Shown here: piece after piece, positions 1 through 64,000 of the stretch
Numbering within the stretch: position 1 is the first letter of the stretch
Layout of the letters: every line of letters begins with the position of its first letter
Source of the DNA: Herbiconiux sp. A18JL235
GTDB taxonomy: Bacteria; Actinomycetota; Actinomycetes; Actinomycetales; Microbacteriaceae
DNA length: 64,000 nt
Direction: 5' to 3'
NCBI RefSeq assembly: GCF_040939305.1
Contig: NZ_CP162511.1
Location: 1,984,001-2,048,000 of the forward strand
The notes under the pieces: model-generated
The model's database searches: none
What the model saw: only the letters and a program-made list of their open reading frames with translations
Told to the model about the DNA's origin: nothing
Translations under genes and position numbers: made by a program

Positions 1-789
1 GTCGTGGAGTCGCTCTGGCCGACGGCCTTCGCCGAGGGGTGGGATGCGCCGGGGCTTCTGAGCGGTGCACCCGACGACGAGGTCTCGCGCGTGCTCCTCG
101 CCGTCGATGCCGTCTCCGCGACGGTCGAGGAGGCGGTGGCGAACGGCGCCGACGTGCTGCTGGTGCACCACCCGTTGCTGCGGCGCGGCGTCACCACCGT
201 CGCCGAGACGGGGTACAAGGGCGCCCTGCTGGCCAAGCTCATCCGCTCGCGGTGCGCGCTCATCGCCGCGCACACGAACGCCGACATCGTCGACGACGGC
301 ACCTCGGCCGTGATCGCCCGCGGCCTCGGCCTTATCGAGCAGCGCCCCATCGTGCAGGGCGAGCGCCCGGGCACCGGCCTCGGGCGGGTGGGCACGCTCC
401 CCGAGCCGCAGCCGCTCGGCCGCATCGCGCTCGCGCTCGGCGAGCTGCTGCCGGCCACGGCGACGGGCGTGCGGGTCGCCGGCGACTACGACCAGCTCGT
501 CTCGACCGTCGCCCTCTGCGGGGGAGCGGGAGACTCGCTGCTCTCCGACCCCGCTGTGCGCGCATCCGACCTCTACATCACCTCCGACCTGCGCCACCAC
601 CCGGCCTCCGAGTCGCGCGAGCAGAGCCTCGCCGGCACCGGCCCCGCGCTCATCGACATCTCGCACTGGGCGAGCGAATGGTTGTGGCTCGACGTCGCCG
701 CCCGGCAGCTTCGGGATGCCCTGCCTGAGCTCGAGGTGACGGTGAGTGACCTCAACACCGACCCGTGGGACTTCGTCGTCACGCAATGA
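1..789 (+). CDS. Nif3-like dinuclear metal centre protein, 5' end outside window
   Basis: Nif3/YbgI-type protein (GTP cyclohydrolase I type 2/NIF3 family), a hexameric dinuclear metal-binding protein whose biochemical role is not settled. The visible part begins ESLWPTAFAEGWDAPGLLSG, which matches family sequence about ten residues after the usual start, so the real start lies just upstream of the window. Metal-ligand motifs are visible: VHHPLL near the start, HTNAD, and the C-terminal DISHWASE. The family usually has about 270-280 residues, which fits one short missing N-terminal piece. The CdsZ-like gene follows 58 bp downstream on the same strand, an arrangement common in actinobacteria. 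Confidence 0.9.
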   Translation, partial: VVESLWPTAFAEGWDAPGLLSGAPDDEVSRVLLAVDAVSATVEEAVANGADVLLVHHPLLRRGVTTVAETGYKGALLAKLIRSRCALIAAHTNADIVDDGTSAVIARGLGLIEQRPIVQGERPGTGLGRVGTLPEPQPLGRIALALGELLPATATGVRVAGDYDQLVSTVALCGGAGDSLLSDPAVRASDLYITSDLRHHPASESREQSLAGTGPALIDISHWASEWLWLDVAARQLRDALPELEVTVSDLNTDPWDFVVTQ

Positions 790-847
790 GCGGCAGGCCG
801 AGCGCCGCAGCCGACACCCCCTCCGCCCCCGACCTGAAGGACCACGA

Positions 848-1585
848 ATGAAGGCTCCCGCATCCGAACAGCTGAAGCTCCTCGACCTCCAGGCGGCCGA
901 CAACCTCATCGCCCAGCTGCAGCACTCGCTGCGCACCCTGCCGCAGGAGTCACGCCTCGCCGAGCTGCAGCGCGACTCCGCCGCGGCCCGCCAGGAGTAC
1001 GGCGGCGTGAACGGCGAACTCGAGGATGCGCGGGCCGAGATCGCGCGCGTCGAAGCCGACATCGCCACGGTCGAGGCCCGCGAGAAGCGCGACCGCGAAC
1101 GGCTGCAGGCGAGTTCCTCATCGAAGGACATCCAGGGCCTCGAGCACGAGCTCGCCTCGCTCGCCGCCCGCCGCTCCGCCCTCGAAGACACCGAGCTCGA
1201 GCTCATGGAACGGGTCGAGGAGATCGAGCTGCGTCTCGCCGCCATCGCCGCCCGCCGTGACGACATCGGGGTGGAGGAGCGGCTGCTCGCGGGCACGCGC
1301 GACGAGCAGAAGGTACGCCTCGAAGCGCAGCTCGCCGCGGCGCGCCGCGATCGCGAGACGGTGGCGGCGGGTATCGCGAGCGCCGAACTCCTCGCCCTCT
1401 ACGAGAAGCAGCGCGAGCGCTACGGCATCGGCGCGGCGATGCTGCACCGTGGTGTCTCGCTCGGCAGCAACGTGGCCTTCACGGCCACCGACCTGGCGCA
1501 GATCAGGGCGGCTGCTCCCGACGACGTCATCATCGACCCCGAGTCGAGCTGCATCCTGGTGCGCACCGACGAGTCGGGGCTGTGA
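848..1585 (+). CDS. CdsZ-like coiled-coil protein with degenerate zinc ribbon
   Basis: 245-residue protein of the DUF164/CdsZ family (zinc-ribbon domain proteins with a long N-terminal coiled coil). Residues of about 5-190 are a charged heptad-rich coiled coil. The last 45 residues align with the family's C4 zinc ribbon, ending in the conserved ILVRT and preceded by ATDLAQIRAAAPDDVI. The expected four cysteines are nearly all gone: the first CxxC is replaced by SLGSN and only one Cys remains (SSCILV). The ATG at 848 is chosen because the family starts MKA-P; the open frame extends further upstream but overlaps the previous gene. Zinc is therefore probably not bound here. Confidence 0.82.
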   Translation: MKAPASEQLKLLDLQAADNLIAQLQHSLRTLPQESRLAELQRDSAAARQEYGGVNGELEDARAEIARVEADIATVEAREKRDRERLQASSSSKDIQGLEHELASLAARRSALEDTELELMERVEEIELRLAAIAARRDDIGVEERLLAGTRDEQKVRLEAQLAAARRDRETVAAGIASAELLALYEKQRERYGIGAAMLHRGVSLGSNVAFTATDLAQIRAAAPDDVIIDPESSCILVRTDESGL

Positions 1586-1621
1586 CCCCGAGCGGCCGAC
1601 GACCCGAGCGGCCGATGAGGT

Positions 1622-1996
1622 GAATGGGCCGGCGATACGCCGGGTTCTGTAGGGACGGATCCCTGACGGCCATCTATCTAGGAGCTGCGTCACCGCAGCC
1701 CTCGAGCGGTCTACCCGGATGCTGAGCGAGCAGCGTTGACGCATCCTGTCTGACCTTGCTCCGGGCGAGGTTTACCGAGCCGACCGCGTCACCGCGGCCT
1801 CTGGTGGTCTCTTACACCACCGTTTCACCCTTACCGCGGGCCGGAGCCCGTGGCGGTCTGTTCTCTGTGGCACTGTCTCGCGGGTCACCCCGGGTGGGTG
1901 TTACCCACCGCCCTGCTCTGTGGAGCCCGGACGTTCCTCGGCACCCGCCCGGCACGAGACCGGGAACGGATGACGCGACCGTCTGCCGGCCCATTC
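1622..1996 (-). ncRNA. rnpB: RNase P RNA, bacterial class A
   Basis: RNA subunit of ribonuclease P, which matures tRNA 5' ends. Read on the minus strand, the signature GAGGAACGTCCGGGCTCC is present about 55 nt after the 5' end, a one-base variant of the near-universal GAGGAAAGTCCGGGC. The ends pair: GAATGGGCC at the 5' end (1988-1996) with GGCCCATTC at the 3' end (1622-1630), forming the closing P1 helix. The 375-nt length is right for an actinobacterial RNase P RNA. It lies directly downstream of ppgK on the same strand. Confidence 0.93.
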
Positions 1997-2008
1997 ACGA
2001 CCGACAGC

Positions 2009-2809
2009 CTACTCCACGAGCGAGCTGCGCTTGGTCGACAGCAGAGCGGCACCGAGGATGCCCGCGTTGTTGCGCAGCGTCGCCGGCACGATGGGGGTGT
2101 CGAGGTCGAGCAGGGGCAGGAAGTGCTCGTGGTTCTTCGACACGCCGCCGCCGACGATGAACAGATCGGGCGAGAACAGCTTCTCGAGCGTCTCGTAGTA
2201 GACCTGCAGACGCTCGGCCCACTTCTTCCAGCTGAGGTCTTCGCGCTCCTTGGCCGAGTAGGCGGCCTTCGTCTCGTAGTCGACCCCACCGATCTCGAGG
2301 TGGCCGAGCTCGGCGTTCGGGATGAGCACGCCGTCGTAGATCAGCGCCGAGCCGATGCCGGTGCCGAGGGTGGTGACGATGATGAGACCGCCCTTGCCCT
2401 TCGCCTCGCCGTAGGTGGCTTCGCCGAAGCCGGCCGCGTCCGCGTCGTTGACGAACGCGATGTCGCGGCCGAGGGTCTTCTCGAACAGCTTCTCGGCCTC
2501 GAAACCGATCCACTTCTTCGACACGTTCGCCGCCGACATGGTCACCCCGTGCCGCACCACGGCAGGGAAGCAGATGCCGACACTCGCCTCAGCGGGGATG
2601 TCGCCGAGCGAGGCGACGAGCTCCTTCACGGTCTCGGCGATGTCGTCGGGCTTGCCGCCCTCGGGCGTGTTGAGCTTCTTGCGGTCGGTGAGCAGCTCTC
2701 CGGTGGAGACGTCGACGATCGCGCCCTTGATGCCCGTGCCGCCGATGTCGATGCCGACGGCGACCGTCTTGGTGTCGGCAGCGGAGGGCTCCGGCGTGCT
2801 CTCCGACAT
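2009..2809 (-). CDS. ppgK: polyphosphate glucokinase
   Basis: 266-residue ROK-fold kinase that phosphorylates glucose using inorganic polyphosphate (EC 2.7.1.63; actinobacterial enzymes often also use ATP), feeding glucose 6-phosphate to glycolysis. Seen: the N-terminal phosphate-binding VGIDIGGTGIKGAIVDVSTG, the catalytic VNDADAAGFGEATYGEAKGK, and the second phosphate-loop TTLGTGIGSALIYDG. The start codon overlaps the stop of the SPOR gene (TGATG), so the two are translationally coupled. An upstream in-frame Met exists inside the SPOR gene but would add a basic non-conserved extension. Confidence 0.95.
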   Translation of the reverse strand: MSESTPEPSAADTKTVAVGIDIGGTGIKGAIVDVSTGELLTDRKKLNTPEGGKPDDIAETVKELVASLGDIPAEASVGICFPAVVRHGVTMSAANVSKKWIGFEAEKLFEKTLGRDIAFVNDADAAGFGEATYGEAKGKGGLIIVTTLGTGIGSALIYDGVLIPNAELGHLEIGGVDYETKAAYSAKEREDLSWKKWAERLQVYYETLEKLFSPDLFIVGGGVSKNHEHFLPLLDLDTPIVPATLRNNAGILGAALLSTKRSSLVE

Positions 2810-2997
2810 CAGCGGTTGTCGGCCGCGTCGTCTTCGGCCCACTTCGCGCTGTTCGCGCGCAGCTTCTCGAGGGCGTGCTCGGCCTCCTCATGGGTGGCGA
2901 AAGGGCCGACGCGGTCGACGACCGACGACTGGTAGCCCTTCTCGACCTCTCCGGTCTTCATGTTGTACCAGTACTGGGTCGAGGGGTCTTCACTCAT
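2809..2997 (-). CDS. small SPOR-domain protein
   Basis: 62-residue soluble protein recognised as the short actinobacterial 'SPOR domain-containing protein'. It starts MSEDPSTQYWYNMKTGEVEK; the body GPFATHEEAEHALEKLRA matches the second half of a SPOR-type repeat. No signal peptide or membrane segment is present, so unlike classical SPOR proteins it does not obviously reach the septal wall. It is coupled to ppgK by a one-base stop/start overlap. Role unknown. Confidence 0.8.
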   Translation of the reverse strand: MSEDPSTQYWYNMKTGEVEKGYQSSVVDRVGPFATHEEAEHALEKLRANSAKWAEDDAADNR

Positions 2998-3077
2998 GGT
3001 TCCTCCGTTGTCGCTGGGTGGTCGTCATCCATCATGGCCGATGGCGACGGATGCGCGGGCGAGGCCGCGCATCCGTC

Positions 3078-3911
3078 TCAGTAGCTGTGTTCCTGACCCG
3101 GGTAGCTCTCCGACTCGACGTCGGCCCGGAAGCGGGTGACGGCGTCGGTGAGCACGCCACGCAGGTCGGCGTACTGCTTCACGAACTTCGGGATGCGCCC
3201 GGTGGAGAAGCCCGCGAAGTCGGTCCAGACGAGGAGCTGGCCGTCGACGTGCGGGCCGGCACCGACACCGATGGTGGGGATGCGCAGGGCTTCGGTGACC
3301 CGGGCCGCCGCCTGGGCGGGAACCATCTCGAGCACCACCGAGAACGCTCCGGCCTCCTCGACGGCGAGCGCGTCGGCGAGCAGGGCCTCCTCGCCCGCGT
3401 CGCCTCGGCCCTGGATGATGTGCCCGCCGAGGCCGTGCTCGCTCTGCGGTGTGAACCCCACGTGGGCCATCACCGGGATGCCGGCGTCGACGATGCGCTT
3501 GATCTTGTCGGCGCTGCGCACGCCGCCCTCGAGCTTGACCGCGTGCGCCCGCGATTCCTTCATGAAGCGCACCGCGGTGTGCAGGGCCTCCTCAGCGCTG
3601 TTCTCGTAGGAGCCGAACGGCATGTCGGCGACCACGAAGGCGCGCTTGACCGCCCCCGCCACGCCGCGCGCGAGGGGGATGAGCTCGTCGACCGTCACAG
3701 GCACGGTGGTGTCGTAGCCCAGCACGTTGTTGCCGGCGGAGTCTCCGACGAGGAGGAAGTCGATGCCCGCTTCGTCGAAGATCTGGGCCGAGAGCATGTC
3801 GTAGCTGGTGAGGCCGGTGATGCGGATGCCGTTGTCTTTCGCGTTCTGGAAATGCCGGGTGCGCACCCGCTTCGGCGCGGAGTCGGTCGACGGCGGTGTC
3901 TGCTCTGGCAT
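3078..3911 (-). CDS. panB: 3-methyl-2-oxobutanoate hydroxymethyltransferase
   Basis: 277-residue PanB, which transfers a hydroxymethyl group from 5,10-methylene-THF to 2-oxoisovalerate to make ketopantoate, the first committed step of pantothenate and CoA synthesis. Seen: the TIM-barrel motifs LTSYDMLSAQIFDEAG, LLVGDSAGNNVLGYDTT, the catalytic region VKLEGG, MAHVGFTPQ, the FSVVLEMVP strand and the IGVGAGPHVDGQLLVWTD loop. Length is normal. The likely transcript is leaderless (-10 box six bases before the ATG). No panC or panD neighbour is visible. Confidence 0.96.
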   Translation of the reverse strand: MPEQTPPSTDSAPKRVRTRHFQNAKDNGIRITGLTSYDMLSAQIFDEAGIDFLLVGDSAGNNVLGYDTTVPVTVDELIPLARGVAGAVKRAFVVADMPFGSYENSAEEALHTAVRFMKESRAHAVKLEGGVRSADKIKRIVDAGIPVMAHVGFTPQSEHGLGGHIIQGRGDAGEEALLADALAVEEAGAFSVVLEMVPAQAAARVTEALRIPTIGVGAGPHVDGQLLVWTDFAGFSTGRIPKFVKQYADLRGVLTDAVTRFRADVESESYPGQEHSY

Positions 3912-3917
3912 GTCCCC

Positions 3918-3923
3918 ATCCTA
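3918..3923 (-). promoter_or_regulatory. -10 box of a leaderless panB promoter
   Basis: TAGGAT on the minus strand, followed by exactly six bases and then the panB ATG. This places the transcription start at the start codon. No clear -35 element was found. Confidence 0.5.
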
Positions 3924-4011
3924 GTTCCGCCGTCGGAGGCGGGGGATGGGTTAGGTTGGGGGGCACGTAACCCGAATGCGTGAAATCCTGACCCGAAGCC
4001 GAGAGGGAGAC

Positions 4012-5943
4012 GTGGGCCGTCGAACCATCGCCCAGATCACGTGGGGCGTCGTCATCGCGGCTCTTCTCGTCGCCGGACAGAGCGCCGCAGCGAACGCCGC
4101 GGGCGTCACCGAGCGGGAGTGTGAGCCGGGTCTTCCCGACCGCGCCGTCTGCGGCACCCTCACCGTCTCGGAGGGTCGATCGAACCCCGAGTCGCGTTTC
4201 CTCGACCTTCCCTACGTCGTCATCCCCGCCGAGACGCAGCCGGCCTCGGGCACCCCGGTCGTGACCCTCGCGGGCGGCCCTGGGGAGACCACGACGGCCA
4301 CCGCGGAGGCCCTCGCCGCCGACCCGCGCATCGGCGGCAGCCGCGACGTCGTGGTGCTCGCGCAGCGCGGCAGCACCGAGTCGAGTGCCCCGTTCTCCTG
4401 CCCCGCGGCCACCTCGGCGTACATCGACACCTTCACCACCGACGACCCGCCCTCGACCGAGATGTCGGAGGTCGGACTGGCGATGCAGGCCTGCCTCACC
4501 GCCTTCGCGGAGGCCGGCGGCGACACCTCCGCCTACACCAGGGCCGACTTCTCGGCCGACCTCGTCGACCTTCGCGCCACCCTCGGCTACCCGACCTGGA
4601 CGCTGTACGGCGAGTCCTGGTCGACGAAGATCATGCAGCTCACCGCCCAGCGCGACAACGCCGGGGTCGACGCCATCGTTCTCGACGGCTTCTCGCCGCT
4701 CGACCGCGACCTGAAGGGCGACGCCTACTTCGCCCTCGCCGACACGCTGAACGCCATCTCGGCGCGCTCGAACGGGGAGTATCCCGACCTGAACGGCGAC
4801 CTCACCGCTGCTGCCGAGGTGTTCAGCGACGACCCCGCTCACGGGCTGCTCACGAACCCCGTCACGGGAAAGCAGCGCTACTACTCGCTCACCGGCTCCG
4901 ACGTCGTCACCATCGTGCAGCAGGCGCTGTACGACCCGGCGACCGCCTCGGCCGTCCCGTACCTGCTCAGCCGGCTCGCCGACGGCGAGAAGGATGCGAT
5001 CAACCCCTTCATCCCCGCCGCCCTCGACCAGCTCACCTCGGGCGATCTCAGCCTGTTCTGGCTGAACGCCTGCCGTGACGAGCAGCCCTACTGGAGCGCC
5101 GACCCCACGGTCGCCCCCGAGGAGGGCTCCGACAGCACCGACCCGGTGCCCCTGCCTGTGCTCAGCAACTTCACGGCCGCCGACCAGCTCTGCGGTGCGA
5201 TCGGGCTTCCGCCGTCGTCGGGGGAGCTGCGCGCACCCACGCCGGTGTCGCAGCCGACATTGATCTTCCGCAGCGACTCCGACCCGTTGTACGCCGGGCC
5301 GGGCGCCGAGGCGGGCCGCGCCGTGTTCGCCGACAACCAGATGGTCGTGGTGGAGGCCAACGGCCGCGCCGGCGCCGCCTCCGACGCCTGCGCACTCGAC
5401 GTGCTCGCCGGCTGGCTCGCCTCGCCGGGATCGCCCGTCAGCACGACGAACTGCGCCGACGCCGCCGAGGCGTTCCCCGTGCTGCCCGCCGACGCCGTGC
5501 ATCCGACCTCGCGGTTCTCCTCGGTGGTCACCGCCGTCGATCAGCGCAACTGGTTCGAGCTCACCATCCCGCTCATCTTCGGCGTGTTCGCCGCGTTGTG
5601 GTTCGTCGGGTGGGTGATCGGTGTGCTGGTGCAGGCCATCAGGCGCGAGCCGTTCGGGCTCATGCTGGCCAGCGGCATCGCCCCCGTCACGGGCCTGGCC
5701 TTCCTCGGCACGCTCTGGCTCACCGTCAGCGCAGGGCAGGCCGCCTACCCGGGCTTCACTCTCGTCGGCGTGCCGACCATCGTGCCCTGGCTCGGCCTGG
5801 CACTTCTCGGTGTCGGTTTCTTCGGTCTCATCCCGGTGTGGCGGCTCGGCGGCCGCGGTTCGGCCGCGCTTGCCGCGAGCGCCACCCTGGTCTGGCTGGC
5901 GGCCATCGTCTGGTTCGTCTGGGTGGCGGTGCTCCCGAGCTGA
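4012..5943 (+). CDS. exported S33-like alpha/beta hydrolase with C-terminal membrane domain, probably inactive
   Basis: 643-residue protein. Residues 1-30 form a signal sequence (GRR, then a hydrophobic run ending SAAANAAG). Residues of about 45-480 follow the fold of tripeptidyl/proline iminopeptidases (family S33). The C-terminal 120 residues contain four hydrophobic helices, so the domain is tethered outside the membrane. The triad is odd: Ser202 is in GESWS, lacking the last Gly of GxSxG; Asp424 (SDSDPL) is present; the His expected in the GHG motif is Arg452 (ANGRAGA). The usual DQRG is AQRG. The GTG at 4012 is preferred because it follows GAGAGGGAG and begins the signal peptide; an ATG at 3976 is also in frame. 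Confidence 0.75.
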   Translation: MGRRTIAQITWGVVIAALLVAGQSAAANAAGVTERECEPGLPDRAVCGTLTVSEGRSNPESRFLDLPYVVIPAETQPASGTPVVTLAGGPGETTTATAEALAADPRIGGSRDVVVLAQRGSTESSAPFSCPAATSAYIDTFTTDDPPSTEMSEVGLAMQACLTAFAEAGGDTSAYTRADFSADLVDLRATLGYPTWTLYGESWSTKIMQLTAQRDNAGVDAIVLDGFSPLDRDLKGDAYFALADTLNAISARSNGEYPDLNGDLTAAAEVFSDDPAHGLLTNPVTGKQRYYSLTGSDVVTIVQQALYDPATASAVPYLLSRLADGEKDAINPFIPAALDQLTSGDLSLFWLNACRDEQPYWSADPTVAPEEGSDSTDPVPLPVLSNFTAADQLCGAIGLPPSSGELRAPTPVSQPTLIFRSDSDPLYAGPGAEAGRAVFADNQMVVVEANGRAGAASDACALDVLAGWLASPGSPVSTTNCADAAEAFPVLPADAVHPTSRFSSVVTAVDQRNWFELTIPLIFGVFAALWFVGWVIGVLVQAIRREPFGLMLASGIAPVTGLAFLGTLWLTVSAGQAAYPGFTLVGVPTIVPWLGLALLGVGFFGLIPVWRLGGRGSAALAASATLVWLAAIVWFVWVAVLPS

Positions 5944-6068
5944 CCCCGGCCGGCGGGCCGAGGGGCCGACGGCATCGACACGGGAGTCGACGAGACCCGT
6001 TCTCGCGGCGGAGCCACTAGCCTAGAGATGGGCATGAACCGGTGCCGGAGAGAGGGTCTGTTCCGACG

Positions 6069-7406
6069 ATGGATAAGCAACGGGACTTCGTTCTTCGTAC
6101 GATCGAAGAGCGCGGCATCAAGTTCGTGCGACTGTGGTTCACCGACGTCGTGGGAACCCTGAAATCCGTTGCGATCGCCCCCGCCGAGGTGGAAGGCGCC
6201 TTCGCCGAGGGCCTCGGCTTCGACGGTTCCGCCATCGAGGGCCTCACCCGGTCGTTCGAAGCCGACGTCCTCGCGCATCCCGACCCCACCACCTTCCAGA
6301 TCCTCCCGTGGCGCGGTGAGATCGACCCCACCGCGCGCATGTTCTGCGACATCACGACCCCCGACGGCCAGCCCGCCGTCGCCGACCCGCGCAACGTGCT
6401 GAAGCGCACCCTGGCGAAGGCCGCCGACCGCGGCTTCACCTTCTACACGCACCCCGAGATCGAGTTCTACCTCCTGAAGTCGTCGCAGTACGGGCCAGAG
6501 GGGCCGGAGCCGGTCGACTCGGCGGGCTACTTCGACAACGTGCCGGGTGGCACCGCCCACGACTTCAGGCGCCGGTCGGTGCGGATGCTCGAAGACCTCG
6601 GCATCTCGGTGGAGTTCAGCCACCACGAGGCGGGTCCCGGCCAGAACGAGATCGATCTGCGCTACGCCGACGCCCTCACCACCGCCGACAACATCATGAC
6701 GTTCCGCACGGTGATCAAGGAGGTGGCCATCGAGCAGGGCGTGTACGCCACTTTCATGCCGAAGCCGCTCTCTGGCCACCCCGGGTCGGGCATGCACACG
6801 CACCTGTCGCTGTTCGAGGGCGACGCGAACGCCTTCTACGAGCAGGGCGCCGAGTACCAGCTGTCGAAGATCGGCCGCAACTTCATCGCGGGCCTGCTGC
6901 GCCACGCCCCCGAGATCACCGCGGTGACGAACCAGTTCGTCAACTCCTACAAGCGGCTCTGGGGCGGCGACGAGGCGCCGAGCTTCGTCTGCTGGGGCCA
7001 CAACAACCGGTCGGCGCTCGTGCGGGTTCCGCTGTACAAGCCCAACAAGGGCCAGTCGTCGCGCATCGAGTACCGCGCCATCGACTCGGCGGCGAACCCC
7101 TACCTCGCCTACTCGCTCCTGCTGGCCGCGGGCCTCCGCGGCATCGAAGGCAACTACGAGCTGCCGCCGGAGGCGGAAGACAACGTGTGGAGTCTCACCG
7201 ACGCCGAGCGCCGTGCCCTCGGGTACGACGCGCTCCCGGCCTCGCTCGACCGGGCGATCAGCCTCATGGAGGAGTCGGAGCTGGTGGCCGAGACCCTCGG
7301 CGAGCAGGTCTTCAACTATGTGCTGCTCAACAAGCGCCAGGAGTGGAAGGCCTACCGGGCTCAGGTGACCCCGTACGAGCTGAAGTCGAACCTCGAGATC
7401 CTCTGA
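6069..7406 (+). CDS. glnA2: type I glutamine synthetase, GlnA2 subgroup
   Basis: 445-residue glutamine synthetase fold, the same length as mycobacterial GlnA2. Seen: N-terminal RFT-like RLWFTDVVGTLKSV, the latch region GFDGSAIEGL, metal and substrate loops ThHPEIEFYLL, SHHEAGPGQNEID, the GSGMHTHLSLF ATP/His motif, NSYKRL, NRSALVRVP and RIEYRAIDSAANPY. The tyrosine that GlnE adenylylates in GlnA1 is not there: the corresponding stretch reads EDNVWSLTD. Immediately upstream of glnE (28 bp). The start at 6069 gives the family N-terminus MDKQRDFVLR; a GTG at 6042 would add nine unconserved residues. Whether it makes glutamine in vivo or a gamma-glutamyl amide is not decided by the sequence. Confidence 0.9.
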   Translation: MDKQRDFVLRTIEERGIKFVRLWFTDVVGTLKSVAIAPAEVEGAFAEGLGFDGSAIEGLTRSFEADVLAHPDPTTFQILPWRGEIDPTARMFCDITTPDGQPAVADPRNVLKRTLAKAADRGFTFYTHPEIEFYLLKSSQYGPEGPEPVDSAGYFDNVPGGTAHDFRRRSVRMLEDLGISVEFSHHEAGPGQNEIDLRYADALTTADNIMTFRTVIKEVAIEQGVYATFMPKPLSGHPGSGMHTHLSLFEGDANAFYEQGAEYQLSKIGRNFIAGLLRHAPEITAVTNQFVNSYKRLWGGDEAPSFVCWGHNNRSALVRVPLYKPNKGQSSRIEYRAIDSAANPYLAYSLLLAAGLRGIEGNYELPPEAEDNVWSLTDAERRALGYDALPASLDRAISLMEESELVAETLGEQVFNYVLLNKRQEWKAYRAQVTPYELKSNLEIL

Positions 7407-7434
7407 ACCACGGCGCCCGGGGGCGCCCTCCGTC

Positions 7435-10428
7435 ATGCCGCGTTCCAACACCACCCTCACCGACCTGGCCAGAGCCGGCTTCTCCCGGCTGAGCTGGGCC
7501 GGTGAGGAGCTCGCGGCGCTCGGCGAGCGTGCCGGTGTGATCGCGGATGAGCTGCTCGCGGTGTTCCGCGACGCTCCCGACCCCGACCTCGCGCTCGAGG
7601 GGGTGCTGCGACTCGAGCAGCGCTCGGCCGATGCCGCACACTCCGCCCTGCGCGACGAGGTGCTGCGCGGCCGCATCGTGCGCCTCTTCGGGGCCTCCGA
7701 GGGTCTCATCGACTTCTTCTGCAGGCACCCGGCGCAACTGGCTTCCCTCGGCGACGCCCGACTCGAACTGCCCGACGCCGACGAGGCCAAGCGCGCGCTG
7801 CTCGACTCGGTCGGCGCCCAGGACGGCTTCTCTGCGGTGATGGGGGAGAACGCCTGGACGGCGCTGCGCATCCGGTATCGCGTGCTGCTCGCCCGGGTCA
7901 CCGCTTACGACCTCGAGCAACCGAACCCGGTGGCCGGGCTCGACCGGGTCGCCCGCAGCCTCGCCGATCTCGCCGCGGGCGCGCTCGAGGCCTCGCTGGC
8001 CGTGGCCCGCACGGAGGTCTCGACGAAGGGGCACGGGCTCTGGTACTTCCCGGCCGAGCAGGTGCGCGCGACACGGTTCGCGATCATCGGCATGGGCAAA
8101 GCCGGGGCGGGCGAGCTCAACTACGTCAGCGACGTCGACGTGATCTTCGTCGCGGACGGCGACGAGGCCGCGGGACTCGCCACCAGCACCGCCGTCGAGA
8201 TCGGCACCCGACTCGCCATGGTGACCATGCGCGGCATCGGGGAGACCGGGCTCGAGCCTTCCTTGTGGGAGGTCGACCCGAACCTGCGCCCCGAGGGCAA
8301 GGCGGGCGCGCTCGTGCGCTCGCTCGATTCGCACGCCGCCTACTACGACCGCTGGGCGAAGAACTGGGAGTTCCAGGCGCTGCTGAAGGCGAGGCCCCTC
8401 GCCGGAGACCTCCAGCTCGGCGACGCCTATACCCGGGTCGTGGCTCCGAAGGTGTGGTCGAGCGCGTCGCGCGAGAACTTCGTCGAGTCGGTGCAACGGA
8501 TGCGCGAACGCGTCACCGAGCACATCAAGTCGTCAGACGTGGAGTACCAGCTGAAGCTCGGGCCGGGGGGCCTCCGCGACATCGAGTTCACGGTGCAGCT
8601 GCTTCAGCTCGTGCACGGGCAGACCGACGAGCGCGTGCGGCAGCGCTCGACGCTCGACGCCCTCGCCGCGCTGGCGGAGTTCGGCTACATCGGGCGCGTG
8701 GAGTCGGTGGAGTTCGCGCAGGACTACCGCATCCTGAGGCTGCTCGAGCACCGGCTGCAGCTGCGGCACCTGCGCCGCACCCACCTCATGCCCCGCGACG
8801 AGGCCGAGCAGCGCGTGCTGGCGCGGGGGAGTGGCCTCGCCTCCAGCGCGAGCGAGCTCGTCGCCCGGTGGACCGACGTGAAGGTACGCGTGCGGAGCCT
8901 GCACGAACGCCTGTTCTACCGCCCTCTGCTCGCCGCCGTCGCGGCCCTGTCTCCCGACGAGCAGGCGCTCACCAGCGAGCAGGCAGAGGCCCGGCTCGCG
9001 GCCATCGGCTTCGAGAACCCGGGCGGGGCGCTCGCCCACATCGCCGCCATGACGTCGGGCGTGTCGCGGCGGGCGTCCATCCAGCGCACCCTGCTACCCG
9101 TGATGCTGCAGTGGTTCGCGAACGGGGCCGACCCCGACTACGGGCTGCTCGCGTTCCGGCGGCTCTCCGACACGCTCGGCGAGACGTACTGGTTCCTGCG
9201 CATGCTGCGCGACTCCTCGGGCGCCGCCGCGAGGCTCACCCAGCTGCTCTCGGGCTCGCGGTTCGTGGGCGAGCTGCTCGAGCGCATCCCCGAAGCCGCG
9301 GCCTGGCTCGAGAACGACGAGGAGCTGCGCCCACGCCCGCTCGAACTTCTGCTCGAGGAGGTCGCCGCGATCGCGGCGCGGCACGAGTCGCCCGACACCG
9401 CGGCGATGGCCCTGCGGTTCGCGCGCCGGCGCGAGGTGCTGCGCATGGCGATCTCGTCGATCCTCGGCATGGTCACCGTCGAGGAGCTCGGCGCGGCACT
9501 CACGGCCATCACGACGGCGCACCTCAGGGGCACCCTCAGCGTGATCAGGCAGTCGGCGGCGCCGGCTGCGGGCGACGGCATCGAGTTCGCGATCATCGGC
9601 ATGGGGCGCAACGGCGGAGGCGAGCTCGGGTTCGGTTCCGACGCCGACGTGCTCTACGTCTACCGGCCCGTGCGCGTCGACAAGCCGACCGCGCAGTCGG
9701 TCGCCCAGTTCATCGTGAACGAGCTCAACCGGCTCACCGACGACAGCAGGCTTCCGCTCGTCCTCGACATCGACCTCCGCCCGGAGGGCAAGAACGGGCC
9801 GGCGGTGCGATCGCTGGAGTCGTACGCCGCCTACTACGAACGCTGGTCGCTCACCTGGGAGGCGCAGGCTCTGCTGCGGGCCAACGGTGTGGCGGGCGAC
9901 CAGGCGCTCATCGAGGACTTCCACGCCCTCGCCGACACGGTCAGGTATCCCGCGGGCATCTCCGAGACGGAGGTGCGGGAGGTCAAGCGCATCAAGGCGC
10001 GGGTGGAGAAGGAGCGGCTGCCCCAGGGCGCCGACCCCGCCCGGCACCTCAAGCTCGGCCGTGGGTCGCTGAGTGACGTCGAGTGGCTCGTGCAATTGCT
10101 GCAGCTGGAGCACGCCGCCCACGTTCCCGCCATCCGCACCACCTCGACGCTCGAGGCCCTGAAGGCCGAGGAAGATGCCGGGTTGATCGGCCATGACGAC
10201 GCGCGACGGCTTCACGACGCCTGGATCTTCGCCAGCCGGGCGCGATCGGCGATGACCCTGTGGACGAACAAGACGTCCGACGTTCTGCCCACCGATCGGC
10301 GGCAGCTCGAGGGTGTGGCGCGCCTGCTCGAATACCCGCCCGGCTCGGCGACGCAGCTCGAGGAGGACTATCTCGGTGTCACCCGTCGCTCGCGGGCGGT
10401 GTTCGAGAGGCTGTTCTACGGCGGTTGA
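7435..10428 (+). CDS. glnE: bifunctional glutamine synthetase adenylyltransferase/deadenylyltransferase
   Basis: 997-residue GlnE, which switches GlnA1 off by AMP addition and on by phosphorolysis. Two nucleotidyltransferase domains are visible, each with the GlnE signature: FAIIGMGKAGAGELNYVSD followed by DVDVIF near residue 220 (deadenylylase half), and FAIIGMGRNGGGELGFGSD followed by DADVLY near residue 720 (adenylylase half). Each half is followed by a GlnD-UR-type helical domain (LKLGPGGLRDIEF and LKLGRGSLSDVEW). Length is normal for actinobacteria. It lies between glnA2 and glnA1; only GlnA1 carries the target Tyr. Confidence 0.96.
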   Translation: MPRSNTTLTDLARAGFSRLSWAGEELAALGERAGVIADELLAVFRDAPDPDLALEGVLRLEQRSADAAHSALRDEVLRGRIVRLFGASEGLIDFFCRHPAQLASLGDARLELPDADEAKRALLDSVGAQDGFSAVMGENAWTALRIRYRVLLARVTAYDLEQPNPVAGLDRVARSLADLAAGALEASLAVARTEVSTKGHGLWYFPAEQVRATRFAIIGMGKAGAGELNYVSDVDVIFVADGDEAAGLATSTAVEIGTRLAMVTMRGIGETGLEPSLWEVDPNLRPEGKAGALVRSLDSHAAYYDRWAKNWEFQALLKARPLAGDLQLGDAYTRVVAPKVWSSASRENFVESVQRMRERVTEHIKSSDVEYQLKLGPGGLRDIEFTVQLLQLVHGQTDERVRQRSTLDALAALAEFGYIGRVESVEFAQDYRILRLLEHRLQLRHLRRTHLMPRDEAEQRVLARGSGLASSASELVARWTDVKVRVRSLHERLFYRPLLAAVAALSPDEQALTSEQAEARLAAIGFENPGGALAHIAAMTSGVSRRASIQRTLLPVMLQWFANGADPDYGLLAFRRLSDTLGETYWFLRMLRDSSGAAARLTQLLSGSRFVGELLERIPEAAAWLENDEELRPRPLELLLEEVAAIAARHESPDTAAMALRFARRREVLRMAISSILGMVTVEELGAALTAITTAHLRGTLSVIRQSAAPAAGDGIEFAIIGMGRNGGGELGFGSDADVLYVYRPVRVDKPTAQSVAQFIVNELNRLTDDSRLPLVLDIDLRPEGKNGPAVRSLESYAAYYERWSLTWEAQALLRANGVAGDQALIEDFHALADTVRYPAGISETEVREVKRIKARVEKERLPQGADPARHLKLGRGSLSDVEWLVQLLQLEHAAHVPAIRTTSTLEALKAEEDAGLIGHDDARRLHDAWIFASRARSAMTLWTNKTSDVLPTDRRQLEGVARLLEYPPGSATQLEEDYLGVTRRSRAVFERLFYGG

Positions 10429-10599
10429 CGAGCGGATGCGCGTGGCCGGCTCGGCCCCGGGCCGGCGGGTGTCTGCGGGGTGGGTCGTGGCAGCGACGTT
10501 ACGCAGCTGTGATGCGTGCCTCCGATGCCCGGTGGGGCGCCCGGGGTACGATTTTCTCTGACGGATGGGGCGCATCCGTGGGTGCGGATCGAGGGTTGC

Positions 10600-11796
10600 A
10601 TGACGAGGCAGGGGCGTGGTCGCGCGCTTCTGCACGTGTTCGTCGCCGCTTCTGTCGGGGCTCTCGCCCTGGGTGGTGCTGCCGCACCGGCCGCTGCGTT
10701 CGAGAAGCCGGCCATCTCCGCTCGTCCGGCGCCCGCCGTCGTCGCCCTCTCTGCGCCGAGCTCGTCCGAGTCGACGCCCTCACCGACGTCGGCGCCGTCT
10801 CCCCGCGAATCGACGAGCCCGACAGGCACGCCCACACCCTCCGCGACCCCCGACGACCGGGTGCCCGCCGTGGTGGCGCTCGAGGCTCCCGACACGATGG
10901 GCTACGGCGAGTCGACGAGGGTGGTCGCGCGCGTCACCGACGGTGCCGGCGCCGTGGCGTCAGGGAGCGTGCAGTTCATCGCCCATGACGGCGTCGATCA
11001 GGGGGCGCCTGTTCCGCTCACCGATGGCACCGCCGAGTTCAGCTTCACCGGGTTGGCCGAGGGCGTCGACGGAGGCCTCGTGCTGCCGCAGCCCGGTGCG
11101 CTGGTGGTCGGGGCGAAGTTCCTGCCCGCGGAGGGCAGCACGCTCGCGCCCTCCGTGAGCACCACCGAGATCGCCGTCGAGACGGCAGCCACCTCCGCAT
11201 CGGTCGACTACACCCGCGGTTCCGACCTGGTGAGCGGGCGGGCCATCTCCGTCACCGCCACCGTCGAGCATCCGGTGACCGGCGACGGCTCGCTGCGGCC
11301 CGCACCCGTGTCGGGAGCCGTGGAGTTCTATTACGACGGCGCGCTGGTCTCCACCTCACCGGTGTTCGCCCTGCCGGGAGACCCTCGCGGGTACGCCCTC
11401 GCCGACGTCACCCTCGGCGGCGCCGGAGACCGGTCGCTCGTCGTGACCTACACCGGCGACGCCGTCTACAACGCCTCCTCGAGCCCCACGGTCGTGGTGC
11501 CCGTCGCCCCCGCGGCGGCGGCCGCCCCCGCGCCGGCTGCCCCGCGGCAGCCGCAGCAGCCGGCAGCGCCGGCGCCGGCGGCGACTCCGGTGGCCCCCGC
11601 TCAGAGCGGCGGTGCGCCCGGTGGTGACGGTAGCGCCCCGGAGACGATCTCGTCGACAAGCGTGAGCGAGGAGGCGACCGTCGGGCCGTCGTTCTGGCTG
11701 GTCTTCGTCGCCATCTTCGCGGGCCTCATGCTCCTCGCCTCGACCTCGGCCCTCGCCGTCGTGCAGTCGCGGGCCCGCCGCCGCGCCGCCCACTGA
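10600..11796 (+). CDS. secreted Ig-like repeat protein with C-terminal membrane anchor
   Basis: 398 residues. Signal peptide 1-32 (RQGRGRALLHVF, hydrophobic core, AAPAAAF). A Ser/Thr/Pro-rich linker (PSPTSAPSPRESTSPTG) follows, then two bacterial Ig-like domains of about 110 residues (GSVQFIAHDGVDQG and GAVEFYYDGALVSTS mark their shared strands), a Pro/Ala/Gln-rich stalk and one transmembrane helix (FWLVFVAIFAGLMLLASTS) with a basic tail RARRRAAH. No LPxTG motif is present, so it looks like a single-span surface protein instead of a sortase substrate. The ATG at 10600 gives a proper signal peptide; in-frame codons upstream do not. Function unknown. Confidence 0.75.
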   Translation: MTRQGRGRALLHVFVAASVGALALGGAAAPAAAFEKPAISARPAPAVVALSAPSSSESTPSPTSAPSPRESTSPTGTPTPSATPDDRVPAVVALEAPDTMGYGESTRVVARVTDGAGAVASGSVQFIAHDGVDQGAPVPLTDGTAEFSFTGLAEGVDGGLVLPQPGALVVGAKFLPAEGSTLAPSVSTTEIAVETAATSASVDYTRGSDLVSGRAISVTATVEHPVTGDGSLRPAPVSGAVEFYYDGALVSTSPVFALPGDPRGYALADVTLGGAGDRSLVVTYTGDAVYNASSSPTVVVPVAPAAAAAPAPAAPRQPQQPAAPAPAATPVAPAQSGGAPGGDGSAPETISSTSVSEEATVGPSFWLVFVAIFAGLMLLASTSALAVVQSRARRRAAH

Positions 11797-11881
11797 GAAG
11801 GCGCAAGCGTTTCGCCGATCCCCGTACCCCTCCAACGAGGTGCACACGGAAGGGGGACTCTCCTGAGCGGTGCGCATCAGC

Positions 11882-11887
11882 TACGGT
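11882..11887 (+). promoter_or_regulatory. -10 box, leaderless promoter of small Tat protein
   Basis: TACGGT followed by seven bases and the ATG at 11895, so the transcript probably begins at the start codon. No -35 recognised. Confidence 0.4.
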
Positions 11888-11894
11888 CAGGGGT

Positions 11895-12290
11895 ATGGGG
11901 GACTTCACACGCCGAGACCTGATGCGAGCCGGAGCCTGGTCGGTGCCTGTGGTGGTGCTCGCCGCCGCTGCGCCGACAGCTGCCGCTTCGACGGCTGAGA
12001 CCACCGCGAACCTCCTCTACGTCGGCATCGCCAGCGGCGAGCACACCTACCGCGTCATCGTCGACGCGCCCGGCGAGGAACTCGTGGAATGGCCCTACGA
12101 GGCCGAGGTTCTCGAGCTCGACAGCGCCACCTACGACGTGTATGTGCGCGGAACCCTCGACGCGAACGGCATCGCCTTCTTCACCCTCACCCCCGAGGCC
12201 GCCTCATCGCACCTGGCCGTGCGCGCCGTCATCCTCAAGCCCTCCGGCGACGTCCTCATCGCGGGCCCCCTGTCGCTCCCGCCTGTCTGA
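11895..12290 (+). CDS. small Tat-exported protein of unknown function
   Basis: 131 residues. The N-terminus carries a twin-arginine signal: FTRRDLMRAG, a hydrophobic core WSVPVVVLAAAAPTAAAS and an Ala-x-Ala cleavage site near residue 33. The mature part (about 98 residues) is acidic, has no Cys, and looks like a single beta-rich domain. A pseudogene with the same signal layout (MGAWSLPVV) occurs at 62132. Family not recognised. It follows the Ig-like protein and precedes glnA1, which is on the other strand. Confidence 0.72.
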   Translation: MGDFTRRDLMRAGAWSVPVVVLAAAAPTAAASTAETTANLLYVGIASGEHTYRVIVDAPGEELVEWPYEAEVLELDSATYDVYVRGTLDANGIAFFTLTPEAASSHLAVRAVILKPSGDVLIAGPLSLPPV

Positions 12291-12347
12291 CCCTTGGGTG
12301 GCCTGAACCTCTCGGCTTCCCGGGCATCCACTGCTGAAACGACGAAT

Positions 12348-12433
12348 CCGCACGAGCCGTCGTCCAGAAGGGTCTGGGGCTCGTGCGGACCGGGGCGGCC
12401 CAGCGGGGATCGGAGGCCCTCCGATCCCCGCTG
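12348..12433. terminator. two strong hairpins between convergent genes
   Basis: Hairpin 1: 11-bp perfect arms 12348-12358 and 12378-12388 (CCGCACGAGCC). Hairpin 2: 15-bp perfect arms 12401-12415 and 12419-12433 with a 3-nt loop. They lie between the stops of the Tat protein gene (+) and glnA1 (-) and probably end transcription from both sides. No long T-tract is present, which is common in this GC range. Confidence 0.65.
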
Positions 12434-12448
12434 AGTCAGCGGTAGTGG

Positions 12449-13873
12449 CTAGACGCCGTAGTAGAGCTCGTACTCGAAGGGGTGCGGGCGCTGGGCGATG
12501 GGCTTGATCTCGTTCTCGCGCTTGTATGAGATCCAGGTCTCGATCAGGTCGGGGGTGAACACGTTGCCCTTGGTGAGGAACTCGTGGTCGGCCTCGAGCG
12601 CGTCGAGGGCCTCGCCGAGCGACGCCGGCACCTGGGGGATGTTCTTGGCCTCCTCGGGCGGAAGCTCGTAGAGGTCCTTGTCGACGGGCTCGTGCGGCTC
12701 GATGCGGTTCTGGATTCCGTCGAGACCGGCCATGAGCTGCGCGGCGAAGGCGAGGTAGGGGTTCCCCGAAGCATCCGGAGCACGGAACTCGATGCGCTTG
12801 GCCTTCGGGTTGGTGCCGGTGATCGGGATGCGGATCGACGCCGAGCGGTTGCCGGCCGAGTAGACCAGGTTGACGGGGGCCTCGAAGCCCGGCACCAGAC
12901 GGTGGTAGGAGTTCACCGTGGGGTTGGTGAAGGCCAGGACGGCGGGGGCGTGCTTCAGCAGACCGCCGATGTACCAGCGAGCAATGTCGGAGAGGCCGCC
13001 GTAGCCCGCCTCGTCGTAGAACAGTGGCGAGCCGTCGTTCCAGAGCGACTGGTGGGTGTGCATGCCCGAGCCGTTGTCGCCGAACAGCGGCTTCGGCATG
13101 AAGGTCGCGGTCTTGCCCCAGAGGTTCGCGGTGTTCTTGACGATGTACTTGAACTTCAGGATGTCGTCGGCCGCGTGCACCATGGTGTCGAAGCGGTAGT
13201 TGATCTCGCCCTGGCCTGCGGTGCCGACCTCGTGGTGCGCGCGCTCGAGGATGAGCCCGGCGTCGATGAGCTTCAGCGAGATGTCGTCGCGCAGGTCGGC
13301 GTGCTGGTCGACCGGCGAGACGGGGAAGTAGCCGCCCTTGTAGGGGGTCTTGTTGGCGAGGTTGCCGCCCTCTTCGACGCGGCCCGTGTTCCAGGCGGCC
13401 TCGGAGGAGTCGACCGAGTAGAACGAGGAGTTCTGCTTCACCTCGTAGCGCACGTCGTCGAAGATGTAGAACTCGGCCTCGGGTGCGAAGAAGGCGGTGT
13501 CGGCGATGCCGGTCGAGGCGAGGTACTTCTCGGCCTTCTTGGCCACCTGGCGCGGGTCGCGGGAGTAGATCTCGCCGTTGCGCGGGTTGTAGATGTCGAA
13601 CACGAGGATGAGGGTGCGCTCGGCGCGGAACGGGTCGATGTAAGCCGTGGAGACATCGGGGATGAGCTGCATGTCCGACTCGTGGATCGACGCGAAGCCG
13701 CGGATCGAGGAGCCGTCGAAGAGCTGACCGACGGCGAAGAACTCCTCGTCGACGGTGGACGCGGGGATGTTGAAGTGCTGCTGCACGCCGGGAAGGTCGG
13801 TGAAGCGGATGTCAAGGAACTTGACGTCGGTGTCCTTGATGAACTTGAGCACCTCGGAAGAATCACTGAACAT
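12449..13873 (-). CDS. glnA: type I glutamine synthetase (main, regulated enzyme)
   Basis: 474-residue GSI-beta glutamine synthetase: glutamate + ammonia + ATP to glutamine; dodecamer in the cytoplasm. Seen: [108 protein letters not shown]. The adenylylation Tyr is present in [10 protein letters not shown], making it the target of GlnE. A full GlnR-type operator lies 75-112 bp upstream, so expression should rise under nitrogen limitation. Confidence 0.97.
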
Positions 13874-13947
13874 GTGAAGGGGTCTCCAACTGGCTTGGAA
13901 CTGGAAAAACTACGAAAGAGTAGCCGATCCCAGGGTAGCGTGACCCG

Positions 13948-13985
13948 ATTACCCGTCCGTGACGCCATTGTTTCCGGAATGTTAC
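13948..13985 (-). promoter_or_regulatory. GlnR-type operator upstream of glnA
   Basis: Read on the minus strand from 13985: GTAAC, 6 nt, GAAAC, 6 nt, GTCAC, 6 nt, GTAAT. This matches the actinobacterial GlnR consensus gTnAC-n6-GaAAC repeated twice; only the last half-site is poor. A -10-like TACTCT (13917-13922, minus) lies about 26 bp downstream. The operator overlaps the intergenic space next to the stop of the RDD gene. Assignment rests on motif match; the glnR gene is not in this window. Confidence 0.75.
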
Positions 13986-13989
13986 GGCG

Positions 13990-14400
13990 CTACCTCTTGA
14001 CCAGCACCGTCCCGGAGAACACGTCGTGCAGACCCCGTTGATCGGAATCCCAGATCAACGCCGGAATGAGCAGCATGAGCAGCACGGTGCGGAGGCTGGG
14101 TCGCCACCAGCCTGCGTAGCCGCCGTCCAGTCTCACGACACGCATGCCGAGAATGAGATGACCGAGGCCACCGCCGAGCGTGACCATGAGCACGACCTGC
14201 TCGACGAGGAAGATGAGGCTCGACGCCCACGGGTTCTCGAAGAAGAAGGCGAAATAGACGACGTAGCAGAAGGCGAAATCGATCAGCAGGGCGGCGATGC
14301 GTCGCCCTGGGCGCGCGACCGATCCGTGCCCTTCTCTGTTGAAGCCGAGCCGCTCGCCCGGCCACTGACTCGGCGCAGCACTGCCCGACGAGGTTGTCAC
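13990..14400 (-). CDS. RDD-family membrane protein
   Basis: 136 residues with the RDD signature: RPGRRIAALLIDFAFCYVVY (first helix with the Arg and Asp), a middle helix SSLIFLVEQVVLMVTLGGG, GHLILGMRVVRLDGG and a last helix RTVLLMLLIPALIWD followed by DQRGLHDVFSGTVLV. Three predicted transmembrane helices. RDD proteins are membrane proteins of mostly unknown function, some implicated in ion exchange. Lies 7 bp after DUF4191 on the same strand, so probably co-transcribed with it, and upstream of glnA. Confidence 0.85.
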   Translation of the reverse strand: MTTSSGSAAPSQWPGERLGFNREGHGSVARPGRRIAALLIDFAFCYVVYFAFFFENPWASSLIFLVEQVVLMVTLGGGLGHLILGMRVVRLDGGYAGWWRPSLRTVLLMLLIPALIWDSDQRGLHDVFSGTVLVKR

Positions 14401-14407
14401 CCGGGCC

Positions 14408-15121
14408 TCAGCGACCGCGCTGGGGGCGCATCCGCATCGGGTCGATGCCCTTCGGGATGGGCAGCGGCGAGTTCGACAGCGAGCTCAGGCGGTTGCTCAC
14501 GGCGAGCACCTCGGGCTTCGTGAGGTTGGGCTTCAGCTTCGCCATCTGAGCGGCCACCCGGTGCAGCGGAACGGCATCGGCGTCTGGCCCGACCGACAGG
14601 AAGGTCACGGGGACGTTGGGGAGGATGCGGAGCACCTTGCGGCGCTCCTCCTCGAGCATCTTCGTGGTGCGGCTGCGCGGGCCCTCGCTGATGAGCACGA
14701 CGCCGCCGCGGCCGACGGCGCGGTAGACCGCATCCTGAGTCTTGCCGTTGACGGCCACAGGCATCTCGCTGCCCGTCCAGCTGCGCTTCAGCGAGCTGCG
14801 CAAGACGGCACCGACGGCACCCGGCTGCCCCTCGATCTGCTTGTAGGCGGCGCGCTCGGCGCGACGACCGAGGATGATCAGAGCGGCGAGGAGGCCCGCG
14901 AGCACGCCCGCCAGGATCCACATCACCATGCCGAAGACGTTGCCGCCCGCGAAGATGAGCGCGGCTGCCACTCCGGCGAGCACGGGGAGCGCGAAGCCGA
15001 GCACCATGAACCATACGGCGTTCGAGTCGTAGCGGCGGGTCATCTGGAAGACCTGCCACATCTGCTTGATGCGGCCCGGCTCCTTCGGCTTCTTGGGTGC
15101 GGTGTCGGTCTTGCGTGCCAT
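14408..15121 (-). CDS. DUF4191 membrane protein
   Basis: 237 residues, recognised as DUF4191, a conserved actinobacterial family without assigned function. A Lys/Pro-rich N-terminus (ARKTDTAPKKPKEPGRIKQM) leads into FQMTRRYDSNAVWFM, then two adjacent transmembrane helices at about 35-55 and 62-85, and a cytoplasmic domain containing LRSSLKRSWTGSEMPVAVNG, VGRGGVVLISEGPRSRTTKM and a basic C-terminus. The start at 15121 gives the family N-terminus and a leaderless promoter fit; longer in-frame extensions are not conserved. Confidence 0.88.
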   Translation of the reverse strand: MARKTDTAPKKPKEPGRIKQMWQVFQMTRRYDSNAVWFMVLGFALPVLAGVAAALIFAGGNVFGMVMWILAGVLAGLLAALIILGRRAERAAYKQIEGQPGAVGAVLRSSLKRSWTGSEMPVAVNGKTQDAVYRAVGRGGVVLISEGPRSRTTKMLEEERRKVLRILPNVPVTFLSVGPDADAVPLHRVAAQMAKLKPNLTKPEVLAVSNRLSSLSNSPLPIPKGIDPMRMRPQRGR

Positions 15122-15127
15122 ACCACC

Positions 15128-15133
15128 AGGATA
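15128..15133 (-). promoter_or_regulatory. -10 box, leaderless DUF4191 promoter
   Basis: TATCCT on the minus strand, six bases (GGTGGT), then the DUF4191 ATG. Good -10 match with leaderless spacing. Confidence 0.55.
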
Positions 15134-15166
15134 CTTCGTCCGACCCGCGCTCCCGCGCACGGGAAT

Positions 15167-15202
15167 TGTGCACAGCCGGACGCACGCGCGGTTCTGTGCA
15201 CA
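15167..15202. promoter_or_regulatory. two TGTGCACA palindromes in a divergent promoter region
   Basis: Identical 8-bp palindromes at 15167-15174 and 15195-15202, 28 bp apart, between DUF4191 (-) and the pseudokinase (+). The second extends to CTGTGCACAG. The paired arrangement suggests a dimeric repressor operator, but the regulator is unknown. Confidence 0.4.
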
Positions 15203-15253
15203 GATCTCGCGGTCGCCCGGCGGCTCGGAAGGTCGTGCTGAAGTCTCGAAGGC

Positions 15254-16854
15254 ATGCGAAGTGATCCCCGGCCCCTGGTCGCCGGCTACCGGCTGCTCGA
15301 GGTGGTGTCGGTGGGGATGCGGGCGACGGTGTACCTCGCGCGGCGGGAGGGGCGCGAGGGCCGCGCGGAGGGAGAGGTGGTCGTGCTGAAGGTGGCGATG
15401 ACGCGTGGTCGGCACGCGCGGGCCGCAGATGGTGCCGCCGCGGGCCCCTGGGCGGGGGCGGAGGTCGAGGTGCTGCGGGCTCGGCCCCTCGAGCGGATGC
15501 CCCGGCTCATCGAGGTGGTGGACGGGGGTGCGCGTGGCGCGCCGCCGACGGCTGTCGTCATGACGCGCTGCGCGGGGGTGCCGCTCGAAGCGCTGCTCGG
15601 TCGGCACGGTTGTGGGTTCGACGGTGTGGGGGAGTCGCTGCGCGAGCTGGTGCAGACCCTGCATGCGGCGGGCTTCGCCCATGGGGGGATCGACGGTTCG
15701 AGCGTGCTGCTCGAGGGAAGCGGGCGGGTCAGCCTCGTGGGCTTCGGTCGTTCAGTGGCGAGCACGTACCCACGCTTCGAACGGATGCGCGCCCGCGACC
15801 TCGACGCCCTGACCGCCCTCGCCGCCGCCGTCGGCGCTCCGGTCGCACGCGTCGTTCCGCTCAGCGGTCGTGCTGCGGCCCCGCGCGTGGGTCCCGGCGG
15901 TGGCCCGGCGACCGTGGCGACGCCAGGTGGCGCCGCGCCGCCCGCGACGACGCCGGCCGACGACCCGTCGGCGGAGGGGGCGCGGCGCGGCGGTGGCACG
16001 TGGGTGGAGGAGGCGCGGCGCTGCGGTGGCACGTGGGTGGAGGAGGTGCGGCGCGGCGGTGGGACGGCGCTGGAGGTTTCTTCGGACCCTGGGGTGGGTG
16101 TCGGAGGTGCTGCGTTCGTCGAGCAGGCGCGGGTGGGGTTCACGCGGGCGGGGGCCGGTGAATGGGTGTGGGAGGAGGCGGTGGTCGAGGAGGAGCGGCG
16201 GGAGCCGAGTATGGCGGAGGCCATCGATCCGGCGTGGGAGGCGGTCGTCGCGCTGGCGGATGTCGTGCGGAGGGCGGTGCGGAGGAAGGTGCGGTCGAGC
16301 CGACGGGAGCTGGTGTCGACGAGGCGACGCAAGCTGCTGGTGGGTGGAGTGGTCGGGGCGGTCGTGGTGACGGCCGCTGTCTGCGGCCTTCTGCCCGGCA
16401 GGAGCGCCGGGGAGACGGCGGCGGTCGAGGGCGGTGCGACCGCGCATCAGAGTGCTGCCGTGGGAGAGCCGACGGTCAGCGGAACGGCGACACCTGAGTC
16501 AGGGGCGGGCGCGAACCCGGTGCTCGACGGGATGCCCGCTTCTGAGCCACCGGCGACCTCGCTGCCCTCACCGCCCCCGGCACCGCTGTCGCCTCCGACG
16601 AACTCGGTACCCACCGCTTCGGCGCCCGGGGGCGACCCCGTGAAGGCTGCGGCGGACGAGGTCGCGAGCTGGGGCGCTCGGCTCGAGGGGGCGCGGGTCG
16701 ACGAGGAGCTCGGGGGTGCTGTCATCGTCGCGGGGCAGCTCGTCTCGACGGGCGCTGCGGGGGAGGAGACGACGAAGCCGGTCTCGCTCCTCGTGGTGAG
16801 GAGCGAGACCGGCTGGAAGGTCAGACCGATCGACGCGAGTCGCGACGACCCTGG

Positions 16855-16858
<4 letters not shown>
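15254..16858 (+). CDS. membrane pseudokinase
   Basis: 534 residues. Residues 1-200 have the outline of a Ser/Thr protein kinase fold: [20 protein letters not shown] (glycine-rich loop position), VVVLKVAM (the VAIK lysine), a hinge [13 protein letters not shown]. The catalytic loop HRDLKPxN is [11 protein letters not shown] and DFG is GFG, so it cannot be an ordinary kinase. Residues of about 240-275 repeat R(R)GGGTWVEE three times. One transmembrane helix ([20 protein letters not shown]) follows at about 360-380, then a Ser/Thr/Pro linker and a small C-terminal domain ([19 protein letters not shown]). Its stop overlaps the convergent sucB stop by 4 bp. Confidence 0.7.
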
Positions 16859-18342
<1,484 letters not shown>

Positions 18343-18416
18343 GACCTTTGTCTCCTTATGGAACGGTTCGTTGCAAGCCTACTGGCGTGTCTGGTGCTGC
18401 GCTCGGGGGAACCGGC

Positions 18417-19790
18417 TCAGATGGCGTGGAGGGGCTTCCCCGCGAGGGCGAGGTGCGCCTCGCCGAGGGCCTCGTTCTGGGTCGGGTGGGCGTGCACCAG
18501 AGGAGCGACGTCTTCGGGGTACGCCTCCCAGTTCACGATGAGCTGGCCTTCGCCGATGAGCTCGCCGACGCGCGCACCGATCATGTGGATGCCGATGACC
18601 GGCCCGTCGTTCACGCGCACGACCTTCACCGAGCCGGTGGTGCCGATGATGTGGCTCTTGCCGTTGCCGGCCAGGTTGTAGTCGTACGACGAGATTTTGT
18701 CGGCACCGTACTTCTCGGCTGCCTTCGCCTCGGTGAGGCCGACGGAGGCGACCTCGGGGTCGGAATAGGTGACCTTCGGGATGTTCACGTCTTCGACGAC
18801 CTGCGGGTTCAGCCCTGCGATCTCCTCGGCCACGAAGATGCCCTGCTGGAAGCCGCGGTGGGCCAGCTGGAGGCCAGGCACGATGTCGCCGACGGCGTAG
18901 ACGCCGGGCACGCTGGTCTCGAGGCGGTCGTTGGTGATGACGAAGCCGCGGTCGACGGTGACGCCGACCTCTTCGAAACCGAGCCCCTGGGTGGCGGGGC
19001 CGCGGCCCACGGCGACGAGCAGCAGCTCGCCGTCGAAGGTCTTGCCGTCTTCGAGGGTGACGACGACGCCGTTCTCGTTCTGGGTGACGCCGGAGAAGCG
19101 CACGCCGAGGTTGAAGGCGATGCCGCGCTTGCGGAAGGCGCGCTCGAACTGCTTCGAGATGGCCTCGTCCTCGTTCGGGACGAGGTGCGGAAGCGCCTCG
19201 ATGATGGTGACGTCGGCACCGAACGACTTCCAGACGCTGGCGAACTCGACGCCGATGACGCCGCCGCCGAGGATGACGACCTTCTTGGGCACGAAGTCGA
19301 GCGAGAGTGCCTGCTCCGAGGTGATGACCCGCCCGCCGATCTCGAGGCCGGGGAGGGTGCGCGAGTACGAGCCGGTGGCGAGAACGATCTTCTTGCCGCG
19401 GATGACGTCGTCGCCGACCTGCACCGTGGTGGGGGAGGTCAGCCGGCCCTCCCCGGCGATGGTGGTGACGCCGCGCGCCTTGACGAGGCCCTCGAGGCCC
19501 TTGTACTTCGACGACACGATTCCCTCGCGGTACGCGGTGACGGCGGCGATGTCGATGCCGTCGAAGCTCGTGTTCACGCCGTACTTGGCCGACTCGCGCG
19601 AGACGTCGGCCACCTCGGCCGAGTGCAGGAGCGCCTTGGTCGGGATGCAGCCGCGGTGCAGACACGTCCCCCCGACCTTGTCCTTCTCGATCATCGCGAC
19701 CGTGAAGCCCAGCTGGCTGGCGCGCAGTGCGGCTGCGTAGCCGCCACTGCCACCGCCGAGGACCACAATGTCAAAATTCTGCTCCGACAC
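18417..19790 (-). CDS. lpdA: dihydrolipoyl dehydrogenase
   Basis: 457-residue E3 flavoprotein that reoxidises lipoyl groups with NAD+. Seen: FAD-binding DIVVLGGGSGGYAAALRASQ, the redox-active disulfide GGTCLHRGCIPTKALLHSAE, NAD-binding KVVILGGGVIGVEFASVW, VYAVGDIVPGLQLAH, and the C-terminal catalytic HAHPTQNEALGEAHLAL. The start is taken as the GTG at 19790 (VSEQNFDIVV), seven bases after GGAG; a GTG directly before it and an ATG at 19817 are alternatives. sucB follows 74 bp downstream on the same strand. Confidence 0.95.
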   Translation of the reverse strand: MSEQNFDIVVLGGGSGGYAAALRASQLGFTVAMIEKDKVGGTCLHRGCIPTKALLHSAEVADVSRESAKYGVNTSFDGIDIAAVTAYREGIVSSKYKGLEGLVKARGVTTIAGEGRLTSPTTVQVGDDVIRGKKIVLATGSYSRTLPGLEIGGRVITSEQALSLDFVPKKVVILGGGVIGVEFASVWKSFGADVTIIEALPHLVPNEDEAISKQFERAFRKRGIAFNLGVRFSGVTQNENGVVVTLEDGKTFDGELLLVAVGRGPATQGLGFEEVGVTVDRGFVITNDRLETSVPGVYAVGDIVPGLQLAHRGFQQGIFVAEEIAGLNPQVVEDVNIPKVTYSDPEVASVGLTEAKAAEKYGADKISSYDYNLAGNGKSHIIGTTGSVKVVRVNDGPVIGIHMIGARVGELIGEGQLIVNWEAYPEDVAPLVHAHPTQNEALGEAHLALAGKPLHAI

Positions 19791-19845
19791 CACGTAACTC
19801 CCTCGTGCATCACTCATCTGTGCCGATTCAGACGACACAGGAGAA

Positions 19846-19864
19846 GGGCGAGATTTTTTCGCCC
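19846..19864 (-). terminator. hairpin terminator after pepA
   Basis: Arms GGGCGA (19846-19851) and TCGCCC (19859-19864) around an A/T-rich loop, just beyond the pepA stop on the minus strand and ahead of the lpdA start. Confidence 0.5.
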
Positions 19865-19875
19865 CTCCGAGCCTA

Positions 19876-21384
19876 CTACGCGCTGGTATACAACTCGGCA
19901 AATCGGACCAGGGCGCGCACGGTGGCCCCGGTCGGTCCCTTGCCGGTGTACCCGTAGGCGCCTTCCTTGTTGTGCGCGGCGCCCGCGATGTCGAGGTGCG
20001 CCCAGGGGATCGGCGTGCCGTCTTCGCGGTCGCCGACGAATTCCTTGAGGAAGACCCCGGCCACGAGCATCCCGCCCGCCGTGTTGCCCGGCTTCACGTT
20101 CGCGATGTCGGCGATGTCGGAGGCGAGCATCGGCCGGAGCTCGCCGGGCAGCGGCATCGGCCAGAGTGTCTCCCCGGTCTGGCCGGCGGCCTCGACGAGT
20201 CGTCGCACCACCTCGTCGTCGCCCATGGTGGCGACGTAGCGGTTGCCGAGCGCCACGATCGCCGCGCCGGTGAGGGTCGCCACGTCGACGATGACGTCGG
20301 GGTTCTCCTCGCCGGCGGCGACGATTCCGTCGGCCAGCACGAGCCGACCCTCGGCATCGGTGTTCAGCACCTCGACGGTGCGCCCACCACGGATGGTGAG
20401 CACGTCGCCCGGCCGGATCGCCGTGCCCGAGGGCATGTTCTCGGCGAGGCAGAGCCACGCGGTGATGCGCACCGGAAGACCGAGCCGTGCCGCCGCGACG
20501 GTGGCGGCGAGCACGGTCGCCGAGCCCGCCATGTCGTACTTCATGCCGATCATCGACACCGGGGGCTTCAACGACAGGCCGCCGGTGTCGAAGGTGATCC
20601 CCTTGCCTACCAGGGCGAGGTGCGCGGATGCTCCGGCCGGCGCGTAGTCCACCCTCACCAGGCGAGGCGGCCGGCTGGAGCCCTGGCCGACCCCCACGAT
20701 CCCGCCGAAGCCCCCCTCGCGCAGTTCGTCGAGCCCCCACACCCGCACGTCGAGCGGAAGGTCTGCGGTGAGCTGCAGCACCCGGTCGGCGTACGACTCG
20801 GGATAGAGGTCGAGTGCCGGCTCGTTGACGAGGTCGCGCACCAGGTTCACCGCGTCGACCGTGGCTCCGGCGTGACGGAGCGCCCGCTCGGCGGCGTCGG
20901 CAGCGAGGTCTCCGGCGTCGACCTCGATGGCGTGCGGACCCTTCTCGTCGTCCCCGGAGCGCGATCCGGCGCCCCGCTGCTCGGCGTAGTCATAGGAGCC
21001 GAGTCCCGCGCCTTCGAGGAGGGCGTCGAGCTCCTCACCCGACGACGGCGTGAGGTGCAGGAGCAGCGCCGACGACCCGGAGAGCCGGCGAGCCGCCACT
21101 CCCGCGGCGTAGCGCAGCGCATCCGCATCCGCCTCGGCTGCGCCGAGACCGACCACCGCCAGCCCCGCGGCCGAGCTGCCCGCCGGAGCCGGGAGGCGCA
21201 CGAGCTCGTCCTTCTTGCCCGTGAAGCCCACGGCGGCGAGGTCACCCGCCAGCGTGGGGAACGCGGATGCCGCATCGCCCCGCACGACGGGCCCGCCGTC
21301 GATGACGGAGGCGCCGACGACGAGCAGCTCCTCGGCGGTGGCGTCGCGGTGTGCGGGGGAGACGGAGAGCGGGGAGGAGGTCAT
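19876..21384 (-). CDS. pepA: leucyl aminopeptidase (M17)
   Basis: 502-residue M17 aminopeptidase that removes N-terminal residues from peptides, using two metal ions in a hexamer. Seen: the metal and catalytic motifs VGKGITFDTGGLSLKP, MKYDMAGSATVLAA, NTDAEGRLVLADG (the family signature) and the Arg/Lys positions around them. The N-terminal regulatory domain (1-170) is less conserved, as usual. A -10 box lies six bases before the ATG. Confidence 0.95.
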   Translation of the reverse strand: MTSSPLSVSPAHRDATAEELLVVGASVIDGGPVVRGDAASAFPTLAGDLAAVGFTGKKDELVRLPAPAGSSAAGLAVVGLGAAEADADALRYAAGVAARRLSGSSALLLHLTPSSGEELDALLEGAGLGSYDYAEQRGAGSRSGDDEKGPHAIEVDAGDLAADAAERALRHAGATVDAVNLVRDLVNEPALDLYPESYADRVLQLTADLPLDVRVWGLDELREGGFGGIVGVGQGSSRPPRLVRVDYAPAGASAHLALVGKGITFDTGGLSLKPPVSMIGMKYDMAGSATVLAATVAAARLGLPVRITAWLCLAENMPSGTAIRPGDVLTIRGGRTVEVLNTDAEGRLVLADGIVAAGEENPDVIVDVATLTGAAIVALGNRYVATMGDDEVVRRLVEAAGQTGETLWPMPLPGELRPMLASDIADIANVKPGNTAGGMLVAGVFLKEFVGDREDGTPIPWAHLDIAGAAHNKEGAYGYTGKGPTGATVRALVRFAELYTSA

Positions 21385-21390
21385 CCCTCG

Positions 21391-21396
21391 ATGCTA
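21391..21396 (-). promoter_or_regulatory. -10 box, leaderless pepA promoter
   Basis: TAGCAT on the minus strand, six bases (CGAGGG), then ATG. Confidence 0.5.
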
Positions 21397-21476
21397 TCCA
21401 GCGGCGCGCCCGATATTCCCGATGCGTGTTCGCTCTCGGCATGCTGCGGCTCCGGGGCGCCGTCAGCACCGCGGTT

Positions 21477-21482
21477 TAGAGT
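21477..21482 (+). promoter_or_regulatory. -10 box, leaderless PAC2 promoter
   Basis: TAGAGT, six bases (TGATGC), then the ATG at 21489. Confidence 0.5.
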
Positions 21483-21488
21483 TGATGC

Positions 21489-22421
21489 ATGGACGACCCC
21501 CGCGGACTGTACGACATCGTGGCCGAAGACGGCCTGGTGCCCGAGGGGCTGCCACTCGTAGCTGCGCTCACTGGGTTCACCGACGCGGGCGGTGCGGTCT
21601 CGCAGCTGGGCGACTACCTCCTCGACTCCCTGCAGAGCTCCGTGGTCGTCGAGTTCGATGCCGACATCCTCCTCGACTACCGTGCTCGCCGGCCGATCAT
21701 CACCTTCGACCAAGACCACGTGAGCGAGTACGAGCCGCAGACGCTGCGCCTTCACCTCGTCACCGACGAGCTCGGCCAGCGCTTCCTCTTCCTCAACGGC
21801 TTCGAGCCCGACTTCCAGTGGGAGCGGTTCGCCGCAGCAGTCATCCAGTTGGTCGACAGGTTCAAGATCTCGACCACCACCTGGGTGCACGCGATCCCCA
21901 TGCCCGTTCCGCACACCCGCCCCATCAACGTGACGGTGAGCGGCAACCGCATCGAGCTCATCGACGCGCTCTCGGTGTGGCGGCCGAGCACGCAGGCCCC
22001 CGCCAACGTGCTTCACCTCGTGGAGTACCGGCTGCAGGAGCTCGGGCATCCGATCGCCGGGTTCGTGCTGCTCGTTCCGCACTATCTCGCCGACACCGAG
22101 TACCCTGCCACCGCCCTGGTGGGCGTGGAGAGCATCAGCTCGGCGACCGGCCTCATCTTCCCCACCGACCGGTTGCGCGAAGAAGGGCGCGTGTTCGCGT
22201 CGAAGATCGACGAGCAGGTGCAGTCGAACGCCGAGCTTGCCCGGTTGGTGCAGACGCTCGAGGAGCGCCACGACACCTACATGGAGGGCACGAGCCTGCG
22301 GTCGCCGCTCACCGACGTCGACGGCGAGCTGCCCTCGGCCGACGAGATCGCCGACGAGCTCGAGCGGTTCCTCGCCGGCAACCGCCCGGGCGACGACTCG
22401 CCGGAGGCCACGGGGCGCTGA
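21489..22421 (+). CDS. PAC2-family protein (proteasome assembly chaperone-like)
   Basis: 310 residues. The first 230 match the PAC2 family, which in eukaryotes assists proteasome assembly; the bacterial function is unknown. Seen: VAALTGFTDAGGAVSQLGDYLLDSL, the strand VVEFDADILLDYRARRP, ITTTWVHAIPMPVPHTRP-type core and FVLLVPHYLADTEYPATAL. The C-terminal 70 residues are a charged helical tail. Normal length for actinobacterial members. No proteasome genes are visible nearby. Confidence 0.88.
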   Translation: MDDPRGLYDIVAEDGLVPEGLPLVAALTGFTDAGGAVSQLGDYLLDSLQSSVVVEFDADILLDYRARRPIITFDQDHVSEYEPQTLRLHLVTDELGQRFLFLNGFEPDFQWERFAAAVIQLVDRFKISTTTWVHAIPMPVPHTRPINVTVSGNRIELIDALSVWRPSTQAPANVLHLVEYRLQELGHPIAGFVLLVPHYLADTEYPATALVGVESISSATGLIFPTDRLREEGRVFASKIDEQVQSNAELARLVQTLEERHDTYMEGTSLRSPLTDVDGELPSADEIADELERFLAGNRPGDDSPEATGR

Positions 22422-22464
22422 CGCGGGGGCGACCGCGGCCCCTCCGCGGGCCCGGCGCACGTGG

Positions 22465-22501
22465 TACTCCGTGCGCACATCCCTGCCGCGCGCACGGAGT
22501 A
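22465..22501. repeat. 12-bp perfect inverted repeat before the MFS gene
   Basis: Arms 22465-22476 (TACTCCGTGCGC) and 22490-22501 with a 13-nt loop. The right arm runs into the -10 box of the MFS gene. It may act as a terminator for the PAC2 gene or as an operator overlapping the MFS promoter; no T-tract follows. Confidence 0.5.
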
Positions 22502-22505
22502 GGTT
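22500..22505 (+). promoter_or_regulatory. -10 box, leaderless MFS promoter
   Basis: TAGGTT, seven bases, then the GTG at 22513. The hexamer overlaps the right arm of the inverted repeat. Confidence 0.45.
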
Positions 22506-22512
22506 GGGGGCG

Positions 22513-23859
22513 GTGAACTCCCGTCGGTCCTGGCTCGTCTTCGGGGTCGGCGTGTTCGCCTACATGGCGGGCGTGATGCAACGCTCGACACTCGGAGTCG
22601 CCGGTGTGTCGGCAGCCGAACGCTTCGACACCACGGCCGCGCTGCTGTCGGCCCTCGCCGTCGTGCAGCTCATCGTGTACGCGGGCCTGCAGGTACCGAT
22701 CGGCATCCTCATCGACCGCGTCGGCCCGAAAGTGCTCATCTCCGTCGGTTCGGCCGTGATGGTCGCCGGTCAGACCACGCTCGCCTTCGCCCCCGAGATC
22801 AGTGTGGCGATCGTCGGCCGGATGCTCGTCGGTGCGGGTGACGCCGCCATCTTCATCTCGCTGATCAGACTGGTGAACTCCTGGTTCTCGGGCCGCATCG
22901 TCCCGATGCTGTCGCAGTGGACGGGCAATGTGGGGGCCATCGGCCAGATCCTGTCGGCGGTGCCGTTCGCCTGGTTGCTGCACGAGGCTGGCTGGTCGGT
23001 CGCCTTCTCGGCCGCCGCAGCCCTCTCGTTCGCCGGCTTCGTGCTGTGCCTGGTCTTCCTCGCCGATCGCCCACGAGACGCCGCCGAACCACCGCGGGCC
23101 GCCTCCATCAAGGAGGCGCTTCACGGCCTCGGGCAGACGGTGCGGCGCCCGGGCACCCAACTCGGCTTCTGGTCGCACTACGTCAGCCAGTCGTCGGGCA
23201 CCGCCTTCGCGCTGTTCTGGGGCTTCCCCTTCATGGTCTCGGCTCTCGGATTCGACGAAGGCACCGCATCCTTCTACCTCGTCGTCATCGTGCTCACGGG
23301 GCTCGTGGCGGGGCCGGTGCTCGGCATCCTCACCGCACGTTTCCCGCTGCGCCGCTCGAACCTCGTGCTGGGCATCGCCGCGCTGCTGCTCGCCGTGTGG
23401 GCGGCGGTACTGCTCTGGCCGGGTGTGCCGCCGGCGTGGCTCATCCTCGTGCTGGTGGTCGCGATGGGAGTCGGGGGGCCTGGTTCGCTCATCGGTTTCG
23501 ACTTCGCACGGTCGTTCAACCCCATCCGGTCGCTCGGCTCGGCGAACGGCATCGTCAACGTCGGCGGGTTCACGGCCAGCTTCGTGATCATGTTCCTCAT
23601 CGGCCTCGTGCTCGACCTGCAGTTCGACAGCGGGCTGAGCGGCACCCTCTACGATCTCGACGCGTTCCGGATCGCGTTCGCGGTGCAGTACCCGGTGATC
23701 GGGTTCGGGGTGGTGATGCTGCTGCTTGCGCGGCGGCGCACCAGGCGCAAGCTCGAGGAGGACGAGGGAATATCCGTGGGCCCCATCTGGGTTGCACTGT
23801 ACAGGGCATGGAAACGCCGGGGCCCGGGCGGCAAGAGGGCTACCGGTTCCGTGCAATAA
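22513..23859 (+). CDS. MFS transporter
   Basis: 448-residue major-facilitator carrier with about 12 hydrophobic helices. Seen: an N-terminal helix LVFGVGVFAYMAGVM, the loop 2-3 motif GILIDRVGPKVLI (MFS motif A variant), GRMLVGAGDAAIFI, and in the second half GPVLGILTARFPLRRSNLVLG. The arrangement resembles the oxalate/formate or nitrate-type branch of MFS, but the substrate cannot be read from the sequence. GTG start supported by the leaderless promoter and by a first helix directly following it. Confidence 0.85.
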   Translation: MNSRRSWLVFGVGVFAYMAGVMQRSTLGVAGVSAAERFDTTAALLSALAVVQLIVYAGLQVPIGILIDRVGPKVLISVGSAVMVAGQTTLAFAPEISVAIVGRMLVGAGDAAIFISLIRLVNSWFSGRIVPMLSQWTGNVGAIGQILSAVPFAWLLHEAGWSVAFSAAAALSFAGFVLCLVFLADRPRDAAEPPRAASIKEALHGLGQTVRRPGTQLGFWSHYVSQSSGTAFALFWGFPFMVSALGFDEGTASFYLVVIVLTGLVAGPVLGILTARFPLRRSNLVLGIAALLLAVWAAVLLWPGVPPAWLILVLVVAMGVGGPGSLIGFDFARSFNPIRSLGSANGIVNVGGFTASFVIMFLIGLVLDLQFDSGLSGTLYDLDAFRIAFAVQYPVIGFGVVMLLLARRRTRRKLEEDEGISVGPIWVALYRAWKRRGPGGKRATGSVQ

Positions 23860-23867
23860 TTGATATG

Positions 23868-23938
23868 AAGACCCGTTCCTGTGCGTGGTGCAGTAGCTCT
23901 GATGAGGCTGCGACGAACCAGCACTTGACATGGGTCTT
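23868..23938 (+). promoter_or_regulatory. structured RNA leader or promoter region upstream of sigA
   Basis: The 169 bp between the MFS gene and sigA is unusually A/T-rich for this genome and can fold. An outer stem AAGACCC (23868-23874)/GGGTCTT (23932-23938) encloses an 8-bp stem with one bulged G (GTGC, 23881-23884, plus TGGT, 23886-23889, against ACCAGCAC, 23917-23924) and an inner hairpin GCAG/CTGC (23890-23893/23908-23911). A TTGACA hexamer lies at 23925-23930 but no good -10 box follows at 16-18 bp. The structure ends 90 nt before the sigA ATG. Confidence 0.4.
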
Positions 23939-24028
23939 AGTACTGTCCAAAAACATCTTCACGTGGCGGATCGCTTGCCGGGGGAACGCACTCAACTCCT
24001 CACCCCACGTGGCATGAAAGGTGATCTC

Positions 24029-25342
24029 ATGGCCACCCCCAAGTCCGCCGACACCCTCGAGACGGCAGTGGCGCCCGACGAGACGGAGTCGGTGAAGGCC
24101 GCAGCCGCGCCCAAGCGCGCCGCCGCGAAGCGAGCACCCGCCAAGAAGGCGGCGTCGAAGGCGAGCCCGAAGAAGGCCTCGAAGGTCGACGACGACGCTG
24201 AAGACGAGATCGACGAGGAAGAGCTCGACGACGAGGCCGACGGCGACACCGCCGAGGCCGACACCGACGCCACCGACGCGGACTCCGCCGACACGGATGC
24301 CGAGGGCGACTCCGACGACGAGGCCAAGAAGGCCCCTGCCGCTGCCGAGGAGGCGCTGCCGAGCGGTGCCCTGGTGCTCTCGCTCGTCGACGACGAGGAC
24401 GACGTGCCCGTCTACTCGACGACGATCACGGGCGCGACCGCCGACCCGGTGAAGGACTACCTCAAGCAGATCGGAAAGGTGGCGCTGCTCAACGCCGCCG
24501 AAGAGGTCGAGCTCGCCATGCGCATCGAGGCGGGTCTGTTCGCCGAAGACAAGCTGGCCACCACCGAGAACCTCAGCCCCTCGGCCAAGCGTGAGCTGCA
24601 GTGGGTCGCGAAAGACGGTCAGCGCGCCAAGAGCCACCTGCTGGGCGCGAACCTCCGTCTCGTGGTGTCGCTCGCCAAGCGTTACACCGGCCGCGGCATG
24701 CAGTTCCTCGACCTCATCCAGGAGGGCAACCTCGGCCTCATCCGCGCGGTCGAGAAGTTCGACTACACCAAGGGCTTTAAGTTCTCGACGTACGCGACGT
24801 GGTGGATCCGCCAGGCCATCACACGCGCCATGGCCGACCAGGCGCGCACGATCCGCATCCCGGTGCACATGGTCGAGGTCATCAACAAGCTCGCCCGCGT
24901 GCAGCGCCAGATGCTCCAAGACCTGGGCCGCGAGCCCACGCCCGAGGAGCTGAGCCGCGAGCTCGACATGACCCCCGAGAAGGTCATCGAGGTGCAGAAG
25001 TACGGCCGCGAGCCCATCTCGCTGCACACCCCGCTCGGTGAAGACGGCGACAGCGAGTTCGGCGATCTGATCGAAGACACCGAGGCGGTCGTGCCTGCCG
25101 ACGCCGTGGGCTTCACCATGCTGCAGAAGCAGCTGGAGTCGCTGCTCGACTCGCTGTCGGAGCGCGAGGCCGGTGTCATCCGGATGCGCTTCGGGCTGGG
25201 CGACGGCATGCCCAAGACGCTCGACCAGATCGGTGACACCTTCGGCGTGACGCGAGAGCGCATCCGTCAGATCGAGTCGAAGACCATGGCGAAGCTCCGC
25301 CACCCGTCGCGATCGCAGTCGCTGCGCGACTACCTCGAGTAG
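24029..25342 (+). CDS. sigA: primary sigma factor of RNA polymerase
   Basis: 437-residue housekeeping sigma-70 (SigA/HrdB type). The N-terminus is a Lys/Ala-rich then strongly acidic low-complexity segment (region 1.1 area, about 1-130). Region 1.2 ([16 protein letters not shown]), region 2 ([37 protein letters not shown]), region 3 ([18 protein letters not shown]) and region 4 ([20 protein letters not shown]) are complete. The ATG at 24029 follows AAAGGTG at proper spacing; an ATG five codons earlier is possible. murT begins 4 bp after the stop. Confidence 0.97.
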
Positions 25343-25346
25343 GCCG

Positions 25347-26669
25347 ATGGGTCTGCGAACCACGGCGGCGGTTCTCGTCGGGCGTGCCGTGCGCGTCGCT
25401 GCGCGGTTGCGCGGCGGCGGCTCGGCGATACCGGGAAACATCGCGCTGCGTATCGATCCCGGGTTCCTCGAGCGCACGATCGCCGCTATCCCCGACGGTG
25501 TCGTCGCGGTGTCGGGCTCGAACGGCAAGTCGACCACCACGAACATGCTCTCGGCGATCGTGCGTGCGCACGGTCTCTCGGTGTTCACGAACCCCTCGGG
25601 CGGCAACCTGCCGCAGGGCATCGCCTCTGCCCTGCTCTCCGAGGTATCGGTGTCGGGCAAGCTCGACTCCGACATCGCCGTGCTCGAGGTCGACGAGGGA
25701 TACGGCACGCGCCTGGCCGAGCTGCTGAAGCCGAAGACGGTGCTGCTGCTCAACATCCAGATCGACCAGCTCAACCGGTACCACGAGCCCGATCGCGTCG
25801 CCGCCATGCTGGGCCGGGTCGCGGCGAGTTCGACCGAGGGCCTCATCCTCAACCGCGAAGACAACTTCCTCGTCGATCTCGACCAGCAGATCCCGGCCAA
25901 GGCCGGTCGTGCGGTGTCGTTCTTCGGCGGCGTGCCGGCGCTCGTGGAGCCGGCGAGCCACGGAGTGGCGTCGGCCGATCGTTTCGGCGAGTCGGCGGCG
26001 AGCCCTGGTTCGCGCCCCGCGGCCGTCGAGGTGGTCGCGCTGAACGGCGCCCGGGCGACCCTCGCCATCGAGGGCGCTGTGCTGCCGACTTCGGGTGTGG
26101 CCGAGCGCACCGAGATAGAGGTGCGGCTGCCCGCCCGTGGACTGCACTACGCGCTCGACGCGGCCGGTGCCGCGGCCGCGGCACGCAGCGTGCTCGGGGC
26201 CCGCTTCAAGCCGGCACTCGTGACCGCCGCCCTCGACTCGCTCGCCACCGTGTACGGACGCGGGGAGATGCTCGTGGTGAACGGCGAGCAGATCGAGATC
26301 ATCATGATGAAGAACCCGGCGAGCCTGCAGCTGAACCTCGACTCGCTGGAGAGTGCGCCGGAGCAGGTGTTCCTGGCGGTCGACGAGGGAACCCCCGACC
26401 CTTCGTGGATCTACGACATCGACTTCTCCGCACTCGATCACGTCGACGGCATCACGGGATCGAAGGCGTGGCAGTTCGCGGTGCGCTTCGGGTATCTCAG
26501 CATCCCGGTCGGGTCGGTCGACCTCGACGTGCGGGCGGCGCTCAAGGCGTTCCTCGCCTTGCCGAAGCCCTCGACCGGACACAAGGTGATGATCCTCAAC
26601 TACGAGCAGATGATGGACATCCGCAAGATCCTGGGCTTCAAAGAGCTCGAGGGCGGGGGAGCGGCATGA
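25347..26669 (+). CDS. murT: MurT-like Mur ligase, zinc ribbon lost
   Basis: 440 residues of the MurT family. With GatD it normally amidates the D-Glu alpha-carboxyl of lipid II using ATP and glutamine. Seen: Walker A GSNGKSTTTNML (57-68), Mur ligase core VLEVDEGYGTRL and LLNIQIDQLNRYHEPDRVA, and the C-terminal domain with SWIYDIDF. Two things are missing: the four-Cys zinc ribbon between the ATPase lobes (the whole protein has no Cys), and the NDxxADG part of the C-terminal motif, which here reads VDEGTPDPSW. Stop and gatD start overlap (ATGA), so the two are coupled; sigA lies 4 bp upstream. The Mur ligase ATP site looks functional. Confidence 0.88.
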   Translation: MGLRTTAAVLVGRAVRVAARLRGGGSAIPGNIALRIDPGFLERTIAAIPDGVVAVSGSNGKSTTTNMLSAIVRAHGLSVFTNPSGGNLPQGIASALLSEVSVSGKLDSDIAVLEVDEGYGTRLAELLKPKTVLLLNIQIDQLNRYHEPDRVAAMLGRVAASSTEGLILNREDNFLVDLDQQIPAKAGRAVSFFGGVPALVEPASHGVASADRFGESAASPGSRPAAVEVVALNGARATLAIEGAVLPTSGVAERTEIEVRLPARGLHYALDAAGAAAAARSVLGARFKPALVTAALDSLATVYGRGEMLVVNGEQIEIIMMKNPASLQLNLDSLESAPEQVFLAVDEGTPDPSWIYDIDFSALDHVDGITGSKAWQFAVRFGYLSIPVGSVDLDVRAALKAFLALPKPSTGHKVMILNYEQMMDIRKILGFKELEGGGAA

Positions 26670-27409
26670 CCGGCAGTGCTCTGCGCATCCTCCACCTGTT
26701 CCCCCGGCTGCTCGGGCTGAACGGTGAGGCCGGCAACGTCGAGATCCTGAGGCTGCGCGCGGAGTGGCGCGGGCTGCCCGTCGAGGTCACCCGCTACGAC
26801 GGGGGCGAGCCGGTCGGCTTCGCGGATGCCGATCTCGTGTTCATCGGAAGCGGACCGGTCTCGGCAGAGGTGATCGCGCATCCGCTCGTGCTGACGATCG
26901 CGGCCCCGCTGCGGGAGCTCGCGGCCGACGGTGTGCCTTTCCTGGCGATCGGCGCCGGGTTCCAGCTGCTCGGCGAGAGTGTGACCCTCGAGAACGGCGA
27001 GGTGCTCGAAGGCGCCGGGGTGTTCCCCGTCACGACCCGCCACGGCGGCACCCGCGTGGTGGGCGATTTCGTGCTCGACTCGCCCCGGCTCGGTCCCGTC
27101 GTCGGCTTCGAGAACCGCGGCTCGTTCGTGGAGGTCGGCCCCCACGAGACCCTCGGCCGGGTCGTCTACGGTCGCGGCAACACCGAGACCCCCGGCAACG
27201 AGGGCTTCTGGGAGGGCAACCTGCTCGGCACCCACATGCACGGGCCGCTCCTCGCGAACAACCCCGTCATCGCCGACTCCCTCCTCGACACCGCCCGTCT
27301 CCGCCGCGGACTCGACTACACCACCCCCGACCCCGACGCCCTCCGCGTGATCGACGAGCGAGCCCGCCAGGCTCGCGCGACCATCGCCGCTCGGCCGCTG
27401 AGCGAGTAA
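26666..27409 (+). CDS. gatD: GatD-like glutamine amidotransferase lacking its catalytic Cys
   Basis: 247 residues of the GatD (CobB/CobQ-type class I glutaminase) family. Seen: LRILHLFPRLLGLNGEAGNV at the N-terminus, the nucleophile-elbow region FLAIGAGFQLLGESV and the His region GTHMHGPLL (His190/192). In active GatD the elbow reads ICGGYQLLG; here the Cys position is Gly96 and the protein contains no Cys at all, so it cannot release ammonia from glutamine by the usual mechanism. The DNA (ATC GGC GCC GGG TTC) is unambiguous. Genuine gene: coupled to murT, full length, in frame. Confidence 0.88.
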   Translation: MTGSALRILHLFPRLLGLNGEAGNVEILRLRAEWRGLPVEVTRYDGGEPVGFADADLVFIGSGPVSAEVIAHPLVLTIAAPLRELAADGVPFLAIGAGFQLLGESVTLENGEVLEGAGVFPVTTRHGGTRVVGDFVLDSPRLGPVVGFENRGSFVEVGPHETLGRVVYGRGNTETPGNEGFWEGNLLGTHMHGPLLANNPVIADSLLDTARLRRGLDYTTPDPDALRVIDERARQARATIAARPLSE

Positions 27410-27488
27410 CCCGAGGGCGCGGGTCGCCTCGCGGCGCTGCACACCGACCCCCGAGGGTGCCCGCCCCGCGCAAGGCGCCCCCACGGCT

Positions 27489-27542
27489 TTAGTCGCGCAA
27501 AGTGCTCGCATTCCCGGGAATGGGGACACTTCGGGCGACTAA
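27489..27542. repeat. 54-bp nested palindrome in the gatD-parE intergenic region
   Basis: Three symmetric layers share one centre (27515/27516): outer TTAGTCGC/GCGACTAA (27489-27496, 27535-27542), middle AAAGTG/CACTT (27499-27504, 27527-27531), inner 14-bp perfect palindrome CATTCCCGGGAATG (27509-27522). It lies in the 310-bp gap (27410-27719) between the convergent gatD and parE genes, where I see no gene. It may be a bidirectional terminator, an operator or a small dispersed palindromic repeat. Confidence 0.6.
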
Positions 27543-27683
27543 CTAGGGGCGAGCTCACTCTGCCCGAGCTTCGGCGCGGGGTCCGACGCAACGGGCTCTT
27601 ATCAACGACCCAGGGTGAGTGCGCGGCCGCGAAGCGACCGCACACTCACATGTCGCGGCGCGCCGCAGAAGCGGCGGCGCGCC

Positions 27684-27716
27684 CCGGCGGGGCCGCGCGC
27701 AGCACGGCCCCGCCGG
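27684..27716 (-). terminator. GC-rich hairpin after parE
   Basis: 12-bp perfect arms 27684-27695 and 27705-27716 (CCGGCGGGGCCG) with a 9-nt loop, starting 4 bp past the parE stop on the minus strand. Confidence 0.55.
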
Positions 27717-27719
27717 CAG

Positions 27720-29807
27720 CTAGACATCGATGCGCTCGCGCGAGAGCGCGTCTGATCCCTGGATGATGAACTCCTTGCGGGGGGCGACGTCGTCGCCCAT
27801 GAGGAGGTCGAACATGTGCTCGGCGGCCGCCGCGTCGGCGACTCCGACGCGGCGGAGGGTGCGGTAGCGCTTGTCCATGGTGGTGGAGGCGAGCTGGTCG
27901 GCGTCCATCTCGCCGAGGCCCTTGTAGCGCTGGATGGGGTCTTGGTAGCGGCGGTTCGACTTCTTGAGCGATGCCAGCACACCCTGCAGTTCGGCCTCGG
28001 AGTAGGTGTAGATGGTCTCGTTCGGCTTGGAGCCGGGGTTGATGGCGACCACCCGGTGCAGCGGCGGGACGGCCGCATAGACCCTCCCGTCTTCGATGAG
28101 GGGGCGCATGTAGCGGAAGAACAGGGTGAGCAGCAGGGTGCGGATGTGCGCCCCGTCGACGTCGGCGTCGCTCATCAGGATGATCTTGCCGTACCGGGCC
28201 GCCGACAGGTCGAAGGAGCGGCCGGAGCCCGCCCCGATGACCTGGATGATCGACGCGCACTCCGCGTTCGAGAGCATGTCGGCCACCGTGGCCTTCTGTA
28301 CGTTGAGGATCTTGCCACGGATGGGCAGCAACGCCTGGAACTCGCTGTTGCGGGCGAGTTTCGCGGTGCCGAGCGCGGAGTCGCCCTCGACGATGAACAG
28401 CTCGCTCTGCGCGACGTCGCTGCTGCGGCAGTCGACGAGCTTCGCGGGCAGCGACGATGACTCGAGTGCGTTCTTGCGGCGCTGGGTCTCTTTGTGGGCG
28501 CGCGCCGAGATGCGGGACTTCATCTCGGCGACGACCTTGTCGAGCACGAGCGCGGTCTGCGCCTTGTCGTCGCGCTTGGCCGACGAGAACCGCTCGGCGA
28601 GCCCCTTCGTGACGACGTTGGAGACGATCGCACGAACGGCGGGCGTGCCGAGGATCTCCTTCGTCTGCCCCTCGAACTGCGGTTCGGGCAGACGCACGGT
28701 GAGCACGGCGGTGAGCCCGGCGAGCACGTCGTCTTTCTCGAGCTTGTCGTTGCCGACCTTGAGCCGGCGAGCATTGGCCTCGACGGCCTGCCTCAGGAAC
28801 TTCAGCAGGCCCGCTTCGAACCCGGCCTGGTGGGTGCCGCCCTTCGGGGTCGAGATGATGTTGACGAAGCTGCGGAAAGCGGTGTCGTAGCCGACGCCCC
28901 AGCGCAGAGCAAGGTCGACGGTGCACTCCCGGGTGAGCTCGGTGGGCACCATCGCCCCGCTGTCGCTCAGCACGGGCACGGTCTCCTTGAAGGTGCCGCT
29001 GCCCTGGATGCGCCAGATCTCGGTAAGGGGTGAGTCGGTGGCGAGGTGGTCGACGAATTCTGAGATGCCTCCCTCGAACCGGAAGGAATCGGTGCGGGGC
29101 TCGTCGCCGCGTTCGTCGTCGATGCTGATCTCGAGGCCCGGAACGAGGAACGCGGTCTGCCGCGCGCGCACGAGGAGCTCGTCACTCTGGAACTCGGCGC
29201 CCTTCGTGAAGATCTGCCTGTCGGCCCAGTAGCGCACCCGCGTGCCCGTCTTCGCCTTGGCGACCTTGCCGACGACCCGCAGTTCGCTGCGCTTGTCGAA
29301 CGGGGTGAACGGCGCATCCGGGCTGGGTTCCTTGCCGCCGTCGTCGAAGACGCCGGGCTCGCCGCGGTGGAACGACATGGCCCAGGTCTTCCCGTCGCGG
29401 TCGACCTCGACATCGAGCCGTTCGGAAAGGGCGTTCACCACCGAGGCGCCCACCCCGTGGAGGCCACCGGATGCGGCGTACGATCCCGACCCGAACTTGC
29501 CGCCCGCGTGCAGCTTGGTGAACACGACCTCGACGCCCGAGAGCCCCGTCTTCGGTTCGATGTCGACCGGGATGCCCCGGGCGGTGTCGCGCACCTCGAC
29601 GCTGCCGTCGTCGTGCAGCACGACGCCGATGGAGGTGCCGTGGCCGGCGAGCGCCTCGTCGACGGAGTTGTCGATGATCTCCCAGAGGCAGTGCATGAGG
29701 CCGCGCGAGTCGGTCGACCCGATGTACATGCCGGGGCGTTTGCGCACCGCCTCGAGCCCTTCGAGCACGGAGAGGTGTCTGGCGGAGTAGTCGGACGCTG
29801 ATGCCAC
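27720..29807 (-). CDS. parE: type IIA topoisomerase B subunit (ParE/GyrB-like)
   Basis: 695-residue ATPase subunit of a second gyrase/topoisomerase IV. Seen: GHKL ATPase motifs EIIDNSVDEALAGH, DTARGIPVDI, GGLHGVGASVVNALSE, and the QTK-loop region; TOPRIM motifs IVEGDSALGTAKLARN, LPIRGKILNVQKA and MSDADVDGAHIRTLLL. Where gyrases have EGDSAGGSAK, this has SALGTAK. The partner parC lies upstream on the same strand, separated by a small gene on the other strand. GTG start with a leaderless -10 box. Naming ParE follows actinobacterial usage; supercoiling versus decatenation cannot be told from sequence. Confidence 0.92.
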   Translation of the reverse strand: MASASDYSARHLSVLEGLEAVRKRPGMYIGSTDSRGLMHCLWEIIDNSVDEALAGHGTSIGVVLHDDGSVEVRDTARGIPVDIEPKTGLSGVEVVFTKLHAGGKFGSGSYAASGGLHGVGASVVNALSERLDVEVDRDGKTWAMSFHRGEPGVFDDGGKEPSPDAPFTPFDKRSELRVVGKVAKAKTGTRVRYWADRQIFTKGAEFQSDELLVRARQTAFLVPGLEISIDDERGDEPRTDSFRFEGGISEFVDHLATDSPLTEIWRIQGSGTFKETVPVLSDSGAMVPTELTRECTVDLALRWGVGYDTAFRSFVNIISTPKGGTHQAGFEAGLLKFLRQAVEANARRLKVGNDKLEKDDVLAGLTAVLTVRLPEPQFEGQTKEILGTPAVRAIVSNVVTKGLAERFSSAKRDDKAQTALVLDKVVAEMKSRISARAHKETQRRKNALESSSLPAKLVDCRSSDVAQSELFIVEGDSALGTAKLARNSEFQALLPIRGKILNVQKATVADMLSNAECASIIQVIGAGSGRSFDLSAARYGKIILMSDADVDGAHIRTLLLTLFFRYMRPLIEDGRVYAAVPPLHRVVAINPGSKPNETIYTYSEAELQGVLASLKKSNRRYQDPIQRYKGLGEMDADQLASTTMDKRYRTLRRVGVADAAAAEHMFDLLMGDDVAPRKEFIIQGSDALSRERIDV

Positions 29808-29813
29808 CCGTCA

Positions 29814-29819
29814 AGGCTA
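29814..29819 (-). promoter_or_regulatory. -10 box, leaderless parE promoter
   Basis: TAGCCT on the minus strand, six bases (TGACGG), then the GTG start. It shows that parE has its own promoter and is not simply read through from parC. Confidence 0.5.
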
Positions 29820-29998
29820 CTTGCCGCCTCCGACAGCGGGCGCCACGACACCCGCCCGGGGTGCTTCCTGCCGGGCGCCGAGGCGAACGCACACTACGCG
29901 CACAGCGAAACGCAACCGGATTGAGTCCTGACCGTGATGGAACAGTGCTTGGATGGCTGTACCAGTCAGTCACCGTTCGAGCCGTTAAGGAGCAGAAG

Positions 29999-30229
29999 AT
30001 GCACACCGTTGCAACAGAACCCGGCGCTGTTTCCGATCTCGAGAACGCTTACCAGCTCACGGCGGCCGACCGCTGCGACAGCTGTGGAGCGCAGGCCTAC
30101 ATCCGCGTCGACATGCCGTCGGGAGCCGAGTTGCTCTTCTGCGCGCACCACGGTCGCAAGTACCAGGAGAAGCTCTCCCAGGTCGCGACCGGCTGGCACG
30201 ACGAGTCGTCCAAACTGCTGAACGACTAG
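29999..30229 (+). CDS. DUF7455 small zinc-finger protein
   Basis: 76 residues, recognised as the DUF7455 family of small actinobacterial proteins. Zinc ligands: CDSCG (about residues 26-29) and CAHHGRKY (about 48-51). Strong ribosome site AAGGAG seven bases before the ATG. It is encoded on the strand opposite to parE and parC and sits exactly between them, an arrangement I recall as common in actinobacteria. Function unknown; the zinc finger could be structural. Confidence 0.85.
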   Translation: MHTVATEPGAVSDLENAYQLTAADRCDSCGAQAYIRVDMPSGAELLFCAHHGRKYQEKLSQVATGWHDESSKLLND

Positions 30230-30252
30230 CGCTGTCGCCCCGCCCGCCGAGC

Positions 30253-32745
30253 TCAGCTCGCGGAGCGGGCCGACCCGATCGAACCCACGACGCCGCTCAG
30301 AGCCGCCCCCGACGCATCGCGCCGGGCCCCCACCTCGGGGAGGCTCCGGGCGGCGCCGTCGTTTCCGACGGCGAGGGCGGGCGCGACGCCGGCCCACGCC
30401 ACCGTGAGCACGTCTTCGCCCTTCAAGAAGCGGTGGGCGCGCACGCCGCCGGTGGCTCGACCCTTGGGCGGGAACTCGGCGAAGTCGGAGACCTTGCCGC
30501 TCCCGGCGTCGGTGCCGGCCAGCGTGGAGGTGCTGCCCGCGATGGTCACCACCACCGCATCCTGCCCGTCGGGCACCGACCCGAACCAGATGACGGATGC
30601 TCCGGCAGCCAGGTTGATCCCCGCCATTCCCCCTGCGGCGGCACCCTGGGGCCGCACGCTCGCCTGGAAGAAGCGCAGCAATTGGGCGTCTGAGGTGATG
30701 AAGACGAGCTCGTCGTCTTCGGAGTGCTGCGCGGCGCCCACCACGGAGTCGCCCGGCTTCAGCGCGATGATCTCGAAGTCGGGTCGCGCGGGGTAGGTGC
30801 CCGGGGCGACCCGTTTCACGACACCCTGGGCGGTGCCGAGCGAGACGGGCACGGGGGAGTCGAGCGACACCAGCGCCACGACCTTCTCCCGCTTCGTGTC
30901 GAGCGCGAGGTACTCGCCCACCTTCACGCCCGCGCCGAGTTGCACCGACGAGGCCGGTACGGCCGGCAGGTCGAGCACGGGCATGCGCACGAGCCGCCCT
31001 GCATCGGTGATGGCGCCGATCTCGGAGCGGCGGGTGGTGACGACCTCGCTGCGGATGGCGTCGTGCTTGCTGCGGCGCACCGGAGCCGTCGGCGCACCGA
31101 GCGCCGAGCCGATGCCGGAGCCGGCTGCCCCCTCCGCGTCCTCGCGGTCGACCCGCACGACCCGCCCTGTGGTGCTGAGGTACACGACGCAGGGCACGTC
31201 GGTGACCTCGAGCACGGGGGCGGCGCGTCGCGACGCCGCAGGAAGCGCGGGCCGCGCCTCGGTGAGCAACGTACGGCGCGGCGTGCCGTACTTCTCGGCG
31301 ACCTCGTCGAGCTCGTCGGAGACGGCCTTGCGGATGAGCGCCGGGTCTCCGAGCAGCGCCTCCAGCTGGGCGATCTCGGCCTGCAGCTGGTCGCGCTCGG
31401 CCTCGAGCTCGATGCGCGAGAACTTGGTGAGCCGGCGCAATCGCAGTTCGAGGATGTAGTCGGCCTGCAGCACGCTCAGCTCGAACACGTCGATGAGGCG
31501 CACGCGCGCCTGCTCCGTGTCGTCGCTTCCGCGGATGACCTGGATGACCTCGTCGATGTCGAGGATCGCGATGAGGAGGCCCTCCACCAGGTGCAGCCGC
31601 TCGCGGCGCCGATCGAGTCGGTAGCGGGTGCGACGAGTGACGACGTCGATGCGGTGGTTGACGTAGACCACGAGCAGGTCGCGGAGGCCGAGCGTGAGCG
31701 GCCCGCCGTCGACCAGGGCGACGTTGTTGATGTTGAACCCGTCTTCGAGCGGCGTCAGCTTGTAGAGCTGCTCGAGCACGGCCGCGGGGTCGAAGCCGGT
31801 CTTGATTCCGATGACCAGGCGCAACCCGTTCGTGCGGTCGGTGAGGTCGGTGACGTCGCTGATGCCCTGGATCTTCTTGGCGGTCACGCCGTCCTTGATC
31901 TTCGCGATCACCTTCTCGGGGCCCACGAGGTACGGCAGCTCGGTGACGACGAGCCCGGTCTTGCGGGGCGTGAGGTTCTCGATCGACACCTTCGCCCGGG
32001 TCTTGAAGGCTCCGCGGCCGGTCTCGTAGGCGTCGCGCACGCCCGCGAGGCCGACGATCGTGCCGCCACCCGGCAGGTCGGGGCCGGGGATGAACGTCAT
32101 CAGCTCGTCCAGCGTCGCATCGGGGTTCTCGATGAGGTACCTGGCACCCGCGACGACCTCGATGAGGTTGTGCGGTGCCATGTTCGTCGCCATGCCGACC
32201 GCGATGCCGCTCGCTCCGTTGACCAGGAGGTTCGGGATGGCGGCGGGGAGCACGTCGGGCTGGGTGAGCTGGTTGTCGTAGTTCGGCACGAAGTCGACGA
32301 CGTCTTCGTCGAGGCCCTCCACCATGGTCATGGCGGGGGAGTCGAGCCGGGCCTCGGTGTAGCGCGGGGCGGCCGGCCCGTCGTCGGGCGAACCGAAATT
32401 GCCGTGGCCGTCGATGAGCGGAACCCGCATGGTCCACGACTGGGCGAGTCGCACCAGGGCGTCGTAGATGGCGGTGTCGCCGTGCGGGTGGAGCTTGCCC
32501 ATCACCTCGCCGACGACGCGGGCGCTCTTGACGTGCCCGCGGTCGGGGCGCAGCCCCATCTCGCTCATCATGTACAGGATGCGGCGCTGCACCGGCTTCA
32601 ATCCGTCGCGCGCATCGGGGAGCGCGCGCGAATAGATGACCGAGTACGCGTACTCGAGGAACGAATCCTGCATCTCGGTGGCGACGTCGACGTCGAGGAT
32701 CTTCTCGACCGCGCTCTCGGAGGGATCGTTCTTCGCTTGTGTCAT
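30253..32745 (-). CDS. parC: type IIA topoisomerase A subunit (ParC/GyrA-like)
   Basis: 830-residue DNA cleavage subunit. Seen: the quinolone-resistance region [37 protein letters not shown], and the active-site Tyr in [10 protein letters not shown]; a long coiled-coil arm (about 400-480) and a C-terminal beta-pinwheel (about 500-800). No GyrA-box (QRRGGKG) is visible in the pinwheel, which favours ParC/topoisomerase IV type over true gyrase. The ATG at 32745 begins MTQAKNDPS; longer frames upstream are not conserved. Confidence 0.92.
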
Positions 32746-32786
32746 TCCTGTTTTTCTGAAAGAGGTGCTGTGCCAGACTTGGCCGA

Positions 32787-33935
32787 ATGTCCACCATGCT
32801 ACCGACGCGTGCCGCGGGGGAGCCGACGCTCGCCGACGTGTTGCCGAGTTGCGTCGCGTCGCTCGGCGGCGGGGCGAACCGGCTGGGTCTGCCTCCGGCC
32901 TCTCGGGGTGTCGTGGTGCTGGTCGACGGCCTCGGCGCCGCAGCCCTGCGGGCCCGTGTCGGGCACGCACGCGCGCTGGCCCGCCTGTTCACCAAGCGCG
33001 CCGTGCTCTCGAGCGGCTTCCCCACGACGACCGCTGCCGCCCTCGCCAGCCTCGCCACCGGCACGGCACCCGGGCAGCACGGGCTCGTCGGCTACACGGC
33101 CCTCGTGCCCGCGGCCGGGCGCGTGCTCAACCAGCTCTCCGGCTGGAACGACGCCATGCCACCGGCCACCTGGCAGCGCCGGCCGACGGTCTTCGAGCGG
33201 GCGGCCGAGGCCGGCGGCGCCTCCGCCGCCATCGGTCCGGCCCAGTACGCCGATTCCGGCCTCACCCGGGCCATTCTCCGCGGCGCCGTGTACACGCCGG
33301 CCCGCAGTATCGCCGACCGCTTCGCCGCCGCGCGCCGGGTGCTCGACGAGGGGTCGGCCGAGCTCGTCTACCTGTACGTGCCCGAGCTCGATCAGCTCGC
33401 GCACGCGAAGGGGTGGGAATCCGACCGCTGGCTCGCGGCCCTCGAAGCGCTCGACGCCGAGTTCGGCGCGTTCGAACGCACGCTCCGCCGGGGGGAGGGC
33501 CTGCTGCTGACCGCCGACCACGGCGTGGTCGACGTGCCTGCGACATCGCAGATCGTCTTCGGTGAGGCACCCGAGCTCGTCGCCGGCGTCGAGCACGTGG
33601 GCGGCGACCCGCGCTGCCTGCAGCTCTACCTGGCTCCGGATGCGTCGGCAGCCGAGCGCGAACGGCTCGCGGATGCTTGGCGGGCGAGCGAGAGCACCCG
33701 CGCCTGGGTCGCGACGCGCGAGGAGGCCGTGGGTGCCGGGTGGTTCGGTGACGTCGACGGCGAGGTGCTTCCCCGCATCGGCGACGTACTCGTCGCGGCT
33801 CGCAAACTCGTCGCCTATTACGACGGTCGCGGGGGCGATACGAGCGGCAGGTCGATGATCGGCCAGCACGGCTCCCTCACCGCGGAAGAGACGATGGTGC
33901 CTCTGCTGCGCGCGGGAGCCTACGCGGCGGGCTGA
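32787..33935 (+). CDS. alkaline-phosphatase-superfamily phosphodiesterase/nucleotide pyrophosphatase
   Basis: 382 residues. Metal and nucleophile motifs of the nucleotide pyrophosphatase/phosphodiesterase branch: VVVLVDGLG (metal Asp), [17 protein letters not shown] (nucleophile Thr), [11 protein letters not shown] (Asp and His) and LTADHGVVD (Asp-His). No signal peptide, so probably cytoplasmic. Normal length for the actinobacterial family that is often found next to sepH, as here (25 bp, convergent). Substrate unknown. Confidence 0.85.
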
Positions 33936-33959
33936 GAGCCCACCCCGACACGCGCCGCG

Positions 33960-35090
33960 CTAGGCCGGGTCGTCCTCGCTGCGTGCGCCGAAGACGATCT
34001 CGTCCCAGCTCGGCATCGCCGCCCGCTGGCGCCGTGCGGCCGTCTGCTTGGCGCGGGTGTCGGGCGCGGGGGTGCCCTCGGCATCGACCGTGGGCTCGGG
34101 CTCGAGCCCCGGCAGCGGGGTGTCGACCGGTTCTGCCGGCGGGGCCGATACGGCCCGCGGGCCGGAGAAGACGGGGTGCTCGTCGACGGGGTTGCCGTCG
34201 AAGGTGGCGGCCTCGCGCTCCCCGCGCCGACGCCTGAGCGCCTCGAGCAGGTCGGCGGTCTGGTTGTGGTCGGCCGTGTCGGAGTCGTCGGAAGCGCGTT
34301 TCACGGAGTAGGCGTCGAAGGGGCGCGGCTCCCGGGTGCCGAGCGGGCGGGGAGGCAGCTCTCGGGCCGCGGTCTCCGCGGTGGTCGTGGCTGCAGCATC
34401 CGTCGTCTCGGTCGGAGCGGCGGCAGCCGGCTGCTCGCGATCGAGGGGGGAGAAGGCCCCGCTGTCGAAGCGGGAGTCGTCGTCGCTCGGCAACCCGACG
34501 GCGCGGAGCCTCGGGATGAGGCCCTCGGTGAGCTCGCCGTGGCGCGAGAGCGTCGTCGCCTCGTTGTTCAGCGGAGTGAGGACGTGCCGCTTCGGGTCGA
34601 ACTGCCAGCGGGCGTCGTGCTCGATCTCCCTGGAAGTGAAGGTGAGCTTCACCGTCCAGCCCGTCTCGTCCTTCCAGCTGGCCCAGCGCACGTCGCGGGC
34701 GTCGAGACCCTCGAGGCGCTCCTCGAGCGCCTCGCCGAAGGTGGAGAGCGGCTCCTCGCCGAGCGGGTCGGCCGGTGAGGTGGGCTGCACGGCTACGCGG
34801 AGAGCGGAATCGACGATGAACTGGCGCTCGGCGACCACCGGGCCCTCGAAGCGTTCGACGTACTCCACCGAGGCCCCGGTGAGCTCGGCCACCTCTGCGG
34901 CGGAGAGGCCGGCACGGATGTGGGTCTGGATCTCGCGCGGCGGCACCTTCCGGCCGCCCGAGCCCGCGGCGATACCCTGCCTGAGCTTGGATCGGAGAAC
35001 CTCGTCGATGACGATCCTGAAGCGTTCGCCGCTGTCGCTCGAGACGACGAGCGCCTCGTCCTCGACGCCGACAACCGTCAATTCCTGCAT
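33960..35090 (-). CDS. sepH: septation protein SepH
   Basis: 376 residues. The N-terminal 190 are the DUF3071 domain typical of SepH, a positive regulator of FtsZ assembly in actinobacterial division: MQELTVVGVEDEALVVSSDS, IDEVLRSKLRQ, and the helix-turn-helix-like PREIQTHIRAGLSAAEVAEL. The rest is a disordered Pro/Asp/Glu/Ala-rich tail with a conserved C-terminal segment RRQRAAMPSWDEIVFGA. The start at 35090 is preceded by GGAGGG. The divergent DUF4193 gene is 200 bp away. Confidence 0.92.
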   Translation of the reverse strand: MQELTVVGVEDEALVVSSDSGERFRIVIDEVLRSKLRQGIAAGSGGRKVPPREIQTHIRAGLSAAEVAELTGASVEYVERFEGPVVAERQFIVDSALRVAVQPTSPADPLGEEPLSTFGEALEERLEGLDARDVRWASWKDETGWTVKLTFTSREIEHDARWQFDPKRHVLTPLNNEATTLSRHGELTEGLIPRLRAVGLPSDDDSRFDSGAFSPLDREQPAAAAPTETTDAAATTTAETAARELPPRPLGTREPRPFDAYSVKRASDDSDTADHNQTADLLEALRRRRGEREAATFDGNPVDEHPVFSGPRAVSAPPAEPVDTPLPGLEPEPTVDAEGTPAPDTRAKQTAARRQRAAMPSWDEIVFGARSEDDPA

Positions 35091-35289
35091 GGTGAAAGGC
35101 CCTCCAGAGGTCGCTGTTCGCTGACAGGATGACACGTCGCGGCTGCCGCGACGGGGAATGTTCCGGGCGCGCCGCAAGTTGATGGCCGCGTGAGTAATCA
35201 CTGCTCATTCGGCGGTTTGCTATTCCAGCCTCTTTGATGCAAACTAACGCCGCCGATTTTGTTAATGGGTATTCAAGAAGTGGATAGGC

Positions 35290-35583
35290 ATGGCGACTGA
35301 TTACGACGCACCGCGCAAGACCGATGACGACTCGGATTCGATCGAAGCGCTGAAGGAGCGGGTTCCGGACAAGATGTCCGGCGTCGTAGATGTCGATGAC
35401 GCCGACAACCCGGGCGGCTTCGAGCTGCCCGGAGCCGATCTCTCCGACCTCGATCTCGACGTCGTCGTCCTGCCCCCGCAGGCCGACGAGTTCACCTGCA
35501 TGAGCTGCTTCCTGGTGAAGCACCGTTCGCAGATCGATCACGAGGAGAAGTTCGGCGCGATCTGCGTGGAGTGCGCCTCCTAA
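35290..35583 (+). CDS. DUF4193 zinc-ribbon protein
   Basis: 97 residues, recognised as DUF4193, a conserved actinobacterial protein. Very acidic middle (VDVDDADN, DLSDLDLDVVVLPP) and a C-terminal four-Cys zinc ribbon: CMSC (about 69-72) and CVEC (near the end). Function unknown. The 200-bp region upstream, shared with sepH, is unusually A/T-rich for this genome and contains the inverted repeat GTTTGC (35215-35220)/GCAAAC (35236-35241) and probably the promoter; I could not fix a -35/-10 pair. Confidence 0.9.
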   Translation: MATDYDAPRKTDDDSDSIEALKERVPDKMSGVVDVDDADNPGGFELPGADLSDLDLDVVVLPPQADEFTCMSCFLVKHRSQIDHEEKFGAICVECAS

Positions 35584-35605
35584 GCGCCTCCCGCGGCACG
35601 CGCGC

Positions 35606-36052
35606 TCAGCGCATCGTCACCGCATCGATGAAATCGCCGGGACGCCGGGTCGACACCAGCCAGTAGGGTGTCGGATCCTGCGGATCGGCGATTCGCATGT
35701 TCACCACCGGGTCGATCCACCCCCTGATGCAGAGGTGGGCGCGCGCATCGAGCAGGCGGCCTCGCTGCAGGGCGGCATCCTGGCCCGTGTAGGCCTGGCA
35801 GTCTCCGACGAGGCGTTTTGCGATGCGGGCCCGCCCCACCCTCACCTCGTTCTCGGTCACCTCGAGCACGGGTGAGGTGGCGACGAGGATCACGACGATG
35901 CCCGCGTAGAGCACGAGCCCCACCACGAGGCCGACCAGCACGCCGGGAACCGTGGTGAGCGGTGCGAACACGATGGTGCTGGCGGGCAGGACGAGAGCTG
36001 TGGAGAGGTAGACCCAGAGCGACGGGTGGAGCCTCTCGCGGTAGTGCTGCAT
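35606..36052 (-). CDS. DUF3093 membrane protein
   Basis: 148 residues matching DUF3093. Starts YRERLHPSLWVYLSTALVLP, with two predicted transmembrane helices (about 12-35 and 38-60) and a cytoplasmic domain containing VTENEVRVGRARI and a C-terminal DPTPYWLVSTRRPGDFIDAV. Function unknown. It is divergently placed with dut (39 bp apart); this neighbourhood of dut, DUF3093 and DUF4193 is characteristic of actinobacteria. Confidence 0.88.
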   Translation of the reverse strand: MQHYRERLHPSLWVYLSTALVLPASTIVFAPLTTVPGVLVGLVVGLVLYAGIVVILVATSPVLEVTENEVRVGRARIAKRLVGDCQAYTGQDAALQRGRLLDARAHLCIRGWIDPVVNMRIADPQDPTPYWLVSTRRPGDFIDAVTMR

Positions 36053-36079
36053 GGCTCTATTCGATCATTCTTTCTGCAC

Positions 36080-36085
36080 TAGCCT
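36080..36085 (+). promoter_or_regulatory. -10 box, leaderless dut operon promoter
   Basis: TAGCCT, six bases (CGACTC), then the GTG start of dut. Confidence 0.55.
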
Positions 36086-36091
36086 CGACTC

Positions 36092-36550
36092 GTGACTTCT
36101 TCGATCGAGATCCTGCTCACCGCGGAACGCGCCCCCGCCTACTCCCACCCCGGAGACGCCGGCGCCGACCTGCACTCCGCCGAGGCGCTCACCCTGGCCC
36201 CCGGTGAACGGGCGATGGTCGGCACAGGGGTCTCGATCGCGTTGCCCGACGGCTACGCCGCCTTCGTGGTGCCGCGCAGCGGGCTCGCCGCCAAGCACGG
36301 CATCACCGTGGTCAATTCTCCCGGCACGGTCGATGCCGGGTACCGCGGGGAGATCAAGGTCGTGCTCCTCAACACCGACAGCAACGTGCCGTACGATATC
36401 GCCGTCGGCGACAGAATCGCGCAACTGATCGTGATGCCGGTGACCCGGGCCGTGTTCGTGCCCGTCGAGACGCTCCCCGGGAGTGATCGCGGGGCAGGCG
36501 GATTCGGGTCGACCGGATACTCGTCGCCCACGAACGGAAGCCAGTCATGA
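36092..36550 (+). CDS. dut: dUTP diphosphatase
   Basis: 152-residue trimeric dUTPase: dUTP to dUMP and pyrophosphate, keeping uracil out of DNA. All five motifs are visible: HPGDAGADLHSAE (1), PRSGLAAKHG (2), NSPGTVDAGYRGEIKV (3), GDRIAQLIV (4) and RGAGGFGSTG (5). First gene of a coupled operon: its stop overlaps the DUF3710 start (ATGA), followed by DUF3159 and ctpE. Confidence 0.97.
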   Translation: MTSSIEILLTAERAPAYSHPGDAGADLHSAEALTLAPGERAMVGTGVSIALPDGYAAFVVPRSGLAAKHGITVVNSPGTVDAGYRGEIKVVLLNTDSNVPYDIAVGDRIAQLIVMPVTRAVFVPVETLPGSDRGAGGFGSTGYSSPTNGSQS

Positions 36551-37212
36551 CCGACAAAGACATCGTGCCCGACGAGCAGCCGGAACCCCAGACGCCCGAC
36601 GGCAGCGACTCCGCTCCCGACGACAGCAAGTCGGCCCCCGACGACCGTGCCACCGAGGGCCCCTTCGACGCCAGCGAGGCGAGCCCCGCGCGGCCCTACG
36701 TCGATCTCGGCGGGCTCAAGATCCTTCCGCGGGAGGGACTCCACCTCCGCCTGGAGGTCGAGGAAGGAACGAACCGCGTCGTCGCCGTCGGGCTCGACTA
36801 CGCCGGTTCGACCCTGCAAGTGCAGGCCTTCGCCGCGCCGCGCTCGACCGGCCTGTGGCACGAGATCCGCGAGCAGATCGAAGACCAGATCCTCAAGCAG
36901 GGCGGCAAGAGCACGGTGCAGAACGGCCCGTTCGGCCCCGAGCTCGTGGCGGGCGTGCCCGCGGTCGGGCCCGATGGCCAGCAGGGCATGCGCGTCGCGC
37001 GCTTCGTGGGGGTGGACGGTCCGCGCTGGCTGCTGCGCGGGGTCATCGCAGGTGAGGCGATGACGAACCCCACCGCCAAGGCCGCGGTGGAGGAGCTCTT
37101 CCGCAGCGTCGTCGTGGTGCGTGGCACCGCGCCGATGCCGCCGCGCGACCTCATCCCGCTCACCATCCCGAAGACCGCCGCCTCGGGCGGGGCGCAGGCC
37201 GCCGGCGCCTGA
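36547..37212 (+). CDS. DUF3710 protein
   Basis: 221 residues matching the actinobacterial DUF3710 family. The first 45 residues are an acidic disordered tail; the folded part runs from YVDLGGLKILPREGLHLRLE through LWHEIREQIEDQILKQGG, GPFGPELVAGVP and GPRWLLRGVIAGEA to the VVVVRG strand. Function unknown. Translationally coupled to dut and followed after 2 bp by DUF3159. Confidence 0.92.
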   Translation: MTDKDIVPDEQPEPQTPDGSDSAPDDSKSAPDDRATEGPFDASEASPARPYVDLGGLKILPREGLHLRLEVEEGTNRVVAVGLDYAGSTLQVQAFAAPRSTGLWHEIREQIEDQILKQGGKSTVQNGPFGPELVAGVPAVGPDGQQGMRVARFVGVDGPRWLLRGVIAGEAMTNPTAKAAVEELFRSVVVVRGTAPMPPRDLIPLTIPKTAASGGAQAAGA

Positions 37213-37214
37213 GC

Positions 37215-37991
37215 ATGACGAGCCAGCCGCACGAGGCCGGGGTGCCGAGCCCGTCCGACGACACCGCGGCATCCATCGACCGCGCTGCTGCGCCGGCCGA
37301 GAAGACGGATGCGCCGCAGACCTTCCACGAGGCCTTCGCCCAGGCGGCGCGCAACGCCGGCATCGGGCAGGTGAAGCCGGGGGAGACGCCGACAGCGTCG
37401 TCGCTGCTGCGCGCCATCGGCGGGGTGCGCGGGCTGATCGAGTCGATCCTGCCCGGCCTCGCCTTCCTCGTGCTCTTCACCTTCACGAAGAATCTCGTGC
37501 TGGCCGTCAGCGCGCCGGTCGCCGTCTCGGTGGTGTTCGTCATCGTGCGGCTCATCACCCGCAGCGCGCCCATGCCCGCCATCGCCGGGCTCATCGGCGT
37601 CGGGGTGTCTGCGGGGCTCGCGTTGTTCACCGGGCGCGCCGAAGACAACTTCCTGGTGGGCATCGCCATCAACGTGGTGTGCCTCGTGGTGCTCTTGGTC
37701 TCCTTGATCGCCCGCAGACCGCTCATCGGGGTGATCGTGGGCCTGCTCGCCAACGACCCGGGCGGCTACCGCACCGACAAGGCCAAGGGCCGCGTGGTGC
37801 TCGTCGCCACCTGGTGCTGGGTGGGACTGTTCGCCGCCCGTCTCATCGTCGAGCTTCCCCTCTACTGGGCGGGTCAGACGGAGCTGCTCGGGTCGGTCAA
37901 GCTGATCATGGGTGTCCCGCTGTACGCGGGCCTGCTCTGGGTGACGTGGCTGCTCGTGCGCGCCGCCTACGCGAAGAAACCGGCGGCGTGA
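37215..37991 (+). CDS. DUF3159 membrane protein
   Basis: 258 residues of the DUF3159 family: an N-terminal soluble stretch (FHEAFAQAARNAGIGQV) and about six transmembrane helices. Recognisable conserved pieces are LRAIGGVRGLIESILPGLAF, FVIVRLITR, RPLIGVIVGLL and a C-terminal GVPLYAGLLWVTWLLVRAAY. Function unknown. Overlaps the ctpE start by four bases (GTGA), the fourth gene of the dut operon. Confidence 0.92.
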   Translation: MTSQPHEAGVPSPSDDTAASIDRAAAPAEKTDAPQTFHEAFAQAARNAGIGQVKPGETPTASSLLRAIGGVRGLIESILPGLAFLVLFTFTKNLVLAVSAPVAVSVVFVIVRLITRSAPMPAIAGLIGVGVSAGLALFTGRAEDNFLVGIAINVVCLVVLLVSLIARRPLIGVIVGLLANDPGGYRTDKAKGRVVLVATWCWVGLFAARLIVELPLYWAGQTELLGSVKLIMGVPLYAGLLWVTWLLVRAAYAKKPAA

Positions 37992-40366
37992 TCCCGCCGG
38001 GGTCGCCGGGGCTCGATGCGGCGGAGGTCGCCGATCGACAGGCCCGCGGCCTCGTGAACGTGAGCGACTCCACGACCTCGCGGTCGGTGGGGAGCATCCT
38101 GCGGGAGAACGTCTTCACCTTCTTCAACGGCATCCTCACCGTCTGCTTCGTCGCCGTGCTGCTTCTCGGCGACCTGGGCGACGGGCTGTTCTACGGCATC
38201 GTCGTGGTGAACGCGCTCATCGGCATCGTGCAGGAGCTGCGGGCCAAGGCGAGCCTCGACCGGCTGGCCCTGCTGGCCGCGCCCGAGACCGCCGTGCGAC
38301 GCGGCGGCGACGTCGTGGTGCTGCGGCCCGAGCAGGTCGTGCTGGGCGACCTCATGCTGCTGCGCCCCGGCGACCAGGTGACCGCCGACGCCGAGCTCGG
38401 CGAGGTCGCCGACCTCCTCGTCGACGAGTCCATGCTCACCGGGGAGTCGGAGCCCGTCGCCAAGCGCCCCGGCGAGACCGTGCTGTCGGGCTCCCTCATC
38501 GTCTCCGGCACCGCGGAGGCGCTCGTCACGGCCGTCGGAGCCGACGCCTACGCGAACTCGCTCACCCGCGAGATCAAGAAGCGCACCCTCGTGTACTCCG
38601 AGCTGCGGGCGGCGACCACGCGCATCCTGGTGTACCTCACCTGGCTGCTGCTGCCCGTCATCGCCATCGTGGTGGTGGGCCGGGTGCTCGCCTACGGCGG
38701 GCTCGACGGCCTGCACACCGTGAGCATCGAGTCGTGGCGGGCCGCGGGGCTCGATGCCGTGGCCAGCGTGGTGGGCATGATCCCGGAGGGGCTCGTGCTG
38801 CTCACGAGCCTCGCCTTCGGCGTCGCCGTCATCCAGCTGGGGCGGCAGAAGGTGCTGGTGCAGGAGCTCGCCGCGGTGGAGGCGCTGGCCAGGGTCGACG
38901 TGCTCTGCGTCGACAAGACCGGAACCCTCACGACGGGCGAGATCGGCTTCGAGCGGCTCGTCACCCTCGACGAGGGCTTCGCGACCGAGCGGCTCGACCG
39001 GGTGCTCGGCATCATCGCCCACGACGTCGCGGCGAACCAGACGGCGCTCGCGCTGCGCCCGCACTTCGTGCTCGATGGATCGCACGTGCTCGAACGTCTG
39101 CCGTTCAGCTCGCGCCGCGCCTTCAGTGCGATCAGCCTGCAGCGCGACGACGGGGACGAGACGTGGCTGCTCGGCGCCCCGGAGCGGCTCTTCGCCGCGC
39201 ACCCCGCCGCCCTCGCCCAGGCGAACGCCATCGCCGCCTCGGGCAGGCGGGCGCTCGCGTTCGGCCTCGGCACCGGTCTCGCGAGCGACTACGCCGATCG
39301 CACCGACCCGGGAGGCGGCTTCCGCCCTGCGGCCATCGCCGTGTTCCACGAATCGGTGCGACCGGATGCGCGTGACACGCTGTCGTACTTCCATGACCAG
39401 GGCGTGCGGGTCGTCGTGCTCTCGGGCGACAACCCGGTGACGGTCGGCGCGATCGCCGACGAGCTGGGCCTGCCGCCCGGCGCGGTCGACGCCGGCACGC
39501 TCGAGAGCGACGAGGAGCTCGCCGAGGCGCTCGGCCGCACCAGCGTGTACGGTCGCGTCGCCCCTGAGCAGAAGCGGAGAGTGGTGAAGTCGCTGCAGGG
39601 CGACGGGCGCGTGGTCGCGATGACGGGCGACGGCGTGAACGACGCCATGGCGGTGAAAGACGCCGACCTCGGCATCGCCATGGGCAACGCCACCCCCGCG
39701 ACCCGGGCCGTCTCGCGCATCGTGCTGCTCGACAGCCGCTTCGACCGGCTGCCCACCGTGCTCGCCTATGCCCGCCGGGTCATCGCCAACGTCGAGCGCG
39801 TGTCGAACCTCTTCCTCTCGAAGACCGTCTACGGCATCGTGCTCGCCCTCGCCAGCGCCTTCCTGCTCTGGCAGTTCCCCTTCCTTCCCCGGCAGATGAC
39901 CCTGGTGTCGTCACTGGCCATCGGCATCCCCTCCTTCTTCCTCGCCCTCGCCCCGAACCGTCGTCGCTACCAGCCGGGGGTGCTGAAGCGCGTGCTGGCG
40001 TTCTCGATCCCCTCGGGCCTCCTCGCGGCGGTCGCCATCCTCGCCTCCTTCGCCGTGCTGCGCGCCTGGGTGCCGCTGGCCGAGGCGCGCAGCCTCGTCA
40101 CCGTCACGCTCTTCCTGGTCTCGCTCTGGGTGCTCTGCGTTCTGGCGCGACCGCTCACCTCGTGGCGCCTCGGCATGGTCGTCGTCGTGGCCGTCGTGTT
40201 CACCGCCGCGTTCCTCGTGCCGCTCTCCCGCGACTTCTTCGCCCTGCAGCTCGGCCACCCGGTCGCCCTGCTGTTCGCGATCGGGGTCGGAGCGCTCGGC
40301 GCTGCGGGCATCGAGCTCTGGTATCGCGTCGCGAAGAGCCGCGGCCTGGTGTTCGACCGCGAGTGA
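37988..40366 (+). CDS. ctpE: CtpE-like P-type cation ATPase
   Basis: 792-residue HAD-superfamily P-type ATPase. Closest in architecture and motifs to mycobacterial CtpE, a Ca2+ uptake ATPase. Seen: actuator loop LLVDESMLTGESEPV, membrane helix 4 motif GMIPEGLVLL (PEGL), phosphorylation site Asp309 in CVDKTGTLTTGE, hinge MTGDGVNDAMAVKDADLG, and a C-terminal block of helices starting FLSKTVYGIVLALA. No N-terminal metal-binding CxxC domain, which excludes copper/zinc exporters. GTG start overlaps the DUF3159 stop. Ion specificity is inferred from similarity. Confidence 0.88.
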   Translation: MIPPGSPGLDAAEVADRQARGLVNVSDSTTSRSVGSILRENVFTFFNGILTVCFVAVLLLGDLGDGLFYGIVVVNALIGIVQELRAKASLDRLALLAAPETAVRRGGDVVVLRPEQVVLGDLMLLRPGDQVTADAELGEVADLLVDESMLTGESEPVAKRPGETVLSGSLIVSGTAEALVTAVGADAYANSLTREIKKRTLVYSELRAATTRILVYLTWLLLPVIAIVVVGRVLAYGGLDGLHTVSIESWRAAGLDAVASVVGMIPEGLVLLTSLAFGVAVIQLGRQKVLVQELAAVEALARVDVLCVDKTGTLTTGEIGFERLVTLDEGFATERLDRVLGIIAHDVAANQTALALRPHFVLDGSHVLERLPFSSRRAFSAISLQRDDGDETWLLGAPERLFAAHPAALAQANAIAASGRRALAFGLGTGLASDYADRTDPGGGFRPAAIAVFHESVRPDARDTLSYFHDQGVRVVVLSGDNPVTVGAIADELGLPPGAVDAGTLESDEELAEALGRTSVYGRVAPEQKRRVVKSLQGDGRVVAMTGDGVNDAMAVKDADLGIAMGNATPATRAVSRIVLLDSRFDRLPTVLAYARRVIANVERVSNLFLSKTVYGIVLALASAFLLWQFPFLPRQMTLVSSLAIGIPSFFLALAPNRRRYQPGVLKRVLAFSIPSGLLAAVAILASFAVLRAWVPLAEARSLVTVTLFLVSLWVLCVLARPLTSWRLGMVVVVAVVFTAAFLVPLSRDFFALQLGHPVALLFAIGVGALGAAGIELWYRVAKSRGLVFDRE

Positions 40367-40375
40367 CGGTGGTAC

Positions 40376-40399
40376 ATTTATCTTGACGTCAAGATAAAT
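40376..40399. promoter_or_regulatory. 24-bp perfect palindrome upstream of acnA
   Basis: Half-site ATTTATCTTGAC (40376-40387) followed by its exact reverse complement (40388-40399). It is A/T-rich in a 70% GC genome, sits 109 bp before the acnA start and 10 bp after the ctpE stop, and contains a TTGACG that could be part of the promoter. Symmetry and position point to a dimeric repressor operator; TCTTGA/TCAAGA half-sites are typical of MarR-type operators in actinobacteria, while AcnR (TetR) controls acn in corynebacteria. Which protein binds is unknown. Confidence 0.65.
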
Positions 40400-40435
40400 T
40401 TTTTCGGCGTGGATGCTGGGATGCAGGCCTGTTGT

Positions 40436-40447
40436 AAGGCTCGCCTT
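40436..40447. promoter_or_regulatory. AAGGC-TC-GCCTT inverted repeat in the acnA leader
   Basis: 5-bp arms around TC, 60 bp before the acnA GTG. It resembles half of a DtxR/IdeR-type iron box (AGGCTnnCCT core), which would suit an iron-sulfur enzyme, but the flanks do not match the full 19-bp consensus. Confidence 0.3.
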
Positions 40448-40507
40448 CCTAGCCCTCACGCCCCTCGCGAACAAAGATTGTCGTGAGTCAGCGAAGGTGA
40501 GGTCGAC

Positions 40508-43345
<2,838 letters not shown>

Positions 43346-43443
43346 GGAGCCTGACTGCTCGCCCGTCGTTCCCGCGTCACAGCTCGCCGAGCTTTCCCGC
43401 GTCGTAGACTCAAAGATCACGGTGTCATGGGAAGGTGGATGAC

Positions 43444-45399
43444 ATGAGCCTGCTCGAGAAGATCACCACGCCGCGAGACCTCGATACTCTCTCCTCGGAG
43501 GAGCTCGAGGTGCTCGCGGCGGAGATCCGCACCTTCCTGGTGACCGAGGTCTCCAAGACCGGCGGTCACCTGGGGCCGAACCTCGGTGTCGTCGAGACGA
43601 CGATCGCCATCCACCGGGTCTTCGACTCCCCGCGCGACTCGATCGTCTTCGACACCGGGCACCAGTCGTACGTGCACAAGCTGCTCACGGGCCGGCAGGA
43701 CTTCTCTCGGCTGCGCCAGAAGGGCGGCCTCGCCGGCTACCCGCAGCGCTCGGAGAGCGACCACGACGTCGTGGAGTCGTCGCACGCCTCGAGTTCGCTG
43801 TCGTGGGCCGACGGCATCTCGCGGGCGTTCGAGATGACGGGCCAGACCGACAGGCACGTCGTGGCGGTCGTCGGCGACGGGGCGCTCACGGGCGGTATGA
43901 CCTGGGAGGCCCTCAACAACATCAGCGACGACAACTCGCGCAACCTCGTCATCGTCGTCAACGACAACGGCCGTTCCTACGCGCCCACCATCGGCGGCAT
44001 GGCGCGCTACCTCAACGGGGTGCGCACGGCGAACGGCTACCGTCAACTGCACCAGACCAGCTGGCGCGTGTTCGACCGGGTCGGCGGGGCCTTCGGCCGG
44101 GCGCTGTACCGGGGTGTGCGCGGCGGTCTCCACGGCTTCCTCAGCCGCATGACCAACAACGCCTCGCTGTACGCGAACCTCGACATCAAGTACGTGGGCC
44201 CGGTCGACGGGCACGACGTGCAGGCGATGGAGGAGGCTCTCCGGCAGGCGAAGGACTACGCGGCGCCGGTGATCGTGCACGCCATCACCGAGAAGGGCCG
44301 CGGCTACGAGCCCGCCCTCGCCGACGTGGCCGATCAGTTCCACGCCGTCGGGCAGATCGATCCAGAGACCGGCGAGCCGCTCTCTTCGGGCTCGGGAACC
44401 CCGTCCTGGACGGGTGTGTTCGCCGACGAGATCGTGAAGCAGGCCGAGCGCGACGCCTCGATCGTCGGCATCACCGCCGCCATGCTACGCCCGACAGGAC
44501 TGCACAAGCTCGCCGAGCGCTTCCCGGCCCGCGTCTTCGACGTGGGGATCGCCGAGCAGCACGCGGTCACCTCGGCCGCCGGCATGGCGTTCGGCGGGCT
44601 GCACCCCGTCGTCGCGCTCTACGCCACCTTCGTCAATCGCGCCTTCGACCAGGTTCTCATGGACGTGGGCCTGCACGAGGCGGGGGTCACCTTCGTGCTC
44701 GATCGTGCGGGGGTCACGGGCCCCGACGGGGCGAGCCACCACGGCATGTGGGATCTGGCGATCCTCCAGGTCGTGCCGCGCATCCGGCTCAGCGCGCCGC
44801 GCGACGCCGAGCGGCTGCGCGAGCTGCTGGGCGAGGCGGTGCAGGTGACCGACGCACCCACGGTGATCCGGTTCCCGAAGGGGTCGGTGGGCGCGGAGCT
44901 GACAGCGGTACGGCGTACGAACGACGGCGTCGACGTGTTGCGCGAAGACGAGCGCGGCGACGTGCTCATCGTCGCTGTCGGAACGATGGCGGAGATCGCG
45001 CTCGACGTCGCGAAGCTGCTGGCGTCCGAGGGGATAGGCACGACCGTCGTCGACCCGCGCTGGGTGGTGCCCGTGCCGTGGAGCATCATCGAGCTGTCGG
45101 ATGCGCACCGGCTCGTGGTGACCATCGAAGACGGCGTGCGGGTCGGCGGGATCGGAACGCGCATCCGTCAAGACCTGCGGCAGTCGGGCGTCGACACCGC
45201 GGTCACCGAGCTGGGGCTTCCCGACGAGTTCCTCGAGCACGCGAGTCGCGACGAGATCCTCGACCGCGTGGGGCTGACGCCTGCGAAGATCGCCGAAGAC
45301 GTCATCGCGCAGGTGCGCGGCGACAAGATCCCGATCGCACGCCCGCGTGGTCCTCGTTCGGACACCGGCAGCATCTCGATCGAGCACCTCACCCGCTAG
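43444..45399 (+). CDS. dxs: 1-deoxy-D-xylulose-5-phosphate synthase
   Basis: 651-residue thiamine-diphosphate enzyme: pyruvate + glyceraldehyde 3-phosphate to DXP, first step of the MEP isoprenoid pathway. Seen: TGGHLGPNLGVVETTIAIH, FDTGHQSYVHKLLTGR, the ThDP motif VVGDGALTGGMTWEALNN, KYVGPVDGHDV, AITEKGRGYEPA, DVGIAEQHAVTSAAGMA and DRAGVTGPDGASHHGMWD. The ATG at 43444 follows AAGGTGG; a GTG three codons earlier is less likely. 98 bp after acnA, apparently a separate unit. Confidence 0.96.
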   Translation: MSLLEKITTPRDLDTLSSEELEVLAAEIRTFLVTEVSKTGGHLGPNLGVVETTIAIHRVFDSPRDSIVFDTGHQSYVHKLLTGRQDFSRLRQKGGLAGYPQRSESDHDVVESSHASSSLSWADGISRAFEMTGQTDRHVVAVVGDGALTGGMTWEALNNISDDNSRNLVIVVNDNGRSYAPTIGGMARYLNGVRTANGYRQLHQTSWRVFDRVGGAFGRALYRGVRGGLHGFLSRMTNNASLYANLDIKYVGPVDGHDVQAMEEALRQAKDYAAPVIVHAITEKGRGYEPALADVADQFHAVGQIDPETGEPLSSGSGTPSWTGVFADEIVKQAERDASIVGITAAMLRPTGLHKLAERFPARVFDVGIAEQHAVTSAAGMAFGGLHPVVALYATFVNRAFDQVLMDVGLHEAGVTFVLDRAGVTGPDGASHHGMWDLAILQVVPRIRLSAPRDAERLRELLGEAVQVTDAPTVIRFPKGSVGAELTAVRRTNDGVDVLREDERGDVLIVAVGTMAEIALDVAKLLASEGIGTTVVDPRWVVPVPWSIIELSDAHRLVVTIEDGVRVGGIGTRIRQDLRQSGVDTAVTELGLPDEFLEHASRDEILDRVGLTPAKIAEDVIAQVRGDKIPIARPRGPRSDTGSISIEHLTR

Positions 45400-45418
45400 G
45401 CACTCGCGCCGGCGCGGG

Positions 45419-45961
45419 TCAGCTCGCCCTGAGGTCGTAGCGCACGCCGATCGCACCGCTCGGCAGCGCGACGACGTTCGATGCCGTGAGCGCTGAGGTG
45501 TTCGCCGCGATCGGCAGCAGGGGAGCACCCGCGCCCAGCACCACCGGCATGATGGTGAGCCAGATTTCGTCGAGCAGCCCCGAATCGGCCACCTGTGCGG
45601 CGACCTCGCCGCCGCCGACCACCCAGATGTTCTTCCCGGCGGCAGCCTCGACCCAGTCGGCATGCAGGGCGGCGACATCGCCCGAGGCGAACCGAATGCG
45701 CTCCCCACCCTCGATGGGCGGCAGCTCGCGCGACGTCAGCACCCAGGCCTCCTGCTCGGGGTACACCCACGGGCTCCCCTCGGCGAGCAGCCACTCATAG
45801 GTGCGCGACCCCATCACCACCACGCCCACGCCGCTGAGGAACTCCTCGTAGTCGCCCTCGAACTCCTCCATCCCGAACTCGAGCAGCCACCCGAGCCCGT
45901 TCTCCCGATCGGCGATGAACCCATCGACACTCGCCGCCACGTAGTACTGCGTCTTCGTCAT
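45419..45961 (-). CDS. DHFR/RibD C-terminal-like reductase
   Basis: 180-residue protein of the dihydrofolate-reductase-like RibD C-terminal domain family. Seen: YYVAASVDGFIADREN, VVVMGSRTYEWLLAEG, NIWVVGGGEVAAQVADSGL, DEIWLTIMPVVLGAGAPLLP. The GGGEVA nucleotide-binding loop suggests NADPH use. Such stand-alone proteins have no firmly known substrate and are distinct from FolA. Convergent with dxs. Leaderless -10 box. Confidence 0.85.
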   Translation of the reverse strand: MTKTQYYVAASVDGFIADRENGLGWLLEFGMEEFEGDYEEFLSGVGVVVMGSRTYEWLLAEGSPWVYPEQEAWVLTSRELPPIEGGERIRFASGDVAALHADWVEAAAGKNIWVVGGGEVAAQVADSGLLDEIWLTIMPVVLGAGAPLLPIAANTSALTASNVVALPSGAIGVRYDLRAS

Positions 45962-45967
45962 GCCCCG

Positions 45968-45973
45968 ACCGTA
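45968..45973 (-). promoter_or_regulatory. -10 box, leaderless promoter of the DHFR-like gene
   Basis: TACGGT on the minus strand, six bases (CGGGGC), then ATG. Confidence 0.45.
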
Positions 45974-46023
45974 CCCGCCACCCCCGACACTCCCTCCTCA
46001 CTGCCGGGCCGGTTCAGAAACGC

Positions 46024-46072
46024 AAACGTCGCGCCGCCCGAGCCCGGGAGGGCTGCGGACGGCGCGACGTTT
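46024..46072 (-). terminator. long hairpin terminator after fadB
   Basis: 13-bp perfect arms AAACGTCGCGCCG (46024-46036) and its complement (46060-46072), with a nested AGCCC/GGGCT stem in the loop. It lies 21 bp past the fadB stop and ahead of the DHFR-like gene. Confidence 0.75.
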
Positions 46073-46092
46073 ATGGTTTCGAACCGCAGGCT

Positions 46093-48237
46093 CTAGTCGA
46101 CGCCGCGGATGACGGGATGGTGGAAGGTGTCGCCGAAGACGCGTTCCGAGGCGCCCACGCGGTCGAGGTAGGGGGTGAGCCCGCCCATCTGGAAGGGGTA
46201 GCCCGCACCGAGGATGAGACAGAGGTCGATGTCCTCTGCCGCGTGCACGACGTCGTCTTCGAGCATGCGGTGCACCTCGTCGGCGAGGCCGTCCTCGACG
46301 CGGCGGAGGATCTCCGCCTCGGTCATGGGGGTGGCGGAGCCCTTCGGCGGCGACACGATCGCGACGGCCTTCTTGTCGAAGCCCTTGATCTTGCCCTTGT
46401 CGTCGCGGTCGAAGATCTTTCCGTGCTCGGCGAGCTCGTGCAGGTTCGTGCTCTCGAAGAAACGGTCGGGGAACGCCGCATGGTGCGTGTCGAGCACGTG
46501 CGCGCCGACCTTGAGCCCGACGAGCTCGAGCAGCTCGAACGGCGTCATCGGCAGGCCGAACGGGTCGAGCGCCCGGTTCATCACCTCGAACGGGGTGCCG
46601 GTGTCGACGGCGTGCATCGCCTCGCCCAGCACCTTGGCCAGGATGCGGTTCACCACGAACCCGGGGGTGTCGCGGGTGATGACGGCGTTCTTCTTGAGCT
46701 TCGCCGCCGTGACCATGGCGGTCGACAGCGTCGCTTCATCCGTCGCCGGCGTGTTCACGACCTCGATGAGGGGCATCACCGCGACCGGGTTGAAGAAATG
46801 GAAGCCGACCAGGCGCTCGGGGTGCTTCAGCTTCGCACCGATCTGCTCGACCGAGAGCGAGGAGGTGTTCGTGGCGAGCACGGCGGTCTCGGAGATGTGC
46901 TGCTCGATCTCGGCGAAGACGTCCTGCTTCACCCCGAGCTCTTCGAACACGGCCTCGATGACCCAGTCGGCGTCGTCGAACTGCGACTTGTCGGTGGTGC
47001 CGGTGACGAGGGCGTTCAGGCGGTTCGAGTCGTCGGAGGAGATGCGGCCCTTCGACAGCAGCGTCGCGATCTCGCCGCGGATGTACTCGAGCCCCTTGTC
47101 GACCCGCGACTGGTCGAGATCGGTGATGACGACGGGTACCTGCAGGCGGCGCACGAACAGCAGCGCGAACTGCGAGGCCATGAGGCCGGCGCCGATGATG
47201 CCGACCTTGGTGACCGGCTTCGCCAGCGCCTTGTCGGGCGCGCCGGCCGGCTTCTTGGCGCGCTTCTGCACCAGGTTGAAGGCGTAGATGCTGGCCTGGA
47301 ACTGGTCGCCGGAGATCAGCTCGGCAAGAGCCTCGTCTTCGCGGGCGAAGCCCTCCTCTGGCGTACCCGACTTCGCGGCCTTCAACAGATCGAGGGCTGC
47401 GTACGGCGACTTCGCGACGGTGCCGATGCGCGACTCGAGCATCTTGCGGGCGATGCCGATGGCGACGTCCCACTTCACCAGGCGCTCCATCTTGCCGGGC
47501 TCGTTCGGCCGCTTCACTTTGATGCGACCGGCGAGCACGCCGTCTGCCCACGCCAGCGACTCCTCGAGGTAGTTGCGCGGGGAGAAGATGGCGTCGGCGA
47601 TGCCGAGGTCGAAGACCTCCTGGCCCTTCAGTGTGCGGTTGTTCTTCAGCGGGTTCTCGACGATGACCTTCAGGGCGTTCTCGATGCCGATGAGGTTCGG
47701 CAGGAGGTATGCGCCACCCCAGCCGGGGATGATGCCGAGGAACACCTCGGGCAGCGCCAGGGCGGGGATGGACGAGTCGACCGTGCGGTAGTCGGCGGCC
47801 AGGGCCACCTCGACACCGCCACCGAGGGCGAGCCCGTTGATGAAGGCGAACGTGGGCACCCCGATGTCTTTCATCGAGGCGAAGGCGTAGTGACCGAGCT
47901 GGGCGAGCTTGCGCGCCGCATCCTTGCTCGGCACCTCGCCCACCTTGCTGAGGTCGGCGCCTGCAGCGAGGATGTACGGCTTTCCGGTGACGGCGACGGC
48001 GTCGATCTCGCCGGCGGAGGCGCGCACCTTGAGCGCCTGCAGGGTGTGCAGGTACTCCAGCAGGCCCACGGGCCCGAGCGTGTTCGGCCGGGTGTGGTCT
48101 CGCCCGTTGTCGAGCGTGATGAGCGCGAGCGTCTTGCCGCTCGGCAACGGGATGTCGCGCACGTAGGAGTGGGTGACGACCTCGTCGGCAGAGAAGGCCT
48201 CGAGCTCGGAGAAGTCGATGGTGGAGTAGTCGGTCAT
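46093..48237 (-). CDS. fadB: fatty acid oxidation alpha subunit (enoyl-CoA hydratase/3-hydroxyacyl-CoA dehydrogenase)
   Basis: 714-residue trifunctional-type protein of beta-oxidation. The N-terminal 300 residues are an enoyl-CoA hydratase (crotonase) domain: TGKPYILAAGADLSKV (oxyanion hole), FINGLALGGGVEVALAADYR, PEVFLGIIPGWGGAYLLP. From about 330 comes the NAD-binding domain: VGIIGAGLMASQFALLFV, VIEAVFEELGVKQ, NTSSLSVEQI, GFHFFNPVAVMPLIEVV (catalytic His region) and the C-terminal helical domain DTPGFVVNRIL. Start overlaps the fadA stop (ATGA). Cytoplasmic complex with FadA. Confidence 0.94.
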   Translation of the reverse strand: MTDYSTIDFSELEAFSADEVVTHSYVRDIPLPSGKTLALITLDNGRDHTRPNTLGPVGLLEYLHTLQALKVRASAGEIDAVAVTGKPYILAAGADLSKVGEVPSKDAARKLAQLGHYAFASMKDIGVPTFAFINGLALGGGVEVALAADYRTVDSSIPALALPEVFLGIIPGWGGAYLLPNLIGIENALKVIVENPLKNNRTLKGQEVFDLGIADAIFSPRNYLEESLAWADGVLAGRIKVKRPNEPGKMERLVKWDVAIGIARKMLESRIGTVAKSPYAALDLLKAAKSGTPEEGFAREDEALAELISGDQFQASIYAFNLVQKRAKKPAGAPDKALAKPVTKVGIIGAGLMASQFALLFVRRLQVPVVITDLDQSRVDKGLEYIRGEIATLLSKGRISSDDSNRLNALVTGTTDKSQFDDADWVIEAVFEELGVKQDVFAEIEQHISETAVLATNTSSLSVEQIGAKLKHPERLVGFHFFNPVAVMPLIEVVNTPATDEATLSTAMVTAAKLKKNAVITRDTPGFVVNRILAKVLGEAMHAVDTGTPFEVMNRALDPFGLPMTPFELLELVGLKVGAHVLDTHHAAFPDRFFESTNLHELAEHGKIFDRDDKGKIKGFDKKAVAIVSPPKGSATPMTEAEILRRVEDGLADEVHRMLEDDVVHAAEDIDLCLILGAGYPFQMGGLTPYLDRVGASERVFGDTFHHPVIRGVD

Positions 48238-49463
48238 CGTGCGGCCTTCCTGCTCGCCTTGGCCGCCTTCGACTTCACGTCGAAGTGCGGGTTCTCCCAG
48301 ATGACGGTGCCACCCTGCCCGAGCCCGATGCACATGGCGGTGACGCCGTAGCGCACCTCCGGGTGCTCCTCGAATTGGCGGGCGAGCTGGATCATCAGCC
48401 GCACGCCAGAGGAGGCGAGCGGGTGCCCGATGGCGATGGCTCCGCCGTACTCGTTGACGCGTGGGTCGTCGTCGTCGATGCCGAAGTGGTCGAGGAACGA
48501 CAGCACCTGCACCGCGAAGGCCTCGTTGAGTTCGAACAGGCCGATGTCGTCGATCGAGAGACCGGCCTTGCGCAGCGCCTTCTCGGTGGAGGGCACGGGG
48601 CCGATACCCATGATCTCGGGCTCGACGCCGGCGAACGCGAACGACACCAGACGCATCTTCACCGGCAGGCCGAGCTCGCGGGCAGTCGACTCGCTCGCGA
48701 TGAGCGAGGCGGTGGCGCCGTCGTTGAGGCCGGAGGAGTTGCCCGCGGTGACGCGGCCGTGCGGCCGGAACGGCGTGCGCAGGCCGGCGAGGCCCTCGAG
48801 GGTGGTGTCGGGGCGCGGCGCCTCGTCGCGGGTGGCGAGCCCCCAGCCCTCGGCGGTGCGGATGGCGACGGGAACGAGGTCGGGCTGGATCTTGCCCGCC
48901 TCGTAGGCCGCAGCCACCTTTTGCTGGCTGCGCAGCGCGTAGCGGTCGGAGCGCTCCTTGGTGAGCTGGGGAAAGCGGTCGTGGATGCGCTCGGCCGTGT
49001 TGCCCATGTTGAGGGCCTCGGCGTTCACCAGCTTCTCGGCGAGGAACCGCGGGTTGGGGTCGACGCCCGAGCCCATCGGGTGATGACCCATGTGCTCGAC
49101 GCCTCCGGCGATGGCGAGGTCGTAGGCGCCGAAGCCGATCGCCCCGGCGACGGTGGTGACGCTCGTCATTGCACCGGCGCACATGCGGTCGACCGCGTAG
49201 CCGGGCACCGAGAGCGGAAGGCCCGCGAGCAGCGCGGCGGTCCGGCCGAGGGTGAGGCCTTGGTCGCCCGTCTGAGTGGTGGCGGCGATCGCCACGTCGT
49301 CGATGAGCTCGGTGGGCAGCCCGGGGTTGCGTTCGAGAACGCCACCGATGGCCTTGACCACGAGGTCGTCGGCCCGGGTCTGCCAGTACACGCCCTTCTC
49401 GCCGGCACGCCCGAACGGGGTGCGCATTCCATCGACGAAGACGACTTCAGATCTTTCGGCCAC
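48234..49463 (-). CDS. fadA: acetyl-CoA C-acyltransferase (thiolase)
   Basis: 409-residue thiolase that cleaves 3-ketoacyl-CoA in beta-oxidation; forms a complex with FadB. Seen: the nucleophile Cys in DRMCAGAMTSV, IAGGVEHMGHHPMG, NSSGLNDGATASLIAS, ELNEAFAVQVL, GGAIAIGHPLASSGVRL (catalytic His) and CIGLGQGG (second Cys). GTG start directly after AGGAGG. First gene of the fadAB pair; rnd ends 71 bp upstream on the same strand. Confidence 0.95.
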   Translation of the reverse strand: MAERSEVVFVDGMRTPFGRAGEKGVYWQTRADDLVVKAIGGVLERNPGLPTELIDDVAIAATTQTGDQGLTLGRTAALLAGLPLSVPGYAVDRMCAGAMTSVTTVAGAIGFGAYDLAIAGGVEHMGHHPMGSGVDPNPRFLAEKLVNAEALNMGNTAERIHDRFPQLTKERSDRYALRSQQKVAAAYEAGKIQPDLVPVAIRTAEGWGLATRDEAPRPDTTLEGLAGLRTPFRPHGRVTAGNSSGLNDGATASLIASESTARELGLPVKMRLVSFAFAGVEPEIMGIGPVPSTEKALRKAGLSIDDIGLFELNEAFAVQVLSFLDHFGIDDDDPRVNEYGGAIAIGHPLASSGVRLMIQLARQFEEHPEVRYGVTAMCIGLGQGGTVIWENPHFDVKSKAAKASRKAAR

Positions 49464-49534
49464 TATGCCTCCTGGGGTTGGTCGGGTTCGATCCTAGAAC
49501 CGGCCTCCGACGCCCCGGAATCGATTGCCGCTTT

Positions 49535-50764
49535 CTACGATGCGGCCTCGGGCGCCGTCTCGTCGGGTTGGTGGGGCTCGACAAAGGAGTCGAGGATCGG
49601 TTGTGCGGTCAGCCCTATCTGCCACGGTCGTGCGCCCAGCTCGGCGAGCGCCTCCGAGACCGACTCGAGGGTCAGCGGGGAGGGCGGGTTCCAGGCGACC
49701 CGGCGCAGGAAGTCGGGGGTGAGCAGGTTCTCGAGCGGGATGCTGTGCTCCTCGCTCACCGCGGTGAGTGCCGCCCGCGCGGTCTTCAGCCGCACATCCG
49801 CCTCGGGGTTGCGGTCGCCCCAGCTTCGCGGCGGCGGCAGGGTGTCGGTGGCGCGCTTCTGGGTGGGGATGTCGTCGGTGGTGCGTGCCCGTTCGATGGC
49901 GGCCCACCAGCGGTCGATCTCGGTGCGGCTCGCGCGCCCGGAGAACGCCTTCAGCCCCGCCAGTTCGCGTCGCGACGCGGGCAGCGCCTTCGCGGCGACG
50001 AGGAGCGAGGCGTCGGGGACGAGCCGTCCGGGTGCCGTGTCGGTCGACCGGGCCAGCTCGTCGCGGGCCAGCCACAGCTCGCGGGCCGCGGCGAGGTGCC
50101 GATCGGGGCGGAGCGAGGTGATGCCGGAGAGCCGTCGCCACGGTTCGGCGAGGGGCTGCTTCTCCTCCTTGGCGACGACGGCGGCGAACTCCTCGACGGC
50201 GACCTGCTCCTTGCCCTGCTGCCTCAGCAGCTCCGCCATGGCGTCGCGCAGATCGACCAGCAGCTCGACGTCGAGGGCGGCGTACTCGAGCCAGGAGGCC
50301 GGCAGGGGTCTCGTCGACCAGTCGGCAGCCGAGTGCTCTTTGGCGAGGTGGATGCCGAGCAGCTCCTCCACCACGGCGCCGAGCCCCACGCGGGGGAGTC
50401 CGAGCAGCCGTGCCGCGAGCTCGGTGTCGAAGACGGTGGTGGGGTCGAGTCCGACCTCCCGCAGGCAGGCGAGATCCTGGCTCGCGGCGTGCAGCACCCA
50501 CTCCACGTCGCCGATCACCGACTGCAGCGGTGCGAACTCCTCGATGGCCGGCGGGTCGAACAGGAAGCTCCCGGCACCGCGCCGGAACACCTGGATGAGG
50601 TACGCCCGCTGCGAGTAGCGGAAGCCGCTCGCCCGCTCGGCGTCGACCGCGACGGGGCCCTCGCCGAGGGCGATCGCCTCGACGGCGTCGTGGAAGTCGT
50701 CGACCGTCGCGATGACGGTTCGGGCCGGGGACTCGTTCTGGGGTTCTTCGCTCACGTCACTCAC
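49535..50764 (-). CDS. rnd: ribonuclease D-like exonuclease with HRDC domain
   Basis: 409 residues. The N-terminal 3'-5' exonuclease domain carries DEDD motifs: VAVDAERASGFRYSQ (Exo I), VLHAASQDLACLRE (Exo II) and YAALDVELLVDLRDAM (Exo III). A central HRDC domain (about 220-300, RRELAGLKAFSGR) and a C-terminal actinobacterial extension follow. Roles in tRNA 3' maturation or RNA turnover are expected. GTG start overlaps the DUF3000 stop by 8 bp, so the two are coupled. Confidence 0.92.
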   Translation of the reverse strand: MSDVSEEPQNESPARTVIATVDDFHDAVEAIALGEGPVAVDAERASGFRYSQRAYLIQVFRRGAGSFLFDPPAIEEFAPLQSVIGDVEWVLHAASQDLACLREVGLDPTTVFDTELAARLLGLPRVGLGAVVEELLGIHLAKEHSAADWSTRPLPASWLEYAALDVELLVDLRDAMAELLRQQGKEQVAVEEFAAVVAKEEKQPLAEPWRRLSGITSLRPDRHLAAARELWLARDELARSTDTAPGRLVPDASLLVAAKALPASRRELAGLKAFSGRASRTEIDRWWAAIERARTTDDIPTQKRATDTLPPPRSWGDRNPEADVRLKTARAALTAVSEEHSIPLENLLTPDFLRRVAWNPPSPLTLESVSEALAELGARPWQIGLTAQPILDSFVEPHQPDETAPEAAS

Positions 50765-51353
50765 GTCGGGCTCGTCTGGCCTGCAGCATCGTCACGCCAT
50801 CGACGACGGGGGGCAGGCCGGCGAGCATGCAGAGAAGTTCGCTCCAGCCCTCGACATGGGCCTGGAGGTTGTGGTCGGTGGGGGTCCAGGATGCGCGCAG
50901 CTCGATCTGCGCCCCGTCGCCCTGGCTCGACAGTTCGCCGAAGCCGGTGGAGATGATCTTCGTCGCGGTGCCCGAGGCGGAGACGTAGTTCGCGCCGCGG
51001 GCGTCGAGGGCGTCGACGAGCCACGACCACGCCACATCGGCGAGGAAGGGGTCGAGGCCGATCTCGGTCTCGAGCGGCGCCTGCGCGAAGCAGACCACGC
51101 GGAACTCGCCACCCCAGGCCTCCGGCCTCGACTCGTCGTGCAGCAGGATGAACCGCCCTGTGCCGAGTTCGGAGTCCGCCCCATGGCGTTGGGGCGAGAC
51201 GTCGGCGGCGAGCGCCACCGCGTTCGGGGCGAGGTTGCCCGGCGCGGGGATCTCGTGGACGACGAGCTCCGCCCGCGTGTCGGCGCGGCGCAGCGAATCG
51301 AGCGCCGCGCCGAATGCCGCCGGAATGTCCGGGGTGAAGGGAGTTTCGGCCAC
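50757..51353 (-). CDS. DUF3000 protein
   Basis: 198 residues matching DUF3000, an actinobacterial family of unknown function found next to rnd. Seen: PAAFGAALDSLRRA at the start, FILLHDESRPEAWGGEFRVV, the acidic helix DPFLADVAWSWLVDAL and TATKIISTGFGELSSQ, then HVEGWSELLCMLAGLPP. No membrane segment. Leaderless GTG start; first gene of the unit DUF3000-rnd-fadA-fadB. Confidence 0.92.
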   Translation of the reverse strand: MAETPFTPDIPAAFGAALDSLRRADTRAELVVHEIPAPGNLAPNAVALAADVSPQRHGADSELGTGRFILLHDESRPEAWGGEFRVVCFAQAPLETEIGLDPFLADVAWSWLVDALDARGANYVSASGTATKIISTGFGELSSQGDGAQIELRASWTPTDHNLQAHVEGWSELLCMLAGLPPVVDGVTMLQARRARRE

Positions 51354-51359
51354 GTGTGC

Positions 51360-51365
51360 AGACTA
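51360..51365 (-). promoter_or_regulatory. -10 box, leaderless DUF3000 promoter
   Basis: TAGTCT on the minus strand, six bases (GCACAC), then GTG. Confidence 0.5.
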
Positions 51366-51408
51366 GAGTTCTTTACGCTGTCGGCGGCGAAGGCACGCCG
51401 GATGCGAG

Positions 51409-52629
51409 GTGCGAAAGGCGGTCGTGGTGCGTTCTGCGAACTCGGGTGCGCCCAGGGTGCCGGTGTGGAGCATCGTCGCGATGGCGGCGGGCACGGCGGC
51501 GGCCCTCGCCGCGGCTGCCGCTGCGGTCGCGACCGCCACGATGTCGCGCGCCATCGTCACCCCGTCCCTCCCGGTCGACGACGTGCGCATCCTGCGGTAT
51601 CGCGAGGGCGCCGACGGCGGAGCGGGAGCGATCGGCGTGGTCGAGCTGTCGGTGAACGCCGACTCCATTCTGCCCGGGCGTTACAGCCTCCGCTTCACCT
51701 CCGACACCGGGCACGCCCGGCTCGGCGAGGTGCTCTCCGTCGCCGACGGGGTGGTGCGGCGAGCGGTGCTGGCCGTCGATTACGGTGATCTCGCCTCCGC
51801 CCGGCGGGGCCGCATCAGCGGCTGGTACTTCATCCATCCCCGCGAGCTCGGGGTGCCCGTCGAGGAGGTCGAGGTGTTCACCTCGGTCGGCCCCGCGCCC
51901 GCCTGGTACGTTCCGAGCGACGATGCGGAGAGCACGCGCTGGGTCATCCAGGTGCACGGCCGAGGCGTCCGCCGGGGCGAGACCATCCGCGCCGTTCCGG
52001 TGTTCCGTGAGCGCGGCTTCCACTCGCTGCACATCTCCTATCGCAACGACGGCGACGCCCCGCGCTCGGCCGACGGCCGCTACGCCCTCGGCGACACCGA
52101 GTGGGAAGACCTGGATGCGGCCCTCACCTACGCCGTCGACCACGGCGCCACCGAGGTGGTGCTCATGGGCTGGTCGATGGGCGGCGCGATCGCCCTGCAG
52201 GCGATGGGCCGCGCCGTGCACCGCGACCGCGTGCGGGCGATCGTGCTCGACTCGCCTGCGGTCGACTGGCTCGACGTGCTGCGCTTCCACGGCCGGGCGC
52301 GGCACGTGCCCGAGCTCATCGGCGATGCCGCTTTCGCGACCATCAGCCACTCCTGGGGCAAGGCCATCACCGGCCAGGAGAAACCGCTCGATCTGGAGCG
52401 TCTCGACTTCGTCGAGCGCGCCGACGAGGTGACCGTGCCCGTCCTCATCCTTCACAGTGACGACGACGGCTACGTGCCCTCGACCGGTTCCCACGAGCTC
52501 GCGGAGGCGCGGCCCGACCTGGTGACCTTCGTGCAGTTCTCCATCGCCCGGCACACCAAGCTGTGGAACTACGACGCTGCGCGGTGGAACACCGCGATCT
52601 CAGAGTGGCTCACCCGGCAGGGGCTGTGA
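51409..52629 (+). CDS. membrane-anchored alpha/beta hydrolase
   Basis: 406 residues. One N-terminal membrane helix (VWSIVAMAAGTAAALAAAAA), a beta-rich region (about 55-160), then an alpha/beta hydrolase domain with a complete triad: Ser in VLMGWSMGGAIALQ, Asp in LILHSDDDGYVPS and His in ARHTKLWNYD; the oxyanion region is IQVHGRGVRRGE. Similar proteins are annotated as S9-like or unspecified esterases. Start uncertain: GTG at 51409 or one of two GTGs a few codons later. The last 20 bp overlap the convergent sufE. Confidence 0.85.
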   Translation: MRKAVVVRSANSGAPRVPVWSIVAMAAGTAAALAAAAAAVATATMSRAIVTPSLPVDDVRILRYREGADGGAGAIGVVELSVNADSILPGRYSLRFTSDTGHARLGEVLSVADGVVRRAVLAVDYGDLASARRGRISGWYFIHPRELGVPVEEVEVFTSVGPAPAWYVPSDDAESTRWVIQVHGRGVRRGETIRAVPVFRERGFHSLHISYRNDGDAPRSADGRYALGDTEWEDLDAALTYAVDHGATEVVLMGWSMGGAIALQAMGRAVHRDRVRAIVLDSPAVDWLDVLRFHGRARHVPELIGDAAFATISHSWGKAITGQEKPLDLERLDFVERADEVTVPVLILHSDDDGYVPSTGSHELAEARPDLVTFVQFSIARHTKLWNYDAARWNTAISEWLTRQGL

Positions 52630-53068
52630 GCCGCTCCCGCAGCTGACGCTTCGTGCGGCCGAGCATGGCCGTCATGCCCCGGATGCGCAGGGGCGACACC
52701 GCCTCGGTGAGCCCGATGGTGTTGGGGAAGTCGTCGGGGATGCCGAGCACCTCGGAGGCCTTGAGTCCGTCGATGCCCTGCACGAGGATCGACGCGAAGC
52801 CGCGCGTGGTCGGTGCCTCGCGGGGCGCCGTGGCGTAGAGGTGCACGACGGGGTCATCACCACCCCCGTCGGCCTCCACGAAGATGTACACCGGTGACTG
52901 GCATTCCACGACGCGCTCGAGCAGGTCGGGGTGGTCGCTGTAGCGCGCCGGCAGCTCCGGCAGCTCGTTCGCGAACTCGAGCAGCATCTCGAGGCGCTCG
53001 CGCTGCCCGAGGGCGAGGAAGTCGTCGCGGATGCCGGCGAGCGAGTCGGGGAGAAGGGAATCGGTCAT
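52610..53068 (-). CDS. sufE: SufE-family sulfur acceptor
   Basis: 152 residues of the SufE family, which accepts persulfide sulfur and passes it to Fe-S assembly. The sulfur-accepting Cys is in RVVECQSPVYIFVE; other family marks are LPELPARYSDHPDLLE and TTRGFASILVQGIDGLK. The ATG at 53068 gives the family N-terminus MTDSLLPDS. Directly downstream (38 bp) of the sulfurtransferase gene on the same strand, suggesting that the two hand over sulfur in sequence. No sufS nearby. Confidence 0.92.
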   Translation of the reverse strand: MTDSLLPDSLAGIRDDFLALGQRERLEMLLEFANELPELPARYSDHPDLLERVVECQSPVYIFVEADGGGDDPVVHLYATAPREAPTTRGFASILVQGIDGLKASEVLGIPDDFPNTIGLTEAVSPLRIRGMTAMLGRTKRQLRERLTAPAG

Positions 53069-53106
53069 CCCCTCCAGTATCCCGCACCCCGCAGCCGTGC
53101 AGTCGC

Positions 53107-54009
53107 TCAGCGGCGGGCGGGCACCTCGCCGGGCTCCGCGCCCTTCACGATCGGCACTCGCACCGTGCTGCCCCACTCCGTCCACGATCCGTCGTAGTTG
53201 CGCACGTTCTCGAAGCCGAGGAGGTGCGTCAGCACGAACCAGGTGTGGCTCGACCGCTCGCCGATGCGGCAGTAGGCGATCACCGGCTCGCCCTCGCTGA
53301 GCCCCGCACCCTCGCGGTAGATCGCGTCGAGCTCGGCGGCGGGCTTGAAGGTGCCGTCGTCAGCGGCAGCCTTCGCCCACGGCACGTTGGCGGCGCTCGG
53401 GATGTGCCCGGCGCGCAGCGCCCCCTCCTCCGGGTAGGCGGGCGCGGTGGTGCGCTCCCCGCTGTACTCCTCGGGCGAGCGCACGTCGATGAGCGGGTGC
53501 CCGAGGTGCGCGAGCACGTCGTCCTTGAACGCCCGGATCTTGTCGTCGTGACGCTCCACGACCGGGTAGTCCACCGCATCCGGAGTGCTGCGCTCCGTGG
53601 TGAAGGGGCGGCCCTCGGCCACCCACTTGTCGCGCCCGCCGTCGAGCAGGCGCACGTCGTCGTGGCCGAACAGCGTGAACACCCAGAGCGCGTAGGCGGC
53701 CCACCAGTTGTTCTTGTCGCCGTAGATCACGACGGTGGAGTCGCGAGAGATGCCCTTTCCGCCGACGAGCTCGGCGAAGGCCTCGCCCTCGATGTAGTCG
53801 CGCAGCACCGGGTCGTTGAGGTCGGTGTGCCAGTCGATCTTCACCGCGCCCGGGATGTGGCCGGTCTCGTAGAGCAGCACGTCCTCATCCGATTCCACGA
53901 CCACGAGGCCGGGTTCACCGAGGTGCGCCTCGAGCCAGTCGCCCGACACCAGCCGTTCGGGGTGGGCGTAGCCGGCGAACTTCTCCGAGCGATCGAACTC
54001 GACTGTCAT
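53107..54009 (-). CDS. sseA: thiosulfate/3-mercaptopyruvate sulfurtransferase
   Basis: 300-residue tandem rhodanese. Inactive N-terminal domain (about 1-150, [20 protein letters not shown]) and active C-terminal domain ([26 protein letters not shown]). The active-site loop is [15 protein letters not shown]; CRxGER loops are typical of actinobacterial thiosulfate sulfurtransferases. Operon with sufE. Divergent from zapE with 107 bp between them. Confidence 0.93.
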
Positions 54010-54116
54010 CTCTCAACCTCCGATTAGGGTTAGGTGCAACCCCCTATTGAATCTATGTCCTCCCGCTCGCCCGCAGCACGGCACGGGTCGCATTTCGACA
54101 CACAGGACCCGAGCAG

Positions 54117-55163
54117 ATGACCGATGAGCGGCAGGCAGTCGCCCCGCGCTTGACCGAGCGCACCCCCTCCATGTCGGCGGCGGAGCTCGCCGCCACCCTG
54201 GTGCCGCCGCGGCAGTTCGACCAGGCGTCGCTCGAGAACTACCGGCCAGACCCCGACTTCCCGTCGCAGAGCGAGGCGCTCGAGCGCATCCGCGCCTTCG
54301 CCGGCAGCTGGAAGCCCGCCGCCGTCAAGGGCGGGGGCCTGTTCGGGCGCAAGAAGCCCAAGACGACGGATGCGGGGAAGTCGGGAATCTACCTCGACGG
54401 CGGCTTCGGCGTCGGCAAGACCCACCTGCTCGCCGCGCTCTGGCACGCGGCTCCGGGCCCGAAGTACTTCGGCACCTTCATCGAGTACACGGCCCTCATC
54501 GGCGCCCTCGGCTACGCGGGCGCCGTGAAACTGTTCGCGGGGGCGCGTTTCATCGCCATCGACGAGTTCGAGCTCGACGACCCGGGCGACACCATGCTGA
54601 TGACCCGCTTCCTCGGCGAGCTCGCCGCCCAGGGCACGCGGCTCGCCGCCACCTCGAACACGCCGCCGAACGCCCTCGGCGAGGGGCGCTTCGCGGCGAG
54701 CGACTTCCTGCGCGAGATCCAGGCCATCGCCGACCGTTTCGACATCCTCCGCATCGACGGCGTCGACTACCGCCGCCGCGACATCGAGGGGCACGCCGCC
54801 GTCTTCGCCGACGACGCCGCGCTCCAGCAGGCGGTCGAGCGACGGGTCGAGTCCGGCCAGAGCATCACCCTCGACGACTTCGCCGAGCTCGTGCACCACC
54901 TCGGCACCATCCACCCCTCCCGTTACATCAAGATCATCGAGGGGCTCGACGCCATCGCCGTGCGCGACGTCACGCCGCTGACGAACCAGACGGATGCGCT
55001 GCGCCTTGTCGCCTTCGTCGACCGCGTCTACGACGCCCAGCTCCAGGTGCTGGCCTCGGGAACCCCGTTCGACGAGGTGTTCGCCGGCGACATGCTGAAC
55101 GGCGGCTACCGCAAGAAGTACCTGCGCGCCGTCTCGCGTCTCATCGCCTCAGCCACCGTGTGA
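54117..55163 (+). CDS. zapE: ZapE/AFG1-type ATPase
   Basis: 348-residue AFG1-like ATPase, known in proteobacteria as the division-associated ATPase ZapE. Seen: Walker A GGFGVGKTHLLAALWH, Walker B FIAIDEFELDDPGDTMLM, sensor region LAATSNTPPNALGEGRFAASDF, and the C-terminal DGVDYRRRDIEG and RYIKIIEGLDAIAV. A 12-residue insert (GGGLFGRKKPKT) precedes Walker A. Function in actinobacteria not established. Confidence 0.92.
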   Translation: MTDERQAVAPRLTERTPSMSAAELAATLVPPRQFDQASLENYRPDPDFPSQSEALERIRAFAGSWKPAAVKGGGLFGRKKPKTTDAGKSGIYLDGGFGVGKTHLLAALWHAAPGPKYFGTFIEYTALIGALGYAGAVKLFAGARFIAIDEFELDDPGDTMLMTRFLGELAAQGTRLAATSNTPPNALGEGRFAASDFLREIQAIADRFDILRIDGVDYRRRDIEGHAAVFADDAALQQAVERRVESGQSITLDDFAELVHHLGTIHPSRYIKIIEGLDAIAVRDVTPLTNQTDALRLVAFVDRVYDAQLQVLASGTPFDEVFAGDMLNGGYRKKYLRAVSRLIASATV

Positions 55164-55205
55164 CCGGCCACCGGCATCCGACTCCCGTCGGATTCTGCGC
55201 CTTCT

Positions 55206-55252
55206 GAAACACAGTTGTTACACCGGCGCCTGCCGTGTAACACGGGGGACAC
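55206..55252. promoter_or_regulatory. nitrogen-control operator candidate upstream of amt
   Basis: Two half-boxes in inverted arrangement: GAAAC-n6-GTTAC (55206-55221) and GTAAC-n6-GACAC (55237-55252). They also form the inverted repeat TGTTACAC (55216-55223)/GTGTAACA (55235-55242). Elements match the GlnR consensus gTnAC-n6-GaAAC with one or two mismatches, 139 bp before the amt ATG, and ammonium transporter genes are standard GlnR targets. Confidence 0.55.
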
Positions 55253-55390
55253 AAACCACGTCGTCCCGCGAAACCTCTCTTCGGCAGACTTCCCTTGCCT
55301 GTAATTGCGCCTCGGCCCCGTGCTAGCCGTCAGCATCACAGCGATTCCAGAAGTCCCAGCCCAGCACGTGACAGAGAGGTAACCATTCAT

Positions 55391-56629
55391 ATGGAAGAAG
55401 TAACCGGCAACTTGAACTCGTTGTGGTTGCTCGTCGCAGCCGCACTCGTGCTCCTGATGACCCCGGGTGTCGCGTTCTTCTACGGCGGCATGGTGAAGGC
55501 CAAGTCCGTCGTCTCGATGATGATGATGAGCTTCGGGGCCATGGGTCTCGTGGGTGTTCTCTGGGTGCTCTACGGCTACGGCATGGCCTTCGGCACCCCG
55601 CTGATCCCGGGCATCGTCGGAAACCCCTTCGACGGCACGATCGGCCTCTCCAGCCTTCTCGGCATCGGTGAGGGCGGCGTCATGGAGCCTGACCTGGCCG
55701 GACTCGCTTTCGCCGGCTTCCAGGCCACCTTCGCCATCATCACCGTCGCCCTCGTCTCGGGCGCCATCGCCGACCGTGCGAAGTTCGGCGCCTGGATGGT
55801 CTTCGCCGGTGTCTGGGTGACCGTCGTCTACTTCCCCGTCGCGTTCATGGTCTTCAACCTCTCTGAGGGCTGGGCTCCCGTCTGGGGCGTCAACGACTTC
55901 GCCGGTGGTACCGCGGTGCACATCAACGCCGGTGCCGCAGCCCTCGCCCTCGCCCTGGTGCTCGGCAAGCGCGTCGGATTCCAGAAGGGCATCCAGAAGC
56001 CGCACAACGTGCCGCTGACCCTCCTCGGCGCGTCGCTGCTCTGGTTCGGCTGGTTCGGCTTCAACGCCGGCTCCGAGGCCGCCGTCGACGGCGTCGCCGC
56101 GATCGCCTGGATCAACACCCTCGCCGCCCCGGCCGCCGGTATCCTCGGCTGGCTCATCGTCGAGAAGATCAAAGACGGCAAGCCCACCTCGATCGGCGCC
56201 GCCTCAGGCGCCGTCGCGGGCCTCGTCGCCATCACCCCGGCCTGTAACATCCTCACCCCCGGCTGGGCGATCCTCCTCGGCATCATCGCCGGTGCCGTCT
56301 GCGCCCTGGCCATCGAGCTGAAGTTCAAGCTCGGCTTCGACGACTCGCTCGACGTCGTGGGCATCCACCTCGTCGGCGGTCTCATCGGAACGCTGTACAT
56401 CGGCATCTTCGGCGCCGGCATCGGTCTGCTCGACACCGGTTCGCTCGAGCAGCTCTGGAAGCAGTTCGCCGCGGCGTTCGTCGTGCTGATCTACTCCTTC
56501 GTGATGGCGTTCGTCATCGGCTTCATCATCCAGAAGACGATGGGCTTCCGCATCAACAACGAAGACGAGGTCGCCGGAGTCGACACCGTCGTGCACGGCG
56601 AAGAGGGCTACGCGCTCGTCAACGACTGA
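55391..56629 (+). CDS. amt: ammonium transporter
   Basis: 412-residue Amt/MEP/Rh channel with 11 expected helices. Seen: the N-terminal LLMTPGVAFFYGGMVKAK, family signature DFAGGTAVHINAGAAALALA (pore His), a second pore His in DVVGIHLVGGLIGTLYIG, and TLLGASLLWFGWFGFNAGS. ATG 55391 follows GAGAGG. The usual downstream partners glnK and glnD are not here: the next gene is on the other strand after a terminator, so a PII protein, if present, is encoded elsewhere. Confidence 0.96.
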   Translation: MEEVTGNLNSLWLLVAAALVLLMTPGVAFFYGGMVKAKSVVSMMMMSFGAMGLVGVLWVLYGYGMAFGTPLIPGIVGNPFDGTIGLSSLLGIGEGGVMEPDLAGLAFAGFQATFAIITVALVSGAIADRAKFGAWMVFAGVWVTVVYFPVAFMVFNLSEGWAPVWGVNDFAGGTAVHINAGAAALALALVLGKRVGFQKGIQKPHNVPLTLLGASLLWFGWFGFNAGSEAAVDGVAAIAWINTLAAPAAGILGWLIVEKIKDGKPTSIGAASGAVAGLVAITPACNILTPGWAILLGIIAGAVCALAIELKFKLGFDDSLDVVGIHLVGGLIGTLYIGIFGAGIGLLDTGSLEQLWKQFAAAFVVLIYSFVMAFVIGFIIQKTMGFRINNEDEVAGVDTVVHGEEGYALVND

Positions 56630-56647
56630 GCACACGCACCACTCACG

Positions 56648-56679
56648 AGCGGGGTGTCGCCTACGGGCGGCGCCCCGCT
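56648..56679. terminator. hairpin between convergent amt and EI24 genes
   Basis: Arms AGCGGGG (56648-56654) and CCCCGCT (56673-56679) with further imperfect pairing inside (CGCC/GGCG). It overlaps the 3' codons of the EI24 gene and can serve both directions. Confidence 0.5.
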
Positions 56680-57443
56680 TCGTCGTTCGCGGTCGTCGCG
56701 GCGGAGCCGGGGATGGCCGTGCGAGCCAGGCGGGTGGCGCCGACGACCGCGGCGGGCATCGCGAACACCGCCCCCAGCGGGATGAGGAAGACGAGGTACA
56801 CGGCGACACCGAAACCGAGCGTGCGCGCGCGGCGGGCGCCGAGCATCCGTCGTCTGTCGCGGAGACGGAAGCCGCGCGAGTCGAAGGCGAAGCCCGTGAG
56901 CTCGAGCGCCAGCACCCAGCCGCCGAAGGCCGCCGCGAGCACCGCGCTGGCCACCGTGCCGACGAAGGGGATCAGTCCGACCACGAAGAGGCCGAGGGCG
57001 ATGGCGGCCGAGAGCAGCAGCATCCGCAGCGCCGTGGCGAGGCCGCGGGCCAGCAGACGCCAGAAGCCGCCTGCTGGCTCAGGGGGAGTGCCGCCCTCCC
57101 GCTCCTCGGTGTCGCGCCAGATGCGCTCGTAGAACGGGTCGCCGACGGCCAGGGTCAGCGCCGTGTAGGTGAACACCACGAGGAGCACCCCGGCCGCGAC
57201 GAGGGCGACCGCCGCCGAGACGCGGGTGATGCTGCGCCACGGTTCGTCCCAACCGTCGGCGAAGGGGGTCGCCCAGTCGGCGAGGGCGGGGGAGTTCACG
57301 GCGAGCACGACGAGAGCTGCCAGGTACACCGCGCCGACGATGAGAGCGGGAATCGCCCCGAGCAGCATCAGCCGGGGGCGCGATGCCCACGCGCCGAGAC
57401 CCCTGAAGAAGACACCGACCCCTGCGAAGAACTCGCTCACCAT
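56661..57443 (-). CDS. EI24 domain membrane protein
   Basis: 260 residues of the EI24/CysZ-like membrane family. About six transmembrane helices, with the family pattern FRGLGAWASRPRLMLLGAIP at the start, a hydrophilic loop GDPFYERIWRDTEERE, LFVVGLIPFVGTVASAVLAA and the basic loop RRRMLGARRARTLGFG before the last helices. CysZ members import sulfate; this actinobacterial branch is uncharacterised. Leaderless ATG. Confidence 0.87.
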   Translation of the reverse strand: MVSEFFAGVGVFFRGLGAWASRPRLMLLGAIPALIVGAVYLAALVVLAVNSPALADWATPFADGWDEPWRSITRVSAAVALVAAGVLLVVFTYTALTLAVGDPFYERIWRDTEEREGGTPPEPAGGFWRLLARGLATALRMLLLSAAIALGLFVVGLIPFVGTVASAVLAAAFGGWVLALELTGFAFDSRGFRLRDRRRMLGARRARTLGFGVAVYLVFLIPLGAVFAMPAAVVGATRLARTAIPGSAATTANDEAGRRP

Positions 57444-57449
57444 GCCGCG

Positions 57450-57455
57450 ATGGTA
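57450..57455 (-). promoter_or_regulatory. -10 box, leaderless EI24 promoter
   Basis: TACCAT on the minus strand, six bases (CGCGGC), then ATG. Confidence 0.5.
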
Positions 57456-57492
57456 TCCGGATGCGCGACGGATGCCACCGGTCTGCCACCCC

Positions 57493-57521
57493 TTGGCAGG
57501 GGGCCGGTGCGGTTGTAGCGT
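57493..57521 (+). promoter_or_regulatory. sigma-70-type promoter of the 40-residue membrane peptide
   Basis: -35 TTGGCA (57493-57498), 17-bp spacer, -10 TAGCGT (57516-57521), giving a start near 57528 and a short leader that contains GAGGGAG before the ATG at 57551. One of the clearest complete promoters in the window. Confidence 0.55.
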
Positions 57522-57550
57522 TCACGACGACGTGAGGGAGCGTGCCACCG

Positions 57551-57673
57551 ATGACCGACAACCCGTACCTGCCGCTGGAGCTGTTCTACATCGGCCTGCT
57601 CGGCCTCGCCACAGCGGCGATCATCTGGGTGTCGGTGATCGTGGTGCTGCGTCTCTTCAAGGGTCAGCGCTAG
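57551..57673 (+). CDS. 40-residue single-span membrane peptide
   Basis: MTDNPYLPLELFYIG, a hydrophobic stretch LLGLATAAIIWVSVIVVL of one helix length, and a basic end RLFKGQR. It has a good ribosome site (GAGGGAG, about 10 bases upstream), a complete promoter, and the topology of a small bitopic membrane protein with the C-terminus inside. Too short for standard gene callers. No family recognised. It lies between the divergent EI24 gene and the 127-residue hypothetical gene. Confidence 0.6.
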   Translation: MTDNPYLPLELFYIGLLGLATAAIIWVSVIVVLRLFKGQR

Positions 57674-57733
57674 TCCGGACAGCGTTCAGCGGATAGACGC
57701 TGCGCGCGACGCCTCGCGCATGAGATCATCGGC

Positions 57734-58117
57734 GTGATGAGTACTGACGGTCACACTGCGCCGATTCGATCTCAGGCCCTCCTCGCGGAGTGGGTCGAGG
57801 AGTTCAGGGCCCAGGGAGACGGCGTCGCCGGCACGCTCGACGTGCTGCTGCAAGACGGCTCCGACGGGCGAGACACCGGACTCGTCATCGTGCGGCTGAA
57901 GAACGCCCCGGCCGACGTGTTCATGCAGCCGCGCGACTACGACGACCCGTTCTGGGAGGCGACCCTCACCGCCCGGGGCGACCTGTCGCTCACGCCCTAC
58001 CAACTGGCGTCTCTGGCCGCTGAGATCGTCGTCGCCGGCAACCTCTGCACCTTCTTGCAGTTCAAGTCCCTCGAATGGGACCGCGAGAGCGGCCTGCGCG
58101 GCCACGGGGCCCCCTAG
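57734..58117 (+). CDS. hypothetical protein, 127 residues
   Basis: Soluble, acidic protein: an N-terminal helix SQALLAEWVEEFRAQGDG, a strand-rich middle (VLLQDGSDGRDTGLVIVRLKNA, DDPFWEATLTARGDLSLTP) and a helix YQLASLAAEIVVAGNLCTFLQ. I do not recognise the family. Codon usage fits the genome, so it is probably real. GTG 57734 or ATG 57737 may be the start. Immediately downstream begins the region of phage-like remnants. Confidence 0.65.
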   Translation: MMSTDGHTAPIRSQALLAEWVEEFRAQGDGVAGTLDVLLQDGSDGRDTGLVIVRLKNAPADVFMQPRDYDDPFWEATLTARGDLSLTPYQLASLAAEIVVAGNLCTFLQFKSLEWDRESGLRGHGAP

Positions 58118-58264
58118 TCGGGCGCAGCCTGTCGGTGACGTAGGCGTGGCGGTCTGGTCGCACGCCTGCAGGATCCACCCTGTCAGCATCGTGGGTTCGC
58201 CGGACTCGTCGGCGATGTGCGCGGCGACGACTTCTTCGAGGTCGGCTTTCGTCTTGTCGCTCAC
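58118..58264 (-). pseudogene. truncated phage-type small protein (N-terminal remnant)
   Basis: Minus-strand reading from the GTG at 58264: SDKTKADLEEVVAAHIADES, then EPTMLTGWILQACDQTA. This looks like the N-terminal 35-40 residues of a small protein common in actinobacterial phages and integrated elements ('DKxKADLEEAVAAHIADE...TGWILQA'). After about residue 40 the similarity is lost and the frame runs antisense into the 127-residue gene, so only a fragment remains. Coupled (GTGA) to the 37-residue peptide upstream. Confidence 0.45.
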
Positions 58265-58374
58265 GTATCCTCCGGTTCGGGGTCGGCGGGTGAGAGGTGC
58301 AGCGAGCACAGGGCGGCCAGCATGGCGAGCTTCACGAGGGTGAGGCGGATGACGACCATGGGCAGAGGTCTCAT
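58261..58374 (-). CDS. 37-residue membrane peptide, phage-like
   Basis: MRPLPMVVIRLTLVKLAML followed by AALCSLHLSPADPEPEDT: one short hydrophobic segment and an acidic tail. Its TGA overlaps the GTG of the truncated phage-type gene (GTGA), as in compact phage operons. Weak evidence on its own; the overlap and position make it plausible. Confidence 0.35.
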   Translation of the reverse strand: MRPLPMVVIRLTLVKLAMLAALCSLHLSPADPEPEDT

Positions 58375-58473
58375 GAAGTTGCCTTCATCGCGTTGCTCGC
58401 AAGTCAGATGTGGCGCAGCGGCGAAGCGGCAGGATGGCTCTGATGCGGACGTCGCAGCTGCGGGTGAGCGCCC

Positions 58474-58569
58474 GTGAACCGAGTCTGTAAGGCCGTGCTC
58501 GCCATCATTGCGCCGGCGGTCTTCGTCGTCATCATGCTGGTCGCGCCACCGGCGAGGTGGTCGCTGTGA
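58474..58569 (+). CDS. 31-residue membrane peptide, phage-like
   Basis: GTG start: MNRVCKAVLAIIAPAVF then VVIMLVAPPARWSL, one predicted membrane helix. Its TGA overlaps the next ATG (TGATG). Ribosome site weak (GGTGAG). Reported as a candidate only. Confidence 0.3.
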   Translation: MNRVCKAVLAIIAPAVFVVIMLVAPPARWSL

Positions 58570-58652
58570 TGTGGCAGCTGCTGCTGGTCGGCATACTGAA
58601 CCTGTTGCTGTTCCTCGGAACGAGTTTGCCCCATCGCTGTCCACGAAGGTGA
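58569..58652 (+). CDS. 27-residue membrane peptide, phage-like
   Basis: MWQLLLVGILNLLLFLG then TSLPHRCPRR: one hydrophobic helix with a basic C-terminus, coupled to the preceding peptide by TGATG. Two tandem tiny membrane peptides are typical of phage holin or accessory regions. Candidate only. Confidence 0.3.
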   Translation: MWQLLLVGILNLLLFLGTSLPHRCPRR

Positions 58653-58687
58653 GGACCGAGGATGTCGAGAACGCGCAAGAAAAGGGA

Positions 58688-58711
58688 AAGCCCCCGGGTT
58701 TCCGGGGGCTT
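58688..58711 (-). terminator. terminator of tRNA-Val(CAC)
   Basis: Perfect 10-bp stem AAGCCCCCGG (58688-58697)/CCGGGGGCTT (58702-58711) with a 4-nt loop, 18 bp beyond the tRNA 3' end on the minus strand and followed there by CCCTTTTCTTG. Confidence 0.8.
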
Positions 58712-58729
58712 GATTCCTGATCTCTGTGT

Positions 58730-58801
58730 GGGCGATACCGGACTCGAACCGATGACCTCTTCCGTGTGAAGGAAGCGCGCTACCAACTGCGCCAATCGCC
58801 C
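58730..58801 (-). tRNA. tRNA-Val, anticodon CAC
   Basis: 72-nt cloverleaf on the minus strand: acceptor GGGCGAT/ATCGCCC, anticodon stem CTTCC/GGAAG with loop TTCACAC (anticodon CAC, reads GUG), T-loop GGTTCGAGTCC. CCA is not encoded. Confidence 0.93.
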
Positions 58802-58942
58802 GAAGGCACTCATTGATAGTAGTGCATCCCGGCAGGTGCTCGTGAACACGAACGGCTGCGACACGCTGTCCCGGAGACGATTTGGCAATCGGCGAGAGAG
58901 TCGGATAGTGTCTAACCCGTTCGCAGCAATGCGAAACGAAAT

Positions 58943-59014
58943 GCGGATGTGGCGCAGTGGTAGCGCATCACCTTGCCAAGGTGAGGGTCGCGAGTTCGAA
59001 TCTCGTCATCCGCT
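58943..59014 (+). tRNA. tRNA-Gly, anticodon GCC
   Basis: Acceptor GCGGATG/CATCCGC, anticodon stem TCACC/GGTGA with loop TTGCCAA (anticodon GCC), T-loop GAGTTCGAATCTC. CCA not encoded. Confidence 0.93.
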
Positions 59015-59067
59015 CGAGTGAAGCTATTCGTTTGTGGGAACCCACACGGTTCTTCTCAGACGAACTG

Positions 59068-59138
59068 GGTGGCGTGGCCGAGAGGCGAGGCAGCGGCCTG
59101 CAAAGCCGTCCACACGGGTTCAAATCCCGTCGCCACCT
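59068..59138 (+). tRNA. tRNA-Cys, anticodon GCA
   Basis: Acceptor GGTGGCG/CGCCACC, anticodon loop CTGCAAA (anticodon GCA), T-arm CGGGTTCAAATCCCG. CCA follows in the DNA (59139-59141). Confidence 0.93.
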
Positions 59139-59166
59139 CCACTCCATCCGGTAGCACACCACTATC

Positions 59167-59238
59167 GGGCGATTGGCGCAGCGGTAGCGCGCTTCCCTGA
59201 CACGGAAGAGGTCACTGGTTCGATCCCAGTATCGCCCA
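59167..59238 (+). tRNA. tRNA-Val, anticodon GAC
   Basis: Acceptor GGGCGAT/ATCGCCC, anticodon stem CTTCC/GGAAG with loop CTGACAC (anticodon GAC), T-loop GGTTCGATCCC. Its last 24 nt plus the terminator are duplicated 137 bp downstream. Confidence 0.93.
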
Positions 59239-59285
59239 CGAGAAGGTAAGGCCAGGGTTCGCGCCCTGGCCTTCTCGTGTTTCTG
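59215..59285 (+). repeat. direct repeat copy 1: tRNA-Val 3' end and terminator (att-like)
   Basis: 71 bp identical to 59352-59422. It contains the last 24 nt of tRNA-Val(GAC) and a hairpin terminator AAGGCCAGGG (59248-59257)/CCCTGGCCTT (59264-59273). Duplication of a tRNA 3' end is the usual footprint of integrase-mediated insertion. Confidence 0.85.
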
Positions 59286-59351
59286 GGGGGATCGAACCGG
59301 TGACCTCACGATTCGCGAGCGAAGCGATGCTTCGCTCCCTAGCAAATCATG

Positions 59352-59422
59352 CTGGTTCGATCCCAGTATCGCCCACGAGAAGGTAAGGCCAGGGTTCGCG
59401 CCCTGGCCTTCTCGTGTTTCTG
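59352..59422 (+). repeat. direct repeat copy 2: duplicated tRNA-Val 3' end and terminator
   Basis: Exact copy of 59215-59285. The 66 bp between the copies holds an inverted, nearly exact copy of the T-arm (59288-59307 on the minus strand: 19 of 20 bases equal to 59208-59227) and a small hairpin, but no gene. Between 59423 and the LuxR gene at 59572 I see only promoter-like sequence. Confidence 0.85.
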
Positions 59423-59559
59423 AGGGGATATCGCCGGCCCGCGTGAAGGCCCGCTGCGCATCGTGGGGCTCGCTGCGCATTGCGGGGGCTTGCTGCGCTG
59501 TCGGACTCGTCGGGGTTCATGGGGTTGTGCGTGGAGGTGATTAATACTCGGGTTTTGTC

Positions 59560-59565
59560 TATGCT
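59560..59565 (+). promoter_or_regulatory. -10 box, leaderless promoter of the LuxR-type regulator
   Basis: TATGCT, six bases (GCTGGT), then the ATG at 59572. The surrounding 40 bp is A/T-rich for this genome. Confidence 0.5.
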
Positions 59566-59571
59566 GCTGGT

Positions 59572-62139
59572 ATGGATGAGGTGGGGAGAGCCGTGGGGGC
59601 GGTCCTCGAGGGGCGGGGGATCGTCGTGGTCGGGGAACCGGGGTCGGGGCGGTCGTGGGTCGTGGGGAGGGTGCTGGAGGGGGTCGACGCGAAGACTCGG
59701 GCGGGACTGTGGGTGGGGGAGGATGTGCACCGGCTCGAGGCCAGCCGGGCCGAGGCGCTGGCGCGGGCGGTGCGGGCGGGGCGGGTTCGACCTGTGCTCA
59801 CCGCGTCCGTTCGCGCGACGATCCCTCATGCCATCGAGCGGCTGCTCCGCGACGGACTGCTCGACCGCATCGACGTGCCCCCACCGACACCTGAGACGGT
59901 GCTCGCCGCCGTGCAGGAGTGGCTCGGTGGGGCGCTCGACCCCGAAGCGGTGCCGGTGTTCGTGCCCCGGCGGCCCGGCGGCGACCTCGTGGCGCTCCGC
60001 GAGGTCGTGCAGCGGGCGCAGGCCGCAGGAGTGCTCGTGCATCGGCGAACCGGCTGGCGCCTCGAAGCCGAGCTGCCGCCCTCCGACGCGGTGCGGGCGC
60101 TCGTGCACACGAGACTCGGCATCGCGTCGCAGCCCACGGGCGTTGAGCTCACCGAGACGGTGCTCGATCTCGTCGCGCTCGCGCCGGGGATCGGCATCAC
60201 AGCTCTCGACGGGGCCCTGCGTGCCGCAGAACTCTCGACGAAGGCACTCCTCGGCGTCGTCGAGCGCCTCGAAGACGACGGTGTGCTCGACGTGCACGAG
60301 ACGCCGCAGGCGCTCAGACTCCGGCTGCACGACGGCGTGCTCGAGCTGATCCTCCCGACAACGCTGAATGCACTGCGCCGGCGCCGGCTCACGACGGCGA
60401 TCGTCGACGTGCTCGACGCGCTGCCGAGCGATTCCCTGGGCGGTGGCGAGCTGGTGGCACTCGCCAGGTACTCGCTCACGCTCGGTCGCACCGCGGACGC
60501 GGGAATCCTCACCGCCGCAGCACGCTCCGCCCTTCAAGCTGCGCGGCCCGAACTCGCCCTCGAGCTCGCCCAGCGCGCCGTCGAACGCGGCGCTGGGCCG
60601 CCGGCCGGACTCGCCGCAGCCACGGCGGAGACCCAGCTCCGCCGGTTCGACGAGGCGGCGGGCCGGCTCGCCGAGCTGGCCTCGACGCTGACGCCCGACG
60701 CGGGCGAGCGCGGCGCCGTCATCGAGCTGTCACGCCTGGTCGCTGCGCGGGGCGTCGATGCCGGTTTCGGCTGGAACGAACCGGCCGCCTCCTGGGCGAG
60801 GCAGGCAGGCCCAGACCTGCCGGCGCTCCTCCACATCGACGTTCAACCCGGCTCGACCGCCGGTCACGCGTCCGTCAGTCCGCGCCACCGGCCGGGCGCC
60901 GTGATGTCACCCGCGAGCGGCGGCGACGACATCACCGTGGCCGTGCTCGAGGGCGAGCGGCTGGCGCAGGCGGCGGGCCAGGCGGCACTCACCGGCGAGC
61001 TCACCCGTATGCGCGCGCTGCTCGACGAGGCCGACGCGGTGCTGGGAGAGGCGGGCGCAGACAGCTTCCGGGTGCAGCTGAGTCGGGCCATCCTCGACTG
61101 TTTCGAAGGCAGGATCGACGAGTCGCTGACGCGCGTCATGGGATATCGGGCCGACGCGGCGGCGGCGGGGCGGCCGGTGCAGTACTCCGCGAGCAGCTGG
61201 TTCGCGGGCGGGCTGCTGCTCGCTGCGGGCCGCGCACGCGAGGCGGCAGAGGTGCTCCGCGAGTGCGTCGACCTCGCCGAGCGCAACGGCGCGGGCGAGG
61301 CGGCTCGCCTGGCCTGGGGCGACCTCGCCGTGGCCCTCGCCGTCATCGGTGACGAGACCGGCGTCCGTGCAGCCCTCGACGCGTTCCGAACCCACCGCGG
61401 CGGCCCCCTTCTCGACGGCCGGGCCAAGCAGGCAGAAGGGTGGATGCACGCGGCCGCCGGTCGAACGGCCCAGGCGACCATCGCCTTCATCGAGGCCGCG
61501 GAGACGCACGAGTCCCTCGGGCACTCGCTTCAAGCCCTTCTCGCCCTGGTCGAGGCCGCCCGGGCCGGGGGCGCGCTGCAGGTCGAGGCCCGCGTCGCCG
61601 AGCTCGCCGAGCGCGTGGAAGGGCGGTCGCTCGCCGTCTCGGCGAACTACGCCCTCGCGCTGGCGCGCTCCGACAGACGGGCACGCGACCGCGGGCCGGG
61701 CGAGGCGGTCGAGCGCGCGGACGAGTTGGAGATGATCGCTCACGACGCTGCCGAGTCGGGGATGCACATGATGTCGGCCGAGGCCTTCGATCGCGCAGCG
61801 GCTCTCCACGCTGAGGCGGGCGACAGCAGGCGGAGCGCCGCCGCCGCCCGACTCTCGGCCGAGCAGGCCGGGGTCTGCGGGTTCGCACCTCTACCTTTGC
61901 TGCTCCGACGCGGGGCCGCTCCCGACCGCACCCTCTCCGCCCGCGAGCTCGAGATCGCGCGGCTGGCCGCCGGCGGTCGCAGCAACAGGGAGATCGCCGA
62001 AGCGCTCGTGCTCTCCGTGCGCACGGTCGAGACTCACCTCCAGCGGGTCTACCGCAAGCTCGGTGTGCGCACCCGGGGGCAACTCGCCGGCGTGCGCCTG
62101 CCTGATCACCCGCACGGGGTAGGGTCGGGGCATGGGTGA
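59572..62139 (+). CDS. LuxR-family regulator with N-terminal P-loop ATPase-like domain
   Basis: 855 residues with the layout of large ATP-binding LuxR (LAL/MalT-like) regulators. The N-terminal ATPase-like domain has VVVGEPGSGRSWVVGRVL, where the Walker A Lys is Arg; a winged-helix-like region and a long helical TPR-like middle (about 330-760) follow. The C-terminal LuxR helix-turn-helix is intact: LSARELEIARLAAGGRSNRE, LSVRTVETHLQRVYRKLGV. It probably responds to a ligand or partner through the TPR part. Its target is unknown. The last 8 bp overlap the start of a broken Tat-exported gene, which may be a co-regulated remnant. Confidence 0.83.
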   Translation: MDEVGRAVGAVLEGRGIVVVGEPGSGRSWVVGRVLEGVDAKTRAGLWVGEDVHRLEASRAEALARAVRAGRVRPVLTASVRATIPHAIERLLRDGLLDRIDVPPPTPETVLAAVQEWLGGALDPEAVPVFVPRRPGGDLVALREVVQRAQAAGVLVHRRTGWRLEAELPPSDAVRALVHTRLGIASQPTGVELTETVLDLVALAPGIGITALDGALRAAELSTKALLGVVERLEDDGVLDVHETPQALRLRLHDGVLELILPTTLNALRRRRLTTAIVDVLDALPSDSLGGGELVALARYSLTLGRTADAGILTAAARSALQAARPELALELAQRAVERGAGPPAGLAAATAETQLRRFDEAAGRLAELASTLTPDAGERGAVIELSRLVAARGVDAGFGWNEPAASWARQAGPDLPALLHIDVQPGSTAGHASVSPRHRPGAVMSPASGGDDITVAVLEGERLAQAAGQAALTGELTRMRALLDEADAVLGEAGADSFRVQLSRAILDCFEGRIDESLTRVMGYRADAAAAGRPVQYSASSWFAGGLLLAAGRAREAAEVLRECVDLAERNGAGEAARLAWGDLAVALAVIGDETGVRAALDAFRTHRGGPLLDGRAKQAEGWMHAAAGRTAQATIAFIEAAETHESLGHSLQALLALVEAARAGGALQVEARVAELAERVEGRSLAVSANYALALARSDRRARDRGPGEAVERADELEMIAHDAAESGMHMMSAEAFDRAAALHAEAGDSRRSAAAARLSAEQAGVCGFAPLPLLLRRGAAPDRTLSARELEIARLAAGGRSNREIAEALVLSVRTVETHLQRVYRKLGVRTRGQLAGVRLPDHPHGVGSGHG

Positions 62140-62296
62140 GGCTGACCGCGGCGCGTCGTGACGGACGGTGTTGGCGATGGGCGCCTGGAGCCTGCCTGTG
62201 GTCGGGACCGTGCTGGTGCTCGACCCCACCCATGTCGACATCGCCTCCTTCGGCGCCACCACCCGTATCGAGGTCCAGGGCACCAAGCCCCTCTGA
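62132..62296 (+). pseudogene. small Tat-signal protein interrupted by an in-frame TGA
   Basis: From the ATG at 62132 (overlapping the LuxR stop): MGEADRGAS, TGA (62159-62161), then RTVLAMGAWSLPVVGTVLVL and a 25-residue tail ending at TGA 62296. With CGA in place of the TGA the sequence would read GASRRTVLAMGAWSLPVV, a classical twin-arginine signal like that of the gene at 11895 (TRRDLMRAGAWSVPVV). So one C-to-T change appears to have destroyed the second Arg. Alternatively a shorter protein starts at the ATG at 62176, without a Tat motif. Confidence 0.6.
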
Positions 62297-62300
62297 TCGC

Positions 62301-62873
62301 ATGAGTGCCGAGCATGTCGAGGTGAGCCGGTTCCTGAGCTACGTGCTGCGTCACCGTCCCGAGGCGATCGGTCTGGAGCTCGACACCCAGGGCTGGGCGG
62401 AGATCGACGCGCTGATCGCTGCCGCCGGCGCGTCGGGGCGACGGCTCGAGCCGGAGACGATCCGTGCCGTCGTGGAGGGCAGCGACAAGAAGCGCTTCGC
62501 CCTCTCGGCCGACGGCCGACGCATCCGTGCAGTGCAGGGGCACTCCGTCGCCACGGTCGACATCCATCGCGAGCCCAAGACGCCGCCGAAGACGTTGTTC
62601 CACGGCACAGCGACCAGGTTCCTCGCCTCGATTCAGGCCGAGGGTCTGCGTCGGGGGCGGCGGCACCACGTTCATCTCTCGGCCGATCCGGCGACCGCAG
62701 AGGCCGTCGGTCGACGGTACGGCACCCCGGTGGTGCTGGTGGTCGAGGCGGGAAGGATGCACGAGGAAGGCCTCGCGTTCTTCCAGGCCGACAACGGGGT
62801 CTGGCTCACGGACGCCGTGCCGCCGCGGTTCCTGCGCGTGGGCGGGGCGCTCGGAAACGAACTCGAGGGGTGA
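62301..62873 (+). CDS. kptA: RNA 2'-phosphotransferase (Tpt1/KptA)
   Basis: 190 residues of the Tpt1/KptA family, which moves a 2'-phosphate from RNA to NAD+ in eukaryotic tRNA splicing; its bacterial substrate is unknown. Seen: SRFLSYVLRHRPEAIGLELD, GWAEIDALI (winged helix), DKKRFALSADGRRIRAVQGH, LFHGTATRFLASIQAEGL, RHHVHLSADPATAEAVG and the C-terminal WLTDAVPPRFL. Conserved Arg and His positions of the NAD-binding site are present. Not coupled to thrS, which starts 57 bp later. Confidence 0.93.
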   Translation: MSAEHVEVSRFLSYVLRHRPEAIGLELDTQGWAEIDALIAAAGASGRRLEPETIRAVVEGSDKKRFALSADGRRIRAVQGHSVATVDIHREPKTPPKTLFHGTATRFLASIQAEGLRRGRRHHVHLSADPATAEAVGRRYGTPVVLVVEAGRMHEEGLAFFQADNGVWLTDAVPPRFLRVGGALGNELEG

Positions 62874-62929
62874 GCCGACGCGACTAGGCTTGAGGGGTTC
62901 GATTCGACCGAAACAGGAGCACCTCAGCC

Positions 62930-64000
62930 GTGGCAACAGGATTCGACCTCTTCACCGACCGGTCCGTCGTGGCCCTGCGCGTCAACGGAGAGCTGAAAGA
63001 CCTGGCGACCACGGTCACCGACGACGACAACGTCGAGCCGGTCACCATCGACAGCCCCGACGGCCTCGCCATCCTGCGGCACTCCGCGGCGCATGTGGCG
63101 GCCCAGGCGGTGCAGGCCATCAATCCCGAGGCGAAGCTCGGCATCGGCCCGCCCATCACCGACGGTTTCTACTACGACTTCGACGTCGCCGAGCCCTTCA
63201 CCCCGGAGGACATGAAGGCGATCGAGAAGGGTATGGAACGCATCATCCGTGCCGGCCAGCGCTTCGTGCGCCGCGTCGTCACCGAGGAGGAGGCACGCGC
63301 CGAGCTGGCCTCGGAGCCGTACAAGCTCGAACTCATCGGCCTGAAGGGCGGCAGCGACGGCGACGACGCCCTCGACGCCGACAACGAGTCGGTGGAGGTC
63401 GGCGGCGCCGAACTCACCATCTACGACAACGTCGACCCCAAGACCGGCGAGACCGTCTGGAAAGACCTCTGCCGCGGCCCGCACCTGCCGAGCACCCGGA
63501 TGATCGGCAACGGCTTCGCCCTCACCCGCCTCGCCGCGGCCTACTGGCGCGGCTCGGAGAAGAACAAGCAGCTCCAGCGCGTCTACGGCACGGCCTGGCC
63601 GAGCAAGGACGAGCTGCGCGCCTACCAGACCCGCCTCGAGGAGGCGGCCAAGCGCGACCACCGCAAGCTCGGGTCCGAGCTCGACCTGTTCTCCTTCCCC
63701 GACGAGATCGGGTCGGGCCTTGCGGTGTTCCACCCCAAGGGCGGCATCATCCGAGCCGAGATCGAGGGCTACCTGCGGCAGCAGCTCGTGGCCGGCGGTT
63801 ACGAGCTGGTGAACACCCCGCACATCACCAAGGGCCATCTGTTCGAGACCAGCGGCCACCTGCACTGGTACAAGGAGGGCATGTTCCCGGCGATGCACCT
63901 CGACGAGGAGCACGACGCCGAGGGCAACGTGACGAAGCAGGGCCAGGACTACTACCTGAAGCCCATGAACTGCCCCATGCACAACCTCATCTTCCGCGCC
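62930..64000 (+). CDS. thrS: threonyl-tRNA synthetase, 3' end outside window
   Basis: First 357 codons of a class II synthetase that charges tRNA-Thr. Seen: a short TGS-like N-terminus ([20 protein letters not shown]), the editing domain motifs [15 protein letters not shown] (HxxxH), DGFYYDFD and the SAD ligand [11 protein letters not shown], then the start of the catalytic core: motif 1 region [29 protein letters not shown], and motif 2 start [14 protein letters not shown] (zinc Cys). GTG start after AGGAG. The 56 bp upstream is too short for a T-box riboswitch. Confidence 0.97.

Follow-up and report, generated by a model that had tools for sequence, protein, structure and literature searches.

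A MurT-GatD pair without a glutaminase centre in Herbiconiux as a candidate type-B cross-bridge ligase

The murT-gatD pair of Herbiconiux sp. A18JL235 was analysed in a window of 64,000 nucleotides (the whole stretch of DNA under study). As judged by alignment, its MurT keeps the residues for the phosphates, magnesium and the acceptor carboxylate. Its GatD keeps the fold, the partner gene and the arginine that would capture glutamine, and lacks the glutaminase centre. Because the glutaminase is lost, and because the same gene slot holds other amide ligases and racemases in relatives, it is suggested that the pair attaches a cross-bridge amino acid. The Herbiconiux pair would then be an amino-acid ligase derived from an amidase, forming the bond with which the type-B cross-bridge begins; we give this reading a probability of about 57%. 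The features are as follows.

23930..25342, + strand: sigA, the primary sigma factor gene, left-hand neighbour of the slot (used as a query, it had a match in each of the 48 genomes searched)
25347..26669, + strand: murT, Mur-ligase-type activating subunit of 440 residues without Cys, P-loop SGSNGKST (Pfam Mur_ligase_M and MurT_C)
26666..27409, + strand: gatD, glutaminase-dead partner subunit of 247 residues without Cys (from PF07685, PDB matches and residue reading)
26951..26953, + strand: codon of Gly96, which aligns with the nucleophile Cys94 of S. aureus GatD
27720..29807, - strand: parE/gyrB-type topoisomerase gene, right-hand neighbour of the slot (name judged by eye)
29999..30229, + strand: orf30k, a small conserved gene seen in relatives

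The MurT-GatD pair and its residues

The start codon of gatD overlaps the murT stop codon (ATGA). S. aureus GatD (5n9m/6gs2) aligns with the window protein at an E value of about 1e-38, and the elbow carries Gly96 in place of Cys94. No Cys occurs anywhere in GatD or MurT. The loss of the nucleophile proposed in the earlier note was thus borne out by the alignment and the residue count. The class I GATase fold is retained: PF07685 matched with 70.5 bits against a cut-off of 27, the AlphaFold2 model has a mean pLDDT of 95.6, and its best PDB match was 6gs2_A (TM 0.88). Scores against the NCBIfam equivalogs were below the cut-offs (145.8 bits against 450, and 91.4 against 400). A comparison with PHROGs gave no match. 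Such proteins are annotated either as lipid II isoglutaminyl synthase or as cobyric acid synthase. A second GatD was looked for in the genome and none was found; the only other PF07685 match reads as PurQ by eye. The dN/dS values of gatD were 0.20–0.32 in six pairs within the genus, which ruled out a pseudogene. The gene is under purifying selection, and the Cys loss is a product of neither chance nor decay; the earlier note had also held that the gene is not decaying.

The Cys loss is not peculiar to the window genome. A murT-gatD tree was built from 282 loci with both proteins at usable length, reduced to 230 pairs once identical GatD cores were removed. The Cys is absent in only two clades, 78 Microbacteriaceae pairs (clade 1) and 15 others (clade 2), with two inferred changes and no regain. 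In clade 1, the nucleophile Cys and the channel-plug Tyr19 are present in none of the 78 GatDs, and Gly62 of the oxyanion region in four. Among the window protein and the 120 homologues listed of 347, the nucleophile column reads A67 G43 S5 T4 C2, the two Cys exceptions being P0093 and P0118. Arg130, the equivalent of the glutamine-capturing Arg128 of S. aureus, is found in 75/78 pairs. His192 corresponds to the catalytic His189 of S. aureus, and His190 stands in place of a Tyr that occurs in 137/137 Cys-type pairs. The earlier note's statement that both histidines are kept, along with the remaining fold, is true of the window protein; across the clade His192 is kept in 53 and lost in 25 of the 78 GatDs.

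MurT matched MurT_C with 30.6 bits (cut-off 25) and the Mur ligase middle domain with 41.9 bits (cut-off 24). It is the only MurT_C match of the window genome and lies below the NCBIfam equivalog cut-offs (108.8 vs 800 and 95.7 vs 800 bits). Its dN/dS values were 0.13–0.21 in six pairs within the genus. Seven residues, K61, N87, E114, D116, E117, R305 and D351, are conserved in 78/78 clade-1 pairs, the P-loop Lys, the Mg-binding acids and the acceptor Asn among these. The earlier proposal that MurT is conserved as an activating ligase is supported by this predicted catalytic set. Asn87 is probably equivalent to Asn85 of S. pneumoniae MurT, the presumed contact with the acceptor carboxylate (PMC6085368). 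In the alignment to 6fqb, the Asn pair of the adenine pocket was assigned to Tyr268 and Asp271 of the window protein, changes that are seen in 71/78 and 77/78 of clade 1, respectively. Therefore, clade-1 MurT may use a nucleotide other than ATP. The S. aureus mutant N267Y is inactive, and its position is probably the same site. The Cys4 zinc ribbon, which is present only in a subset of MurT proteins, is absent from the window MurT. A new Mg-binding His in a MurT loop was sought by eye in the alignment and no conserved one was seen.

The MurT-GatD lipid II isoglutaminyl synthase of S. aureus, S. pneumoniae, S. pyogenes and mycobacteria shares with the window pair the operon order, the GatD fold, the P-loop, the Mg-binding acids, the acceptor Asn, the hinge Arg, the MurT Asp facing GatD and the GatD Arg for glutamine capture. 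In contrast, the window pair is without the nucleophile Cys, the plug Tyr, the Cys4 zinc ribbon and the gate Arg; the oxyanion-region Gly is changed, the adenine-pocket Asn pair is replaced by Tyr and Asp, and the genes follow sigA.

The sigA-parE slot and its occupants in the family

Cys-less murT-gatD lies immediately downstream of sigA on the same strand in 83/89 loci, compared with 0/47 Cys-bearing loci. The distance from sigA to the aligned MurT start is at most 56 bases in 81 of the 83 loci, and 153 and 338 in the other two. Six loci are exceptions. In two, sigA is one gene further up, with orf30k (G067) or cofE (G112) in between; G111 and G145 each have a first copy that adjoins sigA, and contribute a second one here; in the last two (G005 and G049) the pair sits elsewhere. 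Ten of the 14 Cys-only genomes were examined, and in all ten orf30k and/or parE come next after sigA without an insert. The small gene orf30k sits between the slot and parE in most relatives seen, and beyond parE in the window.

In most relatives without MurT-GatD, the sigA slot is occupied by a CofE-like amide ligase (PF01996). Among 40 sigA loci that were read, the CofE-like gene follows sigA in 23, and MurT/GatD was not found in any of the genomes that contain these 23; it lies within 74 bases of sigA in 79/80 named CofE loci. Among 149 family genomes, 122 had MurT/GatD and 21 a strong CofE match, with no overlap; the MurT/GatD search used three profiles in 16 of the 21 and two profiles in five (G126, G127, G128, G133 and G147), and weak partial GatD-profile matches in G047, G091, G110 and G135 were counted as other GATases. 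Six genomes had neither system, G108 being placed among them from its absence in the match lists. Eight of eight further CofE genomes of the family were also without MurT/GatD. The exclusivity is weaker at low score: G049, G112 and G134 have a weaker CofE-like gene together with MurT-GatD. No CofE-like match was found in the window genome. Most named CofE hosts are Microbacterium, with loci lacking MurT-GatD, and records labelled Salinibacterium and Homoserinimonas likewise have CofE and no MurT-GatD in the locus. One genus label (g78) is mixed, with CofE in 7/10 and MurT-GatD in 3/10.

CofE, the F420-0:gamma-glutamyl ligase, attaches an amino acid through an amide bond. The slot protein matched PF01996 with 50.2 bits (cut-off 25), a Pfam family other than those of MurT and GatD. 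With 34.9 bits it stays far under the 180.65 bits required for the cofE equivalog, and no sign of F420 work was seen. In 21 genomes outside the family, the CofE domain is part of open frames of 809–1016 residues, and none of these genomes has MurT/GatD. Eight of the frames were read; Pfam, applied to two of them, gave GATase plus Asn_synthase, an amide ligase joined to a glutaminase domain (AsnB-CofE). The N-terminal glutaminase Cys is kept in five of the eight (families f17 and f6) and absent in three, all of family f12. Since CofE stands alone in Microbacteriaceae and is fused to an AsnB-type glutaminase elsewhere, two unrelated ligases in the family both appear to work without a glutaminase. 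Gly was reported in the wall of two Brachybacterium strains (PMC6090031), which might fit the Cys-less f12 fusions and is only a lead.

Of 31 wide loci, 15 have Alr-type racemase genes in the interval from gatD to parE and 16 do not; several of these loci were chosen for a known Alr, so that the count is not a rate. Alr-type genes also occur in 41/80 named CofE loci, and an ATP-grasp protein in the three CofE loci tested. The tandem Alr pair of the window genome sits away from the murT-gatD locus. In one clade-2 genome the row sigA-cofE-murT-gatD-alr-alr was seen (L292), and in a clade-2 locus outside the family Cys-less murT-gatD adjoins cofE (L464).

The distribution was compared with wall type. 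Residues were read in 101 of the 122 family genomes with MurT/GatD. Outside the family, the GatD Cys was present in 131 of 137 genomes read, the six without it belonging to two families. The 137 genomes read comprised 71 within the order and 66 of 116 matches in the rest of the phylum; in the order, 75 genomes had a full-length-type match and another 13 matches were weak. MurT/GatD was not found in many families of the order, so that the Micrococcaceae-like families offered nothing for a second comparison. Subtercola, a genus with Cys-less GatD, has a B2gamma wall with DAB (PMC5945732). Leucobacter is listed as cross-link type B (PMC4804768) and carries a normal Cys-GatD, and no Cys-less copy was found in three genomes of its genus label. 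The Cys-less pair is thus not present in every type-B species, since Leucobacter has only the Cys-GatD and the Salinibacterium and Homoserinimonas records, genera listed as type B, have CofE. Together with the six Cys-less GatDs outside the family, Leucobacter and the CofE users led us to reject the expectation that Cys loss tracks a type-B wall. A simple division, DAB walls with MurT-GatD and Orn or Lys walls with CofE, was also dropped: records labelled Cryobacterium and Lacisediminihabitans, listed as DAB genera, carry CofE, and Salinibacterium has both kinds (Cys-less GatD P0089 in a MAG, CofE in the other records).

Proposed mechanism and alternatives

The cross-bridge ligases FemX/FemAB and the ATP-grasp D-Asp ligase couple bridge amino acids to the third residue of the stem peptide rather than to D-Glu; the former are tRNA-dependent. 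No named enzyme for attaching a type-B bridge to D-Glu was found in the open-access literature searched. In the proposed mechanism, MurT would convert the alpha-carboxyl of the wall precursor's D-Glu (or 3-hydroxy-Glu) into an acyl-phosphate. GatD would have ceased to supply ammonia, remain an obligatory partner and form the port that leads a free amino acid to this acyl-phosphate. For walls of the Herbiconiux type, D-2,4-diaminobutyrate supplied by an Alr-type racemase would be the most likely acceptor, and the reaction would create the bond at which the type-B cross-bridge starts. The family would have at least two interchangeable ways of doing this, this pair and the stand-alone CofE-like ligase of the same slot.

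Published mutants bear on this mechanism. S. aureus MurT with GatD C94G was reported to amidate lipid II with NH3 at pH 8.5, and MurT alone was inactive (PMC3266927). Therefore, a GatD with Cys changed to Gly can be an amine-entry subunit. The same result favours an alternative in which the pair is still a D-Glu amidase running on free ammonia and the dead GatD merely stabilises MurT. "Amidation or hydroxylation of D-Glu" was also reported for Clavibacter muropeptides by MS (PMC9603630), so that part of the alpha-carboxyls of a B2gamma wall may be amidated. However, NH3-dependent activity was absent at pH 7.5 (PMC3266927), the bridge D-DAB of the Clavibacter B2gamma wall sits on D-Glu (PMC9603630), and this alternative explains neither the racemase neighbours nor the presence in this slot of an unrelated ligase that likewise stands without a glutaminase. 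We regard this alternative as unlikely. Hydrolysis of glutamine by another nucleophile of GatD is extremely improbable: no supporting point was found, both proteins are free of Cys, and the S. aureus mutants were reported inactive in their respective assays (C94S in amidation, C94G in glutamine-dependent amidation, C94A and H189A in glutamine deamidation).

The pair could instead ligate an amino acid other than the first bridge residue, either at another carboxyl or as a second residue following another ligase. The L292 row and the cofE neighbour in L464 suggest such sequential steps, and the three CofE loci tested hold an ATP-grasp protein as well. However, L292 and L464 both belong to clade 2, a CofE-like match is absent from the window genome, and the probable acceptor-carboxylate contact Asn87 is invariant in clade 1, so that this possibility seems quite unlikely. 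Relaxed constraint, with walls past the need of amidation and the operon a relic or only structural, would agree with the variation of His192 and other pocket residues and with the six genomes lacking both systems. It is very improbable in view of the dN/dS values (0.13–0.32 over both genes), the invariant MurT catalytic residues and the open reading frames adjoining sigA across the family.

The ligation of the first bridge amino acid by MurT-GatD is preferred, and several observations count against it: Leucobacter and the six family genomes with neither system, the Cys-less GatDs outside Microbacteriaceae, the Clavibacter amidation report, the off-locus Alr pair, the 16 wide loci with no Alr in the gatD-parE interval, the N267Y-like change of the adenine pocket and the co-occurrence with low-score CofE. 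The mechanism of the earlier note, an amino acid in place of ammonia, is favoured by the conservation of MurT, the slot shared with an amide ligase, the racemase neighbours and the C94G precedent. Its claim that this is the missing B-type bridge ligase did not survive, since the Microbacterium seen mostly have CofE, Leucobacter has Cys-GatD, six genomes showed neither and six GatDs outside the family are also Cys-less.

A wider reading is put forward tentatively, at somewhat below even odds. By dispensing with its glutaminase, a wall amidase would have become a cross-bridge ligase more than once (MurT-GatD in two clades, CofE of Microbacterium and relatives, and perhaps the f12 AsnB-CofE), and the sigA-parE interval would be a swappable bridge cassette of ligase and racemases. 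With clade-1 MurT perhaps using a nucleotide other than ATP, these proteins together would be the long-missing type-B bridge enzymes, and the choice of ligase may lean on the bridge residue.

This study offers two concrete, unrelated candidates for the type-B bridge ligase in one gene slot, together with candidate racemases. The annotation of such proteins under the names given above is affected. If the proposal is true, there would be a simple evolutionary route from an amidotransferase to an amino-acid ligase, in which the ammonia supply was dropped and an amino acid let in.

Loss of the nucleophile in GatD

The locus of Herbiconiux sp. A18JL235 is arranged as follows.
23930-25342, + strand: sigA, followed by murT after 4 bases
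25347-26669, + strand: murT, whose stop overlaps the gatD start
26148-26159, + strand: MurT Tyr268 and Asp271, at the positions of the adenine-pocket Asn pair (clade 1 alignment)
26666-27409, + strand: gatD, followed by parE on the opposite strand

The loss of the glutaminase nucleophile, as claimed in the earlier note, was borne out. Gly96 stands at the position of S. aureus Cys94, and GatD is Cys-free; MurT has no Cys either. The predicted GatD model is confident (pLDDT 95.6) and matches S. aureus GatD (TM 0.88). Both genes are under purifying selection, with dN/dS values of 0.20-0.32 for gatD and 0.13-0.21 for murT (six pairs within the genus). A second GatD was not found in this genome, where the sole further PF07685 match reads as PurQ. 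A tandem pair of Alr-type (amino-acid racemase) matches lies at C1:3498156-3499918, remote from the interval between sigA and parE (the slot).

The Microbacteriaceae sample comprised 149 genomes. MurT and/or GatD occur in 122 of them, and murT-gatD loci were read for 101 of these. Clade 1, the type of the window, stands alone in 73 of the 101 and accompanies a Cys copy in 3; 14 have a Cys copy only, 8 the 'FTHNALEVLG' type and 3 further clade 2 types. Beyond the family, Cys is kept in 131 of 137 genomes (71 from the order, 66 from elsewhere in the phylum), and the other six carry 'GNA' instead of the nucleophile motif (families f55 and f34; loci L456, L457, L458, L461, L463, L464). When 230 pairs were placed in a tree, Cys-less tips fell into two clades, one of 78 pairs and one of 15, with two changes and zero regain inferred. 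Four of the six 'GNA' pairs were included and fall in clade 2 with the 'FTHNALEVLG' class; the remaining two, truncated at MurT, were omitted. The sole GatD of Canibacter sp. lx-45 (G005, L032) is very divergent ('FNNALDILG'), and two further genomes sharing its genus label have Cys-GatD. PMC6085368 describes the operon as universal in Actinobacteria, which is at odds with a survey of 248 genomes of the order, as most of them gave no MurT-GatD match.

MurT residues K61, N87, E114, D116, E117, R305 and D351, reported to serve phosphate, Mg and the acceptor carboxylate (PMC5871853, PMC6085368, PMC6113224, the sources also of the residue roles named below), are unchanged in all 78 clade 1 pairs. 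The glutamine-capturing Arg130 of GatD is retained in 75. The nucleophile Cys and the MurT gate Arg are present in none, and the Tyr plugging the ammonia passage occurs in 0/78 pairs versus 137/137 Cys pairs. The oxyanion-region Gly remains in only 4 and the catalytic His, often lost, in 53. The adenine-pocket Asn pair is replaced by Tyr (71/78) and Asp (77/78); replacement of both through nearly all of clade 1 makes a nucleotide switch in MurT possible. The clade 1 pair is a remodelled glutaminase half joined to a conserved ligase.

Two ligases after sigA

The sigA gene is directly upstream on the same strand in 83 of 89 Cys-less loci versus 0 of 47 Cys loci. Among the six exceptions, sigA is one gene further upstream in two (G067 with orf30k, a small conserved gene, between; G112 with cofE between), two are second copies in genomes whose first copies are at sigA (G111, G145), and two are pairs located elsewhere (G005, G049). 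All 10 Cys-only genomes examined have orf30k and/or parE next after sigA, with no insert. Of 31 wide loci, 15 have an Alr-type gene in the stretch from Cys-less gatD to parE, a share that is not a rate because several were chosen for an Alr already seen there.

Forty sigA-downstream loci were read, 28 of them from genomes in which MurT/GatD was not found. In 23 of these 28, a PF01996 protein of about 232 aa (F420-0:gamma-glutamyl ligase, here CofE-like) follows sigA. The remaining five have no insert (G017, G047, G110), other genes (G045) or a contig end (G040, with CofE on another contig). A CofE profile matched 24 of the 149 family genomes, 21 strongly. MurT or GatD was found in none of the 21, and the weaker matches coexist with MurT-GatD in three (G049, G112, G134); neither ligase was detected in 6 of 149. 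Among the best 80 of at least 559 titled records, mostly Microbacterium but also Salinibacterium, Microcella, Yonghaparkia and others, the CofE-like gene lies no more than 74 bases from sigA in 79; at these 80 loci, Alr-type genes occur in 41 and MurT/GatD in none. The ligase differs even within one genus label, g78 (CofE in 7 of 10 genomes, MurT-GatD in 3), to which a genome matched to Microbacterium memoriense (G320, L351) belongs. Three CofE loci without detected Alr (L310, L326, L327) have a PF14397 ATP-grasp protein between cofE and orf30k.

A CofE-like gene and a Cys-less murT-gatD adjoin in the rows sigA-cofE-murT-gatD-alr-alr (G112, L292), cofE-murT-gatD (G049, L282) and, beyond the family, murT-gatD-cofE (L464). 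This suggests sequential steps of one pathway.

Beyond Microbacteriaceae, the CofE domain is the C-terminal end of a protein of about 810-1016 aa. Long frames of this kind were seen in 21 of the 248 order genomes, and MurT-GatD in none of the 21. The two fusions run against Pfam matched GATase_6/7 and asparagine synthase domains. The glutaminase Cys is kept in 5 of 8 fusions read (families f17, f6) and absent in three, all of f12 (L283, L284, L288), where the N-terminal Cys is replaced (MSAIAG, MSGISG) or the motif is missing; two of these three also have an altered PP-loop motif. MurT and CofE ligases thus occur with a glutaminase in most other families read and mostly without one in Microbacteriaceae.

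Proposed amino acid ligation and the cross-bridge

The strongest reason to think that ammonia has ceased to be the nucleophile is that both ligases mostly lack a glutaminase in this family. An amino acid would attack in its place. In S. aureus, GatD C94G with MurT lost glutamine-dependent activity and kept NH3-dependent activity at pH 8.5, and MurT by itself was inactive, as reported in PMC3266927. Therefore, a dead GatD is still required there and admits an outside amine. A neighbouring racemase is in keeping with D-diamino bridges. In Clavibacter, D-DAB joins D-Glu to D-Ala (PMC9603630), and Subtercola has B2gamma with DAB (PMC5945732).

A split of DAB walls with MurT-GatD versus Orn/Lys walls with CofE was considered. 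Among CofE genera, PMC7033078 gives D-Orn, B2beta for Homoserinimonas, type B with Lys and Orn for Salinibacterium, and D-Lys, B2beta for Frigoribacterium. However, it gives DAB for Cryobacterium and Lacisediminihabitans, and a Cys-less GatD from one Salinibacterium MAG is among the matches listed, so the split was not upheld. Leucobacter, recorded as type B with DAB (PMC4804768), counts against a general role in type B walls, as its GatD is the Cys type (among 120 homologues listed, almost every named one is from Leucobacter). The mention of D-Glu amidation in Clavibacter (PMC9603630) also weighs against it. For Leucobacter, a Cys-less copy was found in none of three genomes of its genus label. 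Lysinibacter (matched to G021) has Cys-GatD only and is neutral here, since PMC7033078 lists L-Lys with an unknown wall structure. Given such counter-examples, the Cys loss goes with the slot and the genes in it rather than with the letter B.

The earlier note proposed the pair as the missing B-type ligase. Its amino acid mechanism is plausible and has independent genomic support (probability near 0.57), with chemistry, acceptor and pocket putative. A sole ligase is not upheld, since CofE alternates with it after sigA; from gene content, at least two ligases that lack a working glutaminase, MurT-GatD among them, would alternate there in Microbacteriaceae. The widest reading, slightly lowered by counter-examples in which ligase and bridge residue do not go together, is tentative and somewhat doubtful: repeated glutaminase loss may have given rise to cross-bridge ligases held in a swappable slot cassette, the choice of ligase perhaps tracking the bridge residue.
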